Assembly: GCA_947625935.1 (NCBI GenBank)
Contig: CANQQE010000009.1
Span: 45,982 to 109,981 of the forward strand
DNA length: 64,000 nucleotides
Origin: an uncultured Muribaculaceae bacterium
Lineage (GTDB): Bacteria; Bacteroidota; Bacteroidia; Bacteroidales; Muribaculaceae
Direction of reading: 5' to 3'
Part shown: piece after piece, positions 1 through 64,000 of the stretch
Position numbering within the stretch: the first letter of the stretch is position 1
Layout of the letters: the number at the start of each line of letters is the position of its first letter
The notes under the pieces: generated by a model
Told to the model about the DNA's origin: nothing
The model's input: the letters and a program-made list of their open reading frames with translations, nothing else
Databases searched by the model: none
Translations under genes and position numbers: made by a program

Positions 1-618
1 TTCCCATCGGCGGCCGACCGAATGGAAAACTACACCTACAATGGCGCGGCATCACTCGACCCCGCCGATATAAGCCACAACGGAATCACATCCATAGGCG
101 ATTACGCGCTGCGCGGACTCACCCAAGCTACCAAATTTGAGATTCCCGCTTCTCTTGAATCTATAGGCGACTACGCAATGGAGGATTGGACTTCTCTGAA
201 AGAGATGACCGCATACACCAACTCGGTTCCGTCAATCGGTGTTGACGTGTGGGCTGGAGTGAATCAACCTGCCGTGAAGCTCTATGTCAACACGAATATG
301 CAGAGCGAGTTCACCGAGGCCCCGCAATGGAAAGAATTTGACATTGTGCAATCTACGGGTGTCAGCGACGACATCATGGCCGATGGGGCCGACAGCGGCG
401 TGAAAGCGTTCTTCTCGGGCACCGACCTGATTGTCAAGGCCACGACCGAGATTGACAACGTGCGCGTCTACGACTCGGCTGCCCGACAGTGGGTTTACGT
501 CGAGCCGGCATCCGAGGAAATCACAATCGACACCGCAGCCTGGAACAGCCGCATCTACATTGTGGCCGTGGTGCTGACCGACGGTCGCACCGCCAACATA
601 AAGCTCGCGCGCCGATAA
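1..618 (+). CDS. Leucine-rich repeat (BspA-like) surface protein, C-terminal part
   Basis: The reading frame is open from the first base of the window, so this is the 3' end of a longer gene cut by the window edge. The visible part has two LRR_5/BspA-type repeats ('SIGDYALRGL' and 'SIGDYAMEDW'), which form solenoid surfaces in secreted Bacteroidales proteins. After a short linker the last ~70 residues read like a beta-sandwich and end 'SRIYIVAVVLTDGRTANIKLARR'-like (Tyr-Ile-Val strand, Asp-Gly turn, basic end), resembling a type A C-terminal sorting domain of the type IX secretion system. Function is unknown beyond probable surface binding or adhesion. The LRR assignment is firm; the sorting-domain call is an inference from pattern. 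Confidence 0.8.
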   Translation, partial: FPSAADRMENYTYNGAASLDPADISHNGITSIGDYALRGLTQATKFEIPASLESIGDYAMEDWTSLKEMTAYTNSVPSIGVDVWAGVNQPAVKLYVNTNMQSEFTEAPQWKEFDIVQSTGVSDDIMADGADSGVKAFFSGTDLIVKATTEIDNVRVYDSAARQWVYVEPASEEITIDTAAWNSRIYIVAVVLTDGRTANIKLARR

Positions 619-725
619 CCCCCGCCCAACAATCGTTCACTCACTATTGATGTTGTCACGGAATCTTCCTGTCAAATGTCGGGCCTGTCACACTCTAATT
701 CATATATTATTGCAAATCAGGCTTG

Positions 726-753
726 GTAGGGTCTGCCCATAGGCAAACCGACG
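726..753 (-). repeat. Degenerate copy of the palindromic intergenic repeat
   Basis: This 28-nt stretch matches 23 of 28 positions of the reverse complement of the repeat found twice at 60154-60278. The core TGCCCATRGGCAA is shared. It lies in the 186-nt gap between the LRR gene and trmB, which otherwise holds nothing recognisable. Confidence 0.6.
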
Positions 754-804
754 GGCAGCGGTCTATTGCCGGTAGTTACGCGACATACACTTTCTTAAAT
801 CATA

Positions 805-1602
805 ATGGGAAAAAACAAACTGAAAAAATTCAGGGATATGGAAACAATTGATTTTGTTTTTCAATATCCCTTTGCCGTTCTTAAAGAGGAGGGATTCCCC
901 CTCAAAGAGAAATGGCGGTCTACCTTTTTCAAAAACAACAATCCCATCGTGCTCGAACTTGGATGCGGCAAGGGGGAATACACCGTGGGGCTTGCCCGCA
1001 GATTCCCCGACCGAAACTACATAGGAGTTGACATTAAAGGGGCGCGTATGTGGACAGGTGCCTGCCAGGCGCGCGACGAGAAACTCGGCAACGTGGCGTT
1101 TCTGCGCACCGACATCGAGCTTATCGACCACTTTTTCGCTCCCGGCGAAGTCGATGAGATATGGGTGACGTTCGCCGACCCGCAGATGAAGAAAGTCAGG
1201 AAACGACTCACAGGCACACGCTTTCTGTCGCTTTACCGGCATATACTCACCCCGGGCGGACTTATCCACCTCAAGACCGACAGCCCGTTCCTCTACACCT
1301 ATACGCGGCTGATGGCGCGGCACAACTCCATCCCGGTGGAAATCGACACCGACGACCTCTATAACGGCGACGGCGCGCTGACAGGCCCGATACTCGACAT
1401 CAAGACTTTCTATGAACAGCAATGGCTCGACCGAGGGCTGACAATCAAATACCTGCGTATGCGACTACCCGCCCAAGGGCAACTAACCGAGCCGGAGGCC
1501 GACATTGAGCCTGACACCTACCGCAGCTTCTCGCGCGGATGGATACAATGCCCCGACGAGATGGCCCGCCGGACTGCCGACACCGGCAATCAAACCCTGT
1601 AA
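805..1602 (+). CDS. trmB: tRNA (guanine-N7-)-methyltransferase
   Basis: TrmB uses S-adenosylmethionine to make m7G46 in the variable loop of tRNAs, in the cytoplasm. The SAM-binding motif I '[15 protein letters not shown]' is at about residues 50-64, followed by acidic motif II '[10 protein letters not shown]' and the family motif '[13 protein letters not shown]' (TrmB proteins usually have F-x-D-P-W-x-K-x-R-H). Length 265 fits the Bacteroidetes form with an extended C-terminus. The ATG at 805 is followed by a Lys-rich start, as expected. It opens a tight run with mrp (21-nt gap) and an esterase gene (13-nt gap), so cotranscription is likely. Confidence 0.95.
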
Positions 1603-1623
1603 AAAAACTAAAAACATAACCAA

Positions 1624-2733
1624 ATGGAAACGTTATATCCCGCAAAAATAATCGAAGCACTGCGCACAGTCCGCTATCCCGGCAACGGCAAAAACATCGT
1701 GGAACTCGGCATGGTCGAGGACGATATTCGCATCGACGGCAACCGCGTGAGCTTCTCTCTTATATTCGACCGCCCCACCGACCCGTTTATCAGATCGTTG
1801 GTGAAATCGGCTGAAACAGCCATCCTCACCCATGTGTCGCCCCAGGTCGACATAAAGGGCAACATCGCCGTGAAGACCCGGCAGGCCGCTCCGGCCGCGC
1901 CTGTGAATCCGCTCCCGGGTGTCAAAAACATAATCGGCGTTTCGTCGGGAAAAGGGGGTGTCGGCAAATCGACCGTAGCCAGCAACCTCGCCGTGGCGCT
2001 CGCACGCGAAGGCTACAAGGTCGGGCTGCTCGATGCCGACATATTCGGCCCGTCGGTGCCTAAAATGTTCGGCGTTGAAAATGAAGGGCTTTATATGCAC
2101 AACGTCGATGGGCGCGACCTAATCATACCGTTGGAACGCTACGGCGTGAAAGTGCTGTCAATCGGTTTCCTTGTCGACAAAAACAGCCCCGTGCTATGGC
2201 GGGGGGCCATGGCCTCGACCGCGCTTAAACAACTCATAAACGATGCCGACTGGGGCGACCTCGACTATTTCCTGATTGATATGCCACCCGGAACGAGCGA
2301 CATACATCTGACACTCGTGCAGACACTCGCCATCACAGGGGTAGTCATCGTCAGCACTCCTCAGGAGGTAGCGCTCGCCGACGCCCGAAAAGGGATAGCC
2401 ATGTTCACAGGCGACAAGGTAAACGTACCCATTCTCGGAATTGTCGAGAATATGGCCTGGTTCACCCCAGAGCGACACCCCGACGAACGTTATTACATCT
2501 TCGGCAAAGAAGGTGCGGTGAATGTAGCCAAGGAGCTTGGCATAAGACTGTTAGGGCAGATTCCGATTGTGGGCGCCATCTGCGAGGGCGGCGACAACGG
2601 AACACCCATCGCGCTTCAGGATTCCATTACGGGTCAGGCGTTTATGCACGTCGCCCGCGAGGTGATCGACGCTGTCGATGAGCGCAACGGAACCCTACCA
2701 CCTACCCGAAAAGTCGATGTAACAAAGAAATAG
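1624..2733 (+). CDS. mrp: Mrp/NBP35-family P-loop ATPase (Fe-S cluster carrier)
   Basis: Cytosolic ATPase of the Mrp/ApbC/Nbp35 family, which carries or inserts iron-sulfur clusters. The N-terminal ~85 residues are a MIP18/DUF59-like domain; the deviant Walker A 'SSGKGGVGKST' is near residue 108, followed by 'LLDADIFGPSVP' and 'IDMPPGTSD', all family signatures. The C-terminal CPxC motif that bridges the cluster in ApbC/Nbp35 is not seen: the segment after 'VENMAWF' reads 'TPERHPDERYYIFG'. That is the form I recall from Bacteroidetes homologues, so a lineage trait rather than damage is likely. Sits between trmB and an esterase gene. Confidence 0.92.
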   Translation: METLYPAKIIEALRTVRYPGNGKNIVELGMVEDDIRIDGNRVSFSLIFDRPTDPFIRSLVKSAETAILTHVSPQVDIKGNIAVKTRQAAPAAPVNPLPGVKNIIGVSSGKGGVGKSTVASNLAVALAREGYKVGLLDADIFGPSVPKMFGVENEGLYMHNVDGRDLIIPLERYGVKVLSIGFLVDKNSPVLWRGAMASTALKQLINDADWGDLDYFLIDMPPGTSDIHLTLVQTLAITGVVIVSTPQEVALADARKGIAMFTGDKVNVPILGIVENMAWFTPERHPDERYYIFGKEGAVNVAKELGIRLLGQIPIVGAICEGGDNGTPIALQDSITGQAFMHVAREVIDAVDERNGTLPPTRKVDVTKK

Positions 2734-2746
2734 CCCCGAAAAAGCC

Positions 2747-3676
2747 ATGAAATCCATCCTAACTTTGGCCGCAACCGTTTTGCTGTCAGCCATTTCAGTC
2801 TTAGCAGCTCCCCCAGTTATAACCCCATCCGGCAAGTCTGTTACATCCGGTAGGCTCGAAACCGCCAGAATCTATTCTCCCGAGATGGCCGACAGCATCG
2901 ACATTGACATCTGGACACCTGACGGATACCCCTCCGCGGGGCGTTACCCGGTGGTGTATATGCACGACGGGCAAAACCTCTTTGACGCGGCTACGACATG
3001 GAACCGACAGGCATGGGAAATCGACTCCGTCGCAGGCCCCTTGATGGCCGATGGACTGATCAGACCCGCGATAATCGTGGGAATCTACAGCAAAGATGCC
3101 ACCCGCGTGGGCGACCTGATGCCCGACAAGCCGGTTGCTGCGATCAGCAACGACTCCATCAGCGGGATATTGGCCCGGTTCTGTCCCGGAGGAGTGAAAG
3201 GGGGCAAATATGTCGAGTTTATCGCCAAGACGCTCAAACCGTTCATCGATGCCGCCTACCCTACGTTGCCCGAACCTGAGGCAACATTCGTGATGGGCTC
3301 AAGCATGGGCGGACTCGCGTCAATCTACGCCATGTGCGAGCACCCCGAAACATTTGGCGGAGCGGCCTGCCTTTCGACCCACTGGTCGGGGCTAACCTAT
3401 CGCAACGACATATTTCCCGCCGCGATGCGCGGTTATCTCACCGCCTCACTGCCCCGCGACAACCGACACAAACTCTACATGGACTGCGGCGACCGCACCA
3501 TCGACGAGGTCTACATCCCCTACTTCTTCGAGATGAACGCGCTGGCCGACAGCCTCGGCTACGACAACGCACGGCTGCTCACGCCGTTCTTCCCCGGCCA
3601 CAGACACAGCGAGGACTCTTGGGCATCACGCGTGGCCGTCCCGCTGCGCTTCCTGCTCCCGCCTGAACGCCAATGA
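2747..3676 (+). CDS. Exported alpha/beta-hydrolase, esterase D/IroE-like (PF00756)
   Basis: A signal peptide is clear (residues 1-20, 'LTLAATVLLSAISVLA'), so the enzyme is periplasmic or outer-membrane exposed. The fold markers are 'PVVYMHDGQNLFD' (oxyanion-side strand), the nucleophile elbow 'VMGSSMGGLAS' with its Ser at the centre of G-x-S-x-G, and a late His in 'FPGHRHSEDSW'. This is the putative esterase family that includes esterase D, enterochelin esterase-like and feruloyl-esterase-like proteins; the substrate cannot be told from sequence. It follows mrp by 13 nt. After it, a promoter for pyrG begins. Confidence 0.85.
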   Translation: MKSILTLAATVLLSAISVLAAPPVITPSGKSVTSGRLETARIYSPEMADSIDIDIWTPDGYPSAGRYPVVYMHDGQNLFDAATTWNRQAWEIDSVAGPLMADGLIRPAIIVGIYSKDATRVGDLMPDKPVAAISNDSISGILARFCPGGVKGGKYVEFIAKTLKPFIDAAYPTLPEPEATFVMGSSMGGLASIYAMCEHPETFGGAACLSTHWSGLTYRNDIFPAAMRGYLTASLPRDNRHKLYMDCGDRTIDEVYIPYFFEMNALADSLGYDNARLLTPFFPGHRHSEDSWASRVAVPLRFLLPPERQ

Positions 3677-3699
3677 CACCGAAGCCCGCGAAATTCTTG

Positions 3700-3730
3700 T
3701 TGGGGATTAGAATGGAATTTTGTAATTTTG
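3700..3730 (+). promoter_or_regulatory. Promoter of pyrG (Bacteroidetes sigma-A type)
   Basis: TTG (3700-3702), 20 nt, then TAATTTTG (3723-3730), an exact match to TAnnTTTG. Start of transcription is expected near 3736, giving a leader of about 25 nt before the GTG start of pyrG. Confidence 0.7.
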
Positions 3731-3738
3731 CGCTTTAA

Positions 3739-5376
<1,638 letters not shown>

Positions 5377-5420
5377 ATAGCGATAATTAACAACGATCAC
5401 ACAACCACCAAATTTAGCTA

Positions 5421-7514
5421 ATGGATAAAAACACCATTTTAGGACTGCTCATGATGGCTGCCGTCGTCTTTGGGTTCATGTACCTCAACAAGCCGTCTGA
5501 GGAGGAGATTCAGGCTCAGAAAGCCTTGCAGGAACAAGCCGAGCGGCAGCAACGACAACAGGCCGACGAAGCCGCGCGACGCGCCATGACTCTCGACTCG
5601 ATAACACCCGCCGAGACATCGACTCTGCGACGGGTTATAGCGACCGCCGGGGTCGCCGACTCGACCGGGCGTCACAACTACACCACAGCGGCAGTGAAAC
5701 TGACCGCCGACGCCGACGGAAACATCTCTGGCTCGGTCAACGCCCTCGACACCACAGTCAGCGTTAACGATCTGCTCGCCAACAACTACTCCGGGCTCAC
5801 CCGCCAGCAAGCGATCGACGCCACGGCCAACCTGCGCCGCGCCATTGCCGACGGAGACCGCTACGGCAGCTTCGGACGCCACCTGCACGGCGACTCATCG
5901 ACCGTAGTGCTCGAAAACGACCTGCTCAAGCTCGAACTCGCCAACAAGGGCGGTATCATTTCTCAGGCAACGCTAAAAGACTATGACACCTACGTCGGCG
6001 GCGACACAGCCTTGGTCAAACTGTTCACCCCGCAGACGAGCGGCTACAGCTTCATCCTGTCGTCAGCATCGCAACGCTTCGACACCGGCGACTTCTACTT
6101 CACCCCTGTCGTGGAGAACGACTCGACAGTCCTGATGAAGCTCGACCTTGAGAAAGGCGCGATGTGGGGGCTGCGCTACACCCTCCGCCCAGGCAGCTAC
6201 GTCGTGAAGATGGAAGTAGTGCAGTCAGGCATGAACACAATCATACCATCGTCGGTAGCTTCGATTGACATGCAGTGGAGCCAGAAGATGGCGCGCAACG
6301 AGACCGGACGCACATTCGAGGAGCGCAACAGCGGCATCTTCTACAAATACTCGGGCGAGGGACCCGACAACCTCAGCGAGACATCCGACGACTCCAAATC
6401 GCTCAACCAGAAAGTGAAATGGATTTCGTTCAAAAACCAGTTCTTCTCGTCGGTGATGATTCCCACCACATCGTTCGCATCGGCCGAACTGAAATCAACC
6501 GTGATAAAGGACGACCCCCGCTTCCTGAAACAGATGGATGTGAAGGCCACAATGGACTACTCGTCGACATCGGCCAACCCCGTCAGCTTCGACTTCTTCC
6601 TCGGTCCCAACCTCTATCCCCTTTTGGCGAGCCTCGACGACACCGTCTCACCCGACGAAGACCTTGAACTGACCCACCTGATTCCGTTGGGATGGAGCCT
6701 GTTCCGCTGGATCAACACGCTGATAATCATCCCCGTGTTCACCTTCCTCGGCTCGTTCATCTCCAACTACGGCGTCATCATACTCCTGCTCACCATCTTC
6801 ATCAAGATAATCCTCTTCCCCTTCACCTACAAGAGCTATATGTCGCAGGCCAAGATGCGCGTGCTCGCCCCCGAGATAAAGGAAATCAACGACAAATATC
6901 CCGGCAACGAGAACGCGATGACCCGCCAGCAGAAGACCATGCAGCTCTACAGCAAAGCCGGTGCCAGCCCATTCTCAGGCTGTCTCCCGCTGATGCTCCA
7001 GATGCCGGTGCTGATTGCCATGTTCTCATTCTTCCCCTCATGTATCGAGCTTCGCGGCGAGGCGTTCCTTTGGGCGAAAGACCTCTCCGCCCCCGACGTG
7101 ATTTTCACCCTGCCGTTCACCATACCCTTCTACGGCAACCACGTCAGCCTGTTCTGCTTGCTCATGACCGTGACCAACATCCTCTACACCCAGATCAATA
7201 TGCAGAACCAGCCCACATCGGCCTCAATGCCGGGCATGAAATGGATGATGTATCTGATGCCGCTGATGTTCCTGTTCTTCTTCAACGACTACACGTCGGG
7301 GCTCAGCTACTACTACTTCCTGTCGCTTCTCATCACCATCATACAGACCTACATCTTCCGCCGTTGCGTCAACGAGAAGAAGGTGCGCGAACAGATGATG
7401 GCCAACGCCGCCAAGCCCAAAAAGAAATCAGGCTTCATGGCGCGCCTTGAGGAAGCGCAGCGTCGCCAGCAAGCCATGCTCCGCGAACAGCAGAAGCAGC
7501 AGAAACGGCGTTAA
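5421..7514 (+). CDS. yidC: Membrane protein insertase YidC (Oxa1 family)
   Basis: Inserts and folds inner-membrane proteins, with or without SecYEG. An N-terminal membrane anchor (residues ~4-22, 'ILGLLMMAAVVFGFMYLN') is followed by a long periplasmic beta-supersandwich domain (~residues 150-400) and the conserved Oxa1 core with five membrane segments from about residue 420. The core carries 'GGVII..LTIFIKIILFPFTYKSY', the hydrophilic-groove region, and 'GCLPLMLQMPVLIAMFSF'. The C-terminus is strongly basic, as expected for ribosome contact. 697 residues is larger than E. coli YidC (548), typical for Bacteroidetes. A strong hairpin terminator follows at 7541. Confidence 0.97.
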   Translation: MDKNTILGLLMMAAVVFGFMYLNKPSEEEIQAQKALQEQAERQQRQQADEAARRAMTLDSITPAETSTLRRVIATAGVADSTGRHNYTTAAVKLTADADGNISGSVNALDTTVSVNDLLANNYSGLTRQQAIDATANLRRAIADGDRYGSFGRHLHGDSSTVVLENDLLKLELANKGGIISQATLKDYDTYVGGDTALVKLFTPQTSGYSFILSSASQRFDTGDFYFTPVVENDSTVLMKLDLEKGAMWGLRYTLRPGSYVVKMEVVQSGMNTIIPSSVASIDMQWSQKMARNETGRTFEERNSGIFYKYSGEGPDNLSETSDDSKSLNQKVKWISFKNQFFSSVMIPTTSFASAELKSTVIKDDPRFLKQMDVKATMDYSSTSANPVSFDFFLGPNLYPLLASLDDTVSPDEDLELTHLIPLGWSLFRWINTLIIIPVFTFLGSFISNYGVIILLLTIFIKIILFPFTYKSYMSQAKMRVLAPEIKEINDKYPGNENAMTRQQKTMQLYSKAGASPFSGCLPLMLQMPVLIAMFSFFPSCIELRGEAFLWAKDLSAPDVIFTLPFTIPFYGNHVSLFCLLMTVTNILYTQINMQNQPTSASMPGMKWMMYLMPLMFLFFFNDYTSGLSYYYFLSLLITIIQTYIFRRCVNEKKVREQMMANAAKPKKKSGFMARLEEAQRRQQAMLREQQKQQKRR

Positions 7515-7540
7515 TCCGCCATCGCCATAACTACTTTACA

Positions 7541-7575
7541 GCGGGGGCTGCCGGATTTAGTCCGGCAGCCCCCGC
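7541..7575 (+). terminator. Intrinsic terminator after yidC
   Basis: Perfect 15-bp stem (7541-7555 with 7561-7575) around a 5-nt loop TTTAG. The following bases CGGCATTTTCATATA contain only a weak T run. It ends the pyrG-yidC unit. The rest of the gap to gadB (to 7799) is AT-rich and shows no gene. Confidence 0.85.
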
Positions 7576-7799
7576 CGGCATTTTCATATATAAACATTTG
7601 TTAATTATAGTGGATCTATCGAACATAATTATTTGTTAATCCATTACTATTTAACTGTGACACCTGTCAGAAAACAATCATTTTGAAAATGACTTCTAAC
7701 ACCACACCGTTCTTGCTATAAGCGACTTTTCGCATGATTTATTTCAAGACAACAGGTCATTGATATCCAGACAAACTAACCCTTTAAAATATAACCAAA

Positions 7800-9239
7800 A
7801 TGATTGACAAGAATTTTCGCAACGGCGACGCAAAAACCGACACTTTCGGCTCAAACGCAATGCTTCAACCCGCTCCCGTAGACAAAATACCCGACGGACC
7901 GACCACTCCTGAAGTCGCTTACCAGATGGTAAAAGACGAGACTTTCGCACAAACCCAGCCCCGACTCAACCTCGCCACGTTTGTGACAACATATATGGAC
8001 GAGTACGCCACAAAACTGATGAACGAGGCCATCAATGTCAACTATATAGACGAGACCGAATACCCGCGCATCGCAGTAATCAACGGCAAATGCATAAACA
8101 TTGTCGCCAACCTTTGGCATTCCCCCGAACAGGAAAAGTGGAAGACCGGCGCATTAGCCATCGGATCATCTGAAGCGTGCATGCTGGGCGGTATCGCCGC
8201 TTGGATCAGATGGCGCGAACGCCGTAAAAAAGAAGGTAAGCCCTACGACAAGCCAAACTTCATAATCTCGACCGGATACCAGATCGTATGGGAGAAATTC
8301 GCACAGCTATGGCAGATAGAGATGCGCACAGTTCCTTTGACTCTCGAAAAAACCACACTCGACCCGGAGGCTGTGATTAAGATGTGTGACGAAAACACAA
8401 TATGCGTAGTGCCTATCCAGGGTGTGACATGGACCGGACTTAACGATGACGTCGAAGCCCTCGACAAGGCTCTCGACGAGTTCAACACAAAGACAGGCTA
8501 CAACATTCCTATCCATGTCGACGCTGCGACGGGAGGTTTCATACTTCCGTTCCTCGACCCAGACAAGAAATGGGACTTCCGGCTGAAATGGGTTCTCTCA
8601 ATAAGCACATCAGGTCATAAATTCGGCCTTGTATATCCCGGTTTGGGATGGGTGGTATGGAAAGACAAATCATATCTTCCCGACGTGATGTCGTTCAGCG
8701 TCAACTACCTTGGAGCAGAGATACGCCAGGTCGGTCTGAACTTCTCCCGTCCCGCCGCACAGATTCTTGGTCAATACTACCAGTTTATCCGCCTTGGATT
8801 CCAGGGTTACAAAGAAGTACAGTACAACGCTATCACCGTATGCCGCTACCTGCATGAGCAAATCGGCAAGAGACCTCAGTTCCGGAACTACTCCGAGGAT
8901 GTCCCCAATCCACTGTTCGCATGGTTGATGAAACCTGAATATCAGAAGACCGCAAAATGGACCCTCTTTGACCTTCAGGATAAACTCGCGCAGAAGGGCT
9001 GGATGGTTCCCGCCTACACTATGCCGGCCAACATCGAGAACATCGTTGTGATGCGCGTGGTCTGCAAACAGGGCTTCAGCCGTGACATGGCCGATCAGCT
9101 CCTTGCCGACATCGACTTCGCCGTCAAAGAACTCGACGCCCTCGAATACCCCACCACGACCCGTATTGCCATGGAGAAAAACGTGCCTCTGACCTCAAAG
9201 GTAGCGTTCAACCACACTGGACGTCCGTCTACTAAGTAA
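7800..9239 (+). CDS. gadB: Glutamate decarboxylase
   Basis: PLP enzyme that decarboxylates glutamate to GABA, consuming an intracellular proton. The group II decarboxylase fold is plain: 'IGSSEACMLGG' near residue 122, 'HVDAATGGF' (Asp that contacts the PLP ring), and the Schiff-base Lys274 in 'STSGHKFGL'. Length 479 is close to E. coli GadB (466). The C-terminus 'FNHTGRPSTK' places a His (472) where E. coli GadB has the His that blocks the active site at neutral pH, so pH gating may be conserved (inference). The antiporter gene gadC lies 128 nt downstream on the same strand, with a long hairpin between them. Confidence 0.97.
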   Translation: MIDKNFRNGDAKTDTFGSNAMLQPAPVDKIPDGPTTPEVAYQMVKDETFAQTQPRLNLATFVTTYMDEYATKLMNEAINVNYIDETEYPRIAVINGKCINIVANLWHSPEQEKWKTGALAIGSSEACMLGGIAAWIRWRERRKKEGKPYDKPNFIISTGYQIVWEKFAQLWQIEMRTVPLTLEKTTLDPEAVIKMCDENTICVVPIQGVTWTGLNDDVEALDKALDEFNTKTGYNIPIHVDAATGGFILPFLDPDKKWDFRLKWVLSISTSGHKFGLVYPGLGWVVWKDKSYLPDVMSFSVNYLGAEIRQVGLNFSRPAAQILGQYYQFIRLGFQGYKEVQYNAITVCRYLHEQIGKRPQFRNYSEDVPNPLFAWLMKPEYQKTAKWTLFDLQDKLAQKGWMVPAYTMPANIENIVVMRVVCKQGFSRDMADQLLADIDFAVKELDALEYPTTTRIAMEKNVPLTSKVAFNHTGRPSTK

Positions 9240-9280
9240 TACGGATTCGCATCGATTAACTGATATTAGTCTATGACATT

Positions 9281-9341
9281 TCCCCCGGTGACAGTCCGCT
9301 GCCTACTTAAACTGTAGGGGGGCGATGGAGTCAGCGGGGGA
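9281..9341 (+). other. Long RNA hairpin between gadB and gadC
   Basis: TCCCCCGGTGAC (9281-9292) pairs with GTCAGCGGGGGA (9330-9341) with one mismatch in 12; inside, TCC/GGA (9295-9297 with 9327-9329) and CCTAC/GTAGG (9302-9306 with 9314-9318, 7-nt loop) extend the stem. Only an AT-rich, not T-only, tail follows. It may be a leaky terminator, an RNase-processing barrier or a regulatory element that sets the gadB:gadC ratio. Confidence 0.65.
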
Positions 9342-9367
9342 TTTAATTAAAATATGTGTTAGGTATT

Positions 9368-10921
9368 ATGAAAACTACTAACGTGACTCAGATAAAAAAA
9401 ACCGCCAAATTAGGGGTATTCACACTCGTCATAATGAACGTGGTGGCTGTGGTGTCTCTGCGCGGACTGCCCGCAGAGGCCGAGTATGGAATGAGTTCGG
9501 CGTTCTATTATCTATTCGCCGCAATAGTGTTTCTTATTCCTGTGTCATTGGTCGCAGCCGAGTTGGCGGCCATGTTCCCCTATCAGCAGGGCGGCATGTT
9601 CCGATGGATCGGGGAGGCTTTCGGACGAAAAACCGGATTTCTCGGTATCTGGCTCCAATGGATTGAAAGCACCATCTGGTTCCCGACCGTACTGACATTC
9701 GGTGCGGTGTCATTGGCGTTCATCGGCATGGACCATGTGGCCGATTCGCATCTGGCCGCCAACAAAATCTACACCATAGTCGTTGTTCTCGGTATTTATT
9801 GGATTGCGACACTCATATCCATGAAAGGACTTGGATGGGTAGGCAAGGTTTCGAAAATAGGAGGTATCGTGGGAACTGTGATTCCGGCAATCATCCTGGT
9901 GGTGCTCGGCGTAATATATCTCGCTACAGGCGGAACACCCCAGATGAATCTCCATGGCGACTTCTTCCCCGACCTGACCAATTTTGACAATGTAGTGCTT
10001 GCGGCCTCCATATTCCTATTCTATGCGGGTATGGAAATGTCGGGCATTCATGTGCGTGATGTGAAAAACCCAACCGTCAACTACCCTAAAGCGGTATTTC
10101 TCGGCGCATTGATTACTGTGCTTATATTCGTCTTGGGCACATACGCTCTCGGTTTAATAATTCCAGCAAAGGATATCAACTTAGTGCAGAGCCTTTTGGT
10201 GGGTTTTGACAACTATTTCGCTTATCTACATCTCAACTGGCTCACCCCGGTAATCGCCATCGCATTGGCGTTCGGCGTACTCGCCGGCGTCCTTACTTGG
10301 GTGGCAGGCCCCTCAAAAGGTATTTTTGCCGTCGGACAAGCCGGCTATCTGCCACCCTTCTTCCAGAAAACAAACAAATCAGGGGTTCAGAAAAATATCC
10401 TTCTGCTTCAGGGTGGTGCGGTAACATTGCTTGCGCTGCTGTTTGTGGTGATGCCGTCAGTACAGAGTTTCTACCAGATTTTGTCGCAGCTCACCGTACT
10501 GCTTTATCTGATCGCCTACCTGCTTATGTTCGCAGCCGCCATCTACCTCAGATATTCGATGAAGAACGCCCGACGTCCATTCCGCATCGGTTCCCGCGGT
10601 AATTGGCTGATGTGGGTAGTGGGAGGTGTAGGTTTTCTTGGTTCGTTACTTGCATTCGTGTTAAGCTTCTTCCCGCCCGACCAGATTTCGATGGGATCCA
10701 CAGCCGTATGGTACACAGTCCTGTTTGCAGGTGTGGCGGTGTTTGTTATCGCTCCGTTCATCATACTGATGTTCCGTAAGCCGTCTTGGGTCGCCAAGGG
10801 TTCTGACTTCGTTCCGTTCCATTGGCAGAAAGATCCCGATTCGCAGGCAAAACTCGCAGCGGCCGCTAAAGCTTTCGAGGAGTCACAAACTGCAGATAAC
10901 AATAGCACAGCACAGTCATAA
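9368..10921 (+). CDS. gadC: Glutamate:GABA antiporter (APC superfamily)
   Basis: Inner-membrane exchanger that imports glutamate and exports GABA, the partner of glutamate decarboxylase. About 12 hydrophobic segments are visible; the first carries the family stretch 'VVSLRGLPAEAEYGMSS', and 'FFYAG.EM.G.H..' lies in TM6, both characteristic of GadC-like transporters. The C-terminal tail after 'KPSWVAKGSDFVPFHW' is soluble and ~40 residues long, in the position of the E. coli C-plug that closes the channel at neutral pH. ATG at 9368 is preferred over an in-frame GTG at 9356 because the residues before it are not conserved-looking. Coupled with gadB for acid resistance. Confidence 0.95.
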   Translation: MKTTNVTQIKKTAKLGVFTLVIMNVVAVVSLRGLPAEAEYGMSSAFYYLFAAIVFLIPVSLVAAELAAMFPYQQGGMFRWIGEAFGRKTGFLGIWLQWIESTIWFPTVLTFGAVSLAFIGMDHVADSHLAANKIYTIVVVLGIYWIATLISMKGLGWVGKVSKIGGIVGTVIPAIILVVLGVIYLATGGTPQMNLHGDFFPDLTNFDNVVLAASIFLFYAGMEMSGIHVRDVKNPTVNYPKAVFLGALITVLIFVLGTYALGLIIPAKDINLVQSLLVGFDNYFAYLHLNWLTPVIAIALAFGVLAGVLTWVAGPSKGIFAVGQAGYLPPFFQKTNKSGVQKNILLLQGGAVTLLALLFVVMPSVQSFYQILSQLTVLLYLIAYLLMFAAAIYLRYSMKNARRPFRIGSRGNWLMWVVGGVGFLGSLLAFVLSFFPPDQISMGSTAVWYTVLFAGVAVFVIAPFIILMFRKPSWVAKGSDFVPFHWQKDPDSQAKLAAAAKAFEESQTADNNSTAQS

Positions 10922-10961
10922 CATTGAACTGATTTAACTTCATTGTCTGAAAAACAAAAGA

Positions 10962-10990
10962 GCGGCGGCCCCGAAACCCGGGGTCGCCGC
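10962..10990. terminator. Bidirectional terminator between gadC and the Sus-like operon
   Basis: 12-bp stem (10962-10973 with 10979-10990, one G-T wobble) and a 5-nt loop. Read on the minus strand it is followed by CTCTTTTGTTTTTC, so it is best suited to stop the Sus-like operon, but it lies after gadC as well. Confidence 0.8.
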
Positions 10991-11013
10991 CTTATTTGAA
11001 AATCTCGAGAAAA

Positions 11014-12495
11014 TCAGTCGATATAGACCACATAGCCCTTTCCTGAGGGTGAAAGCGCGCTCAGGTCGAGAGTGACGTGGTGAACGCCTGCGCCGGGCGA
11101 TACCAAGTTCGCGCCACCTTGTACAAGCTCGTTCACATCGCCGCCGAGGTCAGCCACCCATTCGTCGTTGCAGCGGAACTTCCATTCACCCGTGCCAAAC
11201 TCGATGTCGCCTTCCCATACCAGGAAGTCGGCCGACGGAGTCAGCGGAGTGCTTGCGTTCCAGCCACCGGGGGTGGCGTCGCCGATCACACCGATGGTGT
11301 TCACCTGATAAAGCGCATAGGTGAGCTTGCTGACGTCAACGGTGCAATGATAGAGTCCGGCGGCGGGGCAAGTGAGGTTACCTGCTCCCGGATCGGTGCT
11401 GAGCTCGCCGTCTACGCCCGAGTTACCGAAGTTCACATGATCCCAGTCGGGAGCGGTTGTGAACTTGAAGCCGACGGGGTCAAGGTTCGCATAACCGACG
11501 TAAGAGATGTAGTCGGTGGTGTAGAGCATCTGAGAAGAAGCCTGGCTCCAGCCGTTGGCCTGACCCGGTGTCCAAAGGTTCGGGTAAGCCAGCTTGAACT
11601 CATAGGTGCCTTCCTCGAGGTTGATGCTGAACAGATAGCTGTCGGCAGTCATGACGCAACCTGCGCCGCAGTCTTCCGCAGCGGTGCGGGCTACGAGCAT
11701 ACCCGACAGAGCCTCATCGCCGTTTTCGGCGACACCGTAGGCTGAGTTGTCTGCATCGAGCCACTGACCTGCGTCATAGGTCGAAGCGGGGACAACCTTC
11801 CACCACCATCCGGCAGCGGCCTGGTCGGGGGTGATATCAACGGGGAGAGCGAACGTAGGCTCGTCATAGCCGCTGACACCTTCGCTGTGGTTGAACTTGA
11901 CAGCCGTCGCGAAGTCCCAGTCGTTGATTGTACCGATCAGATAATAAGCGTCCTCGATTACCAAGTCGTTGGGATAGGGGCGCACGTTAAGTGCCAGAGG
12001 AGCCGCGCCGGCCAGAACGTTATATCCGGGCGCGCCGATGATCATCACGTTGTTTTTGTCTGACTTGTTGATTGCGTAGGCGGTCAGGCGGCCATAGATT
12101 GATTTATCCTTGGGGCTTTTGCTGATAGCCTTGAGATATTCCCCCTCAAAATCCTCCGGACTAACCATCACGGCGTTGTCGACTATCTCGGTCTTGACAG
12201 TGCCGATTTTTGAGAAATTCTCATCTTTGGAAATCTCGAGGTCGATTTTGATGTCGTAGTTTTCGGGGAAATCAACGAGCGACAGTGTGCCGACGTTGAT
12301 TTTTTCCTGGGCATCGGTGAGAGCCTTGAGGTCCAACAGGTTGGCCACTTGCTCCGATGCCGTCACTGTGACTCCGTCGGCGGGAAGTGTCGGCTGCTGG
12401 GGATTGACCGGGATACCGGGCACATTCTCATCGTCGTCGCAGGCGGTGAAACCCAAGCACAGAGCCAATACCGACAATATAGCTAATTTCTTCAT
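11014..12495 (-). CDS. SusF-like surface glycan-binding lipoprotein
   Basis: A lipoprotein signal peptide ends at 'CLGFTACDDDEN': the acidic run after the Cys is the surface-export signal of Bacteroidetes lipoproteins. It is followed by an N-terminal Ig-like SusE-type domain and then three beta-rich modules, each with an aromatic pattern such as 'YYLIGTINDWDFATAVKF', 'GYANLDPVGFKFTTAPDWDHVNFG' and 'IGVIGDATPGGWNASTPL'. These resemble the SusE/SusF starch-binding modules, where Trp residues stack on the sugar. 493 residues is in range for SusF. It is the last gene of the SusC-D-E-F-like operon, separated from the SusE-like gene by a hairpin. The actual glycan is unknown. Confidence 0.88.
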   Translation of the reverse strand: MKKLAILSVLALCLGFTACDDDENVPGIPVNPQQPTLPADGVTVTASEQVANLLDLKALTDAQEKINVGTLSLVDFPENYDIKIDLEISKDENFSKIGTVKTEIVDNAVMVSPEDFEGEYLKAISKSPKDKSIYGRLTAYAINKSDKNNVMIIGAPGYNVLAGAAPLALNVRPYPNDLVIEDAYYLIGTINDWDFATAVKFNHSEGVSGYDEPTFALPVDITPDQAAAGWWWKVVPASTYDAGQWLDADNSAYGVAENGDEALSGMLVARTAAEDCGAGCVMTADSYLFSINLEEGTYEFKLAYPNLWTPGQANGWSQASSQMLYTTDYISYVGYANLDPVGFKFTTAPDWDHVNFGNSGVDGELSTDPGAGNLTCPAAGLYHCTVDVSKLTYALYQVNTIGVIGDATPGGWNASTPLTPSADFLVWEGDIEFGTGEWKFRCNDEWVADLGGDVNELVQGGANLVSPGAGVHHVTLDLSALSPSGKGYVVYID

Positions 12496-12527
12496 ATTGT
12501 TATTAACGTGTTTATTGTTTTAAAAGA

Positions 12528-12565
12528 ACCGGGCGGCGCGATCGGCTGTGCGACAGCCGCCCGGT
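12528..12565 (-). terminator. Hairpin between the SusE-like and SusF-like genes
   Basis: Perfect 10-bp GC-rich stem (12528-12537 with 12556-12565), 18-nt loop; on the minus strand it is followed by TCTTTTAAAAC. It may reduce read-through into the SusF-like gene or protect the upstream mRNA 3' end. Confidence 0.65.
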
Positions 12566-12580
12566 CTTTGGTTGTTACTA

Positions 12581-13519
12581 TTATTCGTCTTTGATTTCAG
12601 TATTGCTTATGGTTACGGTCATATCCTTCATGTTCACTCTGACGTACATAGTGCCGCCGGGCCATGAGCTGAAGTTATAAGCACCCTTACCTTTCACCAA
12701 GCCGAAATCCTTATCCTCCCAGTTGCATACAAGGGGGCTGTCATCGGCCTGTGAGCCGTAGGAGTCGGCATCCCAGCCGGTCAGGGCGGTGTAGAAGCGG
12801 AACAACGCACATTCTGCGGGTATATCAAACACTCCGTAATAGATCTTCGACTCGATCTGGTCATCCTTCTCATACAGTTTCCAGTTCTCATAGAGGTCGG
12901 CGTTGTCGGCCATCGGGGGATACCAGTCACCTACGGGGCTGCCTACAGCGGGCTGACCTATGAGATAGATGAAGCCCGGTTTGGCGAGCGAGAAGTAGGG
13001 TTTGACCTGATTGAGGGTGACAATGTTGGACGACACTACGCGGTTGGCGGTGTTGAACTCCTCGTCGGGCGTGCCGGGATAGCATACGCCTCTGAAGTAG
13101 ACCTTCATCACGCTGAGGTCGGCGGTGGCCTCATCCTCATCCTCCGTGTAGCCCTTCAGAGCGCAGATAGCCTGTGTGAGCTTCTTGCTGCTGATGGTCA
13201 TAACCGAAGTCGTGGTGTTGGCCTTGATTTCGCGGTAGGTCGCGGGAGTCACGACGGTCCCGTCATCGCCCGTAACCGCGTCGTTGAAGTCGCCGGTGAT
13301 TGACACCTCGACGCCATAAGTGATCGGGGCGATCGGCATCCCGTAGTCGGGCTGGCTCTTGCAGGTGATTTCGAAAGTTCCGTCAGCGCTCAGCTCAAGG
13401 TACTGGTCGGCCAGTGCGGGGGTGTTGAGCTGGAATGTCTCGGAGGTTGTCGAGTGAAAGACGGGGTCTCTGTCGGTTTCGCAGCTCGACAGACACGCGG
13501 CCATTCCGAGCATGGCCAA
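12581..13519 (-). CDS. SusE-like outer-membrane lipoprotein, signal peptide apparently frameshifted
   Basis: After the lipobox 'AACLSSCETDRD' comes an Ig-like SusE N-terminal domain and a C-terminal module with 'FIYLIGQPAVGSPVGDWYP' and 'GVFDIPAECALFRFYT', patterns of SusE/SusF glycan-binding domains. 312 residues fits a SusE-like protein. The only in-frame start is TTG at 13519, which gives a signal peptide without the usual positive residues. An ATG at 13538 begins 'MKKISYI', a perfect lipoprotein start, but is one nucleotide out of frame with the lipobox. Either the gene is frameshifted (error, phase variation, or decay) or translation starts at TTG. Third gene of the Sus-like operon. Confidence 0.82.
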   Translation of the reverse strand: MAMLGMAACLSSCETDRDPVFHSTTSETFQLNTPALADQYLELSADGTFEITCKSQPDYGMPIAPITYGVEVSITGDFNDAVTGDDGTVVTPATYREIKANTTTSVMTISSKKLTQAICALKGYTEDEDEATADLSVMKVYFRGVCYPGTPDEEFNTANRVVSSNIVTLNQVKPYFSLAKPGFIYLIGQPAVGSPVGDWYPPMADNADLYENWKLYEKDDQIESKIYYGVFDIPAECALFRFYTALTGWDADSYGSQADDSPLVCNWEDKDFGLVKGKGAYNFSSWPGGTMYVRVNMKDMTVTISNTEIKDE

Positions 13520-13567
13520 TATAACTTATTTTCTTCATTGTTATATCGATTGTGGTTTAGGCTATTG

Positions 13568-15187
13568 TCAATAACCGGGGTTCTGTTTGAATGATGGCTG
13601 GGCGGCAATGATGTTGGTCGGGATAGGCATCACGGTCATGTAAGAAGCGAATGCCTGACCGTCGCGCACGTTGCCCTTCCACATCCAGTTGTAGTTGCTG
13701 GCAAACTTGTTGAAGCGCACCAAGTCTGAGCGGCGGGTAAGCTCCCAGTAGAGCTCGCGGCAACGCTCGTTGAGGATGTTGTCCGAAGTCATGTCGATTG
13801 CAGTCCAGGAATCGACACCCGCGCGACCGCGCACATAGTTGACATATTTGAGAGCGTCGGCGGCGTTGCCTGCGCCGGCCATGATGTTACACTCGGCGTA
13901 CATCAGGTAGACGTCGGCCAGACGGATCAGAGGGAGGTCAGTGTCGACCCATGTCTCTGCGCGAGGAGTCGAGTTTTTGTCCACGTTGGTGAACTTGATC
14001 ACGGCGTAGCCCTTGTCAAAGTCGCCCATCTTGTCGTTGGAGATGGAGAAACCGTTGGCTTCCTTGCACCACTTTGACCAGCGGATATCCTCAGAGCTGA
14101 ATTTCTCTGAGAACTGGCGGGAAGCGTGCATACATTTCCAGGGGTTGTTGATACCGTAGTCCGAGGATGACATATACCAGCCGTCAGAGTTGTTGGCCGT
14201 CGCCGCTGCGATCAGGAACTGGGTGCCGCCGTAAGCCTGGGTGAAGTTGGCGTCGTAAGGTATACCCCACAGAATCTCGTTCTCGGCGTCGTTACCGCCG
14301 CCGGGCATATACTCATGGTTGTCGGCGCAGAACAGATAGAGGTAGTCGTTGGCCAGACCTGAGTTCTGGAAACCGCCTTTACCTTCGTGGCGGGCGATGA
14401 CTTTGGAGCAAAGCTCGGCGCACTTGGCGTAGCCGTCGGTTACGGCTCCGTTGGTGTAGACACCGGCGTTGAGACAGAGGCGGGCGTGAAGAGCCTGAAT
14501 ACCGTCGAGACCGATTCGGCCATAGTTGACAGGTTCGCCGAGGAATTCCTCCTCAAACTGTGTCTCGATGTCGGTCAGCTCCCCGTCAAGCCATTCATAG
14601 AGGAACGCGCGGTCCTTCTGCTCGGGGCTGGAGAACATCGGGTCGGTGTCGAGGGTATAGGAACCCATGCCGAAGATGTCGATCACCCAATAGTAGCTCA
14701 TTGCGCGCAGGGCGCGGGCTTCGAGCACCATCTTTCTGACGGCGGGGTCGCTGTTCTCCTTGGCCATGCGGATGAAGTCGTTGCAGACAGCTATGTGTGA
14801 ATACAGACGAGAATATGTACCGAACACGTTACCGTTATCTTTACCCCAGGTGTTGGTGACGAGGTCGATGACTCCGACATCGGGGTGAATCCAGATAGCC
14901 TCGTCGGTAGTGAACTCGTTCATCATGAACAGGGCGCGGGTGTACTGGCTCGTACCGCCGTCAAGGCCCGAGATGTCGCAGTTGCCGTTAGGGCCGCCCT
15001 GGCCTGAATAGGCCATTCCTCCGTAACATTTGTTCAATACCCCCTGGTAGTCATCGACGGTGAGATTCGCGCCGTTGATATAGTGGGGGTCGTTCGGGTC
15101 GAGGTCGAGATCGCCCACGCATGAGGTGGTCATTACCATCGCCGCACCGCAGAGACCCGCTAATATTCTATTGATTTTTGATTTCAT
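13568..15187 (-). CDS. SusD/RagB-family glycan-binding lipoprotein
   Basis: Surface lipoprotein that caps the SusC pore and presents glycan to it. Lipobox 'VMTTSCVGDLDLDPNDP' at about residues 18-34; the N-terminal region and the C-terminal 'NILNERCRELYWELTRRSDLVRFNKF' stretch are SusD hallmarks (E-R-x-x-E-L-x-x-E-x-x-R-x-x-D-L-x-R). TPR-like helices fill the middle. Length 539 is typical. It lies 40 nt after the SusC-like gene and is followed by the SusE-like gene, so all four belong to one operon read on the minus strand. Confidence 0.96.
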   Translation of the reverse strand: MKSKINRILAGLCGAAMVMTTSCVGDLDLDPNDPHYINGANLTVDDYQGVLNKCYGGMAYSGQGGPNGNCDISGLDGGTSQYTRALFMMNEFTTDEAIWIHPDVGVIDLVTNTWGKDNGNVFGTYSRLYSHIAVCNDFIRMAKENSDPAVRKMVLEARALRAMSYYWVIDIFGMGSYTLDTDPMFSSPEQKDRAFLYEWLDGELTDIETQFEEEFLGEPVNYGRIGLDGIQALHARLCLNAGVYTNGAVTDGYAKCAELCSKVIARHEGKGGFQNSGLANDYLYLFCADNHEYMPGGGNDAENEILWGIPYDANFTQAYGGTQFLIAAATANNSDGWYMSSSDYGINNPWKCMHASRQFSEKFSSEDIRWSKWCKEANGFSISNDKMGDFDKGYAVIKFTNVDKNSTPRAETWVDTDLPLIRLADVYLMYAECNIMAGAGNAADALKYVNYVRGRAGVDSWTAIDMTSDNILNERCRELYWELTRRSDLVRFNKFASNYNWMWKGNVRDGQAFASYMTVMPIPTNIIAAQPSFKQNPGY

Positions 15188-15227
15188 TCTGTTTTTCTAA
15201 GATTGAGTGTTTATAGTCTTTTCGTCA

Positions 15228-18200
15228 TTAGAATGTAGCCACGAGACCGAGCGAGTAAGTGGTCGAGCGGGGGTAGACGTTGTTGTCGATACCGCCGAAC
15301 ACCTCGGGGTCGATACCGCTGTACTTGGTGATCACGAAGGGGTTCTGCACAGCCCCGAACAGGCGCAGGTTCAGCTTGCCGTCGATGAGCTTGTCCCAGG
15401 TGTAACCAAGAGTGATGTTGTCGCAGCGCAGGAACGACGCGTTCTCAAGGAAGTAGTCGCTCATGTAGAAGTCGTTGACAGCCTTCTTGTTGGTGAAATA
15501 GTAGTCGGTTTTCACAAGGTTGCTCAGACCGTAGGTGGCGATACCGTCGATCGCGCTGTTTGAGGCGAGCACGTTGTTGTAGACGTAGTTGCCGATCGAG
15601 GCGCGGAGCGAGATGCCGAGGTCCCAGTTCTTGTAACGGAAGTTGTTGCTCATGGTCATGGTCACCTTGGGATCCGGTGAGTGGCAGATCACCTTGTCGT
15701 CAGAGTTGATGACACCGTCGTTGTTCTGGTCAACGAACATACCCTCGATGGGCTTGCCGTTGTTGTCATAAACCTGCTGCAGCAGATAGAACGAGCTTGC
15801 TGCGTGGCCAACGGCGTGAGCCTGAACGGTGTTACCCGTAGCACCCGAGATACCGCCGGTGGTGATGATGGTCGACGCGTCGTTGAGCTTGGTGATTTCA
15901 TTATGGTTGTAACCCACATTGTAGCTTACGGTCCAGTTGAAGTCCTTGGTAACGACGGGGCGGGCGGTGATGTTGAACTCGACACCGTAGTTCTCAAGGT
16001 CGCCGATGTTGCGGTTGAGCATGTTCACGGTCGACGAACCGGCGGGGATGGTCACATAAGAGAGAAGGTCTTTGGTCTTGCGCAGATACCAGTCAAACGA
16101 TGCGTTGATGCGGTTGTTGAGGAATGCGAAGTCCAGGCCGGCGTTCCATGTGGTGGTGGTCTCCCACTTCAGGTCGGGGTTGTAGCCCTGGAGGAAGTAA
16201 CCCGGCATATACACTATTTTGCCGTCGGTATCGACCACGGGATAGTAGGAACCGGGGCCGGCTATTTCATACAAGGGGAGATAGTTGCAGGTCGAGCCGA
16301 TTTCCTGCTGGCCGGTCATACCCCAGCCGAGACGCAGCTTGAGGTCGTTCATCCAGCCGCGGGTGCCTTCCATGAAGCTCTCGTCGATGATGCGCCAGCC
16401 TAAGGCTACTGCGGGGAACGCACCCCAGCGGTTATCCTTCGAGAAGCGTGAGGTGGCGTCGCCGCGCATTGTGAATGTGAACAGGTAGCGATCCTTGAAC
16501 GTGTAGTTCAGACGGCCGTAGAACGACAGCAACTGCAGGTGGTTGCGGTAGTGGTAGTTGCCGTTGGCGTCAACAGGGTCATCTGCAAAATTAATGCCGA
16601 TTTTGTCGAGCGAGCCGGGGTTGATGTCCATGGTGTAGGCGTCGCCGCTCTCAAAGAGGAGGGCGTTGCCTGTGCCTGAGAACACCGGCTGCTCAAAGCC
16701 GGGAGTGGTGGGACGGCCGCCGTTGCCGCTGTCCTTGTTCTGACCGTAGTTGTGTCCGCTTGTGTAGGAACGCTGCCAGTCATAACCGGCGGTAACATCG
16801 ACATTTGACATGATCGACTCGAAATTCTTGCGGTAATTCAGATAGAAGCTCAACATGGTGTTGCTCTTGAACTGGTAGTAACGGTCGGTGAAGCCCGCGC
16901 CGTTCTTGTCATGCTCCCAGTAAGCGATCGGAGAGTTGGCGCACACTGAGTTGTGCTCGTCGGTGCGGCTCACGTCGTAACCCAAGTTGAGGTTGGCGTG
17001 CAGCTCGGGGAGGAAGTGGAAAGAGTAGTCCAACTGCAGGTTGCCGTTAGAGCGGTAAACCTTGGCGTAGTTGTCGCGGTCGTTGATGATCGACATAGGG
17101 TTCTTGCTCTGGTTCTGCTCCACGGTGACTTTGTTCTTATCATCGATGTTATACCAGGTGAAGTAACCGTTGTAGAGGTAGTTCATACCGCTGTTGCCGC
17201 CCGAGAGGGGGATGTTGGAATAGACAGGCTTGGTCGGGTCGAAACCGAGGGCCGAGCTGATCGCTTCGGTGCTGGTGAACTGGTTTTTCACATAGAAGCC
17301 TCTGACGTTGGCGTTAACGCTCAGGTGGTTGTCGAAGAACTTGGGCGACAGGCTGAATCCGCCGGTCACGCGGTCCATCTTGGTGCCTTTGAGGATACCG
17401 TTGGAGTTGGTGTATGACACATCGACGCGGTAGGGGAGGATGCCCGCTGTACCGGCGACGCTCAGGCTGTAGTCATGAGAAACGGTGGTGCGGAGCACTT
17501 CGTCCTGCCAGTCGGTATTGTGGATCACTCCGTTGAGACCAAGGCGGCCTGCCTCTTTGCTGTCGGGACCGAAATAGTTCTTAACCATGTCAGCGAACTC
17601 GTTGCCACTCAGCACATCCCACTTTTTGGCTGCGGTGTTGATGTGCATATTGGCCGCGAAACTGATTTTGGGACGGCCTGCGGTGCCTTTCTTGGTGGTG
17701 ATGATGATGACGCCGTTCGACGCGCGCGAACCGTAGATGGCTGTTGCCGAAGCGTCTTTAAGGATGGTCATCGACTCAACGTTGTCGGGGTTGACCATCG
17801 ACAGGGGGTTGCTCATACCCTGCACGCCGCTGTTATCCAAGGGCACACCGTCGATAACGATCAGAGGGTCGTTGGAGGCGTTCAGTGACGAACCGCCGCG
17901 GATGCGGATGTTGGCCGAGCCTTCGGGGCCGCCGGCGGTGGTTACGACAACGCCCGGGGTCTGGCCCACAAGCATATCCTGAACCGAAGTAGCCAAACCG
18001 GCCTCAACATCGTCAGGTTTGACAACCGCGATAGAACCGGTGGCATCCGATTTCTTCACGACACCGTAACCGATGGCCACGACTTCGTTAAGCACCACGC
18101 TGTTCTCCTTGAGAGTCACGTCGATGGTGGTGCGGTTGTTGACGGCGATTGTCTGCGTGTCAAAACCGACATAAGAGAACACAAGAGTTCCGTTGGCGGG

Positions 18201-18419
18201 GACTTCGATTCGGTAGTTGCCGTCGATGTCCGTGGCAACGCCGTTAGAGGAACCCTGCGCGAGCACGCTCGCTCCGATCAGGGGTTCCCCCTGAGGGTCG
18301 GTCACAACTCCGCTTACTGTGATGGACTGCGCCCATGCTCCGAGGGAGGCACATAGCAGCCCAACCAATAAAAATAGGAATTTTTTACTGATTCCTGTTG
18401 TCAATTGCTTCATTTGCAA
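15228..18419 (-). CDS. SusC/RagA-family TonB-linked outer-membrane transporter
   Basis: Outer-membrane TonB-dependent importer for oligosaccharides, partner of the SusD-like protein. Signal peptide residues ~1-31 ending 'GAWAQ'; then a carboxypeptidase-regulatory-like beta-sandwich ('VSGVVTDPQGEPLIGASV'), a plug with the SusC signature 'NEVVAIGYGVVKKSDATGSI' and 'PLIVIDGVPLDNS', and a 22-strand barrel to the C-terminal Phe ('SLGLVATF'). 1063 residues is normal. It heads the operon. No glycoside hydrolase, sulfatase or hybrid two-component sensor accompanies it here, so the substrate cannot be inferred; a DUF6377-like regulator domain is encoded 1.05 kb upstream. Confidence 0.97.
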   Translation of the reverse strand: MQMKQLTTGISKKFLFLLVGLLCASLGAWAQSITVSGVVTDPQGEPLIGASVLAQGSSNGVATDIDGNYRIEVPANGTLVFSYVGFDTQTIAVNNRTTIDVTLKENSVVLNEVVAIGYGVVKKSDATGSIAVVKPDDVEAGLATSVQDMLVGQTPGVVVTTAGGPEGSANIRIRGGSSLNASNDPLIVIDGVPLDNSGVQGMSNPLSMVNPDNVESMTILKDASATAIYGSRASNGVIIITTKKGTAGRPKISFAANMHINTAAKKWDVLSGNEFADMVKNYFGPDSKEAGRLGLNGVIHNTDWQDEVLRTTVSHDYSLSVAGTAGILPYRVDVSYTNSNGILKGTKMDRVTGGFSLSPKFFDNHLSVNANVRGFYVKNQFTSTEAISSALGFDPTKPVYSNIPLSGGNSGMNYLYNGYFTWYNIDDKNKVTVEQNQSKNPMSIINDRDNYAKVYRSNGNLQLDYSFHFLPELHANLNLGYDVSRTDEHNSVCANSPIAYWEHDKNGAGFTDRYYQFKSNTMLSFYLNYRKNFESIMSNVDVTAGYDWQRSYTSGHNYGQNKDSGNGGRPTTPGFEQPVFSGTGNALLFESGDAYTMDINPGSLDKIGINFADDPVDANGNYHYRNHLQLLSFYGRLNYTFKDRYLFTFTMRGDATSRFSKDNRWGAFPAVALGWRIIDESFMEGTRGWMNDLKLRLGWGMTGQQEIGSTCNYLPLYEIAGPGSYYPVVDTDGKIVYMPGYFLQGYNPDLKWETTTTWNAGLDFAFLNNRINASFDWYLRKTKDLLSYVTIPAGSSTVNMLNRNIGDLENYGVEFNITARPVVTKDFNWTVSYNVGYNHNEITKLNDASTIITTGGISGATGNTVQAHAVGHAASSFYLLQQVYDNNGKPIEGMFVDQNNDGVINSDDKVICHSPDPKVTMTMSNNFRYKNWDLGISLRASIGNYVYNNVLASNSAIDGIATYGLSNLVKTDYYFTNKKAVNDFYMSDYFLENASFLRCDNITLGYTWDKLIDGKLNLRLFGAVQNPFVITKYSGIDPEVFGGIDNNVYPRSTTYSLGLVATF

Positions 18420-18838
18420 AAAATGGTTAGATTAATAATTATTTAAGAGTGTTATGGTATAATCTTGAAAACCTGAAGATTAACTCCGAGATTCAACCGC
18501 CGCCGAAGCCGCGGGTTATTTTATCACTATGAGTCGCGAATAAACAGTTCCATGATATGTGATTTGGTTATTATCCAATGAGTTACAAATTGCTATTTTG
18601 ACTTACCGGCCTCACGTTGCCGCCAAATGTTAAAATTGGGCAAACGCCAAGTGCGGTTTCACAAAATTATTTAAAATAACCCTCTGACTCCCGCAGGTTA
18701 AACCCCGATGAAAATCAGCATTAACCTATCTCTCTGTAAATTAGAGTGTCAGCCCTCTGCGAGGTGGCCCACAAATGAAATCGGCATTAAAAGACACTCT
18801 TTTTATGTGACCGGCTCCTGCCTCGCCTAAACGAAAAA

Positions 18839-18868
18839 ACATCGCGGTGCCTCGCGGCGGCGCGATGT
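18839..18868 (-). terminator. Intrinsic terminator without an associated gene (minus strand)
   Basis: ACATCGCG (18839-18846) pairs with CGCGATGT (18861-18868), with an inner GCC/GGC pair around TCGC. On the minus strand the stem is followed by a T run (complement of 18834-18838). No minus-strand ORF worth calling lies upstream, so a small RNA is possible. Confidence 0.65.
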
Positions 18869-19033
18869 CCTTGAATCGTTATTTTGGTAACAATTCTTGC
18901 ATGAATTAATGTAAAACTTACGCCAAAAGTAGCCTTAAAACCGTCAACGGCGCGGCATGTTAGACCGCTGTGAGCATCCCGCGAAGCTAAACTGCGAAAG
19001 AACAACAGATTAACACGATGAAAAATGAAACCT

Positions 19034-19064
19034 TGATGAATTTGGCGGGAATTTATTATATTTG
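19034..19064 (+). promoter_or_regulatory. Consensus promoter with no obvious full gene
   Basis: TTG (19034-19036), 20 nt, TATATTTG (19057-19064), an exact TAnnTTTG. Transcription would begin near 19070 and reach the DUF6377-like gene at 19471 after ~400 nt without a convincing ORF. It may be the promoter of the lost 5' part of that gene. Confidence 0.6.
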
Positions 19065-19470
19065 TGGCAGTTTTTTTGAAATGCGTCATATACGAGCATT
19101 ATCACTGGACTTTTTGACATCCGAAAAATCGCCAATTTTTTATTGAATGGTCAAAGAAGTAAAGTCATGATGTTTGCGCCCATAGCGTGGACTTTGCTTT
19201 CTTTTTATCTGACCGTTCAGGTGTTTGGCGATGCCTTCAGATGTCGATGAAATGATAGATGGTTCACGCTTGTTATGTTAAAAAACGCAGACCTCAGAAT
19301 CACCGGGTATGGACGCTTTGACGACAGCGACATCTGAGAAATCGCCAATTTCCACTCAACATGACCGACGGTCGGCTTAGCCGGGGTCTTGTCCATATCC
19401 AACATTAACCGACAAACCCCATGACGGTCGCTCTGCAGACCTCGCGCCGCCGTTAAAACATAACGTTGCT

Positions 19471-19950
19471 ATGCACAACGGCAATGAATCATCGCTCGAA
19501 GCCGCGCGCCTCGCGCTCGCCGAGCTACTTTCTTTCGCCGCCGGGCGCGTGTCCGACAAAGACAGCTACCGCAAGCGGCTTCTGAAACTATCGGCGCAGG
19601 GACGCCGCGAAGACCTCCACACCGCTCTGTCACACTCCTCCGTGGAGCAAGACATGGAGGAACTGTTCATCTTTTTCGACAGAGCCTTTTTGGAACTGTT
19701 CCCCGACTTCGTAACAGAGTGCCGCAGGCTTTCGCCCGCGGCCCCAAACACAGTGACGCCCCAAAGAGGAAGGCTCACATCAGAGCAACGCATCATGGCC
19801 CTGATGAGCCTCGGAATGCTTGACCCGCGCCAGATCGCCTCCACCCTGAACCTCTCCGTGGGCACAGTCTACAACTACCGCTCCCGACTCAAAGCCACCA
19901 TTCCCCCCGACACCCCCCTCCACGAAGCCATCTCCTCCCTGCTTCCCTAA
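19471..19950 (+). CDS. DUF6377-like C-terminal regulator domain, probably truncated
   Basis: 159 residues that resemble only the C-terminal part of DUF6377 proteins, which are normally membrane-bound TPR regulators. Markers are 'FFDRAFLELFPDFVTECRRL' (residues ~70-90) and a closing helix-turn-helix 'IMALMSLGMLDPRQIASTLNLSVGTVYNYRSRLK' pattern, with the Tyr-Asn-Tyr-Arg recognition helix typical of the family. The TPR repeats and the membrane helix are absent. The frame stays open back to a TAG at 19378-19380 but shows no further homology. So it is either a 5'-truncated remnant or a soluble stand-alone version. Its position upstream of the Sus-like operon makes a former regulatory link plausible (inference). 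Confidence 0.6.
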   Translation: MHNGNESSLEAARLALAELLSFAAGRVSDKDSYRKRLLKLSAQGRREDLHTALSHSSVEQDMEELFIFFDRAFLELFPDFVTECRRLSPAAPNTVTPQRGRLTSEQRIMALMSLGMLDPRQIASTLNLSVGTVYNYRSRLKATIPPDTPLHEAISSLLP

Positions 19951-19983
19951 CCCCACCAACCCCCTAAACTTTTCGCTTGAATA

Positions 19984-20015
19984 TTTTGTTGACAGTACTA
20001 AAATCAGTATCTTTG
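19984..20015 (+). promoter_or_regulatory. Promoter of hicAB
   Basis: TTTTG (19984-19988), 19 nt, TATCTTTG (20008-20015): a full match to the Bacteroidetes housekeeping consensus, 25 nt before the hicA start. Confidence 0.8.
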
Positions 20016-20040
20016 CATATCATTCCATAACGATTCCCGA

Positions 20041-20292
20041 ATGAGTAAAAAGGAGAAACTAATCGCACGGCTTCTTAGCAGGCCAAAGGACTTCCATTAC
20101 GATGAAGCCAGAACGCTTTTGCAGTATTTTGGATTCGAGGAGAGCCACAAAGGGAAAACATCGGGCTCAAGGGTAGAGTTTGTCAAGGGTAACGACACGC
20201 TCTTACTGCATAAACCTCATCCTTCGGGTGAGTTGAAAAGTTACCAGGTAAAACAGTTGATAGACACTTTCAAAGAATTAAAATTACTCTGA
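20041..20292 (+). CDS. hicA: HicA-family toxin (mRNA interferase)
   Basis: HicA toxins are small double-stranded-RNA-binding-fold proteins that cleave mRNA. The 83-residue protein shows the family plan: 'PKDFHYDEARTLLQYFGFEE' (first helix and strand), 'SGSRVEFVKG', then the catalytic His region 'LLLHKPHPSGELKSYQVKQLID'. The next gene, a HicB antitoxin, starts after one base (TGA-T-ATG), so translation is coupled. The toxin-first order is common for hicAB. A strong promoter lies directly upstream. Confidence 0.88.
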   Translation: MSKKEKLIARLLSRPKDFHYDEARTLLQYFGFEESHKGKTSGSRVEFVKGNDTLLLHKPHPSGELKSYQVKQLIDTFKELKLL

Positions 20293-20293
20293 T

Positions 20294-20644
20294 ATGGGAC
20301 AGCTTAAATATAAAGGATATACCGGCTCGGTAGAGTTTAGCGATGAGGATAATTGCCTTTTTGGTAAAGTACAGGGGCTGCATGGCACTCTTATTTCCTA
20401 TGAGGGCACGACGATTGATGAAATCCGTTCTGATTTTGAGGACGCTGTCGACGCCTACCTCGAAAGTTGCGAAAGCAGAGGGATCACACCCGCAAAACCT
20501 TATAGCGGGAAATTGCTACTCCGTATGCCTTCTGAATTACACGGCAGAGTCGCGTCAGCGGCGTCAGCGGCGGGCACTACGATAAACGATTTTATAAATA
20601 TGGCTCTTTCAAATGAAATAGCGCATGGCACAGTCGCAAGATAA
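20294..20644 (+). CDS. hicB: HicB-family antitoxin
   Basis: 116-residue antitoxin expected to bind HicA and repress the hicAB promoter. The N-terminal half is a degraded RNase H-like HicB fold ('YKGYTGSVEFSDEDNCLFGK', 'GLHGTLISYEGTTIDEIRSDFEDAVDAYLE'); the C-terminal half 'SGKLLLRMPSELHGRVASA' followed by 'GTTINDFINMAL' is a ribbon-helix-helix DNA-binding domain. Both features are diagnostic of HicB. Directly after it lies a decayed fragment of another gene (20656-20754), so the pair may have been inserted into or next to that gene. Confidence 0.9.
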   Translation: MGQLKYKGYTGSVEFSDEDNCLFGKVQGLHGTLISYEGTTIDEIRSDFEDAVDAYLESCESRGITPAKPYSGKLLLRMPSELHGRVASAASAAGTTINDFINMALSNEIAHGTVAR

Positions 20645-20655
20645 ATTTCCCTTAA

Positions 20656-20754
20656 TCTTTTCCAGTATGGCTGACGCATGAGGTTGAAGAACCCACATGG
20701 CGTTGGAACGGCGGCTTCGTAATCGTCACCTTCAAACGCCGACAAGAAACATAG
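20656..20754 (+). pseudogene. 3' remnant of a lost gene (possible AlbA_2/ATP-binding regulator)
   Basis: A 32-codon frame between a TAA (20653-20655) and a TAG (20752-20754) reads 'EPTWRWNGGFVIVTFKRR' near its end. This resembles the extreme C-terminus of Bacteroidetes 'putative DNA-binding/ATP-binding' proteins (AlbA_2 plus GHKL ATPase), which end in G-G-F-x-V-x-F-x-R. There is no start codon in a sensible place and no upstream homology. The family call is a memory-based guess; that it is a truncated coding remnant is more secure. Confidence 0.4.
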
Positions 20755-20804
20755 TCCAAAGAGACCAAATAACCATAAATCAACAACTTATTCCATGAAA
20801 AACA

Positions 20805-21842
20805 ATGTGGGATTTCAATGAATACAAACGGCGCGGACTTGCGGTGGCAACGCTAATCACCACTGCCGCCGCGATGACCGCCGCAACCGACGGCGGAGGC
20901 TGGGAAGGGCTGCGGGGGAAGGAACTTCTCGAAGCAGTCGGAGCGTCGTGCAGCCCGGTCAATCTGAGGGAATCGTTGGCGTCTCCCGGAGGCGTGTGGG
21001 AAGCGTTCCGCTCCACCGACGCTTTGCCCGACGGCAGCGTAGACAACCGTTTTTCCGACCTCTCGGCAGAGTTCCCCGCCGACGGGCACTCGGCACCGCC
21101 TGCGATGGAAGCCGTAGCCATACTGCCGCCGCAATGGTGGGGCGGGTCGATGGCCGACGGCTCCGCACAGGGACGCGACCTTCACAACCTGTTGCCCGCA
21201 CCGCTTGGCACCGGAGATGTGAAAAAAAGCTACCCGCCGGGTAAAGTCACCGCTGCCGCATTTGACAACGGCGTGTGGAGGGCAGGCATAGGACTCGTCG
21301 ACGGCATAGAAATCAATATGTACCAACCACCGCGGGGATATGAGGGAGACTTCGCCCGTGCGGCGATGTACATGGTGGCGGTGTACCCCTGCGGTTTATG
21401 GAAAAACCTCGGCGAAAACTTTATGTCCGACAATTTCCCCCTGCTGCAGCCCTGGGCGATGCGCCAACTGATGGCATGGCACAATTCCGACCCCGTCAGC
21501 GACCAAGAGCGGCGACGCGACGAGGCCGTGGCGGCGTTGCAAGGGAACCATAACCCGTTTGTAACCAACCCGGCGTTGGCCGACTACATCTGGGGAGAGA
21601 AAGGAGGACAACCTTTCATCCCCGACCCTCCCGAACTGATACCGTTAAGAGCCTGTTACTCACTCTCCGACCCGCGCATAGACCTTTATTCCCCCTACAT
21701 CCCTCATGGGGCGAGATGGAGCGTCGACGGAACGGCTGTGACTGCCGACTATCTCGTGCCTGCGACACTCGGAGCGGGTACCCACGAACTGCGATTCTCA
21801 GCCGACGGCATAGAGGGGAAACTAAAAATCATAGTGCGATGA
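20805..21842 (+). CDS. Secreted endonuclease I family protein (EndA/NucM-like)
   Basis: Exported, non-specific DNA/RNA-degrading nuclease of the endonuclease I family. A signal peptide covers residues ~8-28 ('RRGLAVATLITTAAAMTAA'). The nuclease core has 'GRDLHNLLP' (His127, a conserved metal-site region), 'GDFARAAMYMVAVY' (181-194), 'LMAWHNSDPVSDQE' and 'ALQGNHNPFVTNP' (residues ~245-256). Family members usually have Arg-Asn between the last two motifs; here it is 'RRRDEA', with Asp in place of Asn. The last ~70 residues form an Ig-like sandwich. The next gene overlaps its stop codon (ATGA), suggesting joint expression. Confidence 0.85.
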   Translation: MWDFNEYKRRGLAVATLITTAAAMTAATDGGGWEGLRGKELLEAVGASCSPVNLRESLASPGGVWEAFRSTDALPDGSVDNRFSDLSAEFPADGHSAPPAMEAVAILPPQWWGGSMADGSAQGRDLHNLLPAPLGTGDVKKSYPPGKVTAAAFDNGVWRAGIGLVDGIEINMYQPPRGYEGDFARAAMYMVAVYPCGLWKNLGENFMSDNFPLLQPWAMRQLMAWHNSDPVSDQERRRDEAVAALQGNHNPFVTNPALADYIWGEKGGQPFIPDPPELIPLRACYSLSDPRIDLYSPYIPHGARWSVDGTAVTADYLVPATLGAGTHELRFSADGIEGKLKIIVR

Positions 21843-22510
21843 AAACAGTGCGATTCTTCTTTTACACCCTCGTTATTTCAGCCCTGACGTGGAGCTGCGG
21901 AGATTCCGACCCCGAGTTTGAACGCCCGCCGGTTCCCACCGTAACCCCCGCCCTGATATATGTGGAGGAAGGCTCCACAGCCGATGCGCGGGTGCTCGAC
22001 GCAAAAGATGTGGTTATCACAGAAAACAGCCGCCCCGACCTGTTTGATGCCCGATTAAACGGCCATGTAGTCACAGTCAGCGGATTTTCGGCGGGAGAAG
22101 GGATACTGACGCTGCTTGCCGACGACACCCGGCTGACGCTGACGGTAAAGGTGACACCGCGAGATGTGGACGACAGCTATGATTTCTCGCCCGAGCTGGC
22201 CGACTGCCGCACACGCTTCACCTCCGACCGTCTGACCATGGTCTACGACGACAACCCCGGCATTATCGTCACGCGACGCAGCGACGGACTGATAGAGATG
22301 CGCGACCTCTGCAGCGGCGACCACATCGCGTTTAACCCCGCCGGCGACACCGAAGGCCCGTTGGAACAGGCAGCATTGACAGTCAACGGCGTCGCGACGC
22401 CGCTCGAAAGCTGCACGCTGCAACGCCGTTGCGAAAACGGCGACCGATGGTATTCGATGCGCCGGCGCGGAGCCGCGGCCCGGGCCGTGCTCGTCCTCAC
22501 CTCCCTTTAG
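21839..22510 (+). CDS. Uncharacterised lipoprotein
   Basis: 223 residues starting at the ATG that overlaps the stop of the endonuclease gene (21839); the frame is open further upstream but those residues lie inside the nuclease gene. The signal peptide 'RFFFYTLVISALTWSCGDSDPEF' has a clear lipobox Cys followed by acidic residues, as in surface-exposed Bacteroidetes lipoproteins. The mature part is predicted beta-rich: a Pro-rich linker, then an Ig-like stretch ('HVVTVSGFSAGEGILTLLADDTRLTLTVKV'-type pattern). I do not recognise a family. Coupling to the endonuclease gene suggests a partner or accessory role. Its 3' end overlaps the convergent receptor gene by 4 bases. Confidence 0.75.
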   Translation: MKTVRFFFYTLVISALTWSCGDSDPEFERPPVPTVTPALIYVEEGSTADARVLDAKDVVITENSRPDLFDARLNGHVVTVSGFSAGEGILTLLADDTRLTLTVKVTPRDVDDSYDFSPELADCRTRFTSDRLTMVYDDNPGIIVTRRSDGLIEMRDLCSGDHIAFNPAGDTEGPLEQAALTVNGVATPLESCTLQRRCENGDRWYSMRRRGAAARAVLVLTSL

Positions 22511-25260
22511 CGGCGCATATTGTTGCGGCTCTGAGGCTCATTACCCTTGCCGAACGAATTGAACCGATAGGTGAACGTCACCATGAAATACCTCGTCAGC
22601 GAGTTATAACGCGTGTCGTCGATATAGTTGGCGGTGACCGTGCGGCTCACGTTTGACTTCTGTTGCAACAGGTCATAGACCTTGAGTGCCACTGTCGCAG
22701 CCTTCCCGGCCATGAACTGATAGGAAATCGAGCCGTTCCACATCCAATAGTTTGAGTCAAATCCCGAAGCATATCCCGATGTGCCGTTGTAGCTTATGTC
22801 AGATGCCAGAACGAGGCCGAAGGGAGTGTAGTAGGTGCCCGTGAAAGTGCCGCCGTAGGAGTGGACGGTGGGGGTGGTGGCCGTCTGCAGCGAGTTCCAG
22901 GTGGTCTGTATGTTATAGTATGGACGCAATTCAAGCTCCACATTCTGAGGCCGCCAGGCTATCGCGGCGGTCTCGTTGACGTTAAGCGACATACTGGTGT
23001 TGCGCAAGCCGTTGTTGAATCCTACGTTGTGGTTCAGCATCGAGAAGAAATGGTTGGAGAACATCCAGTTCTTGTTGCGCAGCGGCATCGAGAACATATT
23101 CATCGCCCGCAGGCTCCACACACCGTCGACATTGGCATAAGTCGTGACCTGACCGCCTGTCTCGGGGTTATAGGTGGTGCGCGACACTATGCTGTTCTGC
23201 ACCATCTGCGCGTCGGCCATCACCATGATTGACCGCTGACTTTCGGCGTTATAGTCCTGGAAACGCAGGCGCAGGTAATGGGTGAACGACGGGTCGAGGT
23301 TGGGATTACCGATAACCACGCGAAGGGGGTTGGAATAGTCGGCTACCGGCTGCAACTGCGTCATCGACGGCTGGGAACTGCGGCCGCGGTAGTTGATGAA
23401 GATAGACCGGCTCTTGCCCAACTTATAACGGTATCGCAGGAACGGGGCAACATTCCACACCCAGCGGCGCGGGATGCTCTTTTCAGAGTTGATGATATTG
23501 GTGCTCTTTGACATCGACGGCACAAGCGACAGACCGGCGTCGAGGGTGTAGTTTTTCTTTACCTGCTTGAAACCGACGCGTATATCCTGAGTGAAGAAAT
23601 TATTGCGGAAACGGTCGCTGAGGTCATCGACAAAACTCATGTCGGGGCTGATCACCGGCAAGCCCGTCGGGCCGTCGGGAAACTCAACCTCACGGTCATA
23701 GACCAACTTGTCGGCGTTGTTCCAGCGATAGTTGAACTGATAGGAGAAAGTCAGGAAACGCCCCTTCTTGACATCGCCCAACGGCTCGGTCCATGTGGCG
23801 CGCGCCCTGATCTGATTGCTCCATGTGTGGTCGTTGCTGAACTGGTCATAAGTGTCGGTGTCATCGTCAAGCAGATAGAACAGGTTGTGGGAGAATGTGT
23901 TGCTCTTTTCGCGGACATTGCTCATCGAGTAACGCAGATTCAGTGAATAGCTGCGGCCGGGATGTGACTTGAAGTTGTGGTTGAACGTGGCGTCACCCCC
24001 TAACTCAAACGAGTTGCCGCGGGAATCGACGGTGTTGAAACTGCGGTTCACCTTAGTTCTGAGCGGATCGCCGGCCATCGTGAGCGTCGAGTCGATGCTC
24101 TCGCTGTCGTTATGGTTGATTGATAAGCGAGGGCGGAAATCAAAGGTGTTGAACGAGTCGGGTTTCCACTCGATGCGGAAATCGGCTCTCAGGTTGTGTC
24201 CCTTGTCGCGGGCCCTCGAACCGCTTTCGGAGTATGATGTCGAGTCGGGGAACAGGTACTGGCGGTTTTGCAGCGAGCGCGTGTCGCGGTCGGTATGGGA
24301 ATACATCAGGTCGCCGCCAACGCGGAAAATCTCTTTGTTGCCCACGTTGAAGTTGAATCCGAGAGTCTGCGAGGTGTTGATGCCGCGGTCACCACCGAAC
24401 CGGCGGAAACGGTTGCCGTTACCGTCAGTGAAACCGAGGTCGTTGGTGTTGTTGGCTCCCCCGAGCACAGTAAACTGGTTATCGTTCCAGAAACGGTTTA
24501 TGTTGAATGTGGTCTGGTAGCGGTCATCGGTGCCGTAGCCCCCCTCCACCGTGCCAAACCAGCCGTTCTTCATCCCCTTCTTGACAGTCAGGTTGATCAC
24601 CGTCTCATCCTCCCCGTCGTCGACGCCGGTCAGCCGAGCCAGGTCGCTCTTGCGGTCCACCACCTGCAGCTTGTCGACCATGTTGACCGGGAGGTTCTTT
24701 GATGCCACCTTTGGGTCATCCGAGAAAAATTCCTTACCGTCGACAAGAATCTTGGTAATCTCGCGGCCGTTGGCCGTGATTTTACCGTCAGCATCCACCT
24801 CCACACCCGGAAGCCGCTTCAGCAGATCCTCTACCACGGCGTTAGGCTGTGTTTTGTAGGAGTCGGCGTTATACTCCACTGTGTCCTCCATCACCTTCAC
24901 CGGGGTCTTGACACCCACGACGGTAGCCTCCTTGAGCATCACGGTCGACTCGCGCAGAGTGATTGGAGGCACCTTGGCCGCGCCGTCACCCACCGTCACA
25001 TCTCTGTAGGCCGTGACATACCCCAGATAAGATGCCGAAACGATATATTTCCCGGCCCTCAGACCGTCGATGGTGTAATTGCCGTCGAGATCGGCGGCGG
25101 TTCCTTTGACATAAGAGCTGTCGCGGGCTGAAAGCAACCTCACGGTCGCATCGGGCAAACCCTCGCCGGCCTCGTCCCTGACCACTCCTCGCAGAGAGGC
25201 GGCTTGAGCCACGGCAACCGCGACAGTCAGCATTATGGCAGTCAAAATTTTTTCATACAT
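22507..25260 (-). CDS. Outer-membrane beta-barrel receptor with carboxypeptidase-regulatory-like domain
   Basis: 917-residue TonB-receptor-like protein: signal peptide to 'AQAAS' (~residue 21), a carboxypeptidase-regulatory-like domain ('LRGVVRDEAGEGLPDATVRLL'), a plug-like region with 'DLLKRLPGVEVDADGKI' and 'ILVDGKEFFSDDPKVASKNLP', and a long barrel of the OMP_b-brl_3 type. There is no SusD-like partner next to it, so it is probably not a glycan importer; proteins of this group are of unknown or siderophore-, peptide- or metal-related roles. It lies alone on the minus strand, tail to tail with the lipoprotein gene. Confidence 0.9.
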   Translation of the reverse strand: MYEKILTAIMLTVAVAVAQAASLRGVVRDEAGEGLPDATVRLLSARDSSYVKGTAADLDGNYTIDGLRAGKYIVSASYLGYVTAYRDVTVGDGAAKVPPITLRESTVMLKEATVVGVKTPVKVMEDTVEYNADSYKTQPNAVVEDLLKRLPGVEVDADGKITANGREITKILVDGKEFFSDDPKVASKNLPVNMVDKLQVVDRKSDLARLTGVDDGEDETVINLTVKKGMKNGWFGTVEGGYGTDDRYQTTFNINRFWNDNQFTVLGGANNTNDLGFTDGNGNRFRRFGGDRGINTSQTLGFNFNVGNKEIFRVGGDLMYSHTDRDTRSLQNRQYLFPDSTSYSESGSRARDKGHNLRADFRIEWKPDSFNTFDFRPRLSINHNDSESIDSTLTMAGDPLRTKVNRSFNTVDSRGNSFELGGDATFNHNFKSHPGRSYSLNLRYSMSNVREKSNTFSHNLFYLLDDDTDTYDQFSNDHTWSNQIRARATWTEPLGDVKKGRFLTFSYQFNYRWNNADKLVYDREVEFPDGPTGLPVISPDMSFVDDLSDRFRNNFFTQDIRVGFKQVKKNYTLDAGLSLVPSMSKSTNIINSEKSIPRRWVWNVAPFLRYRYKLGKSRSIFINYRGRSSQPSMTQLQPVADYSNPLRVVIGNPNLDPSFTHYLRLRFQDYNAESQRSIMVMADAQMVQNSIVSRTTYNPETGGQVTTYANVDGVWSLRAMNMFSMPLRNKNWMFSNHFFSMLNHNVGFNNGLRNTSMSLNVNETAAIAWRPQNVELELRPYYNIQTTWNSLQTATTPTVHSYGGTFTGTYYTPFGLVLASDISYNGTSGYASGFDSNYWMWNGSISYQFMAGKAATVALKVYDLLQQKSNVSRTVTANYIDDTRYNSLTRYFMVTFTYRFNSFGKGNEPQSRNNMRR

Positions 25261-25395
25261 GAAGTGAATGATGAAGGGATTTTTTGTTAAAACATTAAAA
25301 TAGACACCTTTTTATCCGATTGGTTTAACCTCATCGATAAAAATTGCACCACAATTGTTGTTAAAATACACCTTTTACGGTATTTTTACCCGATT

Positions 25396-25427
25396 TTTGG
25401 TTATTAAAATAAAGGTAACTATATTTG
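25396..25427 (+). promoter_or_regulatory. Promoter of the lipoprotein-thiF-porW-porX-tsaE-birA run
   Basis: TTTG (25396-25399), 20 nt, TATATTTG (25420-25427): perfect consensus, 26 nt before the first start codon. No other clear promoter is seen until after birA, so it may drive all six genes. Confidence 0.8.
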
Positions 25428-25453
25428 CTTTTCAATATAAATTAACCTTATTT

Positions 25454-25753
25454 ATGAAATTCAGCCTAAAATATAAATTAATTCTGCCAGTCGCAGCGTT
25501 GTTGGCGATGACAGGATGTGTGCCGATATCCGACTCTTACACAGTCGATTACTACCCTATCGACTACTATGGCCCGGCTCTTCCTCCGCCAGTGCCTATC
25601 TACCCGCTACCACCGGCCTACTATCCCCCCGCGCCACCGAAACCATCCCCCGTCAGGCCCAAACCGACACCCTCTCCCGACCCCGTACGGCCCGGGCATC
25701 AACCGGGTCAACGTCCTGGTGGTCAACGCCCTGGCGCAGGCGCGCGCCGCTGA
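25454..25753 (+). CDS. Small proline-rich lipoprotein
   Basis: 99 residues from the ATG at 25454; an in-frame earlier start at 25355 would precede the promoter. Signal peptide 'KLILPVAALLAMTGCVP' with lipobox Cys near residue 22. The mature part is first Tyr/Asp rich ('YTVDYYPIDYYGPALPPP') and then a Pro/Arg/Gly low-complexity tail with P-x-P repeats. No family recognised; such tails often span the periplasm or interact with peptidoglycan. It is the first gene after a strong promoter and 21 nt ahead of the ThiF-like gene. Confidence 0.75.
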   Translation: MKFSLKYKLILPVAALLAMTGCVPISDSYTVDYYPIDYYGPALPPPVPIYPLPPAYYPPAPPKPSPVRPKPTPSPDPVRPGHQPGQRPGGQRPGAGARR

Positions 25754-25774
25754 AAAACCAATACACTTACCGGC

Positions 25775-26527
25775 ATGATTCAGGACATCACAACAGAGTG
25801 GAGCGACGACGAACTGCAACGCTACCAACGCCAAATGCTCCTCCCCGAGATAGGCGAGCGCGGCCAATCTCTGCTGCGCTCGGCTCATCTGCTCGTCATC
25901 GGGGCGGGCGCATTAGGCTCAGCGGCAGCATATTATCTCACAGCCGCCGGAATCGGACGGCTGACAATCGTCGACGGCGATCGTGTGGACTACTCAAACC
26001 TGCAACGCCAGATACTCCACTCCACCGCCGATGTCGGGCGGCTGAAAGTGGAGTCCGCGCGCGACAAGCTGACCGCTCTCAACCCCAATGTAACGATAGA
26101 AACCGTAGCTGAGATGTTTGACCGCGACAATGCGGCGTCACTGCTGTGCGACGTCGATTTCGTGATTGACGCGACCGACAACTACGAGGCTAAATTTCTG
26201 ATAAATGACATCTGTGTCGCAGCCGGAATCCCGTTCAGCCACGGAGCCATATCACGCTTCTGCGGACAAGCGACCACATGGGTCAAAGGCTCGCCATGCT
26301 ACCGCTGCCTTTTCCCGGCCCCACCCGCCAAAGAGCCGTTCGCAGGGCCTTTCGGGGCCGTGCCCGGGGTCGTCGGATCAATCCAGGCCGCCGAGGCCAT
26401 CAAGTTTGTAACCGGCGTAGGTGAACTGCTGACAGGCCGGTTGCTGACCATAGACCTGCTGACCATGCGGTTCGCAACCATCGCATTCCCGCGCGACCGC
26501 GCCTGCAAATGTTGCGGCGGGCAATAA
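25775..26527 (+). CDS. ThiF/MoeB/HesA-family adenylyltransferase (E1-like)
   Basis: Activates the C-terminal glycine of a small ubiquitin-like sulfur carrier (ThiS or MoaD type) by adenylation. The nucleotide-binding 'VIGAGALGSAAAYYLTAAGIG' and 'IVDGDRVDYSNLQRQILH' are textbook; two zinc CxxC pairs are present ('SPCYRCLFP' and the C-terminal 'CKCCGG'). 250 residues means no rhodanese extension. No thiamine or molybdopterin genes lie nearby, so ThiF cannot be told from MoeB; hence no symbol. It sits between a lipoprotein gene and porW with short gaps (21 and 28 nt). Confidence 0.88.
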   Translation: MIQDITTEWSDDELQRYQRQMLLPEIGERGQSLLRSAHLLVIGAGALGSAAAYYLTAAGIGRLTIVDGDRVDYSNLQRQILHSTADVGRLKVESARDKLTALNPNVTIETVAEMFDRDNAASLLCDVDFVIDATDNYEAKFLINDICVAAGIPFSHGAISRFCGQATTWVKGSPCYRCLFPAPPAKEPFAGPFGAVPGVVGSIQAAEAIKFVTGVGELLTGRLLTIDLLTMRFATIAFPRDRACKCCGGQ

Positions 26528-26555
26528 ACCGTGACTCGCAATCGTTAAATATAAG

Positions 26556-29500
26556 ATGAAAAATACCCGATGGACCAGTTTGTTGGCGGTATCGGCGATC
26601 GTCCTCACAGCGGTCGCCTTTTCGGCGTGCTCTTTGAAAAAGAACACCGCCGCAAACCGCAACTACACTGCGTTCATCACCCGCTACAACATCTATTTCA
26701 ACGGCGACACCCACTATAAAGAGACTTTAGCCGAGATGGAACGGGCCTACGAGGATGACTACTCTCAGATGGTGTTCATGCACCCGGTCGAGGCCAAGTC
26801 TGACCCCAAAGCCCCCCAGCCCACCGGCAATTTCGACCGCTCGATAGAGAAGGCACAAAAAGCCATACAATTACGCTCTATAAAAAAACGCCCCGCCAAG
26901 AAATCAGGGAAAGCCAACGACCCCGCCTATAAGGCGTGGATGAAGCGCGAGGAATACAACCCCTTTCTTCACAACGCATGGCTGATGATGGGCCGCGGCC
27001 AATACTACAACGGCGACTTTCTCGGCGCGGCCTCGACTTTCTTCTACATCTCGAAACACTTCAAATGGCTTCCCAACACCGTCACCGAGGCCAATCTGTG
27101 GCAAGCTCGCAGCTACTGCGGTCTCGACTGGCTTTTTGAGGCGGAGACAATCCTCAACCGCATCAAGCCCGAGGAGCTGACAAACAAGACCCTTAAAGGG
27201 CTGTACAACTACACCTACGCCGACTGGTGCATACGCAGCGGCGAGTACGAGAAATCAATACCCTATCTGAAAGAGGCTATCCACTACGCCAAAGGGCCGC
27301 AGAAAACCCGCCTCAACTTCCTCCTTGGGCAGGTCTACTCCCGTCTCGGGCGCAAGACAGAAGCCTACGAGGCGTTCAAGAAGGCCGGGAGCGCATCAAG
27401 CGCATCATACCGCACCAAGTTCAATGCCCGCATCAAACAGAGCGAAGTCTACACCGGCGAAAACATAGAGCCTGAGGTCAAAGCCCTGAAACGCATGACC
27501 CGTTATGACCGCAACGCCGAGTATCTCGACCAGGTATATTACGCCATAGGCAACCTCTACCTGAGCCGAGGCGACACTCTACAGGCCATCGAGAACTACA
27601 AGCTCGCAGCCGAAAAGAGCAAGCGCAACGGCATCGACAAAGCCATCAGTCAGATAACGCTGGGACAACTCTATTATACCCGGCACGAATATGACCTCGC
27701 GCAGCCATGTTTCGCCGAGGCTCTGCCACTGCTTCCTGAAGACTACCCCGACTACGCACTGCTGAAACGCCGCTCCGACGTGCTCGACGAGCTCGCCGTC
27801 TATTCCCAGAATGTCACGCTTCAGGACTCGCTGCTGCGGCTGTCGGCGATGAGCGAGGAAGACAGGATGAAGGTGATAAACCGAATCATCGACGACCTCA
27901 AAAAGAAGGAGAAAGAGGAAGCGGAAGCCGCCGCCCGCGAGGAATATCTCGCTGAGCAGGCCGCTAAAGGAAACACCCTCAACTCCACTAACGCACCCCA
28001 AAGTTTTACCCTCAACAGCGACGATTCATGGTACTTCTATAATGCGGCTACCCGCAACGCCGGCAAAACCGACTTCCAGAAACGGTGGGGAAGCCGCAAA
28101 CTTGAGGATGACTGGCGACGCCGCAACAAATCGTCGTTTGACATGAACGACTTCGGTTCCAACGACGAGGATGACGATGAAGCAAAAGATGCAGGTGAGG
28201 AAGGCAAGGAAACATCGTCCGAAACCCCTGAAGAAAAGGAGGCCAAGGAGCATGAAAACGACCCTCACTTCCCCGAGTACTACCTGAAACAGATTCCGGC
28301 CACCGACGATGAGCGCATGGTGTCGAACGACGTTATTCAGGAAGGGCTTTACAACATGGGTGTAATCCTTAAAGACAAATTAGAGGACTACCCGGCCGCG
28401 GCGAGCGAGTTCGGCCGGTTGCTGACACGCTATCCCGACAACGTGTACCGACTTGACACATACTACAATCTCTATCTGATGTATATGCGCGAAGGGCGCA
28501 CTGCCGATGCCGAACGTTACCGACAGCTCATCATCAGCGACTTCCCCGACTCGAAATACGGACAGGCGATGCGCGACCCCCGCTATCTCGACAACCTCAA
28601 GGCGATGGACTCGCAACAGGAGGGGATGTATGAACGCGCCTACGAGGCTTATCTGGCCAATCGCAACGACCAGGTACACAACGCCTACAACGAGATGGTG
28701 GCCAAATTCCCCATGAGTAAGCTGATGCCTAAGTTCATGTTCCTGCACGCACTGGCCTATGTAACCGAAAAGAAACCCGAGGAATTCCAGTCCACACTGA
28801 AAAGCCTGCTTGAGCTATATCCTGAAACCGACATAACCCCGCTCGCCTCGTCATATCTCAAACAGATGGCTCGCGGACGGCAATTGCAGTCGTCAGGCTC
28901 CAATATGCGCGGTATGCTGTGGGACTTGAGGCTGACCAACGACTCGACCATGACCGGCGACCCCGACGCACCGGCGCAGTTTGAACTGAACCCCGACAAC
29001 GAGCAATATCTCGTGCTGTTGTTCCCCACTGACTCAGTCTCGTCAAACCAGTTGCTTTTTGACATAGCCCGACACAACTTCACTTCGTTTGTCGTCAAGG
29101 ATTTTGATCTCGAACAAATGAACTTTGGACGGCTCGGATTGCTTATAATAAAGGGATTCACCAACATGAACGAGCTGAACCATTACCGCAGGGTGATGGC
29201 CGACGACACTAAATTGCAGATACCCCGACAGGTGCGCCCTGTGATTATAAGCGCAAAGAATTTTGAAACGTTAATCAAGGAAGGACGATCGTTTGAAGAG
29301 TATTTCCGCTATCTTGAGGAGCAAAACTACCGTGAGGCTCAGGAAAATGTGCTTCCGCCGGAAGTATTCGGCGAACCCGAGACCCTTAAAGAAGCCGAGG
29401 AGGCACCCGCGCCTGAGAACTTGCCCGCCGCCACAGGCGACCAACCTGAACCGGAGCCTGTCGAAAACCGGACTAACACGCCGAAGCCTGATGCGGAACC

Positions 29501-29666
29501 GACCAATAGGCCCGACACTCCGGCTGCTCCCGTTAAACCGGCAGAACCTGCTAAACCGGCGAAACCGACGGAACCGACTCCGGCCAAGCCTGCCGCTCCA
29601 AAGACTGAATTGCCTGAGTATCCCGAAGGCTCGGAAGGTGACGACCCCCTCTTTGACAACCCTTAA
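26556..29666 (+). CDS. porW: PorW/SprE-type TPR lipoprotein of the type IX secretion system
   Basis: Outer-membrane lipoprotein linked to type IX secretion (PorW in Porphyromonas, SprE in Flavobacterium). Lipobox 'VAFSACSLKKNTAANRNY' near residue 25; the segment 'YTAFITRYNIYFNGDTHYKETL' directly after it is the family's conserved N-terminus. TPR-like helices follow to ~residue 430, then an acidic/charged linker (~470-570, 'DEDDDEAKDAGEEGKE'), more TPRs, and a Pro/Ala/Lys-rich disordered tail (~945-1036). 1036 residues fits. The next gene is porX, 12 nt downstream, which strongly supports the identity. Confidence 0.88.
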   Translation: MKNTRWTSLLAVSAIVLTAVAFSACSLKKNTAANRNYTAFITRYNIYFNGDTHYKETLAEMERAYEDDYSQMVFMHPVEAKSDPKAPQPTGNFDRSIEKAQKAIQLRSIKKRPAKKSGKANDPAYKAWMKREEYNPFLHNAWLMMGRGQYYNGDFLGAASTFFYISKHFKWLPNTVTEANLWQARSYCGLDWLFEAETILNRIKPEELTNKTLKGLYNYTYADWCIRSGEYEKSIPYLKEAIHYAKGPQKTRLNFLLGQVYSRLGRKTEAYEAFKKAGSASSASYRTKFNARIKQSEVYTGENIEPEVKALKRMTRYDRNAEYLDQVYYAIGNLYLSRGDTLQAIENYKLAAEKSKRNGIDKAISQITLGQLYYTRHEYDLAQPCFAEALPLLPEDYPDYALLKRRSDVLDELAVYSQNVTLQDSLLRLSAMSEEDRMKVINRIIDDLKKKEKEEAEAAAREEYLAEQAAKGNTLNSTNAPQSFTLNSDDSWYFYNAATRNAGKTDFQKRWGSRKLEDDWRRRNKSSFDMNDFGSNDEDDDEAKDAGEEGKETSSETPEEKEAKEHENDPHFPEYYLKQIPATDDERMVSNDVIQEGLYNMGVILKDKLEDYPAAASEFGRLLTRYPDNVYRLDTYYNLYLMYMREGRTADAERYRQLIISDFPDSKYGQAMRDPRYLDNLKAMDSQQEGMYERAYEAYLANRNDQVHNAYNEMVAKFPMSKLMPKFMFLHALAYVTEKKPEEFQSTLKSLLELYPETDITPLASSYLKQMARGRQLQSSGSNMRGMLWDLRLTNDSTMTGDPDAPAQFELNPDNEQYLVLLFPTDSVSSNQLLFDIARHNFTSFVVKDFDLEQMNFGRLGLLIIKGFTNMNELNHYRRVMADDTKLQIPRQVRPVIISAKNFETLIKEGRSFEEYFRYLEEQNYREAQENVLPPEVFGEPETLKEAEEAPAPENLPAATGDQPEPEPVENRTNTPKPDAEPTNRPDTPAAPVKPAEPAKPAKPTEPTPAKPAAPKTELPEYPEGSEGDDPLFDNP

Positions 29667-29678
29667 CACCAAGCGGCT

Positions 29679-31226
29679 ATGAGCAGAAAAAACATCCTTT
29701 GGGCCGACGACGAGATAGACCTCCTGAAGCCCCACATACTGTTCCTGAAAAATAAAGGATATGATGTCACCACCGTCAACAATGGCCGTGACGCTCTTGA
29801 ATTAGTTGAGGAAACGCCGTTTGACCTGATCATTCTCGACGAGAATATGCCCGGACTCACCGGGCTTGAGACTTTGAGCCGCATCAAGCAGGAGGTGCCG
29901 CAGACTCCCGTCATCATGATCACCAAGAGCGAGGAGGAGAACATCATGGATCAGGCTGTCGGCAACAAGATAGCCGACTACCTCATCAAGCCTGTCAACC
30001 CCAACCAGATATTGCTTTCCATTAAGAAAAACCTGCACAGCGACGAGCTCATTTCCGAGCAGGCCACAAGCGACTACCGGCAGGAGTTCGCCAAAATCTC
30101 CATGCAGATCGGCGAGTGCTCCACCATGGCCGACTGGCAGGAGCTATACCGCAAACTGGTGTTTTGGGAAATGGAGCTAACCGCTGCCGACACAGGTATG
30201 GGCGAAATGCTCGCAATGCAGAAGGCCGAGGCCAACACGGCGTTCTACAAGTTTGTCAAGCGGGAATATGGGAACTGGGTTGCGGGCGACAACTCCCACC
30301 GGCCACTCATGAGCCCCGACATTTTCAAGGAGAAAGTGTTCCCGATTCTCGACAAGGGTGAGAAACTGTTTGTGGTGGTAATCGACAACTTCCGTTTAGA
30401 CCAGTGGTTAACGGTTAAACCGCTTTTGAGCGAGTATTTCACCACCGACGAAGATGTCTATTGCTCCATACTCCCGACGGCCACGCAATATGCCCGCAAC
30501 GCTATTTTCTCAGGGCTTATGCCGATACAGATAGCCCGAATGTTTCCCGACCTCTGGGTCGACGAGGATGAGGATGAGGGCAAAAACCTCAACGAGTCGC
30601 CGCTGATAGCCACTCAGTTTGAACGTTATCGACGCAAGTGCCGTTTCTCATACCACAAAATCAATGATTCGGCGGGTGCCTCCAAGCTCATCAGGGAACT
30701 AAGCAATCTCGATATCAACGACCTTAACGTGGCTGTGATAAATTTCATAGATATGCTGTCGCACGCCCGCACCGAGTCAAAGATGATACGCGAGCTGGCT
30801 TCGACCGACGCAGCCTACCGCTCGCTCACCGAGTCGTGGTTCCGCCACTCGCCCGCCCTTGACCTGTTCAAGCGTCTGGCCGAGAAAGGCTACAAGGTGA
30901 TTCTCACCACCGACCACGGCACCGTCAGGGTGGAAAACCCCATCAAGGTGGTCGGCGACAAGAACACCAACACCAACCTGCGCTACAAAGTGGGGAAAAA
31001 CCTCAGCTACAACCCCAAGCAGGTCTATGAGATAAAACGCCCCGAACAGTACGGGCTGCCGTCGCCCAACGTGTCGTCGGCCTACATCTTCGCCGGGCAG
31101 CGCGACTTCTTCGCCTACCCCAACAACTACAACTACTATGTGCAATATTACACGGGTACATTCCAGCATGGCGGCATCTCGATGGAGGAGATGATCGTGC
31201 CGCTCGTCACCCTTTCCCCGAAATGA
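29679..31226 (+). CDS. porX: PorX response regulator with PglZ/alkaline-phosphatase-like effector domain
   Basis: Regulator of type IX secretion. The receiver domain (1-~120) has the acidic pair 'ADDE', phospho-acceptor Asp54 in 'LIILDENMPG' and the Lys of 'LIKPVNP'. A helical linker follows, and then an alkaline-phosphatase-superfamily (PglZ) domain with 'VVVIDNFRLDQW', the Thr-bearing 'LPTATQYARNAIFSG' (Thr267/269) and 'LTTDHGTVRV', which supply metal ligands. In Porphyromonas PorX this domain is a zinc-dependent phosphodiesterase acting on oligonucleotides. 515 residues is the expected length. The sensor kinase PorY is not in this window. tsaE follows after 21 nt. Confidence 0.95.
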   Translation: MSRKNILWADDEIDLLKPHILFLKNKGYDVTTVNNGRDALELVEETPFDLIILDENMPGLTGLETLSRIKQEVPQTPVIMITKSEEENIMDQAVGNKIADYLIKPVNPNQILLSIKKNLHSDELISEQATSDYRQEFAKISMQIGECSTMADWQELYRKLVFWEMELTAADTGMGEMLAMQKAEANTAFYKFVKREYGNWVAGDNSHRPLMSPDIFKEKVFPILDKGEKLFVVVIDNFRLDQWLTVKPLLSEYFTTDEDVYCSILPTATQYARNAIFSGLMPIQIARMFPDLWVDEDEDEGKNLNESPLIATQFERYRRKCRFSYHKINDSAGASKLIRELSNLDINDLNVAVINFIDMLSHARTESKMIRELASTDAAYRSLTESWFRHSPALDLFKRLAEKGYKVILTTDHGTVRVENPIKVVGDKNTNTNLRYKVGKNLSYNPKQVYEIKRPEQYGLPSPNVSSAYIFAGQRDFFAYPNNYNYYVQYYTGTFQHGGISMEEMIVPLVTLSPK

Positions 31227-31247
31227 CCCGCTAAACATACCCCGGAT

Positions 31248-31685
31248 ATGGAAAAACTGATAAAAATAAAGTCGATTGACGACATCGCCACAGCCGCCCG
31301 CGAATTTGCCGCGCTGATGGGCGACGAGACTGTCTATGCTTTCTACGGCGACATGGGAGCCGGCAAAACAACGTTTATCAACGCCCTGTGCCGCGAGCTC
31401 GGAGTGGAAGAAGACCCGACTTCGTCGCCATCGTTCGCGATTGTCAACGAGTACCGTTCAGACACCACGGCAGAGCTGATCTATCACTTTGACCTCTACC
31501 GCCTTGATGATATCGAGGAAGCTCTCGACCTCGGCATCGAGGATTATTTCGATTCAGGAGCGTTGTGCCTGCTCGAATGGCCGGAACGCATCGAGCCGTT
31601 GCTGCCCGACGATGTAGTTAGAGTGAAAATCAGCGTTGATGCCGACGATGATTCCCGCTCGCTTCTTGTGGAAAAAGCCGACTGA
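31248..31685 (+). CDS. tsaE: tRNA threonylcarbamoyladenosine biosynthesis ATPase TsaE
   Basis: ATPase partner of TsaB/TsaD in making t6A37 of ANN-decoding tRNAs. Walker A '[15 protein letters not shown]' at about residue 34, switch-like '[14 protein letters not shown]' and 'LYHFDLYRL' followed by 'LEWPERI' are all diagnostic. 145 residues is normal. Its stop codon overlaps the birA start by one base. Confidence 0.96.
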
Positions 31686-32431
31686 TGGCGCCCCGTCCCC
31701 CTATATACATCCCACTTGCCGAGACGCAATCGACCAACACAGCCCTGCGTGAAGCGTTGACGGCCGACCCCGCATTGCCGGCGGGGACGGTGGTCTACAC
31801 CCATCGGCAGACGGCGGGACGCGGCCAACGCGGCAACTCGTGGGAAGCCGAGCCGGGGATGAATGTCACTATGTCGATGTTGCTGCGCCCCGACGATGTC
31901 AATGCCCGCGAGCAATTCACGATCTCGGAGCGTGTGGCTCTCGGAGTGGCGCGCTCGCTGGGTCGCCATCTGCCCCCATCAATGCCTGTTGAGGTGAAAT
32001 GGCCCAATGATGTTTATGTAGGCGACAAAAAAATTTGCGGAATATTGATTGAGAACTCCCTGAGCGGCAACCGCATAGACTACTCGATAGCCGGAATCGG
32101 CATAAACGTCAATCAGACCATGTTCCGTTCGCCCGCACCCAATCCCGTCTCGCTGGCCCAACTGACGGGCCTGACATTCGATGTCGAGGGGGTGATGCGG
32201 GAAGTCGCTGACGAGATAACGGCTCTGTCGGCATGGGATAAAGATGAACTTCACAAACTCTACCACTCGTCGCTGTGGAGACGCGACGGGCTACACCCCT
32301 ACTCCACCCCCGACGGCACCCGTTTTATAGCCGCCATCAAGTCAGTCGCACCCGACGGTTACCTGACACTCCTCACCGACACCGGCCTCATACGCCGCTT
32401 CGCCTTCAAAGAAGTCGCCGCTATCCTCTAA
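31685..32431 (+). CDS. birA: Biotin--[acetyl-CoA-carboxylase] ligase
   Basis: Attaches biotin to the carboxyl-carrier protein through biotinyl-AMP. The family motif is 'RQTAGRGQRGNSWEAEPGMN' (residues ~42-61), then 'VKWPNDVYVGDKKICGILIE' and 'IGINVNQ'. 248 residues, with no N-terminal helix-turn-helix, so a class I enzyme without DNA-binding repressor function. Begins on the last base of the tsaE stop codon and ends the operon; downstream DNA turns AT-rich. Confidence 0.96.
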   Translation: MAPRPPIYIPLAETQSTNTALREALTADPALPAGTVVYTHRQTAGRGQRGNSWEAEPGMNVTMSMLLRPDDVNAREQFTISERVALGVARSLGRHLPPSMPVEVKWPNDVYVGDKKICGILIENSLSGNRIDYSIAGIGINVNQTMFRSPAPNPVSLAQLTGLTFDVEGVMREVADEITALSAWDKDELHKLYHSSLWRRDGLHPYSTPDGTRFIAAIKSVAPDGYLTLLTDTGLIRRFAFKEVAAIL

Positions 32432-32588
32432 GCCGACGGCAAACTAAAATTCACGATTAATATTATTAAAATCATTAATTCCAACCGCTGCCTCATGAAC
32501 ATAAGTTAAATATACACAAAAAGATTGCAATTTTAGCTTTAATTGCATATATTGTGCCCATTATTAACATTTAGCCTTATTGCGTACC

Positions 32589-35018
32589 ATGAAACTCCGA
32601 TTCTTATTAATTTTCTTGTCATTTATTTCATTTATTAACGTAATCGCATCAAATATCGAAAAAACAACTTACTTCGAAAACAATTTGACACTTGGCGGTG
32701 ATGTTAAAATTCTTAGCTCCAAGAAATTTGTCATTGGTGAAAAATCATATACCCAGTTTGATGTTGACGCTCCTAACAGCGGGAAATATTTCATTAATTT
32801 TTGGATGTTGCCATCTAAATCACAAGACGGGTCTTTTTGCTCTTATCAGGTTGAAGTTAACAGCGTACCACAATCTACGAAAATCACACCATTCAAGTCG
32901 GATTGGCAAAGTATTACTTTAGATTCCAATTCGACAGTTTTTTTAAACTCTGGCATTAACACTATTACTATTGTTGGAACGGTACCAGAAGTCCCGGCTG
33001 TTGAACACATCCGGTTGTCCAAGACAATAGAAAATAGTTTAATCAATAGCGACATTTATGATTCTTATAAATCGTTTGTAGATGTTGAATCTCAAAAAGA
33101 AAACACCATAAAAACAGCTGGAACTGGCGGTAAGGATCCGTGGACAGACCCGATTGAAGGAACTGCATCATACAAAATGTTTGGATATACAAGCTTGATA
33201 AATGAAACAATTCGATATACATTCCATAACACAGTCGCCTATAACTCAGGCGACTCAATCTTAGTAGAATCAACAGGAATTGATGGCTTTGCACACGTCG
33301 TTAATGTATTTAAAGTGGATGACCCAGAAAAATATTCTTGGGTAAGCAATGCAAGTAGAGGCAATGGCTCTATAAGACAATTGATTCAAGAAGGTGGTTT
33401 ATATCAGATTGTATTACAGTCTTATAGGAGTGGAGACGTTGGTAAATGTGATGTCAGAATTAATAATAATAGATATGAATCAACGTTGGTTTCTGGAACC
33501 AGAATCGTATATGCTCTACCGACAGGAATAGAATGTAACTCATTTACCTCAAACAGCTCAGTAGATCCAATTTTGTGGGTAGGAGAGCTTTCAAAAGGTA
33601 AGGTTATGGCCTATAATGATGATTACGTTGGAGATGGAGTATTTGATTGGGGATATAACTCCCGAATAAGAAAAACATTCTCCAAACCCGCACGTTCCGC
33701 AACTGTCGCAGTTAATTCCTCATATAATCCAATTGGTGTTTGTGATATTTACATAGGATGCCTGAAAGGCAACGTCGATAAACACGCATTCCCAACATTC
33801 AGAGAAGACGATGCAATACAATCAGCTTTGCCTACCGGCAATAAGGATATTGACGTATCTTATAATTGCATAGGATGGGCTGGAGGTTTATCCAGTTGGG
33901 AAGAACCGCCTTATATGGGGACTTCCGAAAAAGACGACTTAGACTGGTATGACAACTATTTCGGCAATGAAAGATATCCAGGCTCTCCAATATATACCAG
34001 AGATGGAGCCAATGCAGAAAATGGTATAGTAGCTTTGTGGGCGACAATGACAACTAACGGCTCTATATCAATAGGATGTTATCAACATGCTTCTGTGAAA
34101 AAAGGTGGTGACGAACGTCCACATGGATATGATTGGGAAAGCAAATTAGGTAGTGGGCCACGAATCTTCCATCCAAGATATGCCTTGACAGGTGCAAATT
34201 CAGGAGAACATGGATATGGTAAAATTGTCAGATATTATCGTTTAGCTGATAATAATGCGAATATTAACACGCTTGAGGAAGCTATAGCTGACGGATCGGC
34301 CGTAATTGAAAATCTGAGACTGAACGAGGCGGAGTCGCAGTTCATTGATAATAAGGTCTCAATGATAAAATCGTCTCAATTAGAGGAATTTGAATCACTC
34401 TATAATGCATGGAGCAACATTTGGAACAATAGTATTTATAGTTTGTCATCCAAAATTGCTGATTGCAGGGAATATCGAGATTTGTTATCATATTGTCATG
34501 ATAATAATTTGATATATTTGGCTTTTAAGGCATTTGCTAAAGGGGATTTATGTGCGATGCGGCTTGTTTTTGACATATCTAACCCAAATAAAGAAGCCTC
34601 CTTTAAATCTATACAGGCATACAATGACTCGCATAAATATGATGCTAATGGAGCAATGATTATTAGGTCAACCCCAACCGTGGTTATGGCGTATATTAAA
34701 CAAATCATACAACTTGAAATCGACAATAATACGAGACGTAATGTTCCATTCTCAGACGCAACTTACAGTAATTCAGATGGTGTTAATGTTACTTCATCTT
34801 ATAGAGTCATAAATACTGAAATAGATATTGATTCTCCGTCAATAATATCCATTGAGATTCTTAACAAGAATGGAGATATTAGATATTGCTGTCAAAATAA
34901 TGATAAATTTGACACAGGTCGCCATAACTTCAAGACGGAAATAAATACTCCCGGAATTTATTTTGTCAAGGTTTTAATAAATGGACGTTGGAATGTAAAA
35001 AAAGTAATTATTAAATAA
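32589..35018 (+). CDS. AT-rich secreted protein with an Asn-Cys-x-x-Trp-Ala (DUF7689-like) domain and a type IX-like C-terminus
   Basis: 809 residues from ATG 32589 (a TTG 9 nt upstream is less likely); signal peptide 'FLLIFLSFISFINVIAS'. Residues ~25-160 look like a carbohydrate-binding-type beta-sandwich. Residues ~425-550 carry 'YNCIGWAGG' (Cys427), 'IVALWATM', 'CYQHASVKKG' (His500), 'YDWESKLGSGPRIFH' and 'GYGKIVRYYR'. This order (N-C-x-x-W-A, x-x-H-A, W-x-S-K-L-G, H, Y-G-x-V) is as I recall DUF7689, where Cys and His would form a cysteine-hydrolase-like site; catalysis is an inference. The end 'TPGIYFVKVLINGRWNVKKVIIK'-type strand resembles a type A sorting domain. A 60-nt sample at 33361 counts 35% GC, far below the neighbours, indicating recent acquisition. 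Confidence 0.78.
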   Translation: MKLRFLLIFLSFISFINVIASNIEKTTYFENNLTLGGDVKILSSKKFVIGEKSYTQFDVDAPNSGKYFINFWMLPSKSQDGSFCSYQVEVNSVPQSTKITPFKSDWQSITLDSNSTVFLNSGINTITIVGTVPEVPAVEHIRLSKTIENSLINSDIYDSYKSFVDVESQKENTIKTAGTGGKDPWTDPIEGTASYKMFGYTSLINETIRYTFHNTVAYNSGDSILVESTGIDGFAHVVNVFKVDDPEKYSWVSNASRGNGSIRQLIQEGGLYQIVLQSYRSGDVGKCDVRINNNRYESTLVSGTRIVYALPTGIECNSFTSNSSVDPILWVGELSKGKVMAYNDDYVGDGVFDWGYNSRIRKTFSKPARSATVAVNSSYNPIGVCDIYIGCLKGNVDKHAFPTFREDDAIQSALPTGNKDIDVSYNCIGWAGGLSSWEEPPYMGTSEKDDLDWYDNYFGNERYPGSPIYTRDGANAENGIVALWATMTTNGSISIGCYQHASVKKGGDERPHGYDWESKLGSGPRIFHPRYALTGANSGEHGYGKIVRYYRLADNNANINTLEEAIADGSAVIENLRLNEAESQFIDNKVSMIKSSQLEEFESLYNAWSNIWNNSIYSLSSKIADCREYRDLLSYCHDNNLIYLAFKAFAKGDLCAMRLVFDISNPNKEASFKSIQAYNDSHKYDANGAMIIRSTPTVVMAYIKQIIQLEIDNNTRRNVPFSDATYSNSDGVNVTSSYRVINTEIDIDSPSIISIEILNKNGDIRYCCQNNDKFDTGRHNFKTEINTPGIYFVKVLINGRWNVKKVIIK

Positions 35019-35035
35019 CTCAAAACCACATTTAT

Positions 35036-36163
35036 ATGAAAAAATATTTTTTATCGGTCATGTTGTTGGGCTTAGGCTTGCAGTTTTCGAACAGTTATGC
35101 AGCGGACAACAGATGCAACGACATCCAATTGACGGGAGATGATTTATGGATAGCGGTTGACGGCAGCGTTTTGAAACGCAATCTGAGCACCGGCCGACAA
35201 ACAGAATTATTCAATTTTGCGAACCATGAACAATCATCAGCCGATGCTGTATATAACATCGCCGCAAAGGCATCGGATGACGTCTGGGTCAGTTGTGGCA
35301 AAGCCGGGGTGGCCCATTACGACGGCGAGAAAGTCGAGTTGTCTAATTCAGTAGGCGCAAGCGCGTCATCACGTTGCCGGTTCGTGGGATTTGACCGCAA
35401 CGGGACATTGTGGGCCGCTCTGGGATATGGCGGCTTCAGCAAGTATGAAAGCGGGGAATGGCATAATGCCTATGACTACCGCGGAAGCGATATCTATTCG
35501 AGTTATTATGTCACAGGGATGTCCTTTGATTCCGGCAATAAAATGTGGTGGTCAGCCTCGCAACCGCGCGATGGATTCGGGTACTGCTCTCCCGAAACCG
35601 AATGGTGCGCAATAAGCGACTCGGATGATTTCTATAACCAATACGGGACACACACATTAAATTCGTTGGCCATCGACACCGACAACAACAAATGGCTTGG
35701 AGTCAAAGGTTCCTCGATTTTGAAATACGGAGCCGACGAGTCTACGCAGTTGTTTACGCTATACGAGGTGTTTCATGACGGCGACAACACCGCTCCAGTT
35801 CTTGACGTGCAGATTGGTCCTGACGGACGCGTATGGGTGGCCAACGGCCATAGCCTCTGTGCTTTCACTTGCAAAGATGACATAGAGCGAATCGAAATTC
35901 CGTTCCCGGAAAAAGATGTCGTCATCACCTGTTTCAAACATGAAGGCGACGGCATCTGGATCGGCACCGACGCTCACGGGCTTTTTCATTGGCAAGGAGG
36001 GCGGCTTGAAAGCGTCAATCTGTCGGCAGGAGTGTGCGACATAACCGCCGACGAGACCGTTGACCGGGAAACTCCCGTCTATGACATCATGGGGCGCACG
36101 GTGAAGCGCACGGTGCCGGGAAATCTGTACATCCGCGGCGGACATAAGTTTATCGCACGATAA
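35036..36163 (+). CDS. Secreted beta-propeller protein with type IX-like C-terminal domain
   Basis: 375 residues. Signal peptide 'FLSVMLLGLGLQFSNSYAA'. Repeating strands of the two-component-regulator-propeller type follow: 'DLWIAVDG', 'DVWVSCGKAGVAHYDG', 'TLWAALGYGGFSKYESGEW', 'KWLGVKGSSILKYG', 'RVWVANGHSL', 'GIWIGTDAHGLFHWQGG', about one every 45 residues, so a 6-7-bladed propeller fits. The C-terminus 'TPVYDIMGRTVKRTVPGNLY' plus a basic end matches the V-Y-D-x-x-G-R type A sorting pattern. Function unknown; propellers of this type bind ligands or partners. Starts 17 nt after the AT-rich gene, so the two are probably cotranscribed. Confidence 0.8.
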   Translation: MKKYFLSVMLLGLGLQFSNSYAADNRCNDIQLTGDDLWIAVDGSVLKRNLSTGRQTELFNFANHEQSSADAVYNIAAKASDDVWVSCGKAGVAHYDGEKVELSNSVGASASSRCRFVGFDRNGTLWAALGYGGFSKYESGEWHNAYDYRGSDIYSSYYVTGMSFDSGNKMWWSASQPRDGFGYCSPETEWCAISDSDDFYNQYGTHTLNSLAIDTDNNKWLGVKGSSILKYGADESTQLFTLYEVFHDGDNTAPVLDVQIGPDGRVWVANGHSLCAFTCKDDIERIEIPFPEKDVVITCFKHEGDGIWIGTDAHGLFHWQGGRLESVNLSAGVCDITADETVDRETPVYDIMGRTVKRTVPGNLYIRGGHKFIAR

Positions 36164-36170
36164 AACGGAG

Positions 36171-36869
36171 TCAGGACAGCAGCTCGCAGTGGAGTATGGC
36201 CTCGACAAGAAAGAGGCTCTGAATCTCGTCGAGCGGCACCTCCATGTCATCGTAGCCGGGGTTGGCGCTGCGGAGCGTGACCATAGCGGGGTCGTCGTTG
36301 CGGCGCAGATACTTGACCATGCGGTAATCTTCCATCACCACCACATAGATGCGCCCCCAAAAGATGTTGCGGGGGTTGCGGAGCGGCCTTATGGATATAA
36401 AACCGCCATTATGAATCACGGGTTCCATGCTGTCGCCGTTGACTCTCACTATCACACAGTCGGGGTCGAGCCTCGGGAGGTCGACATAGCCGGCTATGCG
36501 GTCAACCGTCAGCATCCGACTCAGTTCAAGGCAACCGGCAGTCACATCTATGTCATAGACCGGCACACCCTGCCGCAAACAGCTCTCGGAGACCTCGATG
36601 GGGGTCGCGCTCTCGATGGTCTCAGGCTCGTCACGCCGCGGGAAAGGCACATCGGAGCCGTCGCGGAGCCAACCCTTGGACACCCCGGTGTTGACCACGA
36701 TTTTGTTGAGCAGCGAGTCTGTGACCGGAATTTTGCCCGAAAGATATTTCGAAAGGTTTGTGGGATTGATGCCGACGCGCTCGGCAAACCGCGCCTGCGT
36801 CATCCTCGATATGCCGATCAGATAACGGATGCGGTCAAGCACATTGTCGGGTTGATGCTGTAGTTCCAT
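36171..36869 (-). CDS. LexA/CI-like transcriptional repressor (XRE helix-turn-helix plus S24 peptidase domain)
   Basis: 232 residues. Residues ~11-60 are an XRE-type helix-turn-helix ('MTQARFAERVGINPTNLSKYLSG'-type pattern). A linker leads to an S24 self-cleavage domain with Ser147 in 'VNGDSMEP' and Lys186 in 'YRMVKYLRR', and an Ala-Gly pair (111-112, 'VTAGCLE') where LexA-like proteins cleave themselves. So DNA-damage-responsive derepression is plausible. No phage genes accompany it. The gene is divergent from phoH; its promoter and an imperfect palindrome lie in the 121-nt gap, and the ATG is only 4 nt past the -7 box, so the mRNA may be leaderless. Confidence 0.88.
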   Translation of the reverse strand: MELQHQPDNVLDRIRYLIGISRMTQARFAERVGINPTNLSKYLSGKIPVTDSLLNKIVVNTGVSKGWLRDGSDVPFPRRDEPETIESATPIEVSESCLRQGVPVYDIDVTAGCLELSRMLTVDRIAGYVDLPRLDPDCVIVRVNGDSMEPVIHNGGFISIRPLRNPRNIFWGRIYVVVMEDYRMVKYLRRNDDPAMVTLRSANPGYDDMEVPLDEIQSLFLVEAILHCELLS

Positions 36870-36873
36870 GTTG

Positions 36874-36905
36874 CAAATATACTATTTAGTTGGCATAATA
36901 CCAAA
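36874..36905 (-). promoter_or_regulatory. Promoter of the S24-type repressor gene with operator-like palindrome
   Basis: On the minus strand TTTG (36902-36905), 20 nt, TATATTTG (36874-36881), a full consensus. TTGGCAT-A-ATACCAA (36890-36904, 6 of 7 pairs) lies over the -33 box and spacer, a good place for autorepression. Confidence 0.75.
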
Positions 36906-36920
36906 CATTCCGACACGCAT

Positions 36921-36952
36921 TTTTGTTGTAAAGAATAATTCAATTAACTTTG
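36921..36952 (+). promoter_or_regulatory. Promoter of phoH
   Basis: TTTTG (36921-36925), 19 nt, TAACTTTG (36945-36952), 38 nt before the phoH start. Back to back with the repressor promoter. Confidence 0.75.
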
Positions 36953-36990
36953 TGATACGAAACCGTAAACGCACTTTCAGCATACCCTAA

Positions 36991-37950
36991 ATGATAGAAC
37001 GCATCATAATCATCGACAATGTAGATCCTGTTGACTTCTACGGGGTCAACAACAGCAATATGCAACTGATCAAGAACCTCTATCCTAAACTGAGGGTGGC
37101 GGCCCGCGGTTCTGTCATAAAGGTCATAGGGGAGAATGACGAAACAGCCGATTTCGAGGCCAAAATCAAGGAACTGGAAGCTTATTGCGCCCGCTACAAC
37201 AAGCTTCCCGAAGATGTGATACTCGACATCGTCAAAGGCAACGAGCCAAAAGAGATGAAAAGCGACGACGTGATTATCTACGGCGTGAGCGGCCGCCCCA
37301 TCTCGGCCCGCAACCCCCACCAACGGGAACTCGTCGAGGCGTTCATGAACAACGACCTGACATTCGCCCTCGGCCCCGCCGGAACGGGCAAGACCTATGT
37401 GGCGATAGCTTTGGCCGTACGCGCCCTGAAAAACAAGGAGGTCAAGCGCATAATCCTGTCACGCCCCGCTGTCGAGGCCGGGGAGAAACTCGGCTTCCTC
37501 CCCGGTGATATGAAAGACAAGATCGACCCCTATCTGCAGCCGCTCTACGACGCTCTTGAGGATATGATTCCCGCAGTGAAGCTGAAAGAATATATGGAGA
37601 GCAACGTGATTCAGATAGCCCCTCTCGCTTTCATGCGCGGGCGCACTCTCAACGACGCTATAATCATCTTGGACGAGGCGCAAAACACCACTACCCATCA
37701 GATAAAGATGTTTCTCACGCGCCTTGGCATGAACGGCAAGATGATCATCACGGGCGACGTCACACAGATAGACCTGCCGCGCTCGGTAACGTCGGGGCTT
37801 GTGCAATCGCTCCGCGTGCTTAAAGACGTCAAAGGGATAGGCCGCGTGGAGTTTGACCGCGGCGACATCGTCCGCCACCGTCTGGTGCAGCGCATCGTCG
37901 AAGCCTACGAACGCTGGGACGCAGCAGCCCCGGCCCCCGCCGCCGACTAA
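36991..37950 (+). CDS. phoH: PhoH-family ATPase
   Basis: Cytosolic P-loop ATPase of the PhoH/YbeZ type, linked to RNA metabolism and ribosome maturation, often with YbeY. Walker A 'FALGPAGTGKTYVAIALA' near residue 128, 'LSRPAVEAGEKLGFLPGDM', Walker B 'IILDEAQNTT' and 'ITGDVTQIDLP' are diagnostic. 319 residues matches. The ATG at 36991 follows a consensus promoter. No ybeY lies beside it. Confidence 0.95.
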   Translation: MIERIIIIDNVDPVDFYGVNNSNMQLIKNLYPKLRVAARGSVIKVIGENDETADFEAKIKELEAYCARYNKLPEDVILDIVKGNEPKEMKSDDVIIYGVSGRPISARNPHQRELVEAFMNNDLTFALGPAGTGKTYVAIALAVRALKNKEVKRIILSRPAVEAGEKLGFLPGDMKDKIDPYLQPLYDALEDMIPAVKLKEYMESNVIQIAPLAFMRGRTLNDAIIILDEAQNTTTHQIKMFLTRLGMNGKMIITGDVTQIDLPRSVTSGLVQSLRVLKDVKGIGRVEFDRGDIVRHRLVQRIVEAYERWDAAAPAPAAD

Positions 37951-37993
37951 TTCATATATACTTTTGACTATCAATTAAATAGCGCATAAATAT

Positions 37994-38092
37994 ACACTTT
38001 TATGAGGGAATATCGGTGCTGATTACACACTTTTATGAAGGAATAACAGTGGCATATTCACATTTTTATGAGGGAACCGATTGAACACCGAT
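37994..38092 (+). repeat. Three 33-bp repeat units upstream of purC
   Basis: Units start at 37994, 38027 and 38060, exactly 33 nt apart. Each begins with a conserved 16-18-nt block, ACACTTTTATGAGGGAAT in unit 1, with two or three changes in the others; the remaining half of each unit diverges. A constant period with a short conserved core looks like a set of protein-binding sites on one face of the helix. Confidence 0.75.
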
Positions 38093-38106
38093 AAATTTGG
38101 CGGGGG

Positions 38107-38140
38107 TTGGCGCGGTTTTCGCATAGTTGTTGTATCTTCG
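38107..38140 (+). promoter_or_regulatory. Promoter of purC
   Basis: TTGG (38107-38110), 22 nt, TATCTTCG (38133-38140), followed by CGG: the TAnnTTCG variant of the -7 box. It supports the purC start at 38178. Confidence 0.65.
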
Positions 38141-38177
38141 CGGAAGAAAAATAAATGATTCAAAAAAACATTCCATC

Positions 38178-39131
38178 ATGGCAACAACTTTGACAACCAC
38201 CGATTTCAAGTTCCCGGGACAAGTTAGCGTCTACCACGGCAAAGTGCGCGACGTCTATGACATCGACAATGACCTGCTTGTGATGATCGCCACCGACCGC
38301 ATTTCGGCCTTTGACGTGGTGCTCCCAAAAGGCATCCCCTACAAAGGTCAGATGCTCAACCAGATAGCGGCCAAGTTTCTTGACGCTACAGCCGACATCG
38401 TCCCCAACTGGAAGCTGGCCACACCCGACCCGATGGTCACGGTTGGCTTGAAATGCGAGGGTTTCAGAGTGGAGATGATTATCCGCGGCTATCTCACGGG
38501 CAGCGCATGGCGCGAATACCAGGCCGGCGCGCGTGAACTGTGCGGCGTGAAACTGCCTGACGGTATGCGTGAGAACGAGCGATTCCCCGAGCCAATCATC
38601 ACCCCTACCACCAAGGCCGATGCCGGACACGACGAGAATATCTCCCGCGAAGAAATCATAGCTCAGGGTATCGTCGACAAAGCCGACTATGAACTGATGG
38701 AGAAATACACCCGCGCGCTTTTCGCCCGCGGCACCGAGATGGCAGCAGACAAAGGGCTGATTCTGGTCGACACGAAATATGAGTTCGGCAAGCGCGACGG
38801 AAAGGTGTACCTCATCGACGAGATACACACTCCCGACTCGTCGCGGTATTTCTACGCCGACGGCTATGAGGAGCGTTTCGAGAAGGGCGAGCCACAGCGT
38901 CAGCTCTCCAAGGAGTTTGTGCGCCAATGGCTTATCGAGCATGATTTTATGGGCAAACCTGGACAGAAAGTGCCCGAGATGACCGACGAATTTTGCGAAA
39001 GCGTGTCGCAACGCTACATCGAGCTATATGAACATATCACGGGCGAACAGTTCCACAAGGCACCTGAGAACGACCTCGACGCGCGCATAGCCAAAAACGT
39101 GCTCGATTGCCTGACCAATATCGAGCGTTGA
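38178..39131 (+). CDS. purC: Phosphoribosylaminoimidazole-succinocarboxamide synthase (SAICAR synthase)
   Basis: Joins aspartate to CAIR in purine synthesis. Family motifs: '[28 protein letters not shown]'-type start (K-x-R-D-x-Y), '[25 protein letters not shown]' region (E-x-x-x-R-x-Y-x-x-G-S), '[15 protein letters not shown]' and '[12 protein letters not shown]'. 317 residues is the longer bacterial/yeast-like form. The ATG at 38178 is chosen because an earlier in-frame start overlaps the promoter. ubiE overlaps the stop codon. Confidence 0.97.
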
Positions 39132-39877
39132 CCGCCTTGGAGGTAAAAGCCGAAAAAATCACACCCTATCGCGACGAGCGTCATAAGTCGGAGCAGGTCA
39201 AAGAGATGTTTGACTCTATCGCTCCGGCCTATGACTTCATGAACCGCGCGATGACCATGGGCATCGACAAAATATGGCGGGCCCGGGCAGTGAAACTGAT
39301 AGCCCGGGCAGGATGCCGCCGCATTCTCGACGTGGCCACAGGCACCGGCGACTTAGCCATAAACCTCGCGCGGAAAGCTATGCCCGAGACTGTCACCGGG
39401 GTAGACCTGTCGGCCGGAATGATTGAAATCGGGAGACGCAAGGTCAAGGCGGCGGCTTTGGACGGCATAATCTCGCTTGAGGTGGCCGACTGCCTGTCGC
39501 TACCGTTTGACGACGACACGTTTGACGGAGTAACGGTGGCCTACGGCGTGAGAAACTTCGAGCGGCTGATTGACGGTTACCGCGAGATGGCGCGCGTGTT
39601 GCGCCCCGGAGGACTGCTCTGCGTGCTTGAGCTGTCAACGCCCACCTCCCCGATCATCAAACCGCTATATCGGTTCTACACCCGCCACATTATCCCCGCC
39701 GCGGGCAGACTCGTGTCGCACGACGTCAGAGCCTACTCCTATCTGCCCGAAAGCATCGCAGCCGTGCCGCAGGGAAGCGAGATGACAGCTTTAATGAGTG
39801 AGGCCGGGCTGACCGACTGCGCCTACCGGCCAATGACGTTCGGCTCCTGCACCCTCTACACCGCCCGCAAACCCTGA
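39128..39877 (+). CDS. ubiE: Demethylmenaquinone methyltransferase (UbiE/MenG)
   Basis: SAM-dependent C-methylation, the last step of menaquinone synthesis, needed for anaerobic respiration in Bacteroidales. Motifs: '[21 protein letters not shown]' start, SAM site '[16 protein letters not shown]', '[24 protein letters not shown]' and '[13 protein letters not shown]'. 249 residues. No ATG exists ahead of 'EKITPY'; TTG at 39128 overlaps the purC stop (TTGA) and is the best start, with TTG 39107 as the alternative. Translational coupling to purC is likely. Confidence 0.94.
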
Positions 39878-39901
39878 ACACACCGGACAACCGAGCACAG
39901 A

Positions 39902-39944
39902 GCGAGCCGCCTTCCCCGTCAGCATGATGGGTGAGGCGGCTCGC
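39902..39944. terminator. Hairpin between ubiE and tRNA-Arg
   Basis: Perfect 11-bp stem GCGAGCCGCCT (39902-39912) with 39934-39944, 21-nt loop, no T run on either side. It lies at the 3' ends of both ubiE (+) and the tRNA (-). Confidence 0.55.
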
Positions 39945-39948
39945 CGCA

Positions 39949-40023
39949 TGGTAGCCCCGAGGGGAATCGAACCCCTATCTAAAGTTTAGGAAACTCTTGT
40001 TCTATCCGTTGAACTACAAGGCC
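39949..40023 (-). tRNA. tRNA-Arg (anticodon CCU)
   Basis: Full cloverleaf on the minus strand: acceptor GGCCTTG/CGGGGCT (three G-U pairs), D stem GTTC/GAAC, anticodon stem AGAGT/ACTTT with loop TTCCTAA (anticodon CCT), 4-nt variable loop, T arm AGGGG-TTCGATT-CCCCT, discriminator A and an encoded CCA (39949-39951). 72 nt without the CCA. Reads AGG codons. Confidence 0.95.
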
Positions 40024-40066
40024 GTCATCGGTCTATGATGGCCGGAACCGAGCGCAAAGATAACGG

Positions 40067-40558
40067 TTATCGGCGAGATAGGCAAACAAAGCGGTAGGAA
40101 AGGCCGCTGCGGGGGTCGGTGGCGGACTCGGTTTCGTCGGTTTTCGCCCAGCAGTCGGGGTTGATTTCCGGGAAAAAGGTGTCGGCATCGGGGCGGTCGG
40201 CCTCAATCACCGTCAGCAACAGATTGTCGGCATGCCCGATGGCCTCGGCGTAGAGCTGGCCGCCGCCAATCACAAAAGCGACATCGGCATCAGCGACCGC
40301 TGACAACGCCTCGTCAAGCGAATGACACACCTCAGCACCCGGAGCCGCATAGCCGCGGTCGCGGGTGACGATGATGTTGCGCCTGCCGGGGAGCGGCCCT
40401 TTGGGGAACGATTCAAACGTCTTGCGCCCCATTATTATCGGGTGACCCATGGTCAACGACTTGAAACGGCGTAAATCTTCTGAAACAGGATAGAGCAGAT
40501 TTCCGTCAAGACCTATGGCGAGGTCACGGGTGACGGCAGCTATGAGATTGAGTGTCAT
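40067..40558 (-). CDS. folA: Dihydrofolate reductase
   Basis: NADPH-dependent reduction of dihydrofolate, target of trimethoprim. Motifs: '[29 protein letters not shown]' region with the catalytic acidic Glu/Asp after 'YPVSE', '[14 protein letters not shown]', 'RRNIIVTRD' and '[12 protein letters not shown]'. 163 residues. The usual Trp before the Pro ('LPW') is Tyr here ('LLYPV'), a known natural variant in some lineages. Start overlaps the thyA stop by 4 nt (ATGA), so the pair is coupled, fitting their linked folate cycle. Confidence 0.95.
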
Positions 40559-41349
40559 ACCGATACTACGCCTTTAATGTGGGGATGCGGGTTATACCCT
40601 TCGAGATGGAAATCATCATATTTGAACGAGAATATATCCTTTACATCGGGATTTATGACCATACGCGGTAGCGGCCGCGGGTCGCGCGACAACTGTTCGC
40701 GGACCTGTTCAAGATGGTTGTTGTAGATGTGGGCGTCGCCGAGGGTGTGGATAAACTCGCCGGCCTCGAGACCGGTCACCTGCGCGACCATCATGAGCAG
40801 CAACGCATAGGAGGCTATGTTGAACGGCACGCCGAGGAAACTGTCGGCACTGCGTTGGTAGAGCTGCAGACTCAGCTTGCCTCCGGCTACATAGAACTGG
40901 AAAAACGCGTGGCAAGGGGGGAGGTTCATATTGGGGAGATCGGCTACATTCCATGCGCTGACGATGTTACGCCGGCAGTCGGGGTCGGTCTTTATCGTCT
41001 CGACGGCGCGTGCTATCTGGTCAATGTGGCCGCCGTCATAGTCGGGCCATGACCTCCACTGGTAACCGTAGATGTGGCCGAGGTCACCGTCGGGGCCGGC
41101 CCATTCGTTCCATATCCTCACTCCGTTATCCTGAAGATAGCGCACGTTGGTGTCACCGGCGAGAAACCAAAGGAGCTCGTGAATGATGGATTTGAGGTGC
41201 AGTTTCTTGGTGGTAAGCAACGGGAAGCCGTCGGCGAGGTCAAACCGCATCTGATAGCCAAAGACGCTGCGCGTGCCTGTGCCTGTACGGTCGGCTTTGT
41301 CAACGCCATGGCTCAATATATGGTTGAGAAGTTCAAGATATTGTTTCAT
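40555..41349 (-). CDS. thyA: Thymidylate synthase
   Basis: Makes dTMP from dUMP with methylene-tetrahydrofolate, giving the dihydrofolate that the adjacent FolA recycles. Classic motifs: '[18 protein letters not shown]', '[11 protein letters not shown]', catalytic Cys in '[12 protein letters not shown]', '[20 protein letters not shown]' and '[13 protein letters not shown]'. 264 residues equals the E. coli length. Its start overlaps the end of the polyferredoxin gene by 17 nt. Confidence 0.98.
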
Positions 41350-42313
41350 CGCTAATATCAGCTTTATCAGAAGATTGTTTCATTTCATTCGCACTCCCGG
41401 CACCCGACACAGTCCCGGCTGTAATGGCCGTGGGGCGGGCAAGGCGTCCGCGGGTGCGTTGCATCATCGGAATCGAGAGTTGATGGCGGTCGGTGGTGTA
41501 GCGCAACGCCCCGGTAGGACAGGCTGCGACGCAATTGAAGCAGTTGACACACCGCGAACCGTCGACCAAGTGGTCGTTAAGGTCTATACACGAGGATTTG
41601 CACGCATATTCACACCGGCGGCACTGCGTGCACAGGTCGGTGTCGATGTCGAAGTGGAGTATGGAATAGCGCGAGATGAACCCGAGCGTAGTGCCGACAG
41701 GGCAAATCGTGTTGCATAAGAGTCGGCCGTTACGCCACGAAATCCAAGCGACCACGACAAGTGTCACCACGGCGACCACAAGACTCAAAAATGATGTAAT
41801 CACGACTTTGACCAAAGGAGTCGACCACCAGCCCGTCCATTGACCGGCTTCGGCGACCACATTATGCGCCGCGGCGATTGTCGGACTTTCGATGTTCTCC
41901 GCGATGCGCTCATATGCCGAATAAGGGTCAACGAGCGATACAATCACAAGGATGTCGGCGAGAATGGCAATGATTACTATGCCGAAAGCAATGTAACGCA
42001 GCTTGGAAAGCGGCATCTGATAGCTGTATTCCCTGCCGGGGCTACCCTTGCGTGACAGTCGGGAGAAAATATCCATCAATGAACCGAGCGGACACACGGT
42101 CGAACAGTAGACGCGTCCGAGCAAAAGCGTGACCATGAGCCACAGGATGAACCACCCCATGGAGAAAGCCATCGCCGCCGGCAGAATCTGCATCCTGGCG
42201 ATCAATGAGCCGGGCGACGATAGAGCGGCGACCGCCCCTGTCAGCGTCAGCGACAGAAGCAGCAGGCACACGATAGCCGCCACGACACGGCTTATTTTCA
42301 GGAAACGTCCCAT
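41333..42313 (-). CDS. Membrane-bound 4Fe-4S polyferredoxin (NapH/RnfB-like)
   Basis: 326 residues from ATG 42313 (an upstream TTG is unlikely). Four to five membrane helices, with two 'C-x-x-x-C-P' motifs facing one side ('[13 protein letters not shown]' and '[13 protein letters not shown]'), then a soluble region with two 4Fe-4S motifs ('[12 protein letters not shown]' and '[16 protein letters not shown]'). This is the NapH/NosR-like electron-transfer architecture; the partner oxidoreductase is not adjacent, so its role is open. Gene lies in a minus-strand run between RNase H and thyA. A consensus promoter sits only 6 nt before the ATG. Confidence 0.85.
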
Positions 42314-42319
42314 CGGGGA

Positions 42320-42351
42320 CAAAAGTACGCATTTTCCACCTCAAAAGCAAC
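42320..42351 (-). promoter_or_regulatory. Promoter of the polyferredoxin-thyA-folA genes
   Basis: On the minus strand TTG (42349-42351), 21 nt, TACTTTTG (42320-42327), then 6 nt to the ATG at 42313. Predicted transcription start is at or next to the start codon. Confidence 0.6.
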
Positions 42352-42380
42352 CGCAACCGGCACTATGGTCGAGCGATGTG

Positions 42381-43025
42381 TCATTTACGCCCGAAATCGG
42401 CTGGAATCTCGCCCCATCGCTCAGTGTCCCATTTCAAGACGGGATTATGCACAGGGTGGGCCTGCAACCAGTTGTCGGCGCGGGCCAACAGCTCGAACAG
42501 ACGGGCGTTGCGGGAGGTGCGGGCGAGCTTGGATGCGTGATGGCCGCGCCTTACCCACGATTGGGCCGTCTTGCTGTCGCTGTAGACAGGCATGGTGTGG
42601 TTGCCTCCTTTGTCGAGCCACGCCAAAGCGTGGATAATGGCGAGATACTCGCCGACGTTATTGGTGCCGTCGTCCAACGGGCCTACATGGAAAAGACGCT
42701 CGCCGGTGCGCACATCAACCCCCTGGTATTCCACCGGGCCGGGATTTTTGGAGCATCCGGCATCTACAGCGATACTGTCGAGGTTTATCTCCGGGAAAGC
42801 GGAGTAGTTGACCACTTCTGATTTGCGTGAAGCGATGGCGCGTATCAGGCCGAGATGTTCGGCGGGGTCACCGCGATAAGCATAAGTGGCCTCCTCCTGA
42901 GAGTCGAAAGCCTTGTAGCGGGCACCGGGATAGCCGGTAATCTGCAGTTTGCACTCCTCCCAACTATCATATATGCCGGGGTTGTTTCCCACCCAGACCA
43001 CATAGAATTTCCTTCTGGTTCTCAT
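42381..43025 (-). CDS. rnhA: Ribonuclease H with N-terminal caulimovirus viroplasmin domain
   Basis: Degrades RNA in RNA-DNA hybrids. The N-terminal ~45 residues ('KFYVVWVGNNPGIYDSWEECK..ITGYPGARYKAF') are the viroplasmin/RNase H1 hybrid-binding domain. The catalytic domain has the acidic residues in 'IAVDAGCSKNPGPVEYQG', 'NNVGEYLAIIHAL' and 'VYSDSKTAQSWV', i.e. Asp-Glu-Asp, and a late Asp in 'LKWDTERWGEIPADFG'. 214 residues is usual for Bacteroidetes. Start overlaps the end of the alanine dehydrogenase-like gene by 4 nt. Confidence 0.93.
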   Translation of the reverse strand: MRTRRKFYVVWVGNNPGIYDSWEECKLQITGYPGARYKAFDSQEEATYAYRGDPAEHLGLIRAIASRKSEVVNYSAFPEINLDSIAVDAGCSKNPGPVEYQGVDVRTGERLFHVGPLDDGTNNVGEYLAIIHALAWLDKGGNHTMPVYSDSKTAQSWVRRGHHASKLARTSRNARLFELLARADNWLQAHPVHNPVLKWDTERWGEIPADFGRK

Positions 43026-44191
43026 GACATTTGTATGAACAAAGCGAGGTCAAGCGGCCTCATACCGACCAGACGCGCGAGTCCGGCATTGACGGGCCGA
43101 CCGAGAAAGGTCAGCACACCGGCCTGCAACCCTTGCGAAAGTTTAAGGGCGTTTGTGACACCGTCGTTTGTAAGAATCTCGCCAAGCATGGCCATGAGGG
43201 TGTCGCTCAGAGCCATCGCCGACGTGCGGGGTACGGTGCAGCCGGCATTGATATAGCAATGACGCCGTCCATCAAGTTGCTTAGCCCCGAAACTCAGGTC
43301 GGCCACAGGCAACGACGGGAAAGCGTCGCCGGGATTGTCGCTAAGGTCAAAAACGAGTACGCCGCGCTTCATAGTCCCTACAAGCTCACGACCTATGGGA
43401 TAGCTACGCCCCATAGCCGTGGCAATGACGATGTCGGCCGAGCGCAAAGCCCCTTCAACCACATGGCTGTGGAGAGCCGAACCTACCGCCGAAAGCCCAA
43501 GCAGTCGCAAGGCTTCCCTAAGTGAGTAGACATCGTCGTCAAACAGCCTGACCTGCGCTCCAAGCCCGATGGCCGAGTGCGCCGCTGCTATGGCGGCAAG
43601 CCCCGACCCGAAAATCGTGACCTCGCAAGGCACTATACCTGTGATACCGCCGAGGAGTATGCCTTTGCCGGTGGCGGCGTCAGCGAGCATCGCCGACGCG
43701 ACAGAGACAGCCGCACGCCCGTCGACCTCGGCCATAATATCGGCAAACGGTTGACGCCCGCGCTTATCTTTCACACAATCGAGAGCCACCGATATCACAC
43801 TGCGCTGAAGCAATGCCTTGACCGTCGCCGGAGTATATTTTTTCCCGCGCAAAAAGGTGAGCAACATCGCCCCGCGCCGCAGCAACTCCACATCAGCGGG
43901 CGACAACGGAGCGAGATGGATCACTATGTCGCAACCCAAAGCCTCGGGCCGCTCGACAATCTCGGCACCGCAACTCTCATAACGCCCGTCGGGATAGTGA
44001 ATGGAGCGGGCGGCTCCACGCTCCATTCTGACTGCGAACCCTCGCTCGACAAGTTCCTGAACAGCCTCTGGAGTCAGCGGGAAACGGCTTTCGCCCCCTG
44101 AAACCGATTCAGGGAGTCCGATGCTGAACTTGCGACGGTCGGTTACTATCGCTGCGGGCTGTTCCGACGGAATGGGACAATCAGATGGCAT
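43022..44191 (-). CDS. Alanine dehydrogenase/NAD(P) transhydrogenase family protein
   Basis: 389 residues from the ATG at 44191 ('MPSDCPIPSEQPAA'), which overlaps the aroK end by 11 nt; earlier starts lie inside aroK. N-terminal AlaDh/PNT domain: 'FSIGLPESVSGGESRFPLTPEAVQELVERGF' region, typical of the family (E-x-x-x-x-E-x-R-x-x-x-x-P). C-terminal NAD-binding domain with 'VTIFGSGLAAIAAAHSAIGLGAQVRLFDDD', 'SADIVIATAM' and 'VLVFDLS'. Bacteroidetes members may not be true alanine dehydrogenases, so no symbol is given. Confidence 0.82.
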   Translation of the reverse strand: MPSDCPIPSEQPAAIVTDRRKFSIGLPESVSGGESRFPLTPEAVQELVERGFAVRMERGAARSIHYPDGRYESCGAEIVERPEALGCDIVIHLAPLSPADVELLRRGAMLLTFLRGKKYTPATVKALLQRSVISVALDCVKDKRGRQPFADIMAEVDGRAAVSVASAMLADAATGKGILLGGITGIVPCEVTIFGSGLAAIAAAHSAIGLGAQVRLFDDDVYSLREALRLLGLSAVGSALHSHVVEGALRSADIVIATAMGRSYPIGRELVGTMKRGVLVFDLSDNPGDAFPSLPVADLSFGAKQLDGRRHCYINAGCTVPRTSAMALSDTLMAMLGEILTNDGVTNALKLSQGLQAGVLTFLGRPVNAGLARLVGMRPLDLALFIQMS

Positions 44192-44732
44192 CTTGTTGAC
44201 GGTGGGGAATATTGAATTTGTTGATAAAACTTTTGGCTGTGGCTGAAATCTCATCGCGATTTTCAAGCAGTTCCGACGAGAAAGCCGCCGTGGCTTTGCG
44301 ATAATAGGGCAATCGGGCAGCAAGCGCTTCGTTGATATACGACAACAGTTCGTCGTCGGTTTTCGACGCTATTAAAGGGCGCTTGTGACGGCCGCGCTTC
44401 AGGCGGCTGAACAGCGACGTTACAGGGGTATCGAGAAACACCGTTGTCCCATGGGAGTTCATGTAGTCCATATTGTCGTGAAAACATGGCGTGCCACCGC
44501 CGCAAGCGACTATGACATCTTCAAAATCGGCAACCTCACGCAACATATTACGTTCTATCTCGCGGAATCCGGCCTCCCCTTTACAGGCGAAAATCTCTTT
44601 GACCGTCAGATGGAAACGCCCCTCGATGTAGGTGTCAAGGTCAATGAAAGGGAAACCTGTCAGGCGCGATACCGCGCGACCGAGCGTGGATTTGCCGCAC
44701 CCCATGTAGCCCACAAGAAAAATAGGACGCAT
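44181..44732 (-). CDS. aroK: Shikimate kinase
   Basis: Phosphorylates shikimate at O3 in the chorismate pathway. Walker A 'LVGYMGCGKSTLGRAVS' at residue 6, 'FIDLDTYIEGRF' (shikimate-binding Asp), 'FREIERNMLREV' and 'IVACGGGTPCF' are diagnostic. 183 residues. It is 13 nt downstream of mscL and overlaps the next gene. Another gene of the pathway, aroQ, lies at 52.1 kb. Confidence 0.96.
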   Translation of the reverse strand: MRPIFLVGYMGCGKSTLGRAVSRLTGFPFIDLDTYIEGRFHLTVKEIFACKGEAGFREIERNMLREVADFEDVIVACGGGTPCFHDNMDYMNSHGTTVFLDTPVTSLFSRLKRGRHKRPLIASKTDDELLSYINEALAARLPYYRKATAAFSSELLENRDEISATAKSFINKFNIPHRQQDAI

Positions 44733-44745
44733 CGGCCAAAAGTTA

Positions 44746-45159
44746 TTATTGGGGCTGCTGCTTTTTAAGCAAATCGCGGATTTCGGTCAGCAGCTCCTCC
44801 TCTTTTGTTGGAGCGGGTGGAGCGACGGGGGCTTCCTCCTCTTTTTTCTTAAATTTCATCATCACCCTGAGAGCCACGAAGATACTGAAAGCGATAATTA
44901 GAAAATCAATGATATTCTGTATGAACACGCCATAGGTGACAGCCACCTCGGCGGCTTCTTCGGTGGCCGGGGTGATGACATGTTTCATATCTTTGAAATT
45001 CAATCCGCCCGTGCAGACGCTCATAACCGGCATGATGACATCGTTGACCAACGATGACACAATCTTACCGAACGCTCCACCGATGATGACACCGACCGCC
45101 ATGTCGATAACATTGCCCTTCATCGCAAACTCTTTGAAATCAGAGAGGAATTTACCCAT
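44746..45159 (-). CDS. mscL: Large-conductance mechanosensitive channel
   Basis: Homopentameric membrane channel that opens under extreme tension to release solutes. From the ATG at 45159: 'LSDFKEFAMKGNVIDMAVGVIIGGAFGKIVSSLVNDVIMP' is the amphipathic N-helix plus TM1 pore helix; TM2 is 'GVFIQNIIDFLIIAFSIFVALRVM', then a charged cytoplasmic helix with Pro-Ala linker and 'ELLTEIRDLLKK'. 137 residues matches E. coli (136). The longer open frame to 45324 has no support. Confidence 0.96.
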   Translation of the reverse strand: MGKFLSDFKEFAMKGNVIDMAVGVIIGGAFGKIVSSLVNDVIMPVMSVCTGGLNFKDMKHVITPATEEAAEVAVTYGVFIQNIIDFLIIAFSIFVALRVMMKFKKKEEEAPVAPPAPTKEEELLTEIRDLLKKQQPQ

Positions 45160-45365
45160 ATCAAAAATAAGTTTCGTTAATATTATGATTCTCAAATAAC
45201 AGCCGGGCGACAAAAATGATTGCCGCACAAATGCCGCATTTGGCAAAAATAGTAAAATTTCCCCATAAACCACCCATGCGGCATAGTTTTTTAAACCAAA
45301 CAGGCGCATCAGAACCGTTGACATTATTTAACACAACCGACTCCAACTCCCACGCAATCAATCCT

Positions 45366-45373
45366 TAACTTTG
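45366..45373 (+). promoter_or_regulatory. Possible -7 box of the glycosyltransferase gene
   Basis: TAACTTTG, 35 nt before the start codon; no TTG at the right distance upstream. The rest of the 249-nt gap between mscL and this gene shows nothing else. Confidence 0.4.
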
Positions 45374-45408
45374 CAAAAACATCTAAAAACTACCACGCTT
45401 TCCCTTCT

Positions 45409-46446
45409 ATGGTATCAGTTATCATTCCCATCTACAATGTGGAACGTTATTTGAAGCAGTGTCTCAGGTCTGTGCTCAACCAGACGTATAAGGATATGGA
45501 AATCATACTTGTCAACGATGCGTCGCCAGACGGGTCGTTGACAATCTGCAAACAGTTTGCAGAGCGCGATTCCCGCATCACGATTATCGACAAGAAGGTC
45601 AACGAGGGGGTGGATATGGCACGGTTTTCGGGGCTTGACGCCGCCAAAGGGGAGTATATCTATTTTATCGACCCCGACGACTGGCTCGCCCGGCGCGACA
45701 TCATCGAGCTGATGGTCAACAAAGCCGATGAAACCGGCGTCGACTACGTCTTGATGAACTACCAGAAGGTCATCGGCCGCCACGCCCTGATAAAAACCAA
45801 TGGCATGATGCATAAATCCGGAATAATGGGAAACAATGAGTTGGTTGATGAGCATTATTTAGGATGCTTTGGCTGGCCTACACTTAGTCCTAATATGTGG
45901 GATAAACTATTCAGGAAATCATTCCTCATTTCAACAGGGATTAAGCCCACCGGCCTCAACTATAGCCAAGACACGTCATTTAATCTACTATTACTTCCTA
46001 AAACCAATAGCATATACGGACTTGACATATGCGGTTACAATTACCGCTACGGAGGACGAACAAGCGGGAACAATCCAAAATGGCTTAAAGCACAAAAAGA
46101 CTTATATCAGTTACGGATTTCTGAATCTAAAAAAAACAATTATCCCCAAGGAGCACCGCATGCCAAATTGCAATTACTCGCAGTCATGGAAGCGGTGACT
46201 GAAATGACAGCGGCATTCAATCCCGGCGAAGCCACGGACTATCTAATCAAGGAGCTGGGGGATCCGTTTTGGGACGAGGTGCTGCAGCCGGAAAAGTATC
46301 CCGATATGTTCCAGACCCCGTTCATGCAGGCGCTGTCGGCGCGCGACGTCGACCGGATGATAGAGCTGTCGCTGCCGGCGGCAAAGCGGCACAGGAGGAT
46401 GGCGCGTATCAAAAAAATCGCTAACGCCATACTCTCACGGATTTAA
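45409..46446 (+). CDS. Family 2 glycosyltransferase, compositionally mosaic
   Basis: Inverting GT-A sugar transferase, likely for surface polysaccharide or protein glycosylation. 'VSVIIPIYNVERYLKQCLRSVLNQTY' (start), 'EIILVNDASPDGS' and 'GEYIYFIDPDDW' (metal-binding D-x-D) are diagnostic; acceptor-side residues after ~130 vary. 345 residues. The gene has three parts: GC-rich 5' third, AT-rich middle (~45790-46190) and very GC-rich 3' end. Hand counts of 60-nt lines give 58% (45601), 33% (45961), 28% (46081) and 68% (46321). It stands alone, with no other glycan-synthesis genes nearby. Confidence 0.9.
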   Translation: MVSVIIPIYNVERYLKQCLRSVLNQTYKDMEIILVNDASPDGSLTICKQFAERDSRITIIDKKVNEGVDMARFSGLDAAKGEYIYFIDPDDWLARRDIIELMVNKADETGVDYVLMNYQKVIGRHALIKTNGMMHKSGIMGNNELVDEHYLGCFGWPTLSPNMWDKLFRKSFLISTGIKPTGLNYSQDTSFNLLLLPKTNSIYGLDICGYNYRYGGRTSGNNPKWLKAQKDLYQLRISESKKNNYPQGAPHAKLQLLAVMEAVTEMTAAFNPGEATDYLIKELGDPFWDEVLQPEKYPDMFQTPFMQALSARDVDRMIELSLPAAKRHRRMARIKKIANAILSRI

Positions 46447-46489
46447 CCGCCGATTCCGGCGAGATTTTAACCCACTTTAATCTAACCGA

Positions 46490-47577
<1,088 letters not shown>

Positions 47578-47601
47578 TCAGAGCCATAACGACAATACTG
47601 A

Positions 47602-47634
47602 AAATCCCGGCCTCACAGCGAAGCCGGGATTTTT
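47602..47634 (+). terminator. Intrinsic terminator of gap
   Basis: Perfect 11-bp stem AAAATCCCGGC (47602-47612) with 47624-47634, 11-nt loop, ending in TTTTT. Confidence 0.9.
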
Positions 47635-47668
47635 CATTGCACTATGTTACTATTTAGCTTGACAGCAG

Positions 47669-47944
47669 TTACTTATCGTTATAGTGGCCGCACACCGACA
47701 GAACCAGTACCTCAACCCTGTCGTCATAAATGTCGTATATCAGCCTGTCATGGGCATTTATTCGTCGGGAGTAGGTGACACCTCCTCCCGATTTCAGAGG
47801 CTCAGGATGCCCGGTGCCTGTTCGCGGATGGGACATAAGCTCCTCCAAGAGCTTCGACAGTTTATTGTATCTCGCCGGATTATTTCTCTTGATTCTCGAT
47901 ATTTCTTTGAGTGAAGAATGCGAGAATATAAGCGTGTAGCTCAT
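47669..47944 (-). CDS. yoeB: YoeB/Txe-family toxin (ribosome-dependent mRNA interferase)
   Basis: 91-residue RelE-superfamily toxin that cleaves mRNA in the ribosomal A site. Family features: 'LIFSHSSLKEISRIKRNNP', 'KLLEELMSHPRTGTGHPEPLK', the Arg-rich core 'YSRRINAHDRLIYDI' and the C-terminal 'VLSVCGHYNDK' with catalytic-type His-Tyr. Start overlaps the antitoxin stop by 4 nt (ATGA), the standard coupled layout. A 23-nt part of its coding sequence is repeated exactly 0.5 kb away, next to ribF. Confidence 0.93.
   Translation of the reverse strand: MSYTLIFSHSSLKEISRIKRNNPARYNKLSKLLEELMSHPRTGTGHPEPLKSGGGVTYSRRINAHDRLIYDIYDDRVEVLVLSVCGHYNDK
47805..47827. repeat. 23-bp direct repeat, copy 1 (inside yoeB)
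   Basis: Identical to 48320-48342. It encodes part of the 'PRTGTGHP' segment of YoeB. Starts GGATGCCCGGTGCC. Confidence 0.85.
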
Positions 47945-48207
47945 AGGGAGTCAAGTAAGTTTTTCAAATCCTCCTTATTTTTACATGACATCACTTCACC
48001 TCGCTTATACTCTTCACGAGCCTCTGCAACAGCCGACAATGTTTCATCTGACAGTTCCACCGAATAGGTTTCATTGACCAATGGTGTCAGCATATACGAC
48101 TTTTTCTTCCCGCGACTGATCACAACAGTCTCCCCTTTATCAGCCAAATCAAAAATTGAGGCTTGATTACTTCTAAACTCTCTTGATGTAAATTGAACTA
48201 ATCCCAT
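47941..48207 (-). CDS. yefM: YefM/Phd-family antitoxin
   Basis: 88-residue antitoxin. N-terminal Phd/YefM DNA-binding fold: 'SREFRSNQASIFDLADKGETVVISRGKKKSYML' pattern, then a charged helical tail that would wrap the toxin. It neutralises YoeB and, with it, represses its own promoter. A perfect 9-bp inverted repeat lies upstream at the promoter and could be the operator. Confidence 0.92.
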   Translation of the reverse strand: MGLVQFTSREFRSNQASIFDLADKGETVVISRGKKKSYMLTPLVNETYSVELSDETLSAVAEAREEYKRGEVMSCKNKEDLKNLLDSL

Positions 48208-48213
48208 TATATT

Positions 48214-48273
48214 TTATATTTGCGTATCTAAAATGGTACACAAATATAACGCCGAAACCATTCAAAGGGCAAA
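48214..48273 (-). promoter_or_regulatory. Promoter and likely operator of yefM-yoeB
   Basis: Minus-strand TTTG (48270-48273), 21 nt, TATATTTG (48241-48248). TTATATTTG (48214-48222) and CAAATATAA (48241-48249) form a perfect 9-bp inverted repeat with an 18-nt spacer; one arm is the -7 box itself. Confidence 0.65.
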
Positions 48274-48319
48274 ACAATCCATGAAATTTAATTTTTTTTA
48301 ATTGTATTGGCGTTAGGTG

Positions 48320-48342
48320 GGATGCCCGGTGCCTGTTCGCGG
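48320..48342. repeat. 23-bp direct repeat, copy 2 (beside ribF)
   Basis: Exact copy of 47805-47827, here non-coding, 13 nt past the ribF stop. The two copies bracket the 5' part of yoeB, all of yefM and their promoter. Confidence 0.85.
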
Positions 48343-48354
48343 GAGGCGATGCGG

Positions 48355-49251
48355 TTACAGGTCGGCCAGTGAGGCGACATCGAGGGTTATTTGGGAGCGG
48401 AGCGCATCGAGCGACGGGAAGCGTCGCTCGCCACGGATGCGGCGGTCAAACGCTACCTCGACGGGCTCGCCGTACAGGTCGCCTGCGAAGCCGGGTATGT
48501 GCGCCTCAATCGACAGCGGAGCATCGGCCGCCGTGTCGACCGTGGGACGATGCCCCACATTCACAACAGCGCGGCGAGGCTTGCCGCCTGCCGTCACCGT
48601 AGCGGCATAAACCCCCGTAGCCGGCAGGATTTTATCGGGGTCTATATCCACCACATTTGCCGTGGGGAAACCGATGGTGCGCCCCAACTGCTTGCCGCGC
48701 CCCACAGTCCCGGCTACCGAATAGCTACGCCCGAGCGAACGGGCGGCTGCTGCAACATCACCGTCCATAATGTTTTTGCGAATAGCCGACGAGCTGACGG
48801 CCACACCGTCGGCCGGCCTGTATTCATCGGCCTGCGCCACATCCACGCCTATTTTCCGGCCTATGCGCCGATAGTCGGCCGGGTCGCCGAGCCGGTCGCG
48901 CCCGAAGCGGTGGTTGAACCCTATAAGCAGCTCCCTCACCCCGTGACGGTCGCGCAGCATGGTCATGAACTCACGCGCCGACATATGCCGCAACTCATCG
49001 TCAAACGGCAACACTACCACATCGCCCGCGCCGGCCTCACGGAGCTGCCTTACCCGCTCGTCGAGCGTCGTCAGCAGTTTTGGGGCGGCTTCAGGGCGCA
49101 CGACCGAGAGCGGGTGCGCCGCGAAAGTCACAACCATAGGCGACAACCCTGCCGCCTCGCCCCGCGAGCGCAGCTCGTCAAGCAGGAACCGATGGCCGCG
49201 GTGCACGCCGTCAAATGTCCCGACAACAGCTATGTGGCTCCCCTCGCTCAT
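48355..49251 (-). CDS. ribF: Bifunctional riboflavin kinase/FAD synthetase
   Basis: Makes FMN then FAD. The N-terminal FAD synthetase part has 'AVVGTFDGVHRGHRFLLDEL' (nucleotidyltransferase G-x-F-D-G-x-H-x-G-H) and 'LIGFNHRFGRDRLGD'; the C-terminal kinase part has 'RSYSVAGTVGRGKQLGRTIGFPTANV' and 'GVYAATVTAGGKPRRAVVNVGHRPTV'. 298 residues, usual. Start overlaps the HAD gene stop by 4 nt; part of a pyk-omt-HAD-ribF run. Confidence 0.96.
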   Translation of the reverse strand: MSEGSHIAVVGTFDGVHRGHRFLLDELRSRGEAAGLSPMVVTFAAHPLSVVRPEAAPKLLTTLDERVRQLREAGAGDVVVLPFDDELRHMSAREFMTMLRDRHGVRELLIGFNHRFGRDRLGDPADYRRIGRKIGVDVAQADEYRPADGVAVSSSAIRKNIMDGDVAAAARSLGRSYSVAGTVGRGKQLGRTIGFPTANVVDIDPDKILPATGVYAATVTAGGKPRRAVVNVGHRPTVDTAADAPLSIEAHIPGFAGDLYGEPVEVAFDRRIRGERRFPSLDALRSQITLDVASLADL

Positions 49252-49868
49252 GATTTCAGCTCCCGGGCGAGGATTTGTGTCATGTCGGTCCCGTGGGAGA
49301 CGAGAGCCGTATGAAATCCGAGATGCGCCGCAGTTTCGAGATTGGCTGTCGAGTCGTCAAGAAACAGCGTCTCATCCGGTTTTATTCCGAGCCTGTCTAT
49401 AGCGTAGCGGAATATTCCCGCGGCGGGTTTCATGCACTTGGCTTCAAACGAGGTCACCACGCCGTCAAAATAATCGTCGATCGAGCCCCCCTCCTGCGCG
49501 AACTCACGGGCAATCTTACCGTTCCACATAATCGGATTGGTGTTTGACAGCACATAGGTGTGGTAACGCTTCCTCAGCTCCCGGATAGCTTCCAGACGAT
49601 GGCGGGGGATTCCGATCAGAAACTCCTCAAACGCGCTGTCGATCTGCGAGTCGGTGACGGGCGACGGGAGCAGACGGCGTATCTCAGCCCTGAATCCGTC
49701 GGGGCTGATCAGCCCCTCCTCTATGAGCATAAACGGCCCTTTCTGGGCGTAGTCGCCGAGAAACTCCTCGGGATCGGCCATGCCGAGGCGTTTGAACGCC
49801 GCTACGCAATTCATCCGCTCGATGTCCATAACCACTCCGCCAAGGTCGAAAAGAACATTTTTTATCAT
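49248..49868 (-). CDS. HAD-family phosphatase
   Basis: 206 residues. Motif I 'VLFDLGGVVMDIE' (nucleophile Asp; the second Asp of D-x-D is Gly, as in the YihX-like group), motif II 'TYVLSNTNPIMW', motif III Lys in 'KCMKPAAGIFRYAIDRLG', motif IV 'TLFLDDSTANLETAAHLGF'. Helical cap between I and II, so HAD subfamily IA. Probably a phosphatase of small sugar phosphates or nucleotides; substrate unknown. Between the O-methyltransferase and ribF genes; an FMN-pathway phosphatase role is conceivable from context only. Confidence 0.88.
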   Translation of the reverse strand: MIKNVLFDLGGVVMDIERMNCVAAFKRLGMADPEEFLGDYAQKGPFMLIEEGLISPDGFRAEIRRLLPSPVTDSQIDSAFEEFLIGIPRHRLEAIRELRKRYHTYVLSNTNPIMWNGKIAREFAQEGGSIDDYFDGVVTSFEAKCMKPAAGIFRYAIDRLGIKPDETLFLDDSTANLETAAHLGFHTALVSHGTDMTQILARELKS

Positions 49869-49895
49869 AGTCGTCTCAATATTTTTGCGAGTATG

Positions 49896-50546
49896 TTATT
49901 TTTTACGAATTATGGTGAGGCCGTCGCGCAGCGGGAGAATCACCCGCTCTACCGCAGGGTCGGCGGCGACGAGGTCGTTGAACTCGGCCACCCCGCGGGT
50001 CTGTGCGTCGCGGTTCGCCTCAAGGTCGGCGACCTTGCCGTCCCACAGAGTATTGTCGGCAAGTATATATCCCCCCTTGGCGAGGCGGGGCAACACCATC
50101 CTGTAATAGTCCACATAGCTGCGCTTGTTACCGTCGATAAACACCAGATCCCACTCTCCGCCAAGCTGCGGGACTATTGTCATCGCATCCCCGATATGGA
50201 GGGTGACGAGCCGGCCATAAGGGCTTTCGGCAAATCCGCGGCGTATGAAGTCCTCAAGCTCGTCGTCGATCTCCACTGTGTGGACCTCCCCGCCGTCGGG
50301 CAACCCCTCGGCGAGGCAGAGAGCCGAGTAGCCGGCATACGCCCCTATTTCGAGTACCCGGCGGGGAGCGATCATGCGCGTGAGCATCGTCAGGAGCCGC
50401 CCCTGGAGATGGCCGGAGCACATACGCCCGTAAAGGAGCTGAATCTGCGCCCGACGGTTGAGCCGCCGCAGGTTCTCGGGTTCGGGGTCTATGTGGCTGT
50501 CGATGTATCGGTCAAGCCGTTCAGCCGAGGCATATTCAAGCGTCAT
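49896..50546 (-). CDS. Class I SAM-dependent O-methyltransferase (COMT-like)
   Basis: 216 residues of the methyltransferase 3 family. 'ILEIGAYAGYSALCLAEGLP'-type SAM motif I (here 'RVLEIGAYAGYSAL'), 'VHTVEIDDELEDF', 'DLVFIDGNKRSYVDYY' (metal-binding Asp) and 'GGYILADNTLWDGKV' (Asp-Asn ligands) are diagnostic for the cation-dependent catechol-O-methyltransferase-like group. Substrate unknown. Lies 8 nt after pyk and 27 nt before the HAD gene on the minus strand. Confidence 0.9.
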   Translation of the reverse strand: MTLEYASAERLDRYIDSHIDPEPENLRRLNRRAQIQLLYGRMCSGHLQGRLLTMLTRMIAPRRVLEIGAYAGYSALCLAEGLPDGGEVHTVEIDDELEDFIRRGFAESPYGRLVTLHIGDAMTIVPQLGGEWDLVFIDGNKRSYVDYYRMVLPRLAKGGYILADNTLWDGKVADLEANRDAQTRGVAEFNDLVAADPAVERVILPLRDGLTIIRKK

Positions 50547-50554
50547 CGCAGTCC

Positions 50555-52027
50555 TCAGTCGTTTTGGGCCACATCCTCGAGATTGGGTAGCGAGTATGTG
50601 GCATAGTTGTCGATAACGTCGCCCACATAGTTGATTTCAAGGAATGTTGTGCCGTGTCCCTCTCCGAAGCCGCCGCCGAGATAGGCTATGCGCTTGTCGC
50701 GCGAGATTATCCCCTCGTCGATCAGATGGTTCAGGGCGTTTCGCAGATATTGCCGCGACGACTTTGCATGACGCTGGTAGAAAGCGACCACCCCATAGCT
50801 GAGGGCGAGCAGCCTCACCACCCGTGAATGATAGCATATGGCGAGCGTCGGGTAGTGGCCGCGGAACGACGAAATGTAGCGCGCCGTGCGGCCGGTGTAG
50901 CTGTCGGTCACGATGCCGCGGGTGTCGAGCACCGCCGACGACGCCACCGCCTGCCGCGCGAGAAACGATGTGACATCGTTCTCGTGGGGGGGCACAACCC
51001 CCGCATCGTGCGAGCCGAGCGAGCGTTCCACCTCAACGGCTATCTTGGCCATGGTCGCCAACGCCTCGACCGGATAACGCCCGTAGGCGGTCTCGCCGCT
51101 GAGCATCAGCGCGTCGGTGTGCTGATAGACGGCGTTGGCCACGTCGCTGACCTCGGCGCGCGTGGGCCGCGGGGCCGAAATCATCGAGTGAAGCATCTGC
51201 GTGGCCACGATGACCGGCTTATGCTTCATTATACATTTGTTGATCAGTTGCTTCTGTATGCCCGGAATCTTCTCGGCGGGAATCTCTATGCCGAGGTCGC
51301 CGCGGGCGATCATGATGCCGTATGACACATCGAGAATTTCGTCGAAGTTGTCGAGACCTTCCTGGTTCTCGATTTTCGAGATGATTTTTATATCGCTGCC
51401 GCGCGAGTCGAGTATAGCCTGGATGTCGAGCACATCTCTTGCCGAGCGCACAAACGAGTGGGCAATGAAATCAACGCCGAGATCTATGGCATGGCCTATG
51501 TTGATTATGTCGCGTGGAGTGAGCGATGGCAGCTCTATTCTCACGCCGGGTATATTGACGCTTTTGCGCGAGCCGAGCGATCCGTCGTTCATCGCCGTGG
51601 CATGGATGACGCCGCCGTCTACCGAGTCTACGAGAAAATCTATCTCACCGTCGTCGATGAGCAGATGCGCGCCGACGGTTATGTCATCGGCAATTCCGGC
51701 GTAGCTCAGGCAGATGCACTCAGGGGTGGTCAGCCCGGCGGGATCGCCCATGAAAACGACTTTCGCGCCGGCCGCGAACTCTATGTTGTCGCCGGTGGCG
51801 TTGGTCGTGGTGCGTATCTCAGGGCCTTTGGTATCCATCAGTATGGCGATATTGTCGGAGACGGCTCTGACATTGTTCACTATTTTCTTGAAACCATCAA
51901 GCTGCAGGTGAGCCGAGTTCATCCTGACGACGTTCATGCCGTTGGCATACAACTGTTCCAGAAACTCCGGGTCGCAACGCTTATCGGATATCGTGGCGAC
52001 AATTTTCGTAAACTTTTTCAGTAACAT
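50555..52027 (-). CDS. pyk: Pyruvate kinase
   Basis: Last step of glycolysis. Barrel motifs: 'KIVATISDKRCDPEFLEQLYANGMNVVRMNSAH' region, 'LMDTKGPEIRTT', 'SKIENQEGLDNFDEIL', 'GIMIARGDLGIEIP' and 'QMLHSMISAPRPTRAEVSDVANAV'. The C-terminal domain is present ('IVTDSYTGRTARYIS..RGHYPTLAICY'). 490 residues. It leads the minus-strand run pyk-omt-HAD-ribF, 58 nt after aroQ. Confidence 0.97.
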   Translation of the reverse strand: MLLKKFTKIVATISDKRCDPEFLEQLYANGMNVVRMNSAHLQLDGFKKIVNNVRAVSDNIAILMDTKGPEIRTTTNATGDNIEFAAGAKVVFMGDPAGLTTPECICLSYAGIADDITVGAHLLIDDGEIDFLVDSVDGGVIHATAMNDGSLGSRKSVNIPGVRIELPSLTPRDIINIGHAIDLGVDFIAHSFVRSARDVLDIQAILDSRGSDIKIISKIENQEGLDNFDEILDVSYGIMIARGDLGIEIPAEKIPGIQKQLINKCIMKHKPVIVATQMLHSMISAPRPTRAEVSDVANAVYQHTDALMLSGETAYGRYPVEALATMAKIAVEVERSLGSHDAGVVPPHENDVTSFLARQAVASSAVLDTRGIVTDSYTGRTARYISSFRGHYPTLAICYHSRVVRLLALSYGVVAFYQRHAKSSRQYLRNALNHLIDEGIISRDKRIAYLGGGFGEGHGTTFLEINYVGDVIDNYATYSLPNLEDVAQND

Positions 52028-52085
52028 ATATCTATTGATTCGGCCATGAAAGGCTCTTGGTTATTGGGTTATGAGGTATTTTTGA

Positions 52086-52520
52086 CTAACGGGTCAAGCG
52101 TAGCAACGCCTCCACGGCAAGGCGGTAGCTGTCGAGGCCGAAACCGGCAATCACGCCGCGGCAAGCCGGCGCTATCATCGAGCGGTGGCGCACCTCTTCA
52201 CGCGAGTGCACGTTTGAGATATGCACCTCGACCACAGGCGTTTTTATGGCCGCTATCGCATCGTGCAGAGCGAGCGAGGTGTGGGTGTAGGCCCCGGCGT
52301 TGAGGGCCACCCCGGCTGTGTCGGGGTCGGCACCCGCCTGATGCAGGCGGTCAATCAGGTCACCCTCATGATTGCTTTGGAAATAGTCAATCTCATGAGA
52401 ATCAAACTCCCTGCGCAGGGCGTCGAGAGCGACGTCCATCGACTGCGACCCATATATGCCCGGCTCGCGGAGTCCAAGCAGATTCAGATTTGGCCCGTTG
52501 ATAATCAGTATTTTAGCCAT
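52086..52520 (-). CDS. aroQ: 3-dehydroquinate dehydratase, type II
   Basis: Third step of the shikimate pathway. From ATG 52520: 'KILIINGPNLNLLGLREPGIYG' with the catalytic Tyr, 'FQSNHEGDLIDRLHQA', 'GVALNAGAYTHTSLALHDAI' and 'VEVHISNVHSREEVRHRS'. 144 residues is exactly the family size; the open frame back to 52736 is GC-rich non-coding DNA. A consensus-like promoter lies 50 nt upstream. Confidence 0.96.
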   Translation of the reverse strand: MAKILIINGPNLNLLGLREPGIYGSQSMDVALDALRREFDSHEIDYFQSNHEGDLIDRLHQAGADPDTAGVALNAGAYTHTSLALHDAIAAIKTPVVEVHISNVHSREEVRHRSMIAPACRGVIAGFGLDSYRLAVEALLRLTR

Positions 52521-52570
52521 ATACAAAAGAATAAGTGAAAGGCCGGCGTAACACACGCGAACCATGACCA

Positions 52571-52601
52571 CAAAATTACAAAAAACCATCCAACCCCACA
52601 A
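52571..52601 (-). promoter_or_regulatory. Promoter of aroQ
   Basis: Minus strand TTG (52599-52601), 20 nt, TAATTTTG (52571-52578), about 50 nt before the aroQ ATG. Confidence 0.6.
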
Positions 52602-53148
52602 TAGCCCCGCAAAGGCGGGAACCTCGGAGCGGTGAATCAGCCCCGTCCAACCACCGCCTGCGGGGGGGATCCCGACAGGGAATCGCGGGGAATCATCTTC
52701 AAAAACAAGCCTCACAAGGGCTAATTTGCATCCCACTACAGTTAAATTAAACTAAATATGCGAAAAACAAACAGGGAGAATGGTTGAGGAATCGCGACAA
52801 AATGATAATTTTGTAATTGGAAAAAGCAAAACCTTATTTCTCTAAGTATCACGTTATTCTTGGAAAAGGAAAAGACACGCTTTCACGTCATCTCTCCCGC
52901 CCGGTTCACGTTAAAGAAAATACTTGTAGGAATGTGGTTGACAGCTAATTTAAACATTTAATAATCTACTTTCAGAAAAACGGTCTACTTTATAGGGTGG
53001 TTACTTTGCATGATGAACTGTTTTTGCGGAGAGAACAGCTTTATAAGGCAAGCCATAAATAATCCACATTATGATGTACAGCTAAAAACAGTATAAAAGC
53101 AAATATAGTTCAATAATCTACTTAAATAATCTACTTACACAAACCAAG
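52602..53148 (+). other. Non-coding region and long leader upstream of the 2303-residue protein gene
   Basis: No gene seen. 52602-52740 is GC-rich with small inverted repeats. The promoter at 52784-52813 would give a leader of ~330 nt. The 12-mer AATAATCTACTT occurs exactly three times (52960-52971, 53112-53123, 53125-53136), the last two one base apart, with a partial TCTACTT near 52984. Confidence 0.6.
52784..52813 (+). promoter_or_regulatory. Promoter of the 2303-residue protein gene
   Basis: TTG (52784-52786), 19 nt, TAATTTTG (52806-52813). No equally good promoter lies nearer the start codon. Confidence 0.6.
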
Positions 53149-56100
53149 ATGAAAAAAATTTTATTTCTTCTTCTGACGGCTGTGTGCGCCATGTTATACG
53201 CACCACCGATCAATGCCGCCGACTACACATTCTATGTGGACAAAGGCGACACAGGATGGACAACCGTCCAATGTTATTATTGGGATAATTCGCCTGCATC
53301 GTTCGCTGCAAGCCCGGAATGCACGCCTGTCCCAGGGCACAACACCATCTACAAGATAGAACTCACAAACGATAGTCTAAAGGGTATTATCTTCCACAAA
53401 GGAGAGCCAGGGGACAACAACCAATCCCAAAATATCGATGGTAATAATTTAAAGGACGGTTATTTGTACACTCTGAAAAAAGTGGAAGGCCAATTCGCTA
53501 CTTGGACTATATCGGATTCGAAATACACCCCCCCGGTAGTGAAAAACTACACGTTCTATTTTGACAACAGCGCAGTCAGCGTGTCAGATGTTCCTTTTAA
53601 CGGCTGGAATCCGCCAAAGGTTTACTACAAAGGGACCCACAGCAACATGACGCTGAAAGATGGCAACATCTACACTTACTCTATCAGCGCGGCATCAGCC
53701 CCTAAAGTCCAGTTCACCGACGGCGGTTTTAACTCATTGGGGGATAACGGACACTGCACCGTGGAGGTTACAATAACCGACGGTTATGTATATAAAATCA
53801 ACGGAAAAAATGACAGTTGGGTTTATACCGTCGACGGTGAGGAGTACAATCCTGTCAAGGTTCAGTCGGTTGAGCTGTTGAAGGACGGCACGTCTGTGGG
53901 TGGTGCTGTCTCATCGGCTCCCTACAGCTTCTCTCTCTCAGACCTGACCGGCGACGAGAAGTTCCTCGTCAGGGTCAACTACGACAACTCTACCTCGAAG
54001 ACCTACACCGTGTCGAGCGGCACAAACCTCACCGAGACATCCTCGACCACAGGATTCTCAATCGGTAAGAAATACAGCGCAGCAACCCTGACGGTGACCC
54101 TCTCCGGCCTCGAAGCCACAAGCTACGCGCTCTCCAACACCACCGAGCGTCCAATCGAGCTCACCAGCTACACAATCTATCTCGACAAGACCAATATCAC
54201 ATCGGATGGATTAAGCACTACCAATCAGGTATATTTCCACACCTGGGATGGAGCAAACTACGACCCGGCTTGCAGTTGGGATAACCCCATTCCCTGTGAA
54301 AAAGTCAACGATGACTCTAATCTATGGAAAGTTACTTTCGCTTGTACCGGGACACCAAAAGGGTTCTTCCTGTCGAGCAAAAAAAATGAAAACTACACCG
54401 ACCGAACCGTAGATATCACCCCGACCGACGGCTATGTCTACACCGCCAACGGCGAGAGAGACCAGTATAGATGGAAGGTTGATGGAAAAGTATATGACCC
54501 CACCACAGTCACCAAGGTCACCCTGTGGAAGGACGGGAGCGTGTATGCCGAGGACTCGGAGGCACCGTTCCGATTCGACCTCAAAAAGCTGACCGGAACC
54601 GGCGTCTACCGCATCGTGGTCGACTACTCCAACGGCACGTCGAAGTCCTACATCCGCGAGCTCCCCAACGACCCGAAAGAATGGTTGGCACCGAGCACCG
54701 ACTACACCCTCATCGAGGCTAACGAGACACTCCGTTTCCGTCTGAACTCGACCGACTCGGAGCATATCATCTCAAACGCCAGGATGACCATCAACTTCTC
54801 AGGCGTCAACGCCGTGAGCTACACCCTCTCCGAAGTGACCTTGCTCTCCCACACAGCCGACATGTGGCTCTACGACGGAACCAAAGAATGGCCGATGGAG
54901 CACCGCCGCGACGGCAAATACGTCCTGGCCGACTTCACACCCGACGCAGCCAAGACCTACACCGTGCTGCTCTCTCTCGACGGCACAACCAAGACCTCCT
55001 ACACCGTCAGCGACACCACCACGCCTCTTGTAGGCGGTATCCGCGACGCGGTTGAGGGCACAACCGGCTTCTCGATTGATCCCACCCTCACCGATGTCAA
55101 TGTCTCAGTGCGCCTCGTCAAGGGCGTGCCCACCAAGATATCGCTCGGCGACCACAACGGTTTCTACACGATATATCTCAAGCAGCGTTTCACCGACTGG
55201 GCTCCCTACGCCCGTCTGTCCAACACCGACAACGACGGCTTCTGGTGGACGGTAATGACCCCTGTCAATGGCGTCCGCGGCGTCTACTCGGTAACGTTCG
55301 ACCCCACCCTCTACAACCGCGTGCGCTTCCTGCGTCAGGATCACTTCGACGGCAACACCAACCACCAGACAGTGAGAACCGAGGAAGTAATCAACGGCCA
55401 CATCTACACTATCAACGACGAGATTGACCCCGCCGAGGGCCGCGGACTCGACCACGAGCTGTTCGTGATGCCGGTCACTCTGGCGTCTGTGTCACTTGTG
55501 AGCGCCGACGGCACCGAGACAATACCCCTGTCGTTAGACGACTCCGGCAACTGGAAAGCCACACTCCCCGCCACCATGACAGGCTCATACCTGATCAAGG
55601 TGACAGGCACCGACCCCACCGGAGCCGAACAGTCAACGATGTACACCATCACCGACTCTGAGCTCTCCGCCACCACATCCAACGGCACCGCCGACGAAGT
55701 TGTCGCAGGCGAAATCCCGTTCACTCTTAACTTCGGCTCTGCTAACAACGCAATCCTGTCGTTGGTGATGAACGCCGACGGATCAGCCCCCGTACAGGCA
55801 TACCTCACCGACCCCAACAGCGTGATCTCGGCACTCTACCTGATCTGCCGCAACGAGGACGAGGGTCTCGACATGACTAACCCCGACGCTCGCTTCACCA
55901 CCTCAGACGGAGGCCACACATGGGTATGGAGAGGCAAAATCAAGCGCGGCAACGATTACAAGTACTACGTCCGCGGCATCGCTCCCGAAGGCGCGGCCCA
56001 CATTCACTCCATCGGAAAGGATGTCAACTACTGGATACAGAGCATCAAAGACGGCAAGCAGGCCGTCTATGGCATCAGCGACGGCCAGGACGGCCCAAAT

Positions 56101-59100
56101 GCCGCATGGTCAGAGCAGAGCGACTGGGGCGGCAACACCTACTCGTTCGTGTTCAACCCCGACCAGAGCCTCGACAACAGCCCCGAGGAGGTAAAGATAA
56201 TCATCGAGACCACCGACAACCAGACCAAGCTCGGAAAGATGTACTATGCCTACGAGAAGTACACCCCGCGCGCATCGGCCGTCTATATGCCGCTGTCACG
56301 CGACGACTTCTCAATGGGTCCCCGCTACTTCCTCGTTGGCAACCGCACAGCCGAATGGCGTCTGCAGCCCGAGTGGGAGCTGGCAGTCGACGAGACCGGG
56401 TCGTCCGCATCGGGTCTCACCGGCCGATTGATGTACAAGCAGTACTTCGGCATCGCCAAGGTCAACACCTACGACGACTACATCATGCACCACTATGAGC
56501 TGTACACAACAGCCAGGGGTGAAGTGACCGAATCAAACCGCAGCCTTACCCTCGCTCTGAAAGGTGAGACTTCAGCCACCCGCTACGACGACCCCAGCTC
56601 TTATAAGAATGGCAGCGACTACGCCTTCTGGAACACTTCGTCGGAGGACTGGATAAAATGCACCCCCGCCCTGATTACCGACGCTACCGTGACCCTCAAC
56701 TCAGAAGGCATCCCGACAAATGTCACATTTGAGTTCACGACCGACAAAGCGGAGGTGGCCAAGAACCGCGCCTTCACCCTCGTCGGCGCCAACATCCAGT
56801 ATGAGGGAGTCTACACCTTCAACAGCGGGCGCCAGCGCAACCTCAACACCATGACACATGTGCGCTCCAATAACACTGTTGACGGCTGGCAGAACTCATG
56901 GATACAGGCCAACGCCGGCGGTGTGCCCTACGTCGACGGAATGGGCAACGTGCTCTACAACACAGCGTTCGACGCTACTTGGATGAAGTCACACTCCACT
57001 CCATTCTACAAGCAGGCTAAGGATTTCACCTACGACTCGAAATCGGTGACCTTCCTCCCCTGTGAGCAGCTCGACAAGCTCAACGAGGATGAGTACGCCG
57101 ACCTCTACAAGTTCCACCCCGCATCGGCAGGCGGAACCGATAAGATTGGCGACAACTCATCGATCACCGTGGGCGAAATAACCTACGGCGAGGAGATGGT
57201 CGACTACAGTGGCTTGAATCGTACATCAATCAACCACTCCGGTTGGCAATGTATGGTAGTCAAAGATATGTGGCTCGAAGGTCCGTTCAAAATATGGGCC
57301 GGCTGGGGCGGAAACCTCAAGCGCGGCGATGACGTTAAAGACTGGGAAAACGAGAGTGAAAAAGAAAATGTTGAAAACGCCGCCCGCTGGTTCTACGAGA
57401 ACGGCGGCCACGGATTTGGAAATCAGGAGAAAGAGGTAGCGGGCTCCGCCGCACTCGACAGCGAGAAAGCCAAAGTCTACGCCACCCGCCGCGACGTGAA
57501 CGCCGCCGACTTCAAGGTTCCCGCGCTCCGCTACTACCCCCGCGTGATCCTCTGGTACAACCCCGACGAAGGTTTCGACGCATCGGCTATCCAGCTCGTG
57601 CGCCCCGGCGTGGGTCCCAACATCCAGGCGTTCTACAACACCCGCAAGAAAAACACCCTGCGCTACAACTGGTGGGTGTCGGTCAAAGAGGGTGACTCTC
57701 ACGACGAAGACCTGATCACCGGCTACGTCATCGACCGATACAAGAGCGGCGCCGACGGTAGCGAGACCCTTGACCGCGCCAACATCGAGAACGTGACCTT
57801 CAGCACGGCTAAAAAAGTCAAAGACCTGAAGATCACCGACCAGGAAATAGACAACGGTCTCGATTTCACAACCGACGCCCGCGTGTTCCACTTCACCGAC
57901 GACTCAGAGATGCTCGAGGCCGGATCAAAATACCGCTACCGCATACGTCTCACCGTCAACGGTGCCGAGAAGAAAGCGGCTTCCAACGAGCTGCCTATCT
58001 ACACCCTTGAGGCCCCGGTGATCGTGACCGTCAAGCAGCAGAAATTCGCCGCCGACGGCTCGCAGGACGACAACGGAGATCTGTACTCGTTCAACATCCA
58101 GCTCGACGCCAAACTCGCGGCTAAACACGCCGACAAGATTGTCAACCCCACCGCTCCGGCAGCCGATCAGGTAACCGTGGCAACCGCGGTTAACAAATAT
58201 GTGGTATCGGTGGACCAGCACGTCTACGACCGCCTTATCAAGGCTACGTCACTGACTGTCGGCGACACTCAGGCCGCATCGACCGATCCGTTCTCACTCT
58301 CAACCGGCAGCGACGTCCTCATCGGCCAGGATACATATCTCCCCGCCGGACGCCACTACTTCACAGTGCTGAAAGCCGACATGGTGAACCAGCGCGACCT
58401 GCCTACCTATGTATGGCACAACGTCGCCCCCAACCGCAACGGCTTCTACGAACCCCTCAACGACGCTGAAGGCAAAGCTATCGAAGCCGACGCCTACCGA
58501 TTCTACGTCGACCTCGTCAGCGAGGAGAGATTCCTCCCCGAGTGGGGCACCCTCAACTTCGCCGAAGCTCCCGGCTCGGCCGACGTGATCGCTCCCCCCA
58601 CCAAACTGACCGTCGGCACACCCATCATCCGCAAGGCTGAAGGTGTGACGATGTCAAACACCCCCGTCAACAAGATGGTGTCGGGCACGAGACTCGCCGA
58701 CTACTCGACTTCCGAGGCCGACGGCTCACACAGCCACATAGCTGTTAACCCCGTTCACTTCACCCGACTCAACGAGGTTGTGGCCGACGCTACATTCGAC
58801 GCCCTCCCCGTGACCGACGAGGTGATCCAGAACCACACCATCGGCTACACCGTCTATGTCACCAAGACAGGCACCACACTCGCCCAGGCGATGGCCGACA
58901 AGAAGGGTGCGAGAACACTCGTGGCACCCGCAGCCAACAAAGTGACCGAAGCCGAGATTTCAAACTTTGACCTCGACGACTCCGACACCCGCATGACTGA
59001 ATCCATCGACGGCCACGGCGACAAATACATCGACGCACGCACCAATGGAAACTACGACACCCACCTGCGCGTGGCATACACCCCCAACTGGGAGGGTGCG

Positions 59101-60060
59101 CCGGCTGCCACATACCACAACGACCGCGATGATGCCGACAAAGACCTTGTGACCAACTTCGCAGTCGACAAGCCGACAGTGTCAGTCAAGACCTACGACG
59201 GCGGCATCGAAGTAAAAGCAAGACGCTACGAGAGCAAATACTACCACAACGGCGGCAAGAACCACCTCGACCCCAACCACGGGCCCAAGAACCCCTGTGA
59301 CTGCGGCGAGTGCACCGACGACACCAAGCCCTACACCGAGTCGCTCGGATGGTTCGCCCACGGCGTGGTTGACTTCAACCTCTCGGGTATCGACAACGAA
59401 ACCCGCAACGCCTATGTCGGATTCCACCTCCAACAGACGGCTGTCAACGACGTGAACGGCGGTTGCTACTCGCTCCCCGGCGACAACAAGCTCTACCGCC
59501 ACTCATTCGCCGGAACCCGCTCATCGAACGGTGGTGCGCCGGTTCACTCCAACTGGGGCGCCGAATGGGGCGTGACTACCCTCGCTGACTACACCGAATG
59601 GAAAGCAGGTACCGAATGGACCGCCGCCAACGACTGGTCGACCAAAGCTGTAGAGCAGGGACACCTCCCGCTCCACATCAACCCCCTCTGCAAACTCACT
59701 GACGAGAACGGAAAGTTGAAGGGCGACCTCAAAGGTTATGTCGATGTGATCTATCCCGTGGTCAAGACCGACGGTGTGACACTGAGACTCAAGAACTCAC
59801 CCGCAGCAGCTCCCCGTCGCGCAGACGGTGAGACCCCGACCGAAGCTGGCGACATCTATCTCGTCGGAGCAAAAGCCCCCGTTGAAGTCAACATCTCACG
59901 TTCCGACATCGTCACCGGAGTCGAGGATGTGACCGTCGACAACAACGACGCCCCGGTTGAATACTACAACCTCCAGGGCTTCCGCGTGATGAACCCCGCC
60001 AAAGGCCAGGTCTACATCGTCCGCCAAGGCAACAAAGTCAGCAAAGTTCTTCTGAAATAA
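53149..60060 (+). CDS. Giant secreted protein with CBM26-like starch-binding modules and type IX-like C-terminus
   Basis: 2303 residues. Signal peptide 1-23 ('ILFLLLTAVCAMLYAPPINA'). Three modules start with 'YTFYVDKGDTGW' (~26), 'YTFYFDNSAV' (~134) and 'YTIYLDKTNI' (~342), each with a W/Y-rich first half and 'DGYxYTxNG' end, like CBM25/26 starch-binding modules. They alternate with Ig-like units ('VELLKDGTSVGG' and 'VTLWKDGSVYAE'). The middle and end are mostly beta-rich and unassigned. An H/C-rich patch has 'PCDCGECTD' (Cys2050, 2052, 2055). The last ~45 residues ('VEYYNLQGFRVMNPAKGQVY' then a basic end) match a type A sorting domain. No catalytic domain is recognised; a surface glycan-binding or matrix role is an inference. 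Monocistronic, with its own terminator. Confidence 0.82.
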   Translation: MKKILFLLLTAVCAMLYAPPINAADYTFYVDKGDTGWTTVQCYYWDNSPASFAASPECTPVPGHNTIYKIELTNDSLKGIIFHKGEPGDNNQSQNIDGNNLKDGYLYTLKKVEGQFATWTISDSKYTPPVVKNYTFYFDNSAVSVSDVPFNGWNPPKVYYKGTHSNMTLKDGNIYTYSISAASAPKVQFTDGGFNSLGDNGHCTVEVTITDGYVYKINGKNDSWVYTVDGEEYNPVKVQSVELLKDGTSVGGAVSSAPYSFSLSDLTGDEKFLVRVNYDNSTSKTYTVSSGTNLTETSSTTGFSIGKKYSAATLTVTLSGLEATSYALSNTTERPIELTSYTIYLDKTNITSDGLSTTNQVYFHTWDGANYDPACSWDNPIPCEKVNDDSNLWKVTFACTGTPKGFFLSSKKNENYTDRTVDITPTDGYVYTANGERDQYRWKVDGKVYDPTTVTKVTLWKDGSVYAEDSEAPFRFDLKKLTGTGVYRIVVDYSNGTSKSYIRELPNDPKEWLAPSTDYTLIEANETLRFRLNSTDSEHIISNARMTINFSGVNAVSYTLSEVTLLSHTADMWLYDGTKEWPMEHRRDGKYVLADFTPDAAKTYTVLLSLDGTTKTSYTVSDTTTPLVGGIRDAVEGTTGFSIDPTLTDVNVSVRLVKGVPTKISLGDHNGFYTIYLKQRFTDWAPYARLSNTDNDGFWWTVMTPVNGVRGVYSVTFDPTLYNRVRFLRQDHFDGNTNHQTVRTEEVINGHIYTINDEIDPAEGRGLDHELFVMPVTLASVSLVSADGTETIPLSLDDSGNWKATLPATMTGSYLIKVTGTDPTGAEQSTMYTITDSELSATTSNGTADEVVAGEIPFTLNFGSANNAILSLVMNADGSAPVQAYLTDPNSVISALYLICRNEDEGLDMTNPDARFTTSDGGHTWVWRGKIKRGNDYKYYVRGIAPEGAAHIHSIGKDVNYWIQSIKDGKQAVYGISDGQDGPNAAWSEQSDWGGNTYSFVFNPDQSLDNSPEEVKIIIETTDNQTKLGKMYYAYEKYTPRASAVYMPLSRDDFSMGPRYFLVGNRTAEWRLQPEWELAVDETGSSASGLTGRLMYKQYFGIAKVNTYDDYIMHHYELYTTARGEVTESNRSLTLALKGETSATRYDDPSSYKNGSDYAFWNTSSEDWIKCTPALITDATVTLNSEGIPTNVTFEFTTDKAEVAKNRAFTLVGANIQYEGVYTFNSGRQRNLNTMTHVRSNNTVDGWQNSWIQANAGGVPYVDGMGNVLYNTAFDATWMKSHSTPFYKQAKDFTYDSKSVTFLPCEQLDKLNEDEYADLYKFHPASAGGTDKIGDNSSITVGEITYGEEMVDYSGLNRTSINHSGWQCMVVKDMWLEGPFKIWAGWGGNLKRGDDVKDWENESEKENVENAARWFYENGGHGFGNQEKEVAGSAALDSEKAKVYATRRDVNAADFKVPALRYYPRVILWYNPDEGFDASAIQLVRPGVGPNIQAFYNTRKKNTLRYNWWVSVKEGDSHDEDLITGYVIDRYKSGADGSETLDRANIENVTFSTAKKVKDLKITDQEIDNGLDFTTDARVFHFTDDSEMLEAGSKYRYRIRLTVNGAEKKAASNELPIYTLEAPVIVTVKQQKFAADGSQDDNGDLYSFNIQLDAKLAAKHADKIVNPTAPAADQVTVATAVNKYVVSVDQHVYDRLIKATSLTVGDTQAASTDPFSLSTGSDVLIGQDTYLPAGRHYFTVLKADMVNQRDLPTYVWHNVAPNRNGFYEPLNDAEGKAIEADAYRFYVDLVSEERFLPEWGTLNFAEAPGSADVIAPPTKLTVGTPIIRKAEGVTMSNTPVNKMVSGTRLADYSTSEADGSHSHIAVNPVHFTRLNEVVADATFDALPVTDEVIQNHTIGYTVYVTKTGTTLAQAMADKKGARTLVAPAANKVTEAEISNFDLDDSDTRMTESIDGHGDKYIDARTNGNYDTHLRVAYTPNWEGAPAATYHNDRDDADKDLVTNFAVDKPTVSVKTYDGGIEVKARRYESKYYHNGGKNHLDPNHGPKNPCDCGECTDDTKPYTESLGWFAHGVVDFNLSGIDNETRNAYVGFHLQQTAVNDVNGGCYSLPGDNKLYRHSFAGTRSSNGGAPVHSNWGAEWGVTTLADYTEWKAGTEWTAANDWSTKAVEQGHLPLHINPLCKLTDENGKLKGDLKGYVDVIYPVVKTDGVTLRLKNSPAAAPRRADGETPTEAGDIYLVGAKAPVEVNISRSDIVTGVEDVTVDNNDAPVEYYNLQGFRVMNPAKGQVYIVRQGNKVSKVLLK

Positions 60061-60083
60061 CATTATCCTAAATTCTAAATCCC

Positions 60084-60120
60084 AAGGGGGTTCCTCGGAA
60101 ACGGGGAACCCCTTTTGTTT
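60084..60120 (+). terminator. Intrinsic terminator after the giant gene
   Basis: 11-bp stem (60084-60094 with 60105-60115, one G-T pair), 10-nt loop, followed by TTTTGTTT. Confidence 0.85.
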
Positions 60121-60153
60121 ACCAATCAGTGGAGGGGTGCACTACGCGCGCTG

Positions 60154-60181
60154 CGGCGGCTTGCCCATGGGCAAGCCCTAC
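60154..60181 (+). repeat. Palindromic intergenic repeat, copy 1
   Basis: 28 bp identical to 60251-60278; core GGCTTGCCCATGGGCAAGCC is a perfect 20-nt palindrome. Confidence 0.85.
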
Positions 60182-60224
60182 TCGCCGGACACAATCCGTT
60201 TCCACCTGCCAACAAACTGGCAGG

Positions 60225-60240
60225 GGTGTTGCAAAACTAC
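60225..60240 (+). other. Sequence resembling the IS terminal repeat
   Basis: GGTGTTGCAAAACTAC matches the left end of the IS at 62202 in 14 of 16 positions. It also forms part of a GGGGTG/CACCCC inverted repeat (60223-60228 with 60243-60248). Either a remnant of an IS end or chance. Confidence 0.4.
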
Positions 60241-60250
60241 AGCACCCCAT

Positions 60251-60278
60251 CGGCGGCTTGCCCATGGGCAAGCCCTAC
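60251..60278 (+). repeat. Palindromic intergenic repeat, copy 2
   Basis: Second exact copy, 97 bp after the first, ending one base before the recO stop codon (60280-60282, read on the minus strand), so it lies at the recO 3' end. Confidence 0.85.
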
Positions 60279-60279
60279 G

Positions 60280-61011
60280 TTAAAAAAGCTGGCGCAGGGT
60301 GGAAAGCGACTTGAGAGTCGCGAGAGGAATGTCGTGGAGGGTGTAATATCTCAGCAGCGTGTCGATGATGGCGTTGCGCTGGTCGCGCGAGAGTTTGAAC
60401 AGATGGAGATTGCGCCAGTGCATACGCGATAACGCGGCCGCCGCAGCCGTGTCGTCAACCGACAGCACGCTGTTTGCCGCCGCGGGCCCCGCGGCGCCGG
60501 CTCTGACCGTGCCCTCGGCGAGGTCGAGTTGCGTCCCGGGCCTGTAGCCGCTCATGTCGGGGGCTATCCCGAGCAGTTGCTGCAGCCTGATGAGAAAACA
60601 GATGTGGAAATTGGCCACACCCGCCGTCATCCCGTCGAGCATCATAGCCCCGCCGGCAATGAAATCATAGACCAGACTGTCAGGTTGCGGCTCGCGCAAC
60701 GCCGTCGCGAGAACGTCGGCAAGCAGCATGGCAATCGCGCTTTTGGCGGGGTTAAGATGTAGCCGCGGGAGAGGTGGCGACAGCCTCAGGTCGCGCAGAC
60801 GGTGTATCTCACGGCCCGGTCTGATGTCGCCCACACACTCCACCACCGACAGAGGCATAAGCATGGCCCGCCGACGGTTTCCGGCCGCCGTCGACGAGTC
60901 GGGAAGGGCAAAGGTAACCCTCCCGGCCTCGCGGGTATAGGTGGTCACGATAAGGCGCGTGTCGCTATGCCTCACCGTGCGCAAAATCACGGCGTGTAAA
61001 TGTTGATACAT
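60280..61011 (-). CDS. recO: DNA repair protein RecO
   Basis: Loads RecA on SSB-coated DNA with RecR (RecFOR pathway). From ATG 61011: OB-fold start 'HLHAVILRTVRHSDTRLIVTTYTREAGRVTFAL', basic segment after it, 'PLSVVECVGDIRPGREIHRLRDL', and a helical C-terminal part with 'FHICFLIRLQQLLGIAPDM'. 243 residues. No zinc Cys cluster, as in other Bacteroidetes RecO. The -7 box TATATTCG ends 6 nt before the ATG, so a leaderless mRNA is predicted. Divergent from rlmN. Confidence 0.9.
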   Translation of the reverse strand: MYQHLHAVILRTVRHSDTRLIVTTYTREAGRVTFALPDSSTAAGNRRRAMLMPLSVVECVGDIRPGREIHRLRDLRLSPPLPRLHLNPAKSAIAMLLADVLATALREPQPDSLVYDFIAGGAMMLDGMTAGVANFHICFLIRLQQLLGIAPDMSGYRPGTQLDLAEGTVRAGAAGPAAANSVLSVDDTAAAAALSRMHWRNLHLFKLSRDQRNAIIDTLLRYYTLHDIPLATLKSLSTLRQLF

Positions 61012-61015
61012 CTCC

Positions 61016-61035
61016 CGCGAATATACGACATTTCC
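61016..61035 (-). promoter_or_regulatory. recO promoter, left arm of a 20-bp inverted repeat
   Basis: On the minus strand this reads GGAAATGTCGTATATTCGCG, identical to 61126-61145 on the plus strand. The -7 box TATATTCG is at 61018-61025. No TTG at the usual distance. Confidence 0.7.
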
Positions 61036-61125
61036 CACAAACCGCCACCCCGCGGTGGCGCGCTCGCCGATAATCACAGGGGTTTAGTGCCGGTAGTTCT
61101 CAGCCGCGGGCGTCGGTGATTCATC

Positions 61126-61145
61126 GGAAATGTCGTATATTCGCG
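61126..61145 (+). promoter_or_regulatory. rlmN promoter, right arm of the 20-bp inverted repeat
   Basis: GGAAATGTCGTATATTCGCG, -7 box TATATTCG at 61136-61143, 21 nt before the rlmN ATG. No clear -33 TTG. Confidence 0.7.
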
Positions 61146-61164
61146 TTGATTTAGAGACAACAGT

Positions 61165-62193
61165 ATGGATCAAGAAGTTTGCAACAGCAAGAAACCGTTG
61201 ATAGGGCTGTCGCTCGACAGCCTGAGGGAGGTCGCCGCCGAGGCGGGTTTGCCGCGGTTTGCCGCGGGACAGATGGCCCGATGGCTTTATGAGAAACGCG
61301 TCGAGGAGATTGACGAGATGACCGACATCTCACGTCAGGGGCGCGCCCGGTTGGCCGAGAGATACACCGTTGGGCGCACGGCTCCCAAACACGCCGCCGC
61401 AAGCGTTGACGGGACGGTGAAATATCTGTTTGAAGGAGCGGGTGGCCGGGATGTCGAGGCTGTCTACATCCCCGACCGCGACAGGGCCACGCTGTGCGTG
61501 TCGTCACAGGCGGGGTGCCGTATGAACTGCTCTTTCTGCATGACGGGGCGCCAGGGATTCCACGGCAACCTGACAACGGCGCAGATCATCAACCAGGTGC
61601 TTTCGATACCCGACAGCTCCAAGCTGACCAACATAGTGTTCATGGGTATGGGAGAGCCGACCGACAACATGGGGGCGGTGCTTGAGGCGATCGAGGTGCT
61701 GACCTCACCCTGGGGATTGGCGTGGAGTCCCAAACGCATCACGGTTTCGTCGGTGGGCAACACACCCCGTCTGCGCGAGCTTCTTGACAAGACCAAGGTG
61801 CACATAGCCATCTCGGCCCACTCCCCCTATTCCGAGGAGCGCGGGGGGCTTATGCCTGTCGAAAAGGCTTATCCGCTGCGGGGAGTGCTTGAACTGCTGA
61901 GGGAATATGATTTCGCCCACCAGAGAAGGCTCTCGATGGAGTACATAATCTGGCGGGGCATAAACGACGACCCGCGCCACGCCGACGCGCTGGCACGGCT
62001 GCTGAAAGGGCTTGACTGCAGGGTCAACCTGATAAGATTCCACGCCATCCCGGGAGTCAGCCTGCGACCCGCCGACGAAGGGGTGATGACGGCGTTCCGC
62101 GACAGGCTGAACGCGGCCGGCATCACGGCGACCATACGCGCCAGCCGCGGCGAGGACATAATGGCGGCGTGCGGACAGTTGGCCGGGCAATGA
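61165..62193 (+). CDS. rlmN: Dual-specificity 23S rRNA/tRNA adenine-C2 methyltransferase RlmN
   Basis: Radical-SAM enzyme that methylates C2 of A2503 in 23S rRNA and A37 of some tRNAs. N-terminal HhH-like helices ('FAAGQMARWLYEKRVEEIDEMTDIS'), cluster motif 'CRMNCSFC' (Cys118, 122, 125), the upstream Cys111 of 'TLCVSSQAGC', 'NIVFMGMGEPTDN' and the methyl-carrying Cys336 in 'DIMAACGQL' are all in place. 342 residues, usual. An IS element begins 8 nt after its stop codon, so any native terminator has been displaced. Confidence 0.97.
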   Translation: MDQEVCNSKKPLIGLSLDSLREVAAEAGLPRFAAGQMARWLYEKRVEEIDEMTDISRQGRARLAERYTVGRTAPKHAAASVDGTVKYLFEGAGGRDVEAVYIPDRDRATLCVSSQAGCRMNCSFCMTGRQGFHGNLTTAQIINQVLSIPDSSKLTNIVFMGMGEPTDNMGAVLEAIEVLTSPWGLAWSPKRITVSSVGNTPRLRELLDKTKVHIAISAHSPYSEERGGLMPVEKAYPLRGVLELLREYDFAHQRRLSMEYIIWRGINDDPRHADALARLLKGLDCRVNLIRFHAIPGVSLRPADEGVMTAFRDRLNAAGITATIRASRGEDIMAACGQLAGQ

Positions 62194-62232
62194 TTGCCGA
62201 GGGTGTTGCAGAACTCCCTCAAAAAAGAAAGC

Positions 62233-62266
62233 AAAAGCCTCAACTTTCACAAGCTGAGGCTTTTTT
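62233..62266 (+). terminator. Hairpin at the left end of the IS, upstream of the transposase
   Basis: AAAAGCCTCA (62233-62242) pairs with TGAGGCTTTT (62255-62264), then TT. It would stop transcripts entering from rlmN, a common way for IS elements to avoid activation by host promoters. Confidence 0.8.
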
Positions 62267-62320
62267 ATGTCCACAAAATTTTGTAATTTTATGGTATTAA
62301 AACTAGTAAATACAAAGTTA

Positions 62321-63856
62321 ATGTATAAGCCTTATATATCCAACGATACGTTGCTTTTTCCTCCTAATCTAGGTGATTTTATTCCGCAAGATGCACCGGT
62401 AAGGCTGATTTCGGAGATAGTCGACCTTATGGATCTGAAAGAGATTCACGCCAGTTATTCAACATCTTCGGACGGACAACCACCATATCATCCGGCAATG
62501 CTGCTGAAGGTGGTGATTTTCGGATATATGAACAATATTTTTTCAACGAGAGGTCTGGAGTCAGCCATGACCTGCGACGCCCATCTTATATGGCTCTCGT
62601 CCTACCAGTTTCCCGACCATACGACAATCAGCAGATTCAAGACCCGCTGTATGCCCCATATCAAGGTGATTTTCACCCGTCTTGTCACTATACTTGCGGA
62701 ACGCGGCGAGATAAAGTTGACCGAAGACCTATATATTGACGGGACGACAATCCGGTCACGCGCCGCCCGTCGCCGGATAAAGTGGCGCAGCAATGCCGAG
62801 AAGTTCGGGGCTTCAGCCGATGCCGACATACAGGAGGGAGTCAAGGCTCTGCTTGAACAGGTGGAAAACGGCGACAGTATGGATGACAATAACGCCGGAC
62901 ATGTGTCCTACACGACAGAAGAGGCGCGAGAGATTGCCGACCGCATTGAACGGAGAGCCCAGAAGGAGGGATTAAAGAAAGTCCGTGGCAAGATTACCGC
63001 CATCCGTAATGCCTGCGACCGTAAAGAAGCGCATGACAGGACACTGGAGCAATGTGCCGGCAGGTGCGGAGTCGCCCCGACAGATCCTGACTGTGGCATC
63101 ATGCACGCCAAGGAAGACGGATACGAGGGGATGGCGACTCCAAACTACAACGTACAGATTGCGACTCAGAACCAGTATGTCACCAACTATGGAGCGTATG
63201 ACTCGGCAGAGGACAAGTCCATCGCAATGGACTTTGTCGACACCTGTGTGGAGGAAAACGGTGTCAAGCCCTCGGCTGTGGTCGAAGATGCCGGATACGG
63301 ATGTGAGGAAGTGTATGTAGGTCTGGAAGAAAGGCAGATTGAGGCGGTAGTCAAGTATCCCGGCTATGATGCGGAGACTATGCGCCGTCCTGTAAAAGAA
63401 GGGCAATATGACCGACTGGCATTCAGACTCTCTCCTGACGAAAGCTCGCTGGTATGTCCTGCCGGACATATGATGAGGGTTATACGCACGGAGGAAGCTT
63501 ACACAAGAAGCGGTTTCCGCAGTGACAGTACAGTGATGACATGTGACCACTGTGACGGATGCCCGTTTAAAGAAAAGTGCATACTTACAAAGAGCAAACG
63601 TGGTGAGATACATCGCAAATTAGGCAATATCCGGGAAGAACGCAAAGCCAAAGCCAGACTCGATATGCCGGCCAATCAGAAGAAGCTAAAGCGAAGATCC
63701 CGCGAACCGGAACCCGTATTCGGACAATTAAAGCATAATCATGGATACACCAGGTTCCGTCACTTCGGAAAAACCGGGGTCACGATGGATCCCGGCTTTG
63801 TCTTCATGGCGCTGAATATCCTGAAACTGCATAAAAACATGAAAAAATCGGCCTGA
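62321..63856 (+). CDS. IS1182-family transposase
   Basis: 511 residues from ATG 62321 ('MYKPYISNDTLLFPPNLGDFIPQDAPVRLI', the usual start region); an earlier open frame to 62267 lies in the terminal region. N-terminal DUF772 domain ('PPYHPAMLLKVVIFGYMNNIFSTRGLESA'), DDE catalytic residues likely Asp in 'LYIDGTTIRS', Asp in 'VVEDAGYGCEE' and Glu in 'RSREPEPVFGQLKHNHGY', the last being the Y-(2)-R-(3)-E-like region. A Cys cluster 'CDHCDGCPFKEKC' lies between. The reading frame is intact, so the element may be active. Confidence 0.93.
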   Translation: MYKPYISNDTLLFPPNLGDFIPQDAPVRLISEIVDLMDLKEIHASYSTSSDGQPPYHPAMLLKVVIFGYMNNIFSTRGLESAMTCDAHLIWLSSYQFPDHTTISRFKTRCMPHIKVIFTRLVTILAERGEIKLTEDLYIDGTTIRSRAARRRIKWRSNAEKFGASADADIQEGVKALLEQVENGDSMDDNNAGHVSYTTEEAREIADRIERRAQKEGLKKVRGKITAIRNACDRKEAHDRTLEQCAGRCGVAPTDPDCGIMHAKEDGYEGMATPNYNVQIATQNQYVTNYGAYDSAEDKSIAMDFVDTCVEENGVKPSAVVEDAGYGCEEVYVGLEERQIEAVVKYPGYDAETMRRPVKEGQYDRLAFRLSPDESSLVCPAGHMMRVIRTEEAYTRSGFRSDSTVMTCDHCDGCPFKEKCILTKSKRGEIHRKLGNIREERKAKARLDMPANQKKLKRRSREPEPVFGQLKHNHGYTRFRHFGKTGVTMDPGFVFMALNILKLHKNMKKSA

Positions 63857-63869
63857 ACAGACCGATTTT
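63844..63869 (+). terminator. Terminator of the transposase gene
   Basis: AAAATCGG (63844-63851) pairs with CCGATTTT (63862-63869), 10-nt loop; overlaps the end of the coding region. Confidence 0.7.
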
Positions 63870-64000
63870 CACATATTTCATTCTTTTGGTCAAATTTTAA
63901 ACTCTCGAGAACCGAAAATTCGGTCGGAATCAGATAATTTCAATGTTTGACGTGAATAGTCAATTCTCAGGCTCTTTGAATTGAGAGGTTCTGCAACACC

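Follow-up and report, generated by a model that had tools for sequence, protein, structure and literature searches.

The gene under study is a single open reading frame on the plus strand of the window (the whole stretch of 64,000 nucleotides that was analysed), running from an ATG to a stop codon (Table 1), and an alternative TTG start at position 32580 lies likewise in the open frame. The motifs of its product stand where the initial annotation had placed them (NCIGWA with Cys427, ALWA, QHAS with His500, WESKLG, FH and YGKIVRYYR). The GC content of the gene is 36.5% against 53.9% for the window, with 59.2% in birA upstream, 57.8% in an S24 gene and 51.1% in the propeller gene just downstream, and its third-position GC is 30.2% versus 69.5% in birA. 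Other AT-rich dips of the window are found at 18001-19500, 45001-46200 and 52501-54000. The pattern TTTG-N17-23-TAnnTTTG, which we take to be a Bacteroidota-type promoter, has eight matches in the window versus 0.69 expected by shuffling; none of the eight lies just 5' of the DUF7689 gene, and sigma-70-like sites occur at chance level (14 versus 11.6 expected). The propeller protein is found at two further places in the same genome and has a weak PorZ-like match; any partnership with the DUF7689 protein would be hypothetical.

Table 1. Genes at the locus and parts of the DUF7689 protein, in window positions
Feature	Position	Strand	Residues	Basis or remark
birA	31685-32431			Upstream of the DUF7689 gene
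Exported DUF7689 protein, coding sequence, 809 aa	32589..35018	+		Open frame from ATG; relatives match most of the length
Sec-type signal peptide	32589..32663	+	1-25	Model helix 2-18; hydrophobic run in the sequence
CBM35/CBM6-like beta-sandwich	32694..33026	+	36-146	
Beta modules, probably two, of which one or both are of PPC (pre-peptidase C-terminal)/collagen-binding type	33138..33827	+	184-413	
DUF7689 domain with Cys427, His500, Ser518, Lys519 and His528	33852..34241	+	422-551	PF24738, conservation, model topology
Alpha-helical domain	34272..34739	+	562-717	Model; plasmid match spans residues 402-608
T9SS (type IX secretion) C-terminal sorting domain	34767..35015	+	727-809	
Propeller-type secreted protein, 375 aa	35036..36163	+		Starts 18 bases past the end of the DUF7689 stop

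The DUF7689 domain, which the initial annotation had proposed from its motif order, was recovered by Pfam (PF24738, E 1.2e-14, 55.5 bits versus a cut-off of 22.6) and scored 60.1 bits in a search of the genome, and the C10 peptidase family PF01640 was absent from the Pfam matches of the protein at E values up to 1. An N-terminal beta-sandwich and export with a type IX-like sorting tail had also been proposed, and both hold: the sandwich is seen in the AlphaFold model, in which the strand order gives about three beta modules ahead of DUF7689, and the tail scored 25.4 bits against a cut-off of 23 in a whole-genome frame search, where it was one of the 21 over the cut-off among the 30 tails listed (in scans of the protein it stayed below threshold, with 17.8 bits versus 27 in Pfam and 18.9 versus 23 for TIGR04183). 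Whole-model fold matches were to CBM35, to collagen-binding/PPC modules and to a gingipain sorting domain. Cleavage of the signal would be expected near residue 21. In plasmid lipoproteins, too, DUF7689 is followed by sequence that matches the start of the alpha-helical domain. Two PorU sortase matches were obtained in the host genome (918.5 and 615.5 bits). By these features, i.e., a sorting domain, an N-terminal hydrophobic helix and PorU matches in the same genome, the DUF7689 protein is a type A cargo of the T9SS. The host genome carries two different PorU-type sortases near each other (L068, L069; G000:C4:91756-99870).

When genome contigs were scanned with the window protein alone no relative was found, and a three-sequence alignment used as the query retrieved 20 loci in named genomes, distributed across the Bacteroidales, in Chitinophagaceae and in one myxobacterium. 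Of these 20, the 16-row alignment A2 omits L031-L033 (no difference from L030), L039 (divided between two frames) and L049 (the domain alone); its members share 22-32% overall identity with the window protein, and DUF7689 was matched in all 16. In genome samples that include the host itself, DUF7689 was detected in 12 of 395 genomes at the level of the phylum, 4 of 395 at that of the class and 9 of 298 at that of the family (7 of these over the cut-off). A profile of the long form was matched in 7 of 393 genomes of the order, again with the host included; the architecture is sparse yet spread over gut and oral Bacteroidales. One of the seven long-form genomes (L056, 1495-3072, reverse strand) encodes the N-terminal half and the T9SS tail and lacks DUF7689; the same N-terminal modules occur there without the domain, so the front half is shuffled independently. 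A similar N-terminal match adjoins S8 peptidases in L074.

The initial annotation had described the family as usually small and cytosolic, and this is true in part: several members of about 150 aa lack a signal, and exported forms were found repeatedly. By eye, six of the 16 A2 rows have a lipoprotein-type N-terminus and no sorting tail (L034, L038, L042, L044, L046 and L048), and eight have a tail-like C-terminal domain (L035 and L036 are cut before the tail), of which type the Pfam model matched five among the 16 rows. In a tree of 15 rows (A2 without L047), five of the six lipoproteins formed one clade (100/100) and the Chitinophagaceae lipoprotein L034 grouped with tailed proteins; since the lipoproteins thus occupy two places, the tree is consistent with two changes of anchor in the family. 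The Pyxidicoccus copy (L045:6001-8706) is of the long form, including a sorting-type tail, and is placed among Bacteroidota sequences, although one account (PMC5445135) describes the T9SS as restricted to Bacteroidetes. In three loci (L029:6768-9174, L036:5902-8358 and L053) the frame is interrupted before the sorting tail, which lies in a separate piece, and in L012 (reverse strand, from 1097), from another class of the phylum, a signal peptide is followed directly by DUF7689 and then by a repetitive stretch resembling a beta-helix.

Conservation of the two residues singled out by the initial annotation was confirmed at each level of sampling. In A2, Cys427 is present in all 15 rows that reach the column and His500 in 16/16; the A2 loci were found via two peptide patterns, one containing YNC and one HGYDWE, and therefore this conservation is partly built in. 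The loci added in the wider sets came from profile searches (except L029, found by tblastn). In the 33-domain set (A2, the Parabacteroides copy and 16 domains found with the Pfam profile), Y425-N426-C427, S518, K519, G521, H528 and Y543 do not vary among the 32 rows in which these columns are occupied; H500 is found in 32/33 and is missing from L017, where the frame is broken ahead of the His. Excluded from this count were L001/L015 (the window itself, kept as the window row), L022 (the same protein as L035) and, as partial or frame-disturbed, L006, L007, L008, L009, L010, L013, L014, L018 and L019. Six further domain-bearing relatives from a profile search, one of which (L053) reads like L036 of A2, all kept Cys427, His500, Ser518, Lys519 and His528, and Gly521 and Tyr543 each differed in two of the six. 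A catalytic-type Cys and His are thus conserved throughout, the exceptions being the broken L017 and the small-form copies L006-L008, from one genus of another class, which have YNW in place of YNC and a disturbed frame and are probably decaying. Because overall identity to the window protein is only 22-32%, Cys427, His500, Ser518, Lys519 and His528 stand out, and the conservation across the wider sets makes Ser518 the most likely candidate for the third catalytic position, with Lys519 or His528 as alternatives.

The proposal of a papain/NlpC-like fold fared less evenly: the order in which the structural elements are predicted speaks for it, as does a single CHAP match below threshold, and the NlpC/P60 profile comparison was not significant. 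In the AlphaFold model Cys427 begins a helix (427-431), His500 lies in the strand 493-503 and Ser518 in the strand 516-519 (pLDDT near Cys427 and His500 averages 68-69 per ten residues), so that the modelled Cys-helix and subsequent His-strand would follow the order of papain and CHAP. The fold matches of the whole model hardly touch residues 393-726, so that the lack of a papain-like chain from their list carries no weight for the DUF7689 domain, which the list barely covers; a sequence search of the PDB with the window protein and with the domain profile gave no match. The member L011 matches CHAP over the corresponding region, with an E value of 0.0038 that falls short of the cut-off, and Gly-Asp precedes the His strand in three of the 33 domains (L011, L024 and L028), a feature given as typical of NlpC/P60, CHAP and amidases in PMC10318531, where both Cys-His-Ser and Cys-His-His triads are listed for papain-like families. 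When profiles were compared by hhalign with 28 NlpC/P60 domains, the outcome was not significant: P was 0.15 for all DUF7689 sequences together (0.75 for the reversed control), 0.012 for the subset L011, L012, L023-L028 (reversed control 0.41) and 0.022 for the small forms (reversed control 0.047). The resemblance to CHAP/NlpC-P60 amidases therefore comprises the Cys-helix/His-strand order, the Gly-Asp of three domains and the CHAP match of L011, whereas the third position is His in NlpC/P60 and Ser/Lys in DUF7689, and the fold of DUF7689 is a predicted one. Membership of DUF7689 in the papain-like superfamily is likely rather than established.

DUF7689 genes are found on elements that move. 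Prevotella sp. oral taxon 376, Hallella colorans, Segatella buccae and an Alloprevotella carry the gene with the same sequence throughout 2,397 bases (0 differences in all six pairs), and a base-identical copy in four genera therefore indicates recent movement among human-associated bacteria. The stretch shared by Prevotella sp. oral taxon 376 with each of Segatella buccae and the Alloprevotella is about 12.4 kb at 99.5%, that shared with Hallella 6.6 kb at 99.97%, and as read the shared Prevotellaceae stretch encodes a tyrosine integrase and a NikA-type mobilisation protein. After its DUF7689 gene this four-genus element (L030:705-14369) has genes for a radical SAM/SPASM protein, a Gfo/Idh oxidoreductase and an S-adenosylmethionine synthetase. 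Residues 402-608 of the window protein have matches of 26.6% identity in eleven plasmid records of Bacteroides/Phocaeicola, each of 44-57 kb; on the conjugative plasmid of B. xylanisolvens (NZ_CP041231.1, L072:5863-10084), the one record in which the neighbours were read, a 332-aa lipoprotein-type protein (DUF7689, 8.8e-27) is followed by a 440-aa protein and then by a MACPF pore-former. On a 6.3-kb plasmid of Phocaeicola salanitronis (L073:72-1058) a DUF7689 lipoprotein of similar kind is encoded, and the MACPF gene is absent.

For the window gene itself, recent import had been suspected from its composition. No protein match was found in any of the three congeners searched (one of them 68% complete), and one congener keeps the run of four upstream genes (a 1036-aa protein, a PglZ-type regulator, tsaE and birA), after which the order breaks; the 9 kb read in this congener contained no match to the DUF7689 protein or to the four genes that follow the DUF7689 gene in the window. 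The low GC, the lack of a match in the three congeners and the break in order after birA together support a recent import of the gene.

An all-against-all comparison of flanking ORFs yielded, besides the DUF7689 gene, none common to more than three of the 18 loci, and the neighbours submitted to Pfam scans were few and chosen by eye. Among these, peptidase-type proteins were identified at three loci (a C10 peptidase and an I69 inhibitor domain in L034, a C25 peptidase with propeptide in L044, and a C69 peptidase directly upstream in L042), along with an I69-domain protein (L046), DUF6055 proteins (L038) and BspA-type LRR proteins (L037, L040 and L044). As a background, 12 such genomes with about 38 Mb together contain 28 C10 genes, so that about 0.1 would be expected within the approximately 0.14 Mb around the loci, and one was seen. 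Small lipoprotein genes lie downstream of the DUF7689 gene in L034, L041, L043, L044 and L048, with related copies in L041 and L043, and the Parabacteroides copy is flanked on both sides by surface-polysaccharide genes. The window's own DUF7689 gene has the propeller as its neighbour, not a peptidase. The I69-domain protein of L046 (L046:7941-9251) has a C10-like length, and by eye an Asn seems to replace the catalytic Cys (GTGNVAASQ), so that it is possibly a dead peptidase; its similarity to the C10 peptidase of L034 is confined to a brief segment of the I69 region, and no PDB relative was found.

The locus is best read as encoding a papain-like cysteine hydrolase, probably a peptidase, that is mobile and displayed on the surface. 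We give a chance slightly above even to the specific proposal that a Bacteroidales bacterium acquired this hydrolase horizontally and keeps it on the cell surface or releases it; the gene, its domain, the sorting tail, the PorU sortases of the genome and the residue conservation are observed, and the papain/CHAP-like fold, the catalysis and the substrate are what we infer. The Sec signal peptide would direct the protein to the periplasm, where the type IX system would recognise the sorting domain and PorU would remove it, leaving the protein attached to the surface or released. Outside the cell the CBM35-like and PPC/collagen-binding-like modules may hold a glycosylated or proteinaceous substrate, which DUF7689 would cut with Cys427, at the helix start, as the nucleophile, His500 on the following strand as the base, and Ser518 (or Lys519/His528) in the third position. 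The bond cut would most likely be a peptide or amide bond in an extracellular protein or glycoprotein, with peptidoglycan as the second choice; the peptidase reading is preferred because of the PPC domain, present in 6 of the 16 A2 members, and the C10, C25, C69 and I69 neighbours.

Compared with PF24738 in general, the window protein shows a significant match and the common signature YNC...H...SK...H, but several members of the family have about 150 aa and no signal, whereas the window protein has 809 aa and is exported, with binding modules and a sorting tail. A close parallel is offered by the Bacteroides C10 peptidases (Bfp1-4, SpeB-like) and their Bfi inhibitors, for which small inhibitor genes beside the protease, lipoprotein anchors and mobile elements are reported in the available part of one study (PMC2873492). 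DUF7689 loci resemble this system in having a putative exported cysteine enzyme, often a lipoprotein, carried on mobile elements and adjoined by small inhibitor-like genes, but the window protein lacks a Pfam C10 match and the small neighbours are putative inhibitors; the parallel is an analogy and no proof. Gingipains (C25) and other T9SS-exported peptidases have the same type of C-terminal sorting domain, but the catalytic domain of gingipains is unrelated to DUF7689 by sequence, and the clostridial collagenase ColG has a collagen-binding/PPC-type module, whereas no collagenase domain was among the Pfam matches of the window protein.

Part of the same evidence could be read differently. The MACPF gene second downstream on the one Bacteroides conjugative plasmid read, the small lipoprotein genes, the CHAP match of L011 and the mobility of DUF7689 genes would also suit an antibacterial effector, in which DUF7689 would be a CHAP/NlpC-like peptidoglycan amidase or endopeptidase directed at competitors, the adjoining small lipoproteins would be immunity proteins, and the plasmid MACPF pore could admit the enzyme through the prey outer membrane. 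We consider this unlikely: T9SS-exported proteins and surface lipoproteins face outwards, and both forms of DUF7689 would by themselves not reach the prey periplasm; the PPC and CBM35 modules and the C10/C25/C69 company suit extracellular substrates; and the window protein has no match in PHROGs or PADLOC. A phage or defence origin, with which the initial annotation had associated the family, was considered and rejected, as neither the protein nor the domain was matched in PHROGs, PADLOC or phage records, and a single peptide pattern run over viral contigs likewise gave no match. Between a peptidase of extracellular substrates and a role in phages or defence, the former is the more likely. As for the toxin that the initial annotation also offered as a reading, it would be a conceivable role, but the neighbours read point rather to secreted peptidases.

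It is quite unlikely, in our view, that the protein is a peptidase inhibitor, adhesin or other binding protein with a papain-like fold and no catalysis, as might be suggested by the binding-type modules in front of DUF7689 and by co-location with the BspA-type LRR surface proteins (L037, L040, L044) and I69 inhibitor domains (L034, L046); the Cys, His, Ser-Lys and His are conserved at 22-32% identity, and such retention would be unexpected for a binding domain. Very improbable is an LRAT/amidase-like enzyme that would use its cysteine to transfer acyl or glycosyl groups, or for processing, on surface polymers of the producer itself: acetyltransferases and transglutaminases do belong among the papain-like families (PMC10318531, in the part available), and the Parabacteroides copy does lie between surface-polysaccharide genes, but among the loci with neighbours examined this setting occurs only at that locus, and the neighbours at L034, L042 and L044 are of peptidase type.

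Beyond the hydrolase proposed for the window, a wider claim about the family is advanced tentatively, as the less probable of the two. DUF7689 may comprise secreted cysteine peptidases of papain-like type, so far unrecognised as a family, whose site would be Cys-His-Ser(Lys). In Bacteroidota they would be deployed as T9SS cargo or surface lipoprotein and traded between genera on conjugative and integrative elements, accompanied by other peptidases, by small lipoproteins resembling inhibitors or by a pore-former, i.e., a mobile surface-proteolysis module parallel to C10/Bfi. No paper under the names DUF7689 or PF24738 was found in the library searched. DUF7689 gains from this analysis a testable active site and an extracellular location, and, if it is a peptidase, the mobile peptidases known from bacterial surfaces in gut and mouth would be enlarged by one family.
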